DNA from: Parcubacteria group bacterium GW2011_GWD2_38_11
GTDB lineage: Bacteria; Patescibacteriota; Minisyncoccia; Moranbacterales; GWC2-37-73
DNA: 34,457 nucleotides
Direction of reading: 5' to 3'
Assembly: GCA_000992325.1 (NCBI GenBank)
Contig: LBTZ01000006.1
Location: forward strand, 1 to 34,457
Shown one piece after another: positions 1-34,457 of the stretch (within the stretch, counting starts at the first letter, position 1; every line of letters begins with the position of its first letter). The notes beneath the pieces are model-generated. The model was given only the letters and a program-made list of their open reading frames with translations. It did not search any database and was not told where the DNA came from. Position numbers and translations under genes: made by a program.

Positions 1-1530
1 AGTTTTGAAAATTGCCAAAACGTTAACCATTCCTAAGTCAGTGCGAACAATTTCTGGTGGCAACATATCTATCACCATTTTCTTAACTTCTTCAACAAGT
101 TCGTAAATAATTTTGAAAGTTTTAATTTTAACCTCACTTCCTTCAGCTAGCCTCTTGGCAACAGGCGTTGTTTCTACATTGAAACCAAAAATAACAGCTT
201 GTGAAGGTGCGCTGACCTTAACATCAGATTCGGTAATGTTTCCAACTTCTGATTCAACAATGTTGATGATAACTTCATCAGTTTTGATTGTTGAGATGAT
301 TTGTTCGATCGCTTCAAGAGAACCTTGAACATCTGCTTTCAGCACAAGGTTGAGTTTTTGAATTTTGTCTTCTTCCATAATTCGCATTAATTTTTGCGAA
401 GTAACCTTTTCTTTGCGTTCAATAAGTCCGCCTGAAAATTCTTTTGATTTTAGACGTGCAATTGATTTTCCGCTCACAACCTGAAGCACATCATTGGTGT
501 TTGGCGTGCTGTTAAGACCCATCAAGGTTACAGGAGTAGACGGTCCAGCAATTAATAAATTTCTTCCAGTAAAGTCTTCAATTTTTCGAATGCGACCATA
601 TGCTGTTCCAGCGGTAACATCCTGACCGACTTTCAATGTGCCTGTTTTAACTAATATTGTTGCTACGGGGCCTTTTTGTGGATCAAGATTTGATTCAAGC
701 ACGATTGCAAAACCATCTCTCTTGTCGTCGGCCTTGAAATCTTCAACTTCAGCCACAAGTAAAATATTTTCAAGCAAATCATCGATGCCGATGTTTTGTT
801 TCGCGCTGATTTCAGCTGCCATCACATCTCCACCCCATTGTTCGATGATAATTCCATTATCAGCCAATTCTTGTTTAACTCGTTGCGGGTTGGCATCAGG
901 TTTGTCAATTTTGTTGATTGCAACAACAGTTGGAATCTTTTTTTCTTTTAGATACTCAATAACTTCCTTGGTTTGTGGACGAACTCCATCATCAGCAGCG
1001 ACAACCAGCACAGCAATATCGGCTATACTTACTCCTCGTTCTCGCATTCCAGAAAAAGCTTCATGCCCCGGGGTGTCGATAAAGGTTATGAGTTGACCTT
1101 TCTTTTTTACTTGATAGGCGCTGATGTGTTGAGTGATTCCACCGGCTTCCTTGGCAGCTACGCTGGCCTTTCGAATTGTGTCGAGCAAAGTTGTTTTGCC
1201 GTGATCAACGTGACCAAGAATAGTCACAACTGCAGGGCGAGAGCGAAGATTTTTGCCGGATTCTTTTTCTTTTTTGCAAATTTCAATCAGTTTTTCAACG
1301 GTGATTGTTTCGCTGTCTAAAACAACAAGATCTGCTTCTGTTTCAAAGCCAAGATCTTGAGCAATAATAGTTGCTGTGTCAAAATCAATTTCCTCATTAA
1401 TAGTCGCAAGAATGTTGTTTTTGAGAAGTTCTGTGATCACTTGAGAAACAGGCAAGCCCAAAAGTTCACTAAATTTCTTTACAGTGATGCTCGTTGGAAC
1501 TTTTACGATTTTTTTTGCTTCTTCAGTCAT
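1..1530 (-). CDS. infB: Translation initiation factor IF-2, C-terminus cut by window start
   Basis: Reverse-strand reading starts MTEEAKKIVKVPTSITVKKFSELLGLPVSQVITELLKNN (ATG complement at 1528-1530) and contains VTILGHVDHGKTTLLD, DTPGHEAFSGMRERG and INKID, the IF-2 G-domain motifs. Not in the ORF track because no stop lies inside the window. Confidence 0.96.
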   Translation of the reverse strand, partial: MTEEAKKIVKVPTSITVKKFSELLGLPVSQVITELLKNNILATINEEIDFDTATIIAQDLGFETEADLVVLDSETITVEKLIEICKKEKESGKNLRSRPAVVTILGHVDHGKTTLLDTIRKASVAAKEAGGITQHISAYQVKKKGQLITFIDTPGHEAFSGMRERGVSIADIAVLVVAADDGVRPQTKEVIEYLKEKKIPTVVAINKIDKPDANPQRVKQELADNGIIIEQWGGDVMAAEISAKQNIGIDDLLENILLVAEVEDFKADDKRDGFAIVLESNLDPQKGPVATILVKTGTLKVGQDVTAGTAYGRIRKIEDFTGRNLLIAGPSTPVTLMGLNSTPNTNDVLQVVSGKSIARLKSKEFSGGLIERKEKVTSQKLMRIMEEDKIQKLNLVLKADVQGSLEAIEQIISTIKTDEVIINIVESEVGNITESDVKVSAPSQAVIFGFNVETTPVAKRLAEGSEVKIKTFKIIYELVEEVKKMVIDMLPPEIVRTDLGMVNVLAIFKT

Positions 1531-1554
1531 TTATGTTGTTAAATTATTCGAATT

Positions 1555-1649
1555 ATGGATTTTGCAAGAATATATATTTTTTTACTTGCCTTACATTCGC
1601 TGTTGCTCATACGGAAGCCGCAAAAAAACAATATTCTTGCAAAATCCAT
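1555..1649. repeat. Palindromic element copy 1: 19-bp arms, conserved core
   Basis: ATGGATTTTGCAAGAATAT (1555-1573) is the exact reverse complement of ATATTCTTGCAAAATCCAT (1631-1649). The core acttgccttacattcgctgttgctcatacggaagccgcaaaaaaacaatatt is shared with 7431-7521. Confidence 0.95.
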
Positions 1650-1665
1650 TTTATTTTTCCGAGCG

Positions 1666-2202
1666 TTAGATTTTATTGGGTTTAATCGTCACGGCTGATT
1701 TGATGGCAGCTTTTTCCTCCTCAGTTAAGGTATATTTCTCTGATTCTCCTTTTGTGATAGGTTTTGAATAAATACGAGTGCCTTCTCTGGTATGCAGTGA
1801 TGAAATGGTTATTCCTGAGTCTTTGCCATCCAAAAGGGCAATTGCAAAGCTTTGGTCACCGCCAATGTCCTTAAATGGGTTAAACCGAATGATTCCGACT
1901 TTATGAATACTGCGTTGGGAAAGGTTGTGAATTTTGTTGGAAATTTCGAAAAGTTCCTGAATTTCTTTGTCTATAGCGGAAATTTCCTCAGTATGAGCTA
2001 ATAAAATTGATTCTAAATCGACAGCTTTTTTTCCTGAAAAAAGAATCTCGAGGTTTTTTTGAGTAGATCTTAATTTTAGCATTGTCCAAATACCAAAAAT
2101 AAGGCTTATTACAGCCAAAAAAATTCCAGAAATTGCAATGTAAATTGGGAGTTGAGCACTTGATATCATAAAATAAACATATTTAATAGATACGTTGAGC
2201 AT
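1666..2202 (-). CDS. DUF4446-like protein with N-terminal TM segment (start may be 2169)
   Basis: 178-aa ORF; KVGIIRFNPFKDIGGDQSFAIALLDGKDSGITISSLHTREGTRIYSKPI matches the DUF4446 signature as I recall it. Confidence 0.8.
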   Translation of the reverse strand: MLNVSIKYVYFMISSAQLPIYIAISGIFLAVISLIFGIWTMLKLRSTQKNLEILFSGKKAVDLESILLAHTEEISAIDKEIQELFEISNKIHNLSQRSIHKVGIIRFNPFKDIGGDQSFAIALLDGKDSGITISSLHTREGTRIYSKPITKGESEKYTLTEEEKAAIKSAVTIKPNKI

Positions 2203-2364
2203 CGTAGCATTATTTTTGCCCTGTGTAAAGAAAAAACGCTTGCGGAGAGGGGGAGAGATTCCTTCTCGCTCCGACTAGAAGTCTTGGGCGTTTGCATTCA
2301 GAATGCTCGTATTCCTCGCATCCTACTCGCGCCCTTCGAATCTTTTTATTATTTGAAAATTTTG

Positions 2365-2434
2365 CGGAGAGGGGGAGATTCGAACTCCCGGTAGGGTTGC
2401 CCCTACTTCACTTTACCAGCTCTGGCACCTCTCC
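2365..2434 (-). tRNA. tRNA-Ser-like gene lacking an anticodon arm (possible pseudo-tRNA or minimal tRNA)
   Basis: Minus strand GGAGAGGTGCCAGAGCTGGTAAAGTGAAGTAGGGGCAACCCTACCGGGAGTTCGAATCTCCCCCTCTCCG. 7/7 acceptor pairs, 5-bp T stem with TTCGAAT loop, Ser-type long variable arm GTAGGG-GCAA-CCCTAC, discriminator G. No 5-bp/7-nt anticodon hairpin fits between the D region and the variable arm. Confidence 0.7.
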
Positions 2435-2456
2435 ATAATATAAACATACAACAAAC

Positions 2457-2539
2457 AACCAATAACTGACAACAAACAAAAGCTAAGAAAAGGTAAGTCC
2501 AGGTTTGGTTGTGTGTTGCTTGTTGTCAGTGGCTGGTTA
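2457..2539. repeat. Inverted repeat of 'AACTGACAACAA' word family
   Basis: AACCAATAACTGACAACAAACAA versus reverse complement of TTGCTTGTTGTCAGTGGCTGGTT; 19 of 23 positions match. Confidence 0.75.
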
Positions 2540-2607
2540 ATTTCCATTTTGTTATTTTATGTTTTTGTTGTAAACTATATGTAGTCAATTAGCAAAATAT
2601 TTTTCTT

Positions 2608-3159
2608 ATGGAAGAAACTCAAAATCAAGTTGGAAAATTTTTGGATCCAGATGCAATCATCGCACAGCTTGATGTTGTTCGTGGAGGTGTGGTGGTTGAC
2701 TTTGGCTGTGGGCCTGGATATTTTTCAATTCCATTTGCCAAGGCTGTTGGAAAAGATGGGCGAGTGTATTCGCTTGATGTTTTGCCTCAAGCTCTGGAGA
2801 CTGTTACGGGGAAAGCTAAAAATTCTGGAGTTGCAAATATCATAACTAAGCGGGTAAATTTGGAAAAAGAAGGCGGAACAAAACTTGAGGAAAATTCTGC
2901 TGATTGGGTTGTCTTGAAAGATGTTTTGTTTCAAAATAAGAAAAAAGAAATTATTATTGCTGAGGCATATCGCGTGCTTAAAAGCGGTGGAAGGGTTATT
3001 GCAATTGAATGGAATCAAAAAGACTCAGGAGTTGGTCCAGCTGCAGATATTCGCGTTCCTCAAATTGCTTTGGAAAAAATGTTTGGTGATCAAAAATTCA
3101 TCGTGGAAAAAAATATCGAAGCTGGTGATTTTCATTATGCATTTGTTGCAGTAAAATAG
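2608..3159 (+). CDS. Class I SAM-dependent methyltransferase (UbiE-like fold)
   Basis: 183 aa; motif I VVDFGCGPGYFSIPFAKAVG, then VYSLDVLPQAL and later RVLKSGGRVIAIEW. Confidence 0.85.
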   Translation: MEETQNQVGKFLDPDAIIAQLDVVRGGVVVDFGCGPGYFSIPFAKAVGKDGRVYSLDVLPQALETVTGKAKNSGVANIITKRVNLEKEGGTKLEENSADWVVLKDVLFQNKKKEIIIAEAYRVLKSGGRVIAIEWNQKDSGVGPAADIRVPQIALEKMFGDQKFIVEKNIEAGDFHYAFVAVK

Positions 3160-3209
3160 GTCTACGAAATTACAAAAATATACAAAAGTACAAAATTACA
3201 AAAAATACT

Positions 3210-4763
3210 ATGCATATGAAAAAAATAAAAATAAATACTTGTTGTCATCACTCGCTCGGAAATAAATCCGCCTTTAGGCCAGATTTATTTCGCTCGCTTC
3301 GTTCGACAATAAAAACACTTATTAAGGGTAAGACTAGATTTTTCCTGGCATTTCTTGCGGTTGCGATAATACCGATTTTTTCAGGTTGTGGGACATCTTC
3401 GACGGGCGGTTATATTGTTAATCTTGAAATCTGGGGAACTTTTGATGATTCGCTGGTTTATTCTGGAATTATTGATCAATACAAAAAAATAAATCCATAT
3501 GTTGGTGAAATAAAATATCGAAAATTTTCTCAAGACTCATATCAGAAAGAACTTCTTGATGCATTGGCTTCAGGTCAAGGACCGGATATTTTTTTGATAG
3601 GAAATGGATGGTTGCCTTCGTTTGAAAACAAGTTGGAGCCCGCACCAGCACCATTGGTGAGTGAGCAAGATATGAAAAACAATTTTCCAGATGTTGTGGC
3701 AGGTGATTTTATGAGCGGTGGAAAAGCCTATGCTGTTCCTCTTAGCATAAATTCAATGCAGCTTTATTATAATCGCGATATGTTTAATGCTGCCGGGATT
3801 ACTGCGCCACCCAAGACCTGGATGGAATTTCAAGCTGATGTGCAAAAGATGACCAGACTTAATGCAAATGGAAATTTTGATCAATCAGGCGCTGCCATCG
3901 GAACCGGAGTTAACATAAATAGAGCCTCTGATTTGTTGAGTCTTTTGATGTTGCAAAACGGAGTTGAATTTCCAACGAAAAAAGGAATGTTGGCTAAAAT
4001 GGATGAAGGTGTGGTTGGCAAGGACGGCAATGTCTTTCAAGCAGGAGAGCAAGCCTTGGGATTTTATACTCAATTCGCGAGACTAAGCACAGCTTCCAAC
4101 ACGATTAATCAAGCTTATACTTGGAACAACAGGCAACATTATTCAGTGGATGCTTTTGCGGAAGGATCCGTGGCTATGATGTTTAATTACTCTTGGCAGA
4201 TGGCGGAAATAAGAAATAAGAATCCAAAATTGAATTTTTCAGTTGCGCAGGTTCCACAAATAAATGTTGACAAGCCTGTAACGTATGCAAATTATTGGGG
4301 CTTTGCAGTTGCGCGCAATAAAGTTGCTTCAGTTTCGAATGTGGGGGGGTCTCCTGCTGCTGCACCAGTTTCAAACGAAGTGAGAACTCACGAAGCTTGG
4401 CAGTTCCTTCGATTTCTTACGCTTAAAAATTCCGGCACAATCACTTTGTATAATGCAACCACAAAAAATAGTAAAGATTTTCCAATCAGTTTTGATCCAG
4501 CAATGGATTATTTGAAAAGAACGCAGCAGCCTGCAGCGCGTAGGGACATAATTGAGTCTCAAAAAACAGATTCTAACCTAGGACCGTTTGCCTCGGGTAA
4601 TCTTATTGCCAAGCATTGGTATCAAAGTGATCCTGATGCAGTAGATAAAATTTTTTCCGATATGATAGAATCAGTTAATAGAGGTGATGTAACTTTACGC
4701 GAAGCATTGAGTTTGGCAAAAAATAAAATCAATTATTTGTCAGGTGGGAGCACGACGCGATAA
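3210..4763 (+). CDS. Extracellular solute-binding lipoprotein (ABC sugar-binding type)
   Basis: Hydrophobic segment then FSGC lipobox-like motif; LEIWGTFDDSLVYSGIIDQYKKINP, GQGPDIFLIGNGWLPSF, AVPLSINSMQLYYNRDMFNAAGI are typical of sugar-binding SBPs. Confidence 0.85.
   Translation: MHMKKIKINTCCHHSLGNKSAFRPDLFRSLRSTIKTLIKGKTRFFLAFLAVAIIPIFSGCGTSSTGGYIVNLEIWGTFDDSLVYSGIIDQYKKINPYVGEIKYRKFSQDSYQKELLDALASGQGPDIFLIGNGWLPSFENKLEPAPAPLVSEQDMKNNFPDVVAGDFMSGGKAYAVPLSINSMQLYYNRDMFNAAGITAPPKTWMEFQADVQKMTRLNANGNFDQSGAAIGTGVNINRASDLLSLLMLQNGVEFPTKKGMLAKMDEGVVGKDGNVFQAGEQALGFYTQFARLSTASNTINQAYTWNNRQHYSVDAFAEGSVAMMFNYSWQMAEIRNKNPKLNFSVAQVPQINVDKPVTYANYWGFAVARNKVASVSNVGGSPAAAPVSNEVRTHEAWQFLRFLTLKNSGTITLYNATTKNSKDFPISFDPAMDYLKRTQQPAARRDIIESQKTDSNLGPFASGNLIAKHWYQSDPDAVDKIFSDMIESVNRGDVTLREALSLAKNKINYLSGGSTTR
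3259..3291. repeat. Short palindrome inside the N-terminal coding region of the SBP
   Basis: GAAATAAATC (3259-3268) / GATTTATTTC (3282-3291) around CGCCTTTAGGCCA, flanked by CGCTCG / CGCTCG. Confidence 0.7.
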
Positions 4764-4788
4764 GAATATTATAGTAATTACAAAAAGT

Positions 4789-5226
4789 ATGAAATTTGAT
4801 AAAACCTTTTTCGTTTCATTGTTTCTGATTTCGATTTTTGGAACAATGCTATTTGGTGTTGGCAATGCCAATGCAGCTGTGATTACTTGCGGCACAGGTC
4901 AGGATATGTGTACTCTTTGTGATTTGATTGCTGGAATGAATAGAATTATTCAATATTTGATGAAGCTTGCAATTGGAGTTGCACTGCTAGCTATGACTAT
5001 TGGCGGTGTGATGTATGTTGTTTCTGCTGGAGATAAGGGACTTGCTGATAAAGCCAAGGGAGCCATAACAAATGCAGTTGTTGGTTTTGCAATTATTTTT
5101 GCGGGTTGGCTTATTATAAATACGACGATAACTTATATAGGTTCGTATACCAATTTAGGAATTCAGGGAGTTGGTAGTTGGGGAAATTTTGAATGTACTC
5201 GCGTGGAGCCTATTTTGAATAAATAA
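4789..5226 (+). CDS. VirB2/TrbC-like pilin, signal peptide plus two TM segments
   Basis: Start taken at MKFDKTFFVSL (ORF opens at 4744). LIAGMNRIIQYLMKLAIGVALLAMTIGGVMYVVSAGDKGLADKAKGAITNAVVGFAIIFAGWLI. Confidence 0.8.
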   Translation: MKFDKTFFVSLFLISIFGTMLFGVGNANAAVITCGTGQDMCTLCDLIAGMNRIIQYLMKLAIGVALLAMTIGGVMYVVSAGDKGLADKAKGAITNAVVGFAIIFAGWLIINTTITYIGSYTNLGIQGVGSWGNFECTRVEPILNK

Positions 5227-5257
5227 AATTGAAGAATTATTTTTTAAAACAAAAAAG

Positions 5258-6094
5258 ATGAATATAGAAAAAATGCCAGCCAAAGGCTGGTCCGCCTTTG
5301 GCGGAAAAAAGAAAAATGTTTTTTTGTTGCCACTTTTAGTTTTTGGATTATTTTTAACTCTAGGGGTTCAAGGTGCATCTGCTGATTTGTGTACAGATTA
5401 TAATAAAAATTATAAATGTACGGACACAACAACCTTAACATTAACTACTGGCTGCGTGGCTAATAAGTGCCTTGGAGCGAATGCAAGCAATGTCAATGTA
5501 AAATGTTGTCCAATGGATGCTCCTGTAAAAGGTAATGGGGCACTTGTTCAGACGAATGGTTCGAATAACAATGTTGCTGGTCCAACTAATTTTATAAATC
5601 CACTTAGATTTACAAACGTGGAAGGATTTTTGGGCGGAATTATGGTAGCAATTCAAAAGATTATTGTGGTGTTAGCTTTGGTGTTTATTATGATTGGTGC
5701 GGTGATGATTTTGACTTCGGCTGGAAATTCAGGAATGGTTGAAAAAGGAAAGGGCGCAATTACAATGGCTCTGGTTGGTTTGGCACTGGGAGTTGCGGCG
5801 CCGTCACTTTTGAAAGAACTTGCTAATATTATTGGTTGGGGAGGAGCTTCGTCGGTAGCTGGCGCACTGACACTTTCACAAATTGCTGTTAACGTTTTGA
5901 ATTTCCTTTTGGGAACGATGGGTATTGTGGCGTTGGTGATGTTGGTGATTGGGGCGATTATGTATTTAACTTCAGCTGGTGATGAAGATAGAATTGATAA
6001 GGGAAAGGAAATATTTAAATATTCTTTGCTTGGGGTTTTGATAGCGATGTCTTCAATGGTGCTGGTAACGCAGATTGCGAAATTTTTTCAATAA
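5258..6094 (+). CDS. Two-domain VirB2/TrbC-like pilin protein
   Basis: Two successive units: IMVAIQKIIVVLALVFIMIGAVMILTSAGNSGMVEKGKGAITMALVG and LLGTMGIVALVMLVIGAIMYLTSAGDEDRIDKGKEIFKYSLLG. Confidence 0.8.
   Translation: MNIEKMPAKGWSAFGGKKKNVFLLPLLVFGLFLTLGVQGASADLCTDYNKNYKCTDTTTLTLTTGCVANKCLGANASNVNVKCCPMDAPVKGNGALVQTNGSNNNVAGPTNFINPLRFTNVEGFLGGIMVAIQKIIVVLALVFIMIGAVMILTSAGNSGMVEKGKGAITMALVGLALGVAAPSLLKELANIIGWGGASSVAGALTLSQIAVNVLNFLLGTMGIVALVMLVIGAIMYLTSAGDEDRIDKGKEIFKYSLLGVLIAMSSMVLVTQIAKFFQ
5276..5305. repeat. Double palindrome encoding PAKGWSAFGG at the protein N-terminus
   Basis: ccagccaaaggctgg followed by tccgcctttggcgga; relative of the perfect palindrome at 27669-27698. Confidence 0.9.
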
Positions 6095-6104
6095 ATAGGA
6101 TGGT

Positions 6105-6228
6105 TGTCATTCCGGACTTGCCGTGCCCGCCTTTGGAGGGATCCGGAATCCAGTCATATGCACAATCTAGGCTCCGTTCTGGATTTACCCTCAAGGGGCA
6201 TCGAGACCACGCCTACGCGGGAATGACA
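6105..6228. repeat. TGTCATTCC...GGAATGACA inverted-repeat element
   Basis: TGTCATTCCGGA...GGAATCCAG ... CTGGATT...CTACGCGGGAATGACA. Confidence 0.9.
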
Positions 6229-6256
6229 AAAAATTAAAAAGAATAAAAAAACAAAA

Positions 6257-6709
6257 ATGCTAATCAATGTTCCACAATATATAGATGTTGAAGATAAGAT
6301 TGCTGGACCGCTGACTGCTAAGCAGCTTGGTTGGATTATTGGGCTTGGCATTATTTTGCTTGTTTTGTGGAATATGGTTCCTGCTCCAGTATTTTTTATT
6401 CTTGGAATTCCTTTGACAATTTTGTTTGTGGCTCTGGCTTTTTATCGACCATATGGACAGCCACTGGGGAGTTTTGTTATTTTTGGAATTATGTATTTTT
6501 TCAGACCCAAGGTTTATATTTGGAAAAGGACACCAGAAAGAATTGTTAACGCAGTTGTAAAGACGCAAACTGCGACAGCAGTTGTTGCTGACAAGCATAT
6601 TTCATCTCAATCATTAAGGGATTTGGCACAATTGTTGGATAGTGAAGGAATGACATCAAATACGGAGCTTGAAAAAATGTTAAAGCAAGTACCGACAAAA
6701 AAATATTAA
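6257..6709 (+). CDS. PrgI-family T4SS membrane protein
   Basis: 150 aa; INVPQYIDVEDKIAGPLTAKQLGWIIGLGIILLVLW...FRPKVYIWKRTPE. Confidence 0.8.
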   Translation: MLINVPQYIDVEDKIAGPLTAKQLGWIIGLGIILLVLWNMVPAPVFFILGIPLTILFVALAFYRPYGQPLGSFVIFGIMYFFRPKVYIWKRTPERIVNAVVKTQTATAVVADKHISSQSLRDLAQLLDSEGMTSNTELEKMLKQVPTKKY

Positions 6710-6729
6710 ATATAAGGAGAAATCATTCT

Positions 6730-7419
6730 ATGGAATCATTGCATTCAAATAATTTAACAGGTGGAGCAACTGGAGGACTTAGCACTCAAAAATATGTTGA
6801 CGTGGAGGAAGTGCGCGACGGAGTTATTATTCTCAAAAATGGATCGCTGAGAGCTGTGCTTTTGGTTTCTTCAATAAATTTTGATCTAAAGGCAACAGAA
6901 GAACAAGACTCTATCATTAGTCAATACCAAAATTTTCTTAACTCTTTGGATTTTCCGATGCAGGTGATTGTGAGTTCAAGAAAATTAAACATAAATCCAT
7001 ATTTGAATTATTTGAAAAAAAAGGAGACACAACTTACCAATGAACTTCTTAGTTTGCAATTGGCGGAATATCAAAACTTTATAAAAAATTTGGCCGATGT
7101 TTCTAATATTATGTCTAAGTTTTTTTATGTAGTAGTGCCATTTGCCCCAATCGAAAGTGTTAAAAGTGGATTGATCGATCGTCTTTTCGGAGCAACGAGT
7201 TCGCAGATGGCAGTTGCCAAGAGAAGAGAACTTTTTGATACATATAAAAATCAGCTTTGGCAGCGTGTGGATCATATCAGTGCAGGTCTTTCTGGAACAG
7301 GTGTAAAAGTTACTCCACTTAAAACTGAAGAACTGATAGAACTTTTGTATAATTCATACAATCCGTCAATACATAACAATTCTATTATTAAAGATATCGA
7401 TAAAGTAGAATTAAGATAA
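6730..7419 (+). CDS. VirB4/TraC N-terminal-domain-like protein, separate ORF
   Basis: 229 aa; YVDVEEVRDGVIILKNGSLRAVLLVSSINFDLKATEEQDSIISQYQNFLNSLDFPMQVIVSSRKLNINPYL; lies between PrgI and VirB4. Confidence 0.75.
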   Translation: MESLHSNNLTGGATGGLSTQKYVDVEEVRDGVIILKNGSLRAVLLVSSINFDLKATEEQDSIISQYQNFLNSLDFPMQVIVSSRKLNINPYLNYLKKKETQLTNELLSLQLAEYQNFIKNLADVSNIMSKFFYVVVPFAPIESVKSGLIDRLFGATSSQMAVAKRRELFDTYKNQLWQRVDHISAGLSGTGVKVTPLKTEELIELLYNSYNPSIHNNSIIKDIDKVELR

Positions 7420-7430
7420 GATAGGAGTTA

Positions 7431-7521
7431 AAATTTCAGGCAAATATTGTTTTTTTTACTTGCCTTACATTCGCTGCTGCTCATACGGAAGCCGCAAAAA
7501 AACAATATTTGCCTGAAATTT
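7431..7521. repeat. Palindromic element copy 2: 26-bp perfect arms, conserved core
   Basis: AAATTTCAGGCAAATATTGTTTTTTT (7431-7456) = reverse complement of AAAAAAACAATATTTGCCTGAAATTT (7496-7521); core TACTTGCCTTACATTCGCTGCTGCTCATACGGAAGCCGC. Confidence 0.97.
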
Positions 7522-7551
7522 ATAAATTATAAACACTATTGTGTTTTAAAT

Positions 7552-7608
7552 TTCGTCGCTCGCCCAAGATGAAAGCAAGCTTTCGCCTTGCGTGCTCGCT
7601 AGAAATTA
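7552..7608. repeat. GC-rich palindromic repeat directly upstream of VirB4
   Basis: AAATTTCgtcgctcgcccaagatgaaagcaagctttcgccttgcgtgctcgctaGAAATT; AT-rich complementary ends and internal GCAAGCTTTCG/AGATGAAAGC symmetry. Makes the 26-aa upstream ORF extension doubtful. Confidence 0.6.
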
Positions 7609-7616
7609 TAAAAACT

Positions 7617-9440
7617 ATGTTTGGAATAAATAAAAACAAAAAAACGGCAGCGCCTACAGGAGCTATCTTGCAAGGTGAAGCTTTATATCAACGTGGTGTG
7701 GCAACGATCAAGGATTTGATTGCTCCCTCGGCAATGAAAATAAGTTCGAATAATCTGCAAATCGGAGAAACCTTTGCCAGAACTCTTTTTGTGGTTGCTT
7801 ATCCGAGATATTTGCACTCAAACTGGTTTTCACCGATTATTAATATCGATTTTTCGATGGATACTGCAATGTTTATTCATCCGATTGAAACTACGGAAAT
7901 ATTAAAGACGCTGCGAAAAAGCTCGACGCAAGTTCAATCCCAGATACACATTGAAGAACAAAGTGGTAAGATTCGTGATCCGATTCTAGAGACAGCATTG
8001 CAAGATATTGAAGAACTCAGAGACAAATTGCAACAAGGAACGGAAAAGTTTTTTCGCTTCGGTTTGTATATGACGTTATACGGAAGCAGTATGGAAGAGG
8101 TGGAAAAAGCCCATCAACAAATCGAATCTATTCTCGAAGCTCAATTGGTATACGTTAAACCAGCAGTTCTCAAAGTGGAACAAGGTTTTTCTTCAACGAT
8201 GCCACTTGCAAATGATGAACTTGATGTTGCCAACAATTTAAACACTTCGCCTCTTTCAACAACATTTCCTTTTGTGTCTGCGGATCTTTCTTCAAATGAA
8301 GGAATTTTATATGGCATCAATCGTCACAATAATAGTTTGATTTTGTTTGATCGTTTCAAAATGGAAAATGCAAATATGGTGGTATTTTCCAAGTCCGGAG
8401 GAGGAAAAAGTTATACGGTAAAGTTGGAAATTTTTCGATCATTAATGGTTGGGACAAACGTGATCGTGATTGATCCGGAAAACGAATATAAATATTTGTG
8501 CGAAACAGTCGGTGGAACTTTTATTAAGCTTTCGCTTAATTCAAATTTTCATTTGAATCCATTTGATTTGCCGCAAGTTGGAGAGGATGAAGATCCTGAA
8601 GATGTTTTGCGTAGCAATATTGCAAGTCTTATTGGACTTTTGCATATTATGCTGGGGACAGTCACTCCTGAAGAGGATTCTATTTTGGATATTGCAATTC
8701 GCGAAACATATGCGATGCGAGACATCACACCACAAAGTAATTTTAAGTCTTTTAATTCAAACTCTTTTCCGACGATGTCAGACTTGTATGCGGTTATTAG
8801 AAACTCTGAAGGTGGAGAATCAGTGGCGCGGCGTTTGGAAAAATATACAGAAGGAATTTTTGCTGGAGTGCTTAATCATCCAACTAACGTCCAAATCAAT
8901 AATCAATTGGTAGTTTTTAATATTCGTGATCTTGAAGAACAACTTAGGCCGATTGCAATGTATACCATTTTGCAATTTATTTGGAATGAAATGCGCTCAA
9001 CACTCAAGCAGCGAATAGTGGTTGTTGATGAAGCTTGGGTAATGATGCAAAATGAGGATGCCGCATCTTTCCTTTTTGGGATTGCAAAAAGATGTCGCAA
9101 ATATTATACGGGACTCACGACAATTACTCAGGATATCGCTGATTTTATGAGTTCACGTTATGGAAAACCGATTGTCACAAACTCATCATTGCAACTTTTG
9201 CTTAGACAATCTCCTGCCGCAATTGATACAATTTCAGATACTTTTTATTTAACAGAGCAAGAAAAATTTTTGCTTTTGGAAAGTAATGTTGGGGAAGGTA
9301 TTTTATTTGCCGGCGCAAAGCACGTTGCAATTAAAGTCATTGCTTCTTATGCCGAAGATCAAATTATAACTTCTGATCCTCGTCAGCTTATGGAAATTGA
9401 GCAGGCGAAAAAGGATTTTGATGAAGAGGAAGGAGAATAG
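7617..9440 (+). CDS. virB4: VirB4-family T4SS ATPase
   Basis: DLIAPSAMKISSNNLQIGETFARTLFVVAYPRYLHSNWFSPI; Walker A SKSGGGKSYTVK; Walker B RIVVVDEAWVMM; TQDIADFM. Start at MFGINKNKK rather than 7539. Confidence 0.93.
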   Translation: MFGINKNKKTAAPTGAILQGEALYQRGVATIKDLIAPSAMKISSNNLQIGETFARTLFVVAYPRYLHSNWFSPIINIDFSMDTAMFIHPIETTEILKTLRKSSTQVQSQIHIEEQSGKIRDPILETALQDIEELRDKLQQGTEKFFRFGLYMTLYGSSMEEVEKAHQQIESILEAQLVYVKPAVLKVEQGFSSTMPLANDELDVANNLNTSPLSTTFPFVSADLSSNEGILYGINRHNNSLILFDRFKMENANMVVFSKSGGGKSYTVKLEIFRSLMVGTNVIVIDPENEYKYLCETVGGTFIKLSLNSNFHLNPFDLPQVGEDEDPEDVLRSNIASLIGLLHIMLGTVTPEEDSILDIAIRETYAMRDITPQSNFKSFNSNSFPTMSDLYAVIRNSEGGESVARRLEKYTEGIFAGVLNHPTNVQINNQLVVFNIRDLEEQLRPIAMYTILQFIWNEMRSTLKQRIVVVDEAWVMMQNEDAASFLFGIAKRCRKYYTGLTTITQDIADFMSSRYGKPIVTNSSLQLLLRQSPAAIDTISDTFYLTEQEKFLLLESNVGEGILFAGAKHVAIKVIASYAEDQIITSDPRQLMEIEQAKKDFDEEEGE

Positions 9441-9543
9441 ATTGTTAATTTTCAATTTTCAATTTTCAATTTTCAAAAATCTTGATTTTCAATCAAGTGA
9501 TAAATATTTTTGAATATTGGTATTGATCGTTGGATAGTATCTA

Positions 9544-10182
9544 ATGAATAATGCTGGGATAGATCATTCTGGTGCTTTGGCGGAAGCGCGGAGTAAAGAT
9601 TCACAAATGCCGAATGCGCAGCAGTCGCATCCTGGCGATTTGCATGTTCCACAAAGACCCGACAAGTATAATGATGCTCAATATCCGGGTAATTATTCTC
9701 AAGGTAACATTGAAAATAATTCTGTAGAAAGACTTGATGAAGCCCGTAAAAATGAAGGCAGAAAAATTGGGGGTGTTAAGGATACGGCTGATACTGCAAA
9801 AAAAATTGCTGAAACTGCAACGCCAGTGGGCGCACTTTCTTTGCTAAAACAAATAAATTTCATAGGCGATATGCCGTTTGTGGCGGCAATGGGAGCAGCC
9901 TTGCTTAAAGATCTGCTTGATTTCGTGGCTGGACCAACGGTGGTTTTGTCGATTCTCTTCTCCGTGCTGTGCTCTATTTTTATATTTATGATGCTGCTGC
10001 TTGTTGGTGCTAGTGGAAAGAAAAAAGGTGCAAATAAAATTTTAAGTAAAATTGCAGTTTTGGGTGCGGGCGGAATTGCTGATTCCATCCCAGGAATAGA
10101 TTTTTTACCTATTGAGACGATAACTGTTGCTGCTATATATTTTTTGACCCTTGTTGAAAGAAAAAACGCATCAAAAGAATAA
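9544..10182 (+). CDS. Uncharacterised T4SS-cluster membrane protein
   Basis: 212 aa; polar N-terminus, hydrophobic segments VVLSILFSVLCSIFIFMMLLLVGAS and ETITVAAIYFLTLV. Confidence 0.7.
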   Translation: MNNAGIDHSGALAEARSKDSQMPNAQQSHPGDLHVPQRPDKYNDAQYPGNYSQGNIENNSVERLDEARKNEGRKIGGVKDTADTAKKIAETATPVGALSLLKQINFIGDMPFVAAMGAALLKDLLDFVAGPTVVLSILFSVLCSIFIFMMLLLVGASGKKKGANKILSKIAVLGAGGIADSIPGIDFLPIETITVAAIYFLTLVERKNASKE

Positions 10183-10309
10183 AAAATTACAATAATAAAT
10201 TCACAATTTAAAATTTTAATTTAATTTTCGAATTTGAATTTTCATTTAGTCATTGAATCATTGGGATTTTATTGGAAATTGAAAATTGGTTATTGGAAAT
10301 TTATAGTTT

Positions 10310-11836
10310 ATGTCTTCAAAAATATTTTCTGCCGCGACAATCGGTTTGGATGGGGAGGTTGTCGAGGTTGAAGTTGATGTCTTGGGGGCAGGACTGCATA
10401 ATTTCAATATTGTCGGACTTCCAGATACAGCTATCAAGGAATCGCGCGATCGTGTGAGCAGTGCTATTAAGAATAGTGGTTTCAAGCCGCCTCATCAATG
10501 TGGACGAATTACCGTAAACCTTGCACCAGCGGATTTGCCCAAAGCAAGTCCTATTTATGATTTGCCAGTTGCGATTGGTATTTTGCTGGCAACAAAACAA
10601 TTGCAATTTGATTTTAATGGAAAAATGGTTGTGGGAGAACTTTCACTTGATGGACGAGTCAGATCAATTCAAGGAATTTTGCCAATTGCGCTTCTCGCTA
10701 AAGAAAAAGGATTTAATGAACTATATGTTCCAGTTGAAAATGCAGCGGAGGCTAGCGTAGTTAAAGGTATAAACATTGTGCCAGTGGACACCTTGTACGC
10801 GCTGGCTGATCATTTTGCTGGAAATAAATACATCACTTATTTTCCAAAAATTGATGGAGAGGGTTTATTTTTGCATAGTGAACATATAAATGATATGGCG
10901 CATATTAGCGGACAACAGCACGCCAAGCGCGCCCTGGAAATTGCGGCAGCAGGTGGACATAATGTTATTTTAAATGGTCCGCCAGGGAGTGGAAAAACTT
11001 TGCTTGCCAAGGCGATGCCAACTATTTTGCCAAAACTGACTTTGACTGAAGCGCTTGAAATTACAAAAATATTCTCAGTAGCTGGAAAATTGCGTAAAGG
11101 ACAATCACTAGTGGTCAATCGTCCATATCGAGCGCCACATCATAGTGCAAGTAGCGTTTCTCTTATTGGCGGAGGAAGTTATCCTAAGCCTGGTGAAATA
11201 AGCTTGGCTCATCGCGGCGTGCTTTTCTTGGATGAATTTGGAGAATATCCTAAAAATGTGCTTGAGAATTTGCGCCAGCCACTTGAGGATGGTATGATAA
11301 CAATCTCAAGAGCCAAAGGATCGCTACACTTTCCCGCACGTTTTATCTTGGTGGCGGCGATGAACCCTTGTTTTTGTGGAATGGCGACTGACCCGGAAAA
11401 AATGTGCACTTGCACGGCTGCGCAAATTGTCAGATATAGACAAAAAATCTCAGGTCCAATTATGGATCGCATTGATCTGCATATTGAAGTTCCTCGGCTT
11501 AGTTTTGATAAATTGCAAGAAGGAGGCATTGAGGAAGAAAGTGAAAAAATTCGCGAGCGAGTTGAGAGTGCCAGGATTATTCAAAGCAAGCGTTTTTCGG
11601 AGTTGCCCATTATTTCTAATAGTGAGATGTCATCTGATCATATAAAAACATTTTGCGAATTGGATGAGCAGTGTGTTGATCTTTTGCGAAGTGCTGTCAG
11701 CTCACTCAAACTTAGTGCTCGAGGATATCATCGGATAATAAAAATTGCCAGAACGATTGCTGATCTTGCAAACAGTGAAAAAATAACTCAGATGCATATT
11801 GCGGAAGCAATTCAATATCGGTTTAAAACGGAATAA
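10310..11836 (+). CDS. comM: YifB/ComM-family Mg-chelatase-like AAA ATPase
   Basis: GLDGEVVEVEVDVLGAGLHNFNIVGLPDTAIKESRDRV, NGPPGSGKTLLAKAMPTILP, RPYRAPHHSAS, GVLFLDEFGEYPKNVLENLRQPLEDG. Confidence 0.96.
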   Translation: MSSKIFSAATIGLDGEVVEVEVDVLGAGLHNFNIVGLPDTAIKESRDRVSSAIKNSGFKPPHQCGRITVNLAPADLPKASPIYDLPVAIGILLATKQLQFDFNGKMVVGELSLDGRVRSIQGILPIALLAKEKGFNELYVPVENAAEASVVKGINIVPVDTLYALADHFAGNKYITYFPKIDGEGLFLHSEHINDMAHISGQQHAKRALEIAAAGGHNVILNGPPGSGKTLLAKAMPTILPKLTLTEALEITKIFSVAGKLRKGQSLVVNRPYRAPHHSASSVSLIGGGSYPKPGEISLAHRGVLFLDEFGEYPKNVLENLRQPLEDGMITISRAKGSLHFPARFILVAAMNPCFCGMATDPEKMCTCTAAQIVRYRQKISGPIMDRIDLHIEVPRLSFDKLQEGGIEEESEKIRERVESARIIQSKRFSELPIISNSEMSSDHIKTFCELDEQCVDLLRSAVSSLKLSARGYHRIIKIARTIADLANSEKITQMHIAEAIQYRFKTE

Positions 11837-11881
11837 AAGTATTTTGATTGTAGAATTAAAGACATATAATAATTTTAGGAC

Positions 11882-12003
11882 TTACGCATTTTCTCAACAA
11901 TTTCTTTTTTGGCACGCTTTTGGATAAATACTCATTATCCAAAAGCTCAAAAAGCCGCTCTCGCCAGCTATTGGCCAAAAAAGAAATGTTTCGAAATGCG
12001 TAA
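11882..12003. repeat. Nested imperfect palindrome
   Basis: Outer TTACGCATTT..ATTTCTTTTTTGGC versus GCCAAAAAAGAAAT..AAATGCGTAA; inner CTTTTGGATAA/TTATCCAAAAG. Confidence 0.85.
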
Positions 12004-12063
12004 CTACTTAATTTTTTAAAATTCATTATGCCTCATTAATTCTATGTTAGTAATTTTTCATTA

Positions 12064-13032
12064 ATGAAAACGTATTTCAAAAAAAATAAAAATACTCAAA
12101 AACTTCTGTTTATTTTGGCAGTATTTTTTTTCTGTATCAATTTTTCCTTTGCAAATGCGAAAGAAAATGATTTTGATTTTGAAAAAGTCTCCAAACGCGT
12201 TGTGCTGCAAGATGAGGGGATGAAATTTGAGGTTTCTTCAGTCGCTCAAACCGTGCAAGAATTTTTAGAAGAACAAAAAATTACTTTGAAAGCAAATGAT
12301 ATTGTTTTTCCTGTAAAAAATGAAAAAATATTTTCCGGAACACAAATTATTATTGTGCGAGCAAAAAAAATTATAATAAAGGAAGGCGGAAAAACTGATG
12401 AAATTTATACATTGCAAAGAACTGTCGAGCAGGCAATTTGGGAAGATAAAAAAATCGAATTAGGACAAGACGATATTACTGTTCCTGCTAGAAATTCTCT
12501 TGTGAAAGAGGGTATGAAAATAACTGTCACGCACGTGCTTATCAGGGAGGAAATGAAAAATATTGATATTGATTTTAAAACAGTTTCTAATGAAGATGAT
12601 AAGCTTGGTTGGAGGATTAAAAAAGTAACACAAAAAGGCGAAGTTGGAATAAAAGAAGTGAAATATAAAGTCGTGTATAATGATGGAAAAGAAATTTCAC
12701 GAAAAGTTTTGGAAAGTAATGTCATCAAAGAGCCTATCAATGAGATTGTGACGCAGGGAACATATGTTAAAGTTGGAAAAGCTAGCAGGGGCGATGCCAG
12801 TTATTATGCTTCTGGGTGGGGGGCATTAAATGCCAGTCGCTCGATTCCAAGGGGTGGATATGCAAAGGTGACAAATATAGACAATGGAAAATCAGTTATT
12901 GTGAAAATAAATGATTATGGTCCACAATCGCCACAGCGGATTATCGATTTGGATTACGTTTCATTTTCCAAGATTGCTGATTTAGGTCAGGGTATAGCTC
13001 ATAATGTGAAAGTTGAACAGGTGTTGAACTAA
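12064..13032 (+). CDS. DUF348/G5/RlpA-like double-psi beta-barrel secreted cell-wall protein
   Basis: Signal peptide; two DUF348-like repeats (TVQEFLEEQKITL..., TVEQAIWEDKKIEL...); G5-like KYKVVYNDGKEISRKVLESNVIKEPINEIVTQGT; RlpA-like GDASYYASGWGALNASRSIPRGGYAKVTNIDNGKSVIVKINDYGP. Confidence 0.88.
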   Translation: MKTYFKKNKNTQKLLFILAVFFFCINFSFANAKENDFDFEKVSKRVVLQDEGMKFEVSSVAQTVQEFLEEQKITLKANDIVFPVKNEKIFSGTQIIIVRAKKIIIKEGGKTDEIYTLQRTVEQAIWEDKKIELGQDDITVPARNSLVKEGMKITVTHVLIREEMKNIDIDFKTVSNEDDKLGWRIKKVTQKGEVGIKEVKYKVVYNDGKEISRKVLESNVIKEPINEIVTQGTYVKVGKASRGDASYYASGWGALNASRSIPRGGYAKVTNIDNGKSVIVKINDYGPQSPQRIIDLDYVSFSKIADLGQGIAHNVKVEQVLN

Positions 13033-13049
13033 AAAATTAAACAAGCTTT

Positions 13050-13171
13050 TGTCATTCCGGGCTTGACCCGGAATCCAGGTTTGGCTAATAATGTTCACTG
13101 CAATAATAAAATTTTAATAATATCGATAATTTACCGTAATATCCTGGATTCCCGCCTACGCGGGAATGACA
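13050..13171. repeat. TGTCATTCC...GGAATGACA inverted-repeat element
   Basis: TGTCATTCCGGGCTTGACCCGGAATCCAGG ... CCTGGATTCCCGCCTACGCGGGAATGACA. Confidence 0.93.
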
Positions 13172-13185
13172 TGATATTTTATTTT

Positions 13186-13989
13186 ATGATAAAAGCTAAG
13201 AAATCTCTCGGGCAGAATTTTTTGAAAGATGCTGACGTGTTGGGTCGGATTATTAAGGCTGCAAATTTGTCACAAGACGATGTGGTGATTGAAGTTGGCC
13301 CGGGACAAGGCGCGCTGACTGAATTGTTGGCGGGAGTTTGTAAAAAAGTTATTGCCATTGAATTGGACGACAGACTAATTGAACCATTGCATACCAAATT
13401 TGTAGACAATAGGAATGTGGAAATTATTCACGATGATATTTTGAAGCTGAATTTGCCAGCGCTGATGGAACAACAGCTTAAAGATAATAACACTAAGGAT
13501 TATAAAGTGGTGGCTAATATTCCATATTACATCACAGCGCCCATCATTCGTTTGTTTTTGGAAACAAAAATCCCACCAAGTGAAGTTATTTTTATGGTGC
13601 AAAAAGAAGTGGCTGAAAGAATTTGCGCCAAGCCTGGTGCAATTAGCATTCTTGCAGTTTCAGTTCAATATTATGCCAAGGCTGAATTTTTGTTTACGGT
13701 TTTTAAGGAATCATTTGAGCCAGTACCGAAGGTGGATAGTGCAATCATAAAGATAACTCACAACTCACAACTTACAACTGACAACAAAGAAAAGACGAAA
13801 AAATTCTTTCGAGTTGTTAAATCTGGTTTTTCTGCCAAGCGAAAAACTTTGATCAACAATCTTTCCAACGGGCTCCAAATTGATAAAAAGGAAATTGAAG
13901 AAAAACTTGGTTCAATTGGATTTTCCCCTAGCGTGCGAGCCCAAGAGTTGGGAGTTGAGGATTGGAAGAAACTTGCAGATAGGCTGTAG
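13186..13989 (+). CDS. rsmA: 16S rRNA dimethyladenosine transferase
   Basis: KAKKSLGQNFLKD, VVIEVGPGQGALTELL, VVANIPYYITAPII, MVQKEVAERI. The ORF opens at 13063 but that extension reads through the repeat. Confidence 0.95.
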   Translation: MIKAKKSLGQNFLKDADVLGRIIKAANLSQDDVVIEVGPGQGALTELLAGVCKKVIAIELDDRLIEPLHTKFVDNRNVEIIHDDILKLNLPALMEQQLKDNNTKDYKVVANIPYYITAPIIRLFLETKIPPSEVIFMVQKEVAERICAKPGAISILAVSVQYYAKAEFLFTVFKESFEPVPKVDSAIIKITHNSQLTTDNKEKTKKFFRVVKSGFSAKRKTLINNLSNGLQIDKKEIEEKLGSIGFSPSVRAQELGVEDWKKLADRL

Positions 13990-14043
13990 GTTTCAGGTGC
14001 TAGGTTTTAGAAAATGCTGAATGCAAAAATTGGAAAAGAAAAA

Positions 14044-14072
14044 AGCCCTAATAGTTACCAACTATCAGGGCT
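14044..14072 (-). terminator. Rho-independent terminator for the 14090-14572 gene
   Basis: Minus strand AGCCCTGATAGTTGGTAACTATTAGGGCTTTTTTCTTTT. Confidence 0.85.
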
Positions 14073-14089
14073 AAACCGTGTGGGCAAAG

Positions 14090-14572
14090 TCACGATGGAC
14101 TTAAGCTTTTTTTTTCCAATATTTTTATCCTCCTCTCAATAGATTTTTTTCTTGCATAAATTGCCTGCATGATACACTTCCTGCAAACTTCAGTGTTGTT
14201 ATTTCTTGCATTCTTTTCACACTGCTGGCTTTCTGCGACTAGGCTTTGTTCCATTAGAAACATCTTCTTTTCTTCCCCCTCGAGATATTCGGGGATGTTT
14301 TTTTCTTCATCATACCAGCTATGCGTAGTTGCTACGCACATTTCTTTCCAGATAACGTTAATCTTTGCTGCTTGTTGCGAGGAGATAATCCCACCTTTAT
14401 CTTCAATTGTCTTCAGTAGCGACCTCAATTCATCGATACTGAGAGTGAGCAGTACCAGTGCAACTGCTTCTCTATAAAAAAAATGAATTCGTTCCACATA
14501 GTCCTGCGGAGCTACACTTGTTAATAGGGACAGTCTTTCTACTTTTTTAATTTCCAGTTTTGAAGTTTTCAT
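14090..14572 (-). CDS. Hypothetical protein
   Basis: 160 aa, AGGAG-like SD before ATG, consensus promoter upstream and terminator downstream; no recognised family. Confidence 0.75.
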   Translation of the reverse strand: MKTSKLEIKKVERLSLLTSVAPQDYVERIHFFYREAVALVLLTLSIDELRSLLKTIEDKGGIISSQQAAKINVIWKEMCVATTHSWYDEEKNIPEYLEGEEKKMFLMEQSLVAESQQCEKNARNNNTEVCRKCIMQAIYARKKSIERRIKILEKKSLSPS

Positions 14573-14675
14573 GGCGTTCTCCTCTTCGTTTTTAGTCCGT
14601 CGACTATTATTTGGATGATTTTTAAAGATCTATTGTTTTGTTACGCCTTGCTTTGCTAATTCATCGTAACAGTGT

Positions 14676-14749
14676 AGTATAGCGCATAATTACAACTTTG
14701 TCAATAAAAAAGGCTTTATATTGACAAAGTATAAAATAGTGTATATAAT
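14676..14749. promoter_or_regulatory. Divergent promoters with a shared 12-bp inverted repeat covering both -35 boxes
   Basis: Plus TTGACA (14721-14726)-17-TATAAT (14744-14749); minus TTGACA (14704-14699)-17-TATACT (14681-14676); ACTTTGTCAATA (14695-14706)/TATTGACAAAGT (14719-14730) perfect. Confidence 0.85.
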
Positions 14750-14790
14750 TAATATACAAATATGCATAATAAATCGCTTAAAATAGCTAT

Positions 14791-15561
14791 ATGGAAACAG
14801 AAGAAGTGAAACAAAATCTTTACAGTTCTCTTAAGGAATTGGGGCTCAATGAGGGAGAAATAAGTTTGTATTCAATTACACTGGCAAAAGGTGCCATTTC
14901 TGTTTCTGAGCTGGCCAAACAGCTTGAGATATCTCGACCGAATGTGTACAAGGTGATTACTGGTTTGGAAAAGCATGGTCTTACCCAATTTGGCGAGAGC
15001 AATAAGTATGCAAGAAAATTTTCAGTCGAATCTCCAATGGTTGTGCTGGAAAAATTGAGAGAAAAAAGGGAAAAAATGCAGCAGCTTGATCATAGCTTGT
15101 CCTCATCTTTACCTGATTTGCTCACCTTGTTTCATCAAGGAGAATCAGCAACCAAGATAAAAGTGATTCAAGGCAAGGAACAATATCTAAAAATATTTAA
15201 TGGGATACTTGAGCAAGAGAATAAAGAAATTCAATTTTTTGGTAATGTGGAGGATTTTGTGGGCTTTATATCAATGGGTGCGGAAAATGAATGGATTAAG
15301 AAAAGAATGAAAAAGAATATCTTGATAAAAAGTCTTCTTTTGCCTGGAAAGATTGCAAATCAGTTTCAACAAGATGACGTAAAGCAACTTCGAGAAACAA
15401 AAATATTGAAAGGTGCTTGGCCTTTCGTGACTTCATTTCAAATTTTTGCCAACAAAGTTATCATTTGGCAGCCAAAAGCACCGCTGGCGATTTTGATTGA
15501 AGATAAGTTTATTGTTGAGATGCTGAAAAGTATGTTTGATAAGTTTTGGGAAATTAGTTAA
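14791..15561 (+). CDS. TrmB-family transcriptional regulator
   Basis: 256 aa; N-terminal wHTH LNEGEISLYSITLAKGAISVSELAKQLEISRPNVYKVITGLEKHGL and C-terminal effector-like domain. Confidence 0.85.
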   Translation: METEEVKQNLYSSLKELGLNEGEISLYSITLAKGAISVSELAKQLEISRPNVYKVITGLEKHGLTQFGESNKYARKFSVESPMVVLEKLREKREKMQQLDHSLSSSLPDLLTLFHQGESATKIKVIQGKEQYLKIFNGILEQENKEIQFFGNVEDFVGFISMGAENEWIKKRMKKNILIKSLLLPGKIANQFQQDDVKQLRETKILKGAWPFVTSFQIFANKVIIWQPKAPLAILIEDKFIVEMLKSMFDKFWEIS

Positions 15562-15621
15562 TGCGTTTGACTGCAATTTTTAAGGTGTTATAATATCACT
15601 ATAACATTTTAAAAAATAAAA

Positions 15622-16158
15622 ATGAAAAACATAAAAGAAGCAAAATCATTGGTTCCGCAGGAAATTATTGAACAGAAAATATTTTTGATAAGGGAAAGGA
15701 AGGTTATGTTTGACAGGGACTTGGCAATTCTTTATGGCGTTGAAACAAGAGTATTAAACCAGGCTGTAAGGCGTAACACAGAACGTTTTCCTGAGGATTT
15801 TATGTTTCAACTTAATAAAAAAGAATTTGAAAATTGGGTATCACAAATTGTGATAACCAATCCTGGCGCAAAGAAAAGTATGCGAATTGCTCCGTTGGTT
15901 TTTACTGAACAGGGAGTTGCAATGCTTTCAAGTGTTTTGAAAAGTGAGAAAGCTATTCAAGTTAACATCCAAATTATAAGAACTTTTACCAAAATTAAAG
16001 AAATGATTATTAGTAATAAGGAGTTGCGAATAAAGATTGAAGAACTAGAAGGTAAATATGACGCGAAATTCTCCACAATTTTCAAGGTAATCACAAAATT
16101 AATTACTGACCCAGAAAGAGAAAATAAAAGGAAGATTGGTTTTAATGTTGAAAAATAG
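15622..16158 (+). CDS. ORF6N-domain DNA-binding protein
   Basis: IIEQKIFLIRERKVMFDRDLAILYGVETRVLNQAVRRNTERFPEDFMFQLNKKEF...FTEQGVAMLSSVL. Confidence 0.9.
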   Translation: MKNIKEAKSLVPQEIIEQKIFLIRERKVMFDRDLAILYGVETRVLNQAVRRNTERFPEDFMFQLNKKEFENWVSQIVITNPGAKKSMRIAPLVFTEQGVAMLSSVLKSEKAIQVNIQIIRTFTKIKEMIISNKELRIKIEELEGKYDAKFSTIFKVITKLITDPERENKRKIGFNVEK

Positions 16159-16248
16159 CGACAAAGACATAAAAATTTCGGTGTGGTACAATGGGTTGAT
16201 TGAGTTGTAAGGTTTATAAAGTTATAAAGTTTGTAAAGTTGAATAAAT

Positions 16249-18537
16249 ATGCAAGATATTTTAGAAGGGCTTAATGATCAACAAAAAGAAGCTGTCATTA
16301 CCGCTGATGGACCGATGCTTTTGATTGCGGGGGCGGGATCTGGCAAAACCAAGACACTTACTCATCGTGTGGCATATCTGATAAAAAATTACCGCGTGCC
16401 GGCAAGGAATATTTTGGCGGTGACTTTTACCAATAAAGCTGCTGGTGAAATGCGCGAAAGGATTATGAAAATTTTGCATCCAGATGCCGATGCAAAATTT
16501 AAGTATAGTCTGTATGGAAATTATGATCTGCCAACTGTTGGAACTTTTCATGCAATTTGCTCAAAAATTCTTAGAAGTGAAATTGAGGCTTTGGGATATG
16601 CAAAAACATTTCATATTGTTGATGATCAAGACCAGCAAATTTTGATGAAACGTGTTTTGAAAGAATTGGAAATAGATCCTCAACAATTTGCGCCGCGTGC
16701 CATTTTGGCAGCAATTAGCAAAGCAAAAAATGAACTGATGACCGCTGAGCAGTTCAAAAATCAGGCCAATGGATATTATGAAGAAACGGCAGCCAAGGCA
16801 TATTTGCTGTATCAATCGCGGCTAAAGGAAAACAACGGACTTGATTTTGATGACATCATTATGTTCACTGTGCATCTTTTTAAAAATTTTCCCGAAGTGC
16901 TGGAAAAATATCAAAATCAATTTCAATATATTATGGTGGATGAATATCAAGACACCAACCGCGCACAATATCTTTTGATAAATCTTTTGGCCAGCAAGCA
17001 TCGCAATTTGTGTGTGGTAGGGGATGATTGGCAAAGTATCTATAAATTTCGTGGAGCTGACATTAAAAACATTTTGAATTTTGAGAAAGATTACAAGGAA
17101 GCAAAAGTGATTCATCTTGAACAAAATTATCGTTCCAGCCAAATAATTTTGGATGCGGCTTATGGCGTTATTTCCAAAAATATAAATCGCAAGGACAAAA
17201 ATCTTTGGACAGAGAAAGAAGCGGGACACTTGGTGACTTCTTTTGAAGCTGCAGATGAAAGAGACGAGGCTGAATTTGTGGCCAATGAAATCAAGGCTAA
17301 TAATGGTGGGAGCTATGGCAAATACGTTGTGCTTTATCGCACCAATGCTCAGTCGCGTGCGATTGAAGAAGTTTTTCTAAAAAGAGATATTCCATATCGA
17401 ATTATTGGCGGTATCAAATTTTATCAAAGAAAAGAGGTAAAAGATATTATTGCATACTTGCGCTTGATTTCAAATCATAGCGACACTGTCTCATTGGAAA
17501 GAGCTGTAAATGAACCTAAAAGGAATATAGGCGAGACAACCGTAAAAAAATGGTTATCCATATCTCGCGAATTAAATATAAATCCTATCGAAATCGGGTT
17601 GCAGTCATCAGTCATCAGTCATCAGTCATCAGTCACCTTATCGAAATCCAAAATAGATGATATTTTGAAATTTTGCGAGTTTATTAGGAGGATGAAAGAA
17701 ATTCAGCCACGAATAACGCTGTCTGATTTTATTGAAAAAGTTTTTCAAGAAAGTGGATATGAAAAAATGCTTTCTCTTGATGGCGAGGATGGAGAAAAAA
17801 GATCAGAAAATGTGCTCGAACTTATTTCGGTTGCGCAAAAATATCCCGCCCGCAACGCTTCGCAAGCGGGCGCTAGCTCGCGTAGCGATGCGGGCGGGGA
17901 TGATATTAATGAAGATGTTGTAGATCCATTAAGTGCGTTTTTGGAGGAAGTCGCCTTGGCATCTGACGTGGATAATGTGGATCAAAATGAAGATGCTGTG
18001 CACTTGATGACACTACATAGCGCTAAAGGGCTGGAATTTCCTGTGGTTTTCATTGTGGGACTTGAAGAAGGAATTTTGCCACATTCTCGAAGCTTGCTTT
18101 CTTCAGGAGAAATGGAGGAAGAAAGACGCTTGATGTATGTAGGACTCACAAGAGCTAAGGAAAAAATCTATTTGTTGTTTACGCGTCAGCGAACTTTGTT
18201 CGGTTCGACTCAAATGAACAGCCCGTCGCGCTTTCTGGAGGACATTCCAGAAAAGCTGGTAAAGAAAAATTCGTATCGCGAGACTGAACAAAAAGTTTTT
18301 GAAAAATTATTATTCGAAAGGGATAAAAGGGGGATAATGGGAGAAAAGGGTGAAATGGGTGGCAGAGGAAAAATAAAAACCCCACTTAACTTTAAAGGAG
18401 GGGAACATGTTAGTCATGAAGTTTTTGGCGATGGTCTTGTTATTTCCGCAGTCGACGACACTATTGTGGTGGCTTTTAAGAAGTCAGGAATCAAACGCTT
18501 AAGCGCAGAATATGCGAACCTGAAAAAGATTAATTAA
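16249..18537 (+). CDS. pcrA: UvrD/PcrA-type superfamily 1 DNA helicase
   Basis: LNDQQKEAVITADGPMLLIAGAGSGKTKTLTHRVAYLI, VDEYQDTNRAQ, VGDDWQSIYKFRGAD, MTLHSAKGLEFPVVFIVGLEEGILPHSRS, C-terminal HEVFGDGLV. Confidence 0.95.
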   Translation: MQDILEGLNDQQKEAVITADGPMLLIAGAGSGKTKTLTHRVAYLIKNYRVPARNILAVTFTNKAAGEMRERIMKILHPDADAKFKYSLYGNYDLPTVGTFHAICSKILRSEIEALGYAKTFHIVDDQDQQILMKRVLKELEIDPQQFAPRAILAAISKAKNELMTAEQFKNQANGYYEETAAKAYLLYQSRLKENNGLDFDDIIMFTVHLFKNFPEVLEKYQNQFQYIMVDEYQDTNRAQYLLINLLASKHRNLCVVGDDWQSIYKFRGADIKNILNFEKDYKEAKVIHLEQNYRSSQIILDAAYGVISKNINRKDKNLWTEKEAGHLVTSFEAADERDEAEFVANEIKANNGGSYGKYVVLYRTNAQSRAIEEVFLKRDIPYRIIGGIKFYQRKEVKDIIAYLRLISNHSDTVSLERAVNEPKRNIGETTVKKWLSISRELNINPIEIGLQSSVISHQSSVTLSKSKIDDILKFCEFIRRMKEIQPRITLSDFIEKVFQESGYEKMLSLDGEDGEKRSENVLELISVAQKYPARNASQAGASSRSDAGGDDINEDVVDPLSAFLEEVALASDVDNVDQNEDAVHLMTLHSAKGLEFPVVFIVGLEEGILPHSRSLLSSGEMEEERRLMYVGLTRAKEKIYLLFTRQRTLFGSTQMNSPSRFLEDIPEKLVKKNSYRETEQKVFEKLLFERDKRGIMGEKGEMGGRGKIKTPLNFKGGEHVSHEVFGDGLVISAVDDTIVVAFKKSGIKRLSAEYANLKKIN
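17604..17640. repeat. In-frame tandem TCATCAG repeat in pcrA
   Basis: cagtcatcagtcatcagtcatcagtcatcagtcacc, translating LQSSVISHQSSVISHQSSVT. Confidence 0.9.
17845..17898. repeat. In-frame GC-rich palindrome in pcrA
   Basis: CCCGCCCGCAaCGCTtcgcaagcgggcgctagctcgcgtAGCGaTGCGGGCGGG; translates PARNASQAGASSRSDAGG. Confidence 0.9.
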
Positions 18538-18539
18538 CA

Positions 18540-18719
18540 TTTTTTGTTTTCATTTTTTTGCACTGCTCGTTGCTGTGGCAAAGACTACGTTCTTCGCTAA
18601 AATTTACACTTCGCTCCTTCGCCTGCTGGCGGGAGCTACGTTTCAAAATTTCTTAACGCTCATTACTTGTCTTTTGCCTACGCACTTCGCAATGCGCAAA
18701 AAAAGAAAACAAAAAAATT
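18540..18719. repeat. Large inverted-repeat element between convergent pcrA and xer genes
   Basis: Left atttttTGTTTTcATTTTTTTGCAC; right GCGCAAAAAAAGAAAACAAAAAAAT; ~130-nt core. Confidence 0.75.
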
Positions 18720-18735
18720 TCAAACACTCGTGTGT

Positions 18736-19689
18736 TCACTTTCTTTTTCCGTGAAATTTCTTATGCGTGTCTTTTAATTGCACATTGGTAATGTGCGTGT
18801 AAATCTGGGTTGTTGTGATTGATGAATGTCCAAGCATTGTTTGCACGCTGCGAATGTCAGCGCCGTTAGCCAAAAGATCAGTAGCAAAACTGTGTCTGAG
18901 TGTGTGAGGATGAACGTCTTTTACTATTCCTGCCTTAGCTGCATAAAATTTCACGATTCTTTCAACACTGCGCGCAGTTAATCGTTTTGTTTGAGTTTTG
19001 GCTTTTTTGTTTTTCAATTTATCTCTTCTTATTTTTGAAACGGTTCCTGAAATATTTTTTGAAATGTTTATAAAAACCTCTTCTTCGGCATCCGTTCTCT
19101 TGTCCAAATATTTTTCAAGCGCACTTTTTGCTGTGTCGGAAATAAAAACAATTCTGATTTTGTCGCCCTTGCCACGCACGCTAAATTCTTGTCGCTGGAG
19201 ATTGATTTGATCGCGGTTAATATTAACAAGTTCGGAAACTCGCAAGCCTGCTGAAAAAAGCAATTCCAAAATAGCCCTATCTCTGAGCGTCTTGAGATCA
19301 TTTGATGAAGCTGCTTGCAAAAGACGTTCCACTTCATCGCCATCGAGAAATTCAATTTCATGTGTTGGATTTTTTCCAATTTCTATTTTTTCCGCTGAAA
19401 GACTTTTAATGTCACGCTTGGCCAGATATTTAAGAAAGCTGCGAATTGCAATTACATGATAATTCTGGGTATTTTTTTTAAGCCCAACTCCTTTTTCATC
19501 TGTCCACCTATTAAGATAGATTCGATAATTTCTGATAAGTTCAATTGTGATATCTTCGGGCTTGGAAATTTCAGCCCACATTAAAAAACGCTTAATATAA
19601 AAGCTATAATTCTCGATGGTTTTTTGCGAGCGGCTGCGCTCAACCTCTAAGTACTCCAAGAAGTCGGTTAACAATTTGTTTGGATGCAT
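18736..19689 (-). CDS. Tyrosine recombinase XerC/XerD-like
   Basis: N-terminal SAM-like domain LTDFLEYLEVERSRSQKTIENY; catalytic LLFSAGLRVSELVNI, HPHTLRHSFATDLLANGADIRSVQTMLGHSSITTTQIYTHI. Confidence 0.94.
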   Translation of the reverse strand: MHPNKLLTDFLEYLEVERSRSQKTIENYSFYIKRFLMWAEISKPEDITIELIRNYRIYLNRWTDEKGVGLKKNTQNYHVIAIRSFLKYLAKRDIKSLSAEKIEIGKNPTHEIEFLDGDEVERLLQAASSNDLKTLRDRAILELLFSAGLRVSELVNINRDQINLQRQEFSVRGKGDKIRIVFISDTAKSALEKYLDKRTDAEEEVFINISKNISGTVSKIRRDKLKNKKAKTQTKRLTARSVERIVKFYAAKAGIVKDVHPHTLRHSFATDLLANGADIRSVQTMLGHSSITTTQIYTHITNVQLKDTHKKFHGKRK

Positions 19690-19735
19690 ATATAATGTGA
19701 AATTTGATATTTGGTTAGTTCTATATTGTATTGAA

Positions 19736-19852
19736 AAATGTAAATCTCAAAATGGAAAATGACACTTGAAAATAAAAAATGTATGGATGCATTTTGAAAT
19801 TTTATATTTTGCATTGTTATTTTTAATTTTGATTTTTCAAATTTACATTTTA
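19736..19852. repeat. AT-rich inverted-repeat element, 'empty' relative of the 26250-26690 element
   Basis: aaaatgtaaatctcaaaatggaaaatgacac... versus ...ttttaattttgatttttcaaatttacatttt; shares CAAAATGGAAAATGACA with 26261-26282. Confidence 0.7.
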
Positions 19853-19950
19853 TGCTTATATTGTACCGCATTTAGTGATTTCAAAGAATAGCTTTCCTAA
19901 ATTGTGGCTTTTGATAGCCAAAAAATGCCATTTTAGTGCAAAAGGCCTTT

Positions 19951-20055
19951 GACCCCGTTAGAAATTTTGAAAGATATATTTTTGTAGTTTGCTAATTTTG
20001 GAAATAGAGCGCAATATCTAGATTGAGAAAGAACTGAAAAATCTCTAACGGGGTT
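19951..20055. repeat. CCCCGTTAGA terminal inverted repeat pair
   Basis: GACCCCGTTAGAaATTTT (19951-19968) versus AAAAATcTCTAACGGGGTT (to 20055). Confidence 0.8.
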
Positions 20056-20081
20056 GACAAAAGACCCTATCGGCATATACT
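20054..20081 (+). promoter_or_regulatory. Sigma-70-type promoter
   Basis: TTGACA-N16-TATACT. Confidence 0.7.
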
Positions 20082-20157
20082 TGTAAGCAGTTTAAAAATT
20101 AAGGCTTCAAGTTTTGAGCTCTGACTTTTCTTATATTTCCGTCGTCAAATTTCAAGC

Positions 20158-21405
20158 TTGCAAAGCCCATTGAAAGGATTACATATTCGTAAAAAAAACA
20201 TTTTTTCTTATATCTTTGAATTTTTCAAAAAGATAGATTTCAAAGAGCTTAATACCAAGATTCACTTTTGGCAGCGGGCTATTGCGGACTTTATCAAAAG
20301 ACACAGGACAATAAAGTTGCTCCATCTTTTTCGCAATTATTCTGCTTTTGCTGTGGTTGTTTCAAGTTCAATGCTCGTATCCGCAACTAACGTTGCATCT
20401 GGAAAAGGAGCAAACGGACTTCTTTTTGGTTATTGGGATGGTTCAAGCGAGCAAGCCAATGTGACTAGCAGCAAAATAAATGGACAACTTAGCAAGAAAA
20501 ATGACTTGGCGGTTGTTCCTCTTTCAAAATCAAGCACGGCAGTGGAGCCTGGAGTAATCGAAGAAGTTGTCAGTCAAAATATTATTGCAGGCGAAGGGAT
20601 TATTGCTGCAGCGGGTGGAGGCAGTCCAATGAGAGACCCAGAGGAGGATGGTGGAGTAAAAATGTATATTGTGCAATCAGGGGATACACTTGGTTCTATT
20701 GCTGTGAAAAATAAAGTTACGGTCAACACAATTTTATGGGCAAATGATATTAGTGATGTCGATTCAATTATGCCCGGTGACACATTGTTTATCTTGCCTG
20801 TTTCGGGAATCAAATATGTCGTGAAGCAAGGGGACACCATCGATGCAATTGCCAGCAAGTTTAAAGCGGATAGGGAAAAAATTATTGCTTTCAATGGAAC
20901 ACCTGCCAATGGAGATTTGGACACAGGTGCTGAAATTGTTATTCCTGATGGACAAGGAGAGGCTCCAAAACCGGTTGCTCCATCAACAACTGCAATAACA
21001 CCAGGCACTTCTATTATTGAGAAAAGACAATATGCCAACTCTACCGGAGGAACACCCGAAGTTACTGGTGGGGTGACGCCAAAAGGCAAAATTGGAGCAG
21101 GACATAAGTTCCCATACGGATATTGCACTTGGTATGTTGCGCAAAAACGTTATGTGCCGTGGGGAGGAAATGCTGGAACTTGGCTATATCATGCAAAAGC
21201 TCAAGGTTATGCAACAGGACGAGCTCCAAAAGTCGGTGCTATTATGGTAACAACTGAAAACAGATATTATGGTCACGTCGCTTTGGTTGAAAAAGTTTCC
21301 GGCAGCACAATAACAGTCAGTGAAATGAATTATGCTGGCTTTGCCAAAAGAAGCACGCGAACAATTTCTGTTTCAAGCAGGGCTATTAAAGGGTTTATAT
21401 ATTAG
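20158..21405 (+). CDS. LysM (x2) plus CHAP-domain peptidoglycan hydrolase
   Basis: YIVQSGDTLGSIAVKNKVTVNTILWAND..., YVVKQGDTIDAIASKFKADREKIIAFN...; CHAP FPYGYCTWYVAQKRYVPWGGNAGTW...YYGHVALVEKV. Start uncertain (TTG at 20158). Confidence 0.92.
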   Translation: MQSPLKGLHIRKKNIFSYIFEFFKKIDFKELNTKIHFWQRAIADFIKRHRTIKLLHLFRNYSAFAVVVSSSMLVSATNVASGKGANGLLFGYWDGSSEQANVTSSKINGQLSKKNDLAVVPLSKSSTAVEPGVIEEVVSQNIIAGEGIIAAAGGGSPMRDPEEDGGVKMYIVQSGDTLGSIAVKNKVTVNTILWANDISDVDSIMPGDTLFILPVSGIKYVVKQGDTIDAIASKFKADREKIIAFNGTPANGDLDTGAEIVIPDGQGEAPKPVAPSTTAITPGTSIIEKRQYANSTGGTPEVTGGVTPKGKIGAGHKFPYGYCTWYVAQKRYVPWGGNAGTWLYHAKAQGYATGRAPKVGAIMVTTENRYYGHVALVEKVSGSTITVSEMNYAGFAKRSTRTISVSSRAIKGFIY

Positions 21406-21520
21406 AAAGTTAGAAAGTTTGTAAGGTTCATAAAGTTATAAAGTTTATAAAGTTTATAAAGTGTTTGAGTTTTTTTATGGGTACTTCTCAAGTTAGTGTG
21501 ATAAATAAAAACAATCAATC

Positions 21521-21580
21521 ATAAGTCATCAGCTATCAAGCAAAAAAAGGATGACAGATGACCAGTGACTGATGACTGTA
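21521..21580. repeat. Inverted 'CAGTCATCA' repeat
   Basis: aatcataagtcatcagctatcaagc...ggatgacagatgaccagtgactgatgactg. Confidence 0.75.
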
Positions 21581-21587
21581 TTTTTGT

Positions 21588-21616
21588 TTGACAAAACTTG
21601 TTTTTAAGAGTATAAT
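21588..21616 (+). promoter_or_regulatory. Perfect-consensus sigma-70-type promoter
   Basis: TTGACA-N17-TATAAT, with a ~150-nt leader before the 21769 gene. Confidence 0.85.
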
Positions 21617-21768
21617 AGATAGTTAAGGTAAGAGGATGTTCGTTGACAATTTAACCCTTAAATCAGCCAAAAAGTGATTTTTTGGTGAGATTTGGGGGGA
21701 TATATTGGAAATATAGGATTTTTACCAAAAATAAGCGCTAACAGCGCAAAAATTTCGAGGAGGATGTT

Positions 21769-22233
21769 ATGAGAACTATAAATATGGTTGTGTTTGGGCT
21801 TGTTTCACTGATGTTGGTTGTCATTCTTTCCGGTTGCCAGAGCAAAAATGATAAGATGAGGGAATTTCTTTATCGTTATGGGAACGTGACAATCGAGGAG
21901 GCTTATAAAAAGGGTGGATTTGTTTTTACTACTCGTAATGACTTCCAATTCAAGATAGACACACTTGTAATAAAAAGTGTAAAATCTAAAGAAGTTGGGG
22001 ATGTGACGTATCATTTTGTTAAGGCTAAAATAGTTTATAATTACAATCCAAAAGTAGGTGCAGTAGATAAATGTTATCGTTGGATGGCTCTTACAATAGA
22101 AGAGGATGGTTTTGGCAATATGCTGGTCGATCCTCCAAAATCAAAAGAGATTGTGTCAGTAGGATTAACTGAAAAAGAATCCAAGAAAATTTTTCCAGAT
22201 AAATTTGAAAATGGTGAAAATCTTATAAAGTGA
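21769..22233 (+). CDS. Small lipoprotein, unknown function
   Basis: Strong SD gaggagga; MRTINMVVFGLVSLMLVVILSGCQSKND signal with lipobox LSGC. Confidence 0.85.
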   Translation: MRTINMVVFGLVSLMLVVILSGCQSKNDKMREFLYRYGNVTIEEAYKKGGFVFTTRNDFQFKIDTLVIKSVKSKEVGDVTYHFVKAKIVYNYNPKVGAVDKCYRWMALTIEEDGFGNMLVDPPKSKEIVSVGLTEKESKKIFPDKFENGENLIK

Positions 22234-22252
22234 ATGAATTTTTAATGCGCAT

Positions 22253-22288
22253 AACCCAATCCTGTGGTACGGGGGTTGGGTTTTTTTT
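22253..22288 (+). terminator. Rho-independent terminator
   Basis: AACCCAATCC...GGGTTGGGTTTTTTTT. Confidence 0.85.
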
Positions 22289-22339
22289 ATTGTAAAAATG
22301 TGATATAATTTTTATGTATCATAAGAGTAAAAAATCCTA

Positions 22340-24400
22340 ATGAATTGGATTTTAAAAAACAAAAATAAAAGTAGTGAGACACTTTTGGTTGTCTTGTTTT
22401 TGGTGTTTAATTTTTTGCTTCTTGCCCCAGATAATGTAAAAGCTGCTGCTGGCATTTGCGAAGGTGCAAGTGATGGTGGAGCAGCGACTGAAAAAACTTG
22501 CGAATGTTTTAATGGAAGCACATCCCTGAAATTATTTCCGGCTGGTCAAGATATTAGTGACTCAAGTAAGACATCGGGTACTGGTTTTTGCACCCAGGAA
22601 GTGTGCATGATTTATTGCAAGGACAAATATCCAACAACAACATCTGTTAAATTTGATGGAGGCACTCTTGGTACTAGTTCAATTAAAAATAGTTCTAGTG
22701 CTGTTGCAAAAGCACCTACTGCCTCGGAAGCAGCCAAGGGTCTTTTATATGATGGCATGATGGCCATTTTAGTTAAAATCCAAGCATTAGTTGGGTGGCT
22801 GTTTGCAATTGCTGCAACACTTTTTGCTTGGGTTATTGATCCAAAAAACATCTCAGGACCAAATGGAATGCTAAACAAGCCAGCCGTAAAAGATGTGTGG
22901 ATTATGGTGCGTGATCTTTTGAATATGACTTTTATTCTCGTACTTTTGTTTGCAGCATTTTGTACGATTTTTCAGGTTGAAAAATGGGCCCTTAAGAAAG
23001 TTTGGCTTAATATTTTGATTAATGCTTTGCTTGTTAATTTTAGTTATCCAATCGCAAGGTTCTTTATTGATATTTCCAATGTTGCTTTTTATTATTTTGT
23101 TAATAATTTATTTTCTTCAACTGGAACAGTCACTGGCAGTGGAATATTCGCAATGTTTGGATCATCATCCGGTATCGGAGAAATGTTGATGCCAAAGGAC
23201 TATATGGCAAACGATATGCCTTATTTGATTGCGTCCATAATAGTTATATTTATTATGGGTATGACGCTTATGGTAATAGCAGGGCTTTTTGTGGTGCGTC
23301 TTGTTGCGCTCACGATGTTGGTGATGTTTTCGCCAATTGGCTTTGTGGGCTATATTTTTCCTGGCACAGCTAAGCACGCTGATAAGTGGTGGTCGCAACT
23401 TTTTGAATATTCTTTTTTTGCGCCAATAATGATTTTTATTATGGCAATATCTTTGCGCATAATGGAGGCAATGAAAAATGAAAATTTTCAAGCTATGGTG
23501 GCCGGTGCAAATGCAAACACTCCGGCCGATCAAGCAAATTGGATTGCTAATGCAGCATTTTTTGCAATTCCGATTATTATTTTATGGGCGGGAATAGGTA
23601 TGGCTAAATCTTCCGGAGGTGCAATGGCTAGTGAAATTGTTGATAGAGTAAAAAACGGCGGGAAATGGTTGGCAAATGCACCAGGCAAATATAGTGGGGT
23701 ATACGGTGCAACAAAGAAAGCAACAGAAGATTTCAATAAGAAAGGTAAATTATTTGGAATGAAGGTTCCACTGATGGGAAGTGCTGGCAGGGAGGCTCGT
23801 GAAGCGCGTTGGTCTGCTGGACTTACAGGTGGTAGAGATGGTTACAATGATGCAAGACGTGATCAAATAAGAAAAGAAGCTAGTGAAATGCGTGAAAATT
23901 GGAAGAAGGCTGGCGGAGCTAGCAGCTCAGAGCTCGAACATGCACTTGGCGGTGGGCAAGCAGAAAAAATGGCAGCTGCCTTGGAAATGTCAGAAAAGAA
24001 TGGGTTCAAGCTTAATGATACTGATACGGCAGCTCAAGTTCTTGCAAGATATCAGCGTGCAGCTGGAGCAATGGCTGGCGATAAAGTTCTGCAAAATAAC
24101 TTTAATGATAAAGTTAAAGAAAAACATATTAAATTGGTTATTCAAGATGAGATTGGCGCAAGTACTGATCCCGCATTAATTACCGCAACTTATAAAAAAC
24201 ATTTGGATAAGATGAATGCTAGCAAGCTTGCTGGACAAAAAGGACTTGCTGATCATCGTGAAACAGCTGAGTATTTGAGTGGCAGACAAGCTACTGGTAA
24301 TAGGAGTGATATTAAATTTGTTTCTAATGTTTTAGGTGGGATGACTACTGAGGATAGGGCTAAATTGCATAGTCATACTGGTACGGGTTTGCATGTTTAG
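22340..24400 (+). CDS. VirB6/TrbL-like polytopic T4SS membrane protein
   Basis: 686 aa; signal peptide, multiple TM segments (ILVKIQALVGWLFAIAATLFAWVID, FILVLLFAAFCTIFQVE, IIVIFIMGMTLMVIAGLFVVRLVALTMLVMFSPIGF), long charged cytoplasmic tail. Confidence 0.72.
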   Translation: MNWILKNKNKSSETLLVVLFLVFNFLLLAPDNVKAAAGICEGASDGGAATEKTCECFNGSTSLKLFPAGQDISDSSKTSGTGFCTQEVCMIYCKDKYPTTTSVKFDGGTLGTSSIKNSSSAVAKAPTASEAAKGLLYDGMMAILVKIQALVGWLFAIAATLFAWVIDPKNISGPNGMLNKPAVKDVWIMVRDLLNMTFILVLLFAAFCTIFQVEKWALKKVWLNILINALLVNFSYPIARFFIDISNVAFYYFVNNLFSSTGTVTGSGIFAMFGSSSGIGEMLMPKDYMANDMPYLIASIIVIFIMGMTLMVIAGLFVVRLVALTMLVMFSPIGFVGYIFPGTAKHADKWWSQLFEYSFFAPIMIFIMAISLRIMEAMKNENFQAMVAGANANTPADQANWIANAAFFAIPIIILWAGIGMAKSSGGAMASEIVDRVKNGGKWLANAPGKYSGVYGATKKATEDFNKKGKLFGMKVPLMGSAGREAREARWSAGLTGGRDGYNDARRDQIRKEASEMRENWKKAGGASSSELEHALGGGQAEKMAAALEMSEKNGFKLNDTDTAAQVLARYQRAAGAMAGDKVLQNNFNDKVKEKHIKLVIQDEIGASTDPALITATYKKHLDKMNASKLAGQKGLADHRETAEYLSGRQATGNRSDIKFVSNVLGGMTTEDRAKLHSHTGTGLHV

Positions 24401-24441
24401 TAAATAAAAATAAGTTAGATTTATAAAAAGTATTAAGTTAT

Positions 24442-26247
24442 ATGGATAAGAAAAATCTTATTATTTTAGCTGCGGTTCCAATGACGGTGCCTGTTTCTGA
24501 AAATGAAACTGAGGCGCAGTTTTTGGAACGTTGGAGAAAGGTTGATGCGCTGCCAGCTGAAAAAAAAGAAATATTATCTTCCGATATAACAATTGGGAAA
24601 ATTGAGGACGTTGCAAAACGTTTTCGTCTTACATATGGAGAAGCTTGTGATATTTCTCGCTTAGTGCGGTCAGTTGTATTTGGAGAAATAAATGTTTCTC
24701 AAGTTGATTCATATTTGAAACAAAAAATTCAGCATATTGAACAAGCAGATAGGGATAATGTTAAAAATATTATAGTTGAGATATTGTCGCAGCAGCCTAT
24801 TTTGTCAATGGAGGCAATGGAGACGGAAAGTAGAAAAAAAGTTCAGCTCTCACTTTCTGAAGCACTTTTGAAATATCCAAAAGTTGGCGAGCAGAACATC
24901 ACAACTGATCAGATCAAACTTAAATATTTTCCAACGCTAGTAAGGCCATCCGTCAAAAATTGGATCACTGATTTTCATGATGCAATGGGCGCAGGAAAGC
25001 ATAGCCCGATTGATCGTGGAAACTTTTTGTTCCACAGCGAAAATGGAAAAAAACTTTCATCAACTGACAGGCAAAAACTTGGCACGATTTTGAAATCTCT
25101 GGATGAACAAACATTGTTGACGATTGATGGTGAAACTCAAATTATTGTTTTTGAAAATGTGCAACAGGAAAATACCCGTGTCATTCCGGACTCGATCCGG
25201 AATCCAGAGCAGAGCAGGAACCTGGATTCCCGTTTTCACGGGAATGACAATATTGATATGAAGGTTCGTGATTTGGATGAAACAAATACAGAAAGAGCGC
25301 CGAGAGAAAGCAGAGCAGATGTTAACTTGAAACAAGATCAACGCCTGACAAGTTTTAATAGTCATGATGTTTTTGGTGATTTATCTTCTGTATCTGAGCT
25401 GGAAGAAAGTCAGAGCAAAAATTTTCAGGAAAAGATGCAAGGTTTTTTTGCGAATAATAAAAATAAAAATGTTGAAAATATATCAGTTGTGGAAAACAAA
25501 CAACCTGCAGAAATTCAATCACAACAAAGAGATGCAAGCGGCAATCTTTCATATGCTCCGAATTTTTCCGCCAAAGCTGTTGGACAAATCGCAAACACAA
25601 TTTCCAGCGAAAAGGCGAAGGGCGGAATTGTTAAAAACTTTTTTAGTAGTGCAATTGCTCCCGCCCCGATTAAAATTGATGATAAAAAAGTTGAAGATGA
25701 AGAAAAAAACAATTTTTTTCAAATACCACAGTCAAAACCTCCCATCGGAAGTGAATCATATCACGCGCAGTCTCCGCAGAATCCAAACAAAGACAGTATA
25801 GAAAAAAATCAGGATATCGAGAAAGTTGCAAATGTAAACAATACTCAAACCTCTCTGCCCTCTGGGCACCAGCCTCGCGTCGACGAGCAATTGTCTTTGC
25901 GAGTCGAGGCGGGTCTCTCCTCATCTGAGGAGAGAAAGATAATGAATGAATCTTCAGAAGACCAAGATCGCGATTCAATGAGTGACGAGTTGCTGTATAA
26001 AATGCTGCAAGAAAAAAAGATCAAACAGGGTGCTGCTGATGCTGATTTGTCTTTCGGTAGTGTGAAATTTTCTTCGCCACAACAACTTCCTGCAGAGCAA
26101 GGATCAAAGCCAGCTCAAATCCAGACTCCTCAGCCTCAGCGATCCCCATTTCACATCACTCCATCGGATTATGCAAGTGGCAAAAAGATTGAGACTAAAA
26201 ATGAAACAATGCCGAAGATTACAGGGAATGTTGTTGATCTTAGATAA
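24442..26247 (+). CDS. Uncharacterised 601-aa T4SS-cluster protein with repeat-derived segments
   Basis: Uninterrupted ORF after the VirB6-like gene; helical N-terminus, low-complexity C-terminal half. Confidence 0.75.
   Translation: MDKKNLIILAAVPMTVPVSENETEAQFLERWRKVDALPAEKKEILSSDITIGKIEDVAKRFRLTYGEACDISRLVRSVVFGEINVSQVDSYLKQKIQHIEQADRDNVKNIIVEILSQQPILSMEAMETESRKKVQLSLSEALLKYPKVGEQNITTDQIKLKYFPTLVRPSVKNWITDFHDAMGAGKHSPIDRGNFLFHSENGKKLSSTDRQKLGTILKSLDEQTLLTIDGETQIIVFENVQQENTRVIPDSIRNPEQSRNLDSRFHGNDNIDMKVRDLDETNTERAPRESRADVNLKQDQRLTSFNSHDVFGDLSSVSELEESQSKNFQEKMQGFFANNKNKNVENISVVENKQPAEIQSQQRDASGNLSYAPNFSAKAVGQIANTISSEKAKGGIVKNFFSSAIAPAPIKIDDKKVEDEEKNNFFQIPQSKPPIGSESYHAQSPQNPNKDSIEKNQDIEKVANVNNTQTSLPSGHQPRVDEQLSLRVEAGLSSSEERKIMNESSEDQDRDSMSDELLYKMLQEKKIKQGAADADLSFGSVKFSSPQQLPAEQGSKPAQIQTPQPQRSPFHITPSDYASGKKIETKNETMPKITGNVVDLR
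25179..25249. repeat. TGTCATTCC...GGAATGACA element inside a CDS, in frame
   Basis: TGTCATTCCGGACTCGATCCGGAATCCAG...CCTGGATTCCCGTTTTCACGGGAATGACA; translates RVIPDSIRNPEQSRNLDSRFHGNDN. Confidence 0.95.
25852..25937. repeat. CCTCGCGTCGACGAGCAA...TTGCGAGTCGAGGCGGG palindrome in CDS, in frame
   Basis: Shares CCTCGCGTCGACGAGCAA...GTCTTTGCGAGTCGAGGCGGGTCTC with 28290-28345. Confidence 0.93.
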
Positions 26248-26267
26248 TTGAAATTTGAAAAATCAAA

Positions 26268-26639
26268 ATGGAAAATGACAAAGCAAAATTTAAAAATGAA
26301 TTTAAAAGGAGGCTGTATAATTTTGTTTTACGTTTAATTAAATTTATTGACAAACTTCCCAAAGGTATGGTGTCCGACGTTATGGGAAAGCAATTATTAC
26401 GTAGTGGTACAAGTATTCTTGCTAATTATATTGAGGCAAATTCAGCGAGTTCAAAAAAAGACTTTATAAATTTCTTTACTCATTCACTGAAGTCATCTAA
26501 TGAGTCTAAGGTCTGGATAACATTATTAAGGGATACAAATAAAGGTGATAAGATAGAGCTGGAATGGTTGCTTAAGGAATTAATAGAGATATCCAATATT
26601 ATAGCAAGTAGCATATTAACACTAAAAGGTAAAAAATAG
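26268..26639 (+). CDS. Four-helix-bundle protein (23S rRNA IVP/S23 family)
   Basis: FKRRLYNFVLRLIKFIDKLPKG...GKQLLRSGTSILANYIEANSASSKKDFINFFTHSLKSSNESKVWITLL...LLKELIEISNIIASSILTLK. Confidence 0.88.
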   Translation: MENDKAKFKNEFKRRLYNFVLRLIKFIDKLPKGMVSDVMGKQLLRSGTSILANYIEANSASSKKDFINFFTHSLKSSNESKVWITLLRDTNKGDKIELEWLLKELIEISNIIASSILTLKGKK

Positions 26640-26669
26640 TTTTTTTATTTTAAATTGTAATTTTTAATT

Positions 26670-26957
26670 TTGATGTTTACATTTTCCATTATTAATGTTG
26701 CCCAAGCTGGTGTAATCAGCGATGCGCCGTCGATTTCAACTGTTGGAATGAATGTGTTATTTTTTTTGTTGTCAGTTGTCGGGATTATTGCTATAATTGC
26801 ATTAGTGCTCTCTGGAATTTTATATCTTACTGTGCAAGATGATAAAAAAAGAATGCAAGGCGTCAAGAGAGCAATAACTTATTCGATTCTCGGCATAATA
26901 TTGGCAATGGGTGGAATGGTTTTGATAAAATTAATGGGACAATTTTTTGCAAATTAG
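26670..26957 (+). CDS. VirB2/TrbC-like pilin with shortened N-terminus
   Basis: MNVLFFLLSVVGIIAIIALVLSGILYLTVQDDKKRMQGVKRAITYSILGIILAMGGMVLIKLMGQFF. Confidence 0.75.
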   Translation: MMFTFSIINVAQAGVISDAPSISTVGMNVLFFLLSVVGIIAIIALVLSGILYLTVQDDKKRMQGVKRAITYSILGIILAMGGMVLIKLMGQFFAN

Positions 26958-26962
26958 CCGCT

Positions 26963-27093
26963 TGTCATTCCCATGAAAATGGGAATCCAGGTTTTGGAGA
27001 GTTGACAATAAAAAATACAAATGCGAAATACGGGCCTGGATTCCCGCCCGCCTGCAACGATTGCATTTCGGGCAGGCCTCCGCGGGAATGACA
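26963..27093. repeat. TGTCATTCC...GGAATGACA element with extra nested palindrome
   Basis: TGTCATTCCCATGAAAATGGGAATCCAGG ... CCTGGATTCCCGCCCGCCTGCAACGATTGCATTTCGGGCAGGCCTCCGCGGGAATGACA. Confidence 0.93.
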
Positions 27094-27173
27094 AGAGGAG
27101 AATGTGATGAAACATAAAAATTTGAGATAAAAAGATAGAAATATAAAAATTAAAAACTAGAGGAGGTGTAATT

Positions 27174-27527
27174 ATGAATATATTTAAAAAAATTGCATAC
27201 GCATCATCAGCGATTGCCGCAGCAGTCCCAATGGTTGTTCGCGCTCAGTTTGAAACTCCAACTGGAACAGGTCTTCCTGCAGGAAGTCTGATTGGAATTC
27301 TTACCAGTGGAATGAACTGGCTTTTGATCGTTGTTGGAATTCTCGGTGTGATCGGTTTCGTTATCGCTGGTATTTTGTATTTGACAGCTGCAGGAGATGA
27401 AGGCCAGATTGATAAAGGTAAACACGCTATGATTTATTCCATCGTTGGTGTTATCGTTGCTCTCTTGGGAGTTGTGATAATCAAAGCTGTTCAAGGAATG
27501 CTTGGTGGATCATCAAAGAGTTTCTAG
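27174..27527 (+). CDS. VirB2/TrbC-like pilin
   Basis: Strong SD aggaggtg; signal peptide; LLIVVGILGVIGFVIAGILYLTAAGDEGQIDKGKHAMIYSIVGVIVALLGVVIIKAVQGMLGGSSKSF. Confidence 0.85.
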   Translation: MNIFKKIAYASSAIAAAVPMVVRAQFETPTGTGLPAGSLIGILTSGMNWLLIVVGILGVIGFVIAGILYLTAAGDEGQIDKGKHAMIYSIVGVIVALLGVVIIKAVQGMLGGSSKSF

Positions 27528-27543
27528 TGCCTATTGTGTATAT

Positions 27544-27589
27544 ATACAAAACAAAAAACAATTCGAAAGGATTGTTTTTTGTTTTGTAT
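27544..27589. repeat. 19-bp perfect inverted repeat, possible terminator
   Basis: ATACAAAACAAAAAACAAT-tcgaaagg-ATTGTTTTTTGTTTTGTAT. Confidence 0.9.
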
Positions 27590-27650
27590 GAAAAAATATG
27601 CTATAATATATGCAAGAGTAATTTCTTTGTATCAGTAACAAAAAAATAAA

Positions 27651-28175
27651 ATGAATAAGAAAAATATGTCCGCCAAAGGCGGATCCGCCTTTGGCGGAAA
27701 AACAAAAAATTATTTCAAACAAATTATCTGCACTTTGACGTTGGCAGTTGTGGGGCTTTCTTTTTCTCCTGCATTAGCATTGGCGCAAGAATGGGGAGTT
27801 GGATATGACAGTGGAACTGGCAGTATTAATGTTGGTATCGGCTCAAATGGCAGTGGCGCAGGAAACGTTTGGGGCGGAGGAATGGGTGGCGGCAGTTGGA
27901 CGCTTTCAAATCCATATGGCTTGCCATCCGGCAGTCTTTTGGGAATCGCTTCGAATTTGCTTTTTTGGTTGTTGGCAATCTTTGCTATTACTGGCGTGAT
28001 TGGTTTTGTCTTGTCTGGAATTTGGTATTTGGTTGGAGCCGGCGATGAGGGAATGGCCGAAAAAGGCAAGGAAGGAATGAAATTTTCAATAATTGGTATC
28101 ATTATCGGTCTTTCAGGATTTATTATTATGCAAGCTGTCAGCGCACTGTTGGGAGGAGGATCAAAGACATTCTAA
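27651..28175 (+). CDS. VirB2/TrbC-like pilin with Gly-rich linker
   Basis: Signal peptide ending ALALAQ; LLFWLLAIFAITGVIGFVLSGIWYLVGAGDEGMAEKGKEGMKFSIIGIIIGLSGFIIMQAVSALLGGGSKTF. Confidence 0.85.
   Translation: MNKKNMSAKGGSAFGGKTKNYFKQIICTLTLAVVGLSFSPALALAQEWGVGYDSGTGSINVGIGSNGSGAGNVWGGGMGGGSWTLSNPYGLPSGSLLGIASNLLFWLLAIFAITGVIGFVLSGIWYLVGAGDEGMAEKGKEGMKFSIIGIIIGLSGFIIMQAVSALLGGGSKTF
27669..27698. repeat. 30-bp perfect palindrome inside CDS
   Basis: TCCGCCAAAGGCGGATCCGCCTTTGGCGGA equals its own reverse complement; encodes SAKGGSAFGG. Confidence 0.98.
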
Positions 28176-28189
28176 AGTTTCCTTCATTA

Positions 28190-28372
28190 CCCACCTCCCC
28201 TCAGATGAGGGGAGGTGCCCGTAGGGCGGAGGGGTTTGAGCAGAGATTTATTAATGCTCCGCTCTGACCTCTCTGTCTTGAGTACAAGATACCCGCCTCG
28301 CGTCGACGAGCAAATCGTCTTGCGAGTCGAGGCGGGTCTCCCCTTAACAAAGGGGAGAACGACAAGGAAAGA
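28190..28372. repeat. Composite palindromic repeat region
   Basis: ACCTCCCCTCAGATGAGGGGAGGT and CCCGCCTCGCGTCGACGAGCAAATCGTCTTGCGAGTCGAGGCGGGTCTCCCCTTAACAAAGGGGAGA. Confidence 0.9.
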
Positions 28373-28406
28373 ATTTTTTCATAATTCAAAAATTAATTTA
28401 TCTAAA

Positions 28407-29801
28407 ATGAAAACAAAAAAACTTTATCTATTTGCATTCGCTTTTCTTTTTCTGAGTGTTTTTTTTGTGGGGGTTGATGGGGTTAGGAATGTGGCGAAGG
28501 CTGATTACTGCTCTGATTTGTGTGGTAATGATGATCAATGTCTAAATGCTTGTTATGTTGATGAGCAAGGTGGCACAACTAGTTGGGGTAATGGTGTAAC
28601 TACAGATGTTTATTCTGGCTGTGATCCATTTAAAGATCCAACATGTTGTGGCGATAGCGGCGGGTACTGGTATAATAATACTTGCAATGTAAATTCTGAC
28701 ACGAGTGATATGAATATGGATAACGCTCAAGATGCTAACTATGCAAAAGTGGGAGGGGAAAATGGAACATTATTTATCAGTATTGAAAAATTTTGTACAG
28801 ATAATGGATATGGTTTTGATTCGCAAACAAAAAAGTGCAAAGATAATAATTGGTGTGCGAATACTTATGGTACTGGTTACGTGTGGAGCTCATATTATGG
28901 CGAATGCAAGGGCTCCAAGGGCTCTTCTTGTGATAATAGTGATAACTGCGGTGGAGGCCTTAGTTGTAATACTGAAAAAAGTGTTTGCGAAAATAATATT
29001 GGTGGTTCAATAGCAGATTTTTTTGGAGGTGGATCAAATAATGATGCTCCACAACAAACACCTGAGGAAATAGCCGCTGCCAAAGCTGCTGCAGCGAAGG
29101 CTCAATTGCAGGCAAATACTCTTACGGCTGCGCAAAATAATGCGGTTGCAAAAGCTAATGCTGCCAATGCGGCTGTTCAAAGGTGCACCACTGATTGTGT
29201 GGCACTTCAAGCTGCTGCAAATAAAGCCAATGAGGACCTTTTGGCTGCAAATGCCGCTGCAGAAGATGCAATTGCTAAATATAATGCAGCTGCTCAAACT
29301 GCAGGATTGAATAATGGCTCCAATGGTGGGTCATCAAGTTATATGCTGTGCGCTAATGGAGTTTTGGGGACGGTTTGTGAAGGCGGTGGCGGAACACCTA
29401 TAACAACTGGTATGAATAGCAGTTATTCTGGCGCAGGAGGATATACTGGTTTTGGTGGTGTTGCTGGACTTAGTGGTTCAACGCAGCCAAAATGTGGAGA
29501 TGGTTTTCAGGATATTGGTGGAGTTTGTTTTCCGATGACTACTGGTCTCTCAAATGCTCCAGTGACTGCTATTATTGGTAATATATTTTCTTGGTTGATG
29601 ATGTTATTTACAACTTTTGCAGTAATTGCTTTTGTGGTTTCTGGAATTCAATATTTCTTGGCTTCAGGGGATGAATCTATGGCGGAAAAAGCCAAGGAAA
29701 ACGCTACAAACGCTGTTATTGGTATTATCGTTGGACTTTCAGGCTTCATCATCATCAAAGCTATCGCAGCCGCGCTGAGTGGGCAGAGCATGTTTTTCTA
29801 A
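28407..29801 (+). CDS. Large secreted VirB2/TrbC-like protein with Cys-rich and Ala-rich helical ectodomain
   Basis: Start MKTKKLYLFAFAFLFLSVFFVGV; Cys-rich YCSDLCGNDDQCLNAC...CKGSKGSSCDNSDNCGGGLSCN; Ala-rich ~90 aa; C-terminal FSWLMMLFTTFAVIAFVVSGIQYFLASGDESMAEKAKENATNAVIGIIVGLSGFIIIKAIAAAL. Confidence 0.85.
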   Translation: MKTKKLYLFAFAFLFLSVFFVGVDGVRNVAKADYCSDLCGNDDQCLNACYVDEQGGTTSWGNGVTTDVYSGCDPFKDPTCCGDSGGYWYNNTCNVNSDTSDMNMDNAQDANYAKVGGENGTLFISIEKFCTDNGYGFDSQTKKCKDNNWCANTYGTGYVWSSYYGECKGSKGSSCDNSDNCGGGLSCNTEKSVCENNIGGSIADFFGGGSNNDAPQQTPEEIAAAKAAAAKAQLQANTLTAAQNNAVAKANAANAAVQRCTTDCVALQAAANKANEDLLAANAAAEDAIAKYNAAAQTAGLNNGSNGGSSSYMLCANGVLGTVCEGGGGTPITTGMNSSYSGAGGYTGFGGVAGLSGSTQPKCGDGFQDIGGVCFPMTTGLSNAPVTAIIGNIFSWLMMLFTTFAVIAFVVSGIQYFLASGDESMAEKAKENATNAVIGIIVGLSGFIIIKAIAAALSGQSMFF

Positions 29802-29824
29802 AAAGTTGTAACTTTTTAGAAAAA

Positions 29825-29871
29825 AGATACAATAACCAAGATACAAGTTACAAATAAACTTCAAATCACAA
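29825..29871. repeat. AACCAAGATACAA word-family half repeat
   Basis: agatacaataaccaagatacaagttacaaataaacttcaaatcacaata; also at 31735-31857. Confidence 0.7.
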
Positions 29872-29888
29872 TAAAAAAAGTTTTCTCA

Positions 29889-30288
29889 TGTCATTCCCGT
29901 GAAAACGGGAATCCAGGTTACGTTGTTAATCTAGTGCTCTATGTCTCAAGAAAAATTTTACTATGTTTACATTTTAGCAAGTCATCAAAACGGAACGCTG
30001 TATATAGGAGTAACTAGCAATTTAATAAAAAGAAGTTGGGAACATAAAAATAAAATAGTTGAAGGATTCACAAAAGAGTACGGTGTTGATAAGCTTGTTT
30101 ACTATGAGACTACTAATGACATAAACTCGGCATTACTAAGAGAGAAACAATTAAAAAAGTGGAACAGGCAATGGAAATTGGAATTGATTGAAAAAGAAAA
30201 TCCAAACTGGGCGGATTTAGCAATGGAATATTATAAAAAGGAATGTGATATTAAGTAGGGCTGGATTCCCGTTTTCACGGGAATGACA
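29889..30288. mobile_element. ~400-bp element: 28-bp perfect inverted repeats flanking a GIY-YIG ORF
   Basis: TGTCATTCCCGTGAAAACGGGAATCCAG (29889-29916) is the exact reverse complement of CTGGATTCCCGTTTTCACGGGAATGACA (30261-30288). Confidence 0.8.
29941..30258 (+). CDS. Single-domain GIY-YIG nuclease
   Basis: YYVYILASHQNGTLYIGVTSNLIKRSWEHKNKIVEGFTKEYGVDKLVYYETTNDINSALLREKQLKKWNRQWKLELIE. Confidence 0.94.
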   Translation: MSQEKFYYVYILASHQNGTLYIGVTSNLIKRSWEHKNKIVEGFTKEYGVDKLVYYETTNDINSALLREKQLKKWNRQWKLELIEKENPNWADLAMEYYKKECDIK

Positions 30289-30299
30289 ATGTTTTACGT

Positions 30300-30328
30300 T
30301 TGACATGGAAATATAAATATGCTAGTAT
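30300..30328 (+). promoter_or_regulatory. Sigma-70-type promoter for nusA
   Basis: TTGACA-N17-TAGTAT. Confidence 0.65.
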
Positions 30329-30354
30329 GCGTATAGGTTGATAGGGAGTTATGG

Positions 30355-30380
30355 GTTCGCAATGATTGCGAACTTTTTTT
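30355..30380 (+). terminator. Terminator-like hairpin in the nusA leader (possible attenuator)
   Basis: GTTCGCAA-TGA-TTGCGAAC followed by TTTTTTT, ~25 nt before the nusA ATG. Confidence 0.75.
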
Positions 30381-30404
30381 AATAAAATGTTAATAAAAAA
30401 CATT

Positions 30405-31721
30405 ATGGCACGTAAAAAAGTGGCTGAAGAAAGCCAAGAACAAGGGACAAGACTGGGAGAATTTGGAAGTGCAATTTTGCAGATTGCTGAAGAAAAAGGT
30501 ATTGCAAAGAGCGTGATCATTGAAACGATTGAAGCTGCCCTTTCTGCTGCTTATAAAAAAGATTATGGAAAACGTGGACAAAGAATCCGCGCACAGTTTA
30601 ACGAGGTTGGCGGAGACACAAAATTCTTTTTGATCAAGGATGTGGTGGATGAAACATTGCGAGAATTTGTGGAGGGAGCTGAAGATGAGGATGAAAATGC
30701 TGAATTTGAGGAACCTGCCCGCAATGCTTCGCATAGCGATGCAGGCGGGGAAATTGAAGGTGAGGAAAAATTACCTCGTTATAACCCAGAAAGAGATATG
30801 CTTTTGGCTGAGGCTAAGAATATCAAAAAAGATGCCAAAATAGGGGATGTTATTGAAATCGAACTCGAGCCACAAACTGAATATGGCCGCGTGGCTGCTC
30901 AAACTGCTAAGCAAGTTATTATTCAGCGTATTCGTGAAGCTGAGCGTGATTCAATGTTTCAAGAATACAAAGGAAAAGAAGGCGAGGTTGTGAGTGGAAC
31001 AGTACAAAGAATTGAAGGTCGCAACACCTATATTGATCTTGGAAAATCAATAGGTGTGCTTTTTCCGCAAGAACAAGTGCAAGGAGAAATGCTTAGAATG
31101 GGACAACGCGTTAAAGTTTATTTATATAAAGTTGAATCTGATCCAAAAGGACCGGGAATCACTCTTAGTCGAACTCATCCGGATATGGTTCGAAGATTGT
31201 TTGAATTGGAAGTGCCTGAAATTTTTGCTGGCACTGTTGAAATTAAATCAATCGCCAGAGAAGCAGGATCACGCACCAAGCTGGCTGTTTTCTCAAGTGA
31301 AGAAGGAATTGATCCTATTGGATCTTGTGTTGGACAAAAAGGTACTCGCGTGCAGGCTGTGATTGAAGAATTGGGCGGGGAAAAAATTGATATTATTGAA
31401 TGGAATGAAAAAGCTGAAAAATTCATTGCAGCTGCGATTAGCCCTGCCAAGGTTGTCAATGTGACATTGAATGAGGACAGAAAAGAAGCAAAAGTTTCTG
31501 TGCCAGAAGATCAATTGTCTTTGGCTATCGGTAAACAAGGACAAAATGTGCGCTTGGCTGCAAAATTGACTGGTTGGAAAATAGATGTGATTGGTGTGGC
31601 TGCAAAAATTGCAGAGGAAGCGGAAGTTGAAGAAGCGCCAGTTACTGTCGAGGAAACTCTAGAAGTTACCGAAGAAAAGCCAGTTGCTAAAAAAGCTAAA
31701 AAGGCTACGAAAAAGAAATAG
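30405..31721 (+). CDS. nusA: Transcription termination/antitermination factor NusA
   Basis: S1 and KH domains: GTVQRIEGRNTYIDLGKSIGVLFPQEQ, LSRTHPDMVRRLFELEVPEIFAGTVEIKSIAREAGSRTKLAV, DPIGSCVGQKGTRVQAVIEELGGEKIDII, LAIGKQGQNVRLAAKLTGWKIDV. Confidence 0.96.
   Translation: MARKKVAEESQEQGTRLGEFGSAILQIAEEKGIAKSVIIETIEAALSAAYKKDYGKRGQRIRAQFNEVGGDTKFFLIKDVVDETLREFVEGAEDEDENAEFEEPARNASHSDAGGEIEGEEKLPRYNPERDMLLAEAKNIKKDAKIGDVIEIELEPQTEYGRVAAQTAKQVIIQRIREAERDSMFQEYKGKEGEVVSGTVQRIEGRNTYIDLGKSIGVLFPQEQVQGEMLRMGQRVKVYLYKVESDPKGPGITLSRTHPDMVRRLFELEVPEIFAGTVEIKSIAREAGSRTKLAVFSSEEGIDPIGSCVGQKGTRVQAVIEELGGEKIDIIEWNEKAEKFIAAAISPAKVVNVTLNEDRKEAKVSVPEDQLSLAIGKQGQNVRLAAKLTGWKIDVIGVAAKIAEEAEVEEAPVTVEETLEVTEEKPVAKKAKKATKKK
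30716..30751. repeat. In-frame GC-rich palindrome in nusA
   Basis: cctgcccgcaatgcttcgcatagcgatgcaggcggg; translates PARNASHSDAGG as in pcrA. Confidence 0.85.
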
Positions 31722-31734
31722 AGAGTCTTTAGAA

Positions 31735-31857
31735 GATACAATAACCAAGATACAAACATCAAATAAATTACAATAATCAATAATCAAACAGCATTTGTTT
31801 TGTGATTTGAAATTTGAGATTTATCTGGTTATTGTTTCTTGTATCTTGGTTATTTTG
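31735..31857. repeat. AACCAAGATACAA inverted repeat
   Basis: AATAACCAAGATACAA versus TTGTATCTTGGTTATT, perfect 16 bp, ~84-nt spacer. Confidence 0.85.
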
Positions 31858-31911
31858 AAAAAATACAAATAGTCTATCTTTAGACGCATAATATATTATA
31901 TGTTAATGATT

Positions 31912-32841
31912 ATGAATAAAATAATAATTGTTGGTCATAAAAATCCAGATACTGATTCAATAGTGTCTGCAATCGCAGCGCAAGAATTTTTCACCAAAGT
32001 TCTTGGCAAAGAAAGTAAAGCCTACCGAGCAGGTGTGATTAACAATGAAACCAAATTTATTTTGGAAAAAGTTGGTATAGAAATTCCTGAGCAAATCACC
32101 ACTGTCGGTGAGAATGACAGTGTTGCATTGGTTGATCATAACGAAGCTGGTCAAACTTTTGACGGACTAAATTATGGAAATATTGATTATATTTTTGATC
32201 ATCATAAACTTTCTATCGTGACGGAGAAACCAATTTTTTGTCGTATGGAGCCGATTGGAAGCACATCATCATTGGTTGCTAAAATGTTTTTCGAGAGAGG
32301 TGCTGAAATTTCTGAAGCTTGCGCAAAATTATTGTTGGCTGGAATTTTGTCAGATACTTTGAATTTGACGAGTCCAACAACAACTCAGGAGGATAAAGAG
32401 TTGGCAGAAAAACTTAACAACATCGCAAAATTAAACATAGAAGAATTTGTTGGCGAAATGTTTGATGCCAAATCAAATTTAGAAGGAATTTCATTGCAAG
32501 ACATCATCACTTTGGATTACAAAACTTTTGAGATGGGAAAATATAATGTGGGAATTGGAACATGGGAAACCACAAATCCTCAAAGCGTTAATGTGAAAAA
32601 GCAGCAAATTCTGCAGGCCCTTGTCGAAAAGAAAAATACCGACAAAGTTGACCATATGTTTTTTATGGTCGTGGATATCATTAAGGGTAATTGTCAGCTG
32701 TATATAATTTCTGAAGCTGAGAAAGTTTTAGCTGAGAAAGTTTTTGGAGGTATTGTTGAAGAGGAAATTATGTTTTTACCTGGCGTAGTATCACGAAAAA
32801 AACAAATTGTTCTTCCATTGGCTGAGGAATTGAGTAAATAA
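31912..32841 (+). CDS. ppaC: Manganese-dependent inorganic pyrophosphatase (DHH family)
   Basis: IIIVGHKNPDTDSIVSAIAAQEF, ALVDHNEAGQ, DHHKLS, EPIGSTSSLVAKMF, C-terminal SRKKQIVLPLAEEL. Confidence 0.93.
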   Translation: MNKIIIVGHKNPDTDSIVSAIAAQEFFTKVLGKESKAYRAGVINNETKFILEKVGIEIPEQITTVGENDSVALVDHNEAGQTFDGLNYGNIDYIFDHHKLSIVTEKPIFCRMEPIGSTSSLVAKMFFERGAEISEACAKLLLAGILSDTLNLTSPTTTQEDKELAEKLNNIAKLNIEEFVGEMFDAKSNLEGISLQDIITLDYKTFEMGKYNVGIGTWETTNPQSVNVKKQQILQALVEKKNTDKVDHMFFMVVDIIKGNCQLYIISEAEKVLAEKVFGGIVEEEIMFLPGVVSRKKQIVLPLAEELSK

Positions 32842-32909
32842 CCTCGAAAAAGATAGTTTGTTTTGTTGGATAAGTATTGCCAGGATAATTTTAAATAATG
32901 TTTTTAAAA

Positions 32910-32979
32910 AAAGTAATCAGTCATTTGTCATCAGTCATCAATTCGAAAGGATGACCGATTGCTGATGACCGATGACTGT
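32910..32979. repeat. Inverted CAGTCATCA repeat with TCGAAAGG core
   Basis: aatcagtcatttgtcatcagtcatcaattcgaaaggatgaccgattgctgatgaccgatgactg. Confidence 0.85.
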
Positions 32980-32989
32980 TGTATTTATT

Positions 32990-34285
32990 ATGATAAATTC
33001 GGAAATCAAAAAATTGCCTGAGTCTGAAATTGAAGTTGTCGTGACTGTTTCTTGGGATGAATGGAAAAAATATATTGATCAGGCAGCAAAAGATTATTCA
33101 AAGGAAATTAAAATTCAAGGTTTTCGCGCAGGATTTGCTCCTCGCGATATGGTTGAAAAGAAAGTTGGCACAGCTGCCTTGTTTGATGCTGCTGCTCAAA
33201 AAGCAGTGCAGGCAACTTTTCCAAAAGTAGTTGTTGAAAAGAAAATTGAAGCAATTGGAAAACCTAAGGCTGAAATTGTGAAATTGGCTGAAGGAAATGA
33301 TTTGGAATATAAGGTTGTTGTGTCAGTTATTCCTGAGGTGTCAATGAAATCTTGGAAAAGTGGCGTTGAAAAAGTCAACAAAGAATATTCCAAGAAAAAT
33401 GCTGAAGTTACTGCCCAGGATGTTGAAAAAGAATTGGCTGAAATCGCCAAGAGCCGCGTGCAGCACATCACAGTAGAAAGAGAAGCGCAAGATGGCGACA
33501 ATGTCATCCTGTCGTTTGTTGTGAAAAAAGATGGTGTTCCAATAGAAAATGGTTCGAGCAAAAGCCACCCTATGATTTTGGGACGCGGCGTTTTTATTCC
33601 TGGATTTGAGGAACAAGTGGTTGGAATGAAAGCGGGCGAGGTTAAAGAGTTTGAATTAACTTTTCCAAAGGATTATCACCAAAAGGGCTTGGCTGGAAAT
33701 CCGGCGCAATTCACAGTGACAGTTGAAACTGTGCAGGAGCGAAAATCTCCAGAAGTTACTGATGAATTTGCCAGATCACTTGGAAAATTTAAAGATTTGG
33801 CTGAAATGCGAAAAAATGTGACTGAAGGAATGGAGGAAGAAAAGAAAATTGAATTAAAAGAAAAGAGACGCGGCGCTATCATTGACGTCTTGGTTGAAAA
33901 TACTATAGTTGAAATCCCTCATATTCTTATTCATGAGGAGCTTCACAAAATGATCGGCGAATTTGAGATGCAACTGCAAGGAATGAACATCACCTTTGAG
34001 CAATATTTAAAACAAATTGGAAAAACCATTGATGAGCTTGAAAAAGAGTGGGAACCTCAAGCAATCAAAAGGATAAAGGCGGCTCTTGCATTGGAAGAAG
34101 TGGCCAAGGAGCGAGAAATTGAAGTTGCCAGCGAAGAAGTTGAGGCAGAAATGAACAAAACTCTTGCTCAATACAAAAAAATTCAAGATGCTGAAAAGAA
34201 TATTGATCTAGGCAAATTGTATAACTACGTGAAGGGGACAATGGTTAATGAAAAAGTATTGGAATATTTGGAGAATATTAAGTAG
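32990..34285 (+). CDS. tig: Trigger factor
   Basis: KIQGFRAGFAPRDMVEKKVG ribosome-binding signature; PPIase-like GRGVFIPGFEEQVVGMKAGEVKEFELTFPKDY; long helical C-domain. Confidence 0.94.
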   Translation: MINSEIKKLPESEIEVVVTVSWDEWKKYIDQAAKDYSKEIKIQGFRAGFAPRDMVEKKVGTAALFDAAAQKAVQATFPKVVVEKKIEAIGKPKAEIVKLAEGNDLEYKVVVSVIPEVSMKSWKSGVEKVNKEYSKKNAEVTAQDVEKELAEIAKSRVQHITVEREAQDGDNVILSFVVKKDGVPIENGSSKSHPMILGRGVFIPGFEEQVVGMKAGEVKEFELTFPKDYHQKGLAGNPAQFTVTVETVQERKSPEVTDEFARSLGKFKDLAEMRKNVTEGMEEEKKIELKEKRRGAIIDVLVENTIVEIPHILIHEELHKMIGEFEMQLQGMNITFEQYLKQIGKTIDELEKEWEPQAIKRIKAALALEEVAKEREIEVASEEVEAEMNKTLAQYKKIQDAEKNIDLGKLYNYVKGTMVNEKVLEYLENIK

Positions 34286-34332
34286 ATACGTCTTTAAATT
34301 TGGGCTGTTTTTCTTGATAGTGTAATCGGTAA

Positions 34333-34405
34333 ACAGTCATCAGTCATCGGGATGAATAGAATAAGGTATGTGAATTTGATGACTGATTGCTGATGACAGA
34401 TGACT
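34333..34405. repeat. Inverted CAGTCATCA repeat
   Basis: aacagtcatcagtcatcgggatg...gatgactgattgctgatgacagatgac. Confidence 0.8.
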
Positions 34406-34457
34406 TTTGCTGTTTAAGAATCCAATAAATTTTTGAAGTTGCAAATAAAATATATGG

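Follow-up and report, generated by a model that had tools for sequence, protein, structure and literature searches.

Two segments of a small bacterial contig raise the question of how a dispersed repeat can keep its middle and change its ends while each end pairs perfectly with its own partner. The contig, referred to here as the window (the whole stretch of DNA analyzed, 34,457 nucleotides), belongs to a genome of 0.94 Mb (G000), in which a preliminary description had reported two palindromic elements with a common core and arms of 19 and 26 bp. Repeat finding returned the same coordinates, core and arms for both copies, and the features concerned are as follows.

1555-1649, minus strand: A-type hairpin element, copy 1; the conserved GCGGCTTCC strand is the minus strand
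1555-1573, unstranded: left arm of copy 1, 19 of 19 positions paired with 1631-1649
1584-1621, minus strand: conserved irregular core of copy 1, GCGGCTTCCGTATGAGCAACAGCGAATGTAAGGCAAGT on the minus strand
1631-1649, unstranded: right arm of copy 1, partner of 1555-1573
7431-7521, minus strand: A-type hairpin element, copy 2
7431-7456, unstranded: left arm of copy 2, 26 of 26 positions paired with 7496-7521; its distal part is like the arm of L162, an element of the same genome with another core
7458-7495, minus strand: conserved irregular core of copy 2
7496-7521, unstranded: right arm of copy 2, partner of 7431-7456

According to the repeat finder, the arms of copy 1 can be lengthened by 9 bp to 28 nt at 89% complementarity, 19 of these positions forming the perfect part, and the direct repeat common to both copies extends over 67 nt with 94% identity (1569-1635 versus 7443-7509). 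Because this shared stretch reaches into the arms, the innermost ~14 bases of each arm are part of the repeat. Both arm lengths are far above chance, since 60 dinucleotide-shuffled versions of the window contained perfect inverted repeats of no more than 14 bp (loop of at most 60).

Other short repeats are present in the window. Directly after copy 2, a different hairpin, AAATTTCGTCGCTCGCC...GCTCGCTAGAAATT, occupies 7549-7605 and is bordered on both sides by the imperfect repeat AAATTATAAA.ACTAT. A near-perfect short repeat, CTGGATTCCCGTTTTCACGGGAATGACA, occurs in four copies and in both orientations (25219-25250, 26962-26993, 29889-29920 and 30261-30289).

Members and hosts of the hairpin family

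The two window sequences are copies of a small, dispersed, hairpin-forming repeat family, apparently undescribed, in tiny uncultured Moranbacteria-type bacteria. An element of this family, termed the A family here, measures ~80-115 bp and consists of an irregular conserved core, which reads GCGGCUUCCGYAUGA ... GAAUGWAAGGCAAG on one strand, a T-run/A-run that closes the core, and an outer stem of 18-26 bp. The window's genome contains two instances of the exact core, and G016, of the same genus, contains one; a further instance, changed at the end, comes from G006, which belongs to another genus. The G006 copy has a perfect 23-bp arm pair unlike the window arms in sequence, and only a single arm is left in the G016 copy (L007, ~1212-1273). 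Hairpin scans yielded a longer-core copy in G013. Covariance models built on 5 copies (R2) and, with better performance, on 20 rows (R3) gave further A matches: eight in G090, which belongs to another family, two in G013, and one each in G018, G009 and G127, with a differing apical stem in the G009 and G018 copies. Overall, the covariance searches place ~17 A copies in G000, G006, G009, G013, G016, G018, G090 and G127, and sister cores of the same architecture in G000, G008, G011, G013, G014, G025 and G129. Samples of 384 genomes of the class and 380 of the phylum contained no covariance match outside the order of Patescibacteria to which the window belongs, and no exact core was found in viral contigs.

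The preliminary description knew of no family with this design, and we also found none in Rfam or in the literature searched. Rfam 15 gave no match at cut-off in the window, and the related loci produced just sub-threshold matches to microRNA precursors, as expected for long hairpins. The class itself is already known: it is that of dispersed hairpin or MITE-like repeats with a constrained fold, such as mitochondrial double-hairpin elements and yeast GC clusters (Paquin et al. 2000, cited in PMC4478555 and PMC7218506). Like the A family, these are dispersed mobile hairpins whose fold is apparently constrained; in GC42, however, changes are reported to concentrate in the loops, whereas the bacterial A family conserves its irregular core and varies in the stem. 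Bacterial MITEs and palindromic intergenic repeats (reviewed in PMC10969869 and PMC2229807) resemble the A family in being short, noncoding, dispersed, intergenic and hairpin-forming. Unlike in bacterial MITEs, neither a TIR nor a target duplication is seen in the window copies, the orthologous spacers being too diverged to define a junction, and the A family has a center that is more conserved than its ends and stems that covary strongly between copies.

Divergence and covariation of the stems

The arms had been regarded as unrelated between the two copies. They do differ strongly, but they are diverged rather than unrelated. In gapped alignments, the window arms at 1555 and 7431 align above shuffles (z ~3, p ~0.01), and the arm at 7431, AAATTTCAGGCAAATATTG, is almost identical to the arm of the different-core element L162 in the same genome, AAATTTCATGCAAATATTG (z 7.8). 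Positional information across the arms of 19 copies amounts to 6.98 bits, a value reached by none of 5000 shuffles (1.89 bits), and the underlying consensus, a weak one of approximately TTTC..GCRAATATTG followed by a T-run, is still significant when the five innermost bases are left aside (p 0.0004). Arms that are random between copies are ruled out by this positional information and by the gapped alignments. Ungapped arm identity between copies is just 43%, and 30% within G090, where four copies combine identical 37-nt cores with very different arms and where the distal arms of some copies, taken by themselves, are not significantly similar. The copies of G025, G129 and G014 share both arms and cores, and mostly have AGGACTTACGC-like ends outside.

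Comparison of the copies shows the arms to be descendants of a common arm, which diverged strongly as the two stem halves changed in concert. The alternative named in the preliminary description, that the two copies are merely diverged, is right in part, in that the arms share an ancestral consensus; its expectation that arms pair within a locus and not between loci was borne out in nearly all copies. A conserved middle with variable self-complementary arms is how a structured hairpin looks when just two copies are compared.

Pairing was counted in the outer stems of 18 copies without gaps and without model fitting: 386 of 401 pairs are Watson-Crick, 13 are G.T or A.C, and 2 are other combinations. 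The R2-based alignment has 97.4% standard pairs, a figure that leans toward the model to which this alignment was fitted, whereas the 401-pair count is independent of the model. Two-sided changes affect 13 of the 24 pairs in that alignment (63 cells), a degree of covariation that was reached in none of 500 shuffles; controls with slid partners gave at most 7 cells. The irregular core has covarying pairs of its own. In this hairpin family the stem diverges fast yet stays paired, with strong covariation, and among the options offered earlier, selection on hairpin structure gains support from the covariation and the Watson-Crick count insofar as both speak for maintenance of the hairpin.

The remaining wobbles carry information on the strand, which was set by the orientation of the core. 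G.T on the GCGGCTTCC (GCGGC) strand accounts for 12 of the 13 wobbles in the gap-free count (binomial p 0.003), these counts being small and partly shared by descent; counted per copy, the bias is 8:1 (p 0.04), and the fitted alignment, which leans toward its model here as well, contains 55 G.T against 5 A.C. Relative to co-directional genes, A elements are oriented at random (5 same, 6 opposite), so the wobble bias tracks the element and not the mRNA. Since neither a double-stranded palindrome nor symmetric template switching would tell the strands apart, neither should yield such a bias, and the strand-biased wobbles speak for upkeep on a single folded strand rather than for a symmetric DNA process by itself.

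Genomic sites and sister elements

A copies are intergenic or overlap doubtful reading frames alone, and most are located 10-75 bp past a stop codon. Those of the window are absent from the orthologous spacers of 18 relatives in the same family; these spacers are diverged, and several hold other hairpins. Being intergenic and missing at the orthologous sites of close relatives, the A copies look mobile. When parts of the G013 and G015 genomes were compared, the G015 site orthologous to a G013 copy was found to hold a wB-type element, the GCGTAA end of which is retained in G013. One element of the latter type lies in the window itself.

11877-12008, plus strand: wB-type MITE of 132 bp with ends AGGACTTACGC and GCGTAACTACT, a cloverleaf-like interior and an inner stem at 11900-11987

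The wB ends are AGGACTTACGC and GCGTAASTTCT, and wB-type sister copies provide clean filled/empty pairs with target duplications of ~4 bp (TTCA, AAAT and TTTT). AGRASTTACGC-like ends are carried by the wB copies and by most sister copies of G011, G014, G025 and G129. In the A set, a TIR outside the hairpin scored only for G013a (p 0.007), the window copies giving p 0.10 and 0.89. An autonomous insertion sequence with AGGACTTACGC ends was rejected, because the scanned parts of G000, G013, G015 and other genomes revealed no transposase flanked by matching ends; end pairs 1.6-1.9 kb apart enclose ordinary genes. The A copies may be tied to the TIR-bearing MITEs through shared arms and architecture, most A copies having no recognizable TIRs.

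The larger B family consists of a cloverleaf-like core and an outer stem, with 22 of 30 pairs covarying, and B-type relatives give about 13-30 matches per genome in three genera. Compared by eye, the A-type and B-type cores are similar on the same strand. In G000, G013 and G015, 61 B-type copies were surveyed; where both neighbors are co-directional, 32 run along the genes and 10 against them, a bias that the A family does not share. One orthologous B element of G013 and G015 (L231:1744-1855 and L203:1169-1280) is nearly unchanged over ~110 bp with flanks that differ by ~20%, which suggests constraint or conversion. Repeats are also nested within repeats, as in the case of CCCCGTCAAATTGTTCACAG...GCTGGATTTGACGGGG, which lies inside the stem-loop of wB-type MITEs, and the window's genome contains many ~102-bp elements that may be flanked promoters or a further MITE, with inverted conserved ends (ACCCCGTTAGA...TCTAACGGGGT), co-varying inner ends and differing AT-rich middles.

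L207:18038-18097, and by alignment L225 ~2436-2568 and L229 ~7360-7529: nested CCCCGTCAAATTGTTCACAG...GCTGGATTTGACGGGG element
L017:870-971, L017:7080-7181, L018:89-192, L019:11750-11858 and L020:4366-4468: ~102-bp elements
L021:89-191, L025:5133-5237, L029:7136-7237, L032:9962-10063 and L033:11262-11365: further ~102-bp elements

Explanations for the paired stems

Several known systems share features with the A family. Integron attC sites (PMC2727003) are likewise strand-specific folded hairpins whose structure is kept with little conservation of the stem sequence; they were rejected as an identity for the A elements because the R boxes at the hairpin base are lacking, no GTTRRRY or RYYYAAC box being present within 60 bp of the center at 29 loci, and because orientation to genes is not fixed. 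REP/BIME and IS200/IS605-type elements are also intergenic hairpins, and strand-specific transposition would fit the wobble bias; a REPtron or IS200-IS605 origin was rejected since the Y1 (HUH) transposase (PF01797) was not found in the window's genome or in most of the copy-richest genomes, with no match in G000 and G014-G017 and with G090 not among the genomes that have one. Intrinsic terminators were excluded by the T-run, which lies between the 5' arm and the core and not 3' of the stem; the bases past the 3' arm are ATAAATTATA in copy 2 (plus strand) and AATTCGAATAA in copy 1 (minus strand). The possibility that the core had inserted into terminator palindromes already present was also excluded, given that native loopless palindromes are A-rich at the 5' outer end and T-rich at the 3' outer end, the opposite of what the arms show.

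We consider the A family to be, with a probability of roughly 0.55, a set of dispersed MITE-like hairpins whose arms derive from a common arm and change together through upkeep on one folded strand. The GCGGC strand, folded as single-stranded DNA or RNA, would be the form on which this upkeep acts, most simply if only copies that fold are propagated, and the paired changes may come from template switching at the palindrome (PMC8794818). Sister elements are carried inside TIR-bearing MITEs when they move, so elements of this MITE type may have given rise to the bare window copies by reduction to the hairpin. The identical G090 cores with very different arms stand against this explanation, in that they fit simple compensatory drift only if the core is strictly constrained.

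An unlikely but substantial alternative is neutral homogenization, in which the arms of an old repeat are kept identical by polymerase template switching (quasipalindrome correction) with no selection on folding. Template switching makes perfect stems and restores pairing in a single event (PMC8794818), and it homogenizes the arms of inverted repeats (PMC8604942); the scarcity of transversion mismatches (2 of 401 pairs) and the large arm differences even among identical cores would follow. Such a process is strand-symmetric, however, and should not yield a 12:1 excess of G.T over A.C on one strand, and it leaves the conserved irregular core, with its own covarying pairs, unexplained. Hairpins created by template switching (PMC8794818) similarly share two-sided changes and few mismatched intermediates with the A family but do not account for a dispersed conserved core and a strand bias. 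More tentatively still, and in our opinion doubtfully, the A elements could be a mobile hairpin of Patescibacteria of which one folded strand, single-stranded DNA or RNA, propagates and is read via the irregular internal core; this would occur without a Y1 transposase or an integron integrase and would leave the stem sequence unconstrained except for its pairing.

It is improbable that the A element is an RNA hairpin used by the host, such as a 3' UTR stabilizer, a terminator or a protein-binding site, and kept wherever it landed. Its usual position downstream of stop codons and the strong RNA folding of the stem (z -7 to -9) agree with such a role, but orientation to the genes is random and the wobbles track the element strand rather than the transcribed one, the position of the T-run beside the loop does not suit an intrinsic terminator, and relatives lack copies at the orthologous sites. 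In an option raised in the preliminary description, the arms would be made anew at every locus when flanking host DNA is copied in inverse orientation during insertion. This might explain the G090 copies and the broken copy with a single arm, but it is very improbable given an arm consensus that spans genera and sister families and given that neither window arm is visible at the orthologous empty sites, whose spacers have diverged; template switching, which that description had proposed for flank copying, finds no support in this role but may act as a process that homogenizes arms.

The dispersed MITE-like hairpins of the A family offer a clean natural example of DNA hairpin arms that change together around a fixed loop region. 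With this family, selection acting on a folded strand can be told apart from correction by template switching, and the measurement that discriminates is the strand bias of the wobbles. Very small genomes of Patescibacteria carry layered hairpin repeats, which shape their short intergenic regions.
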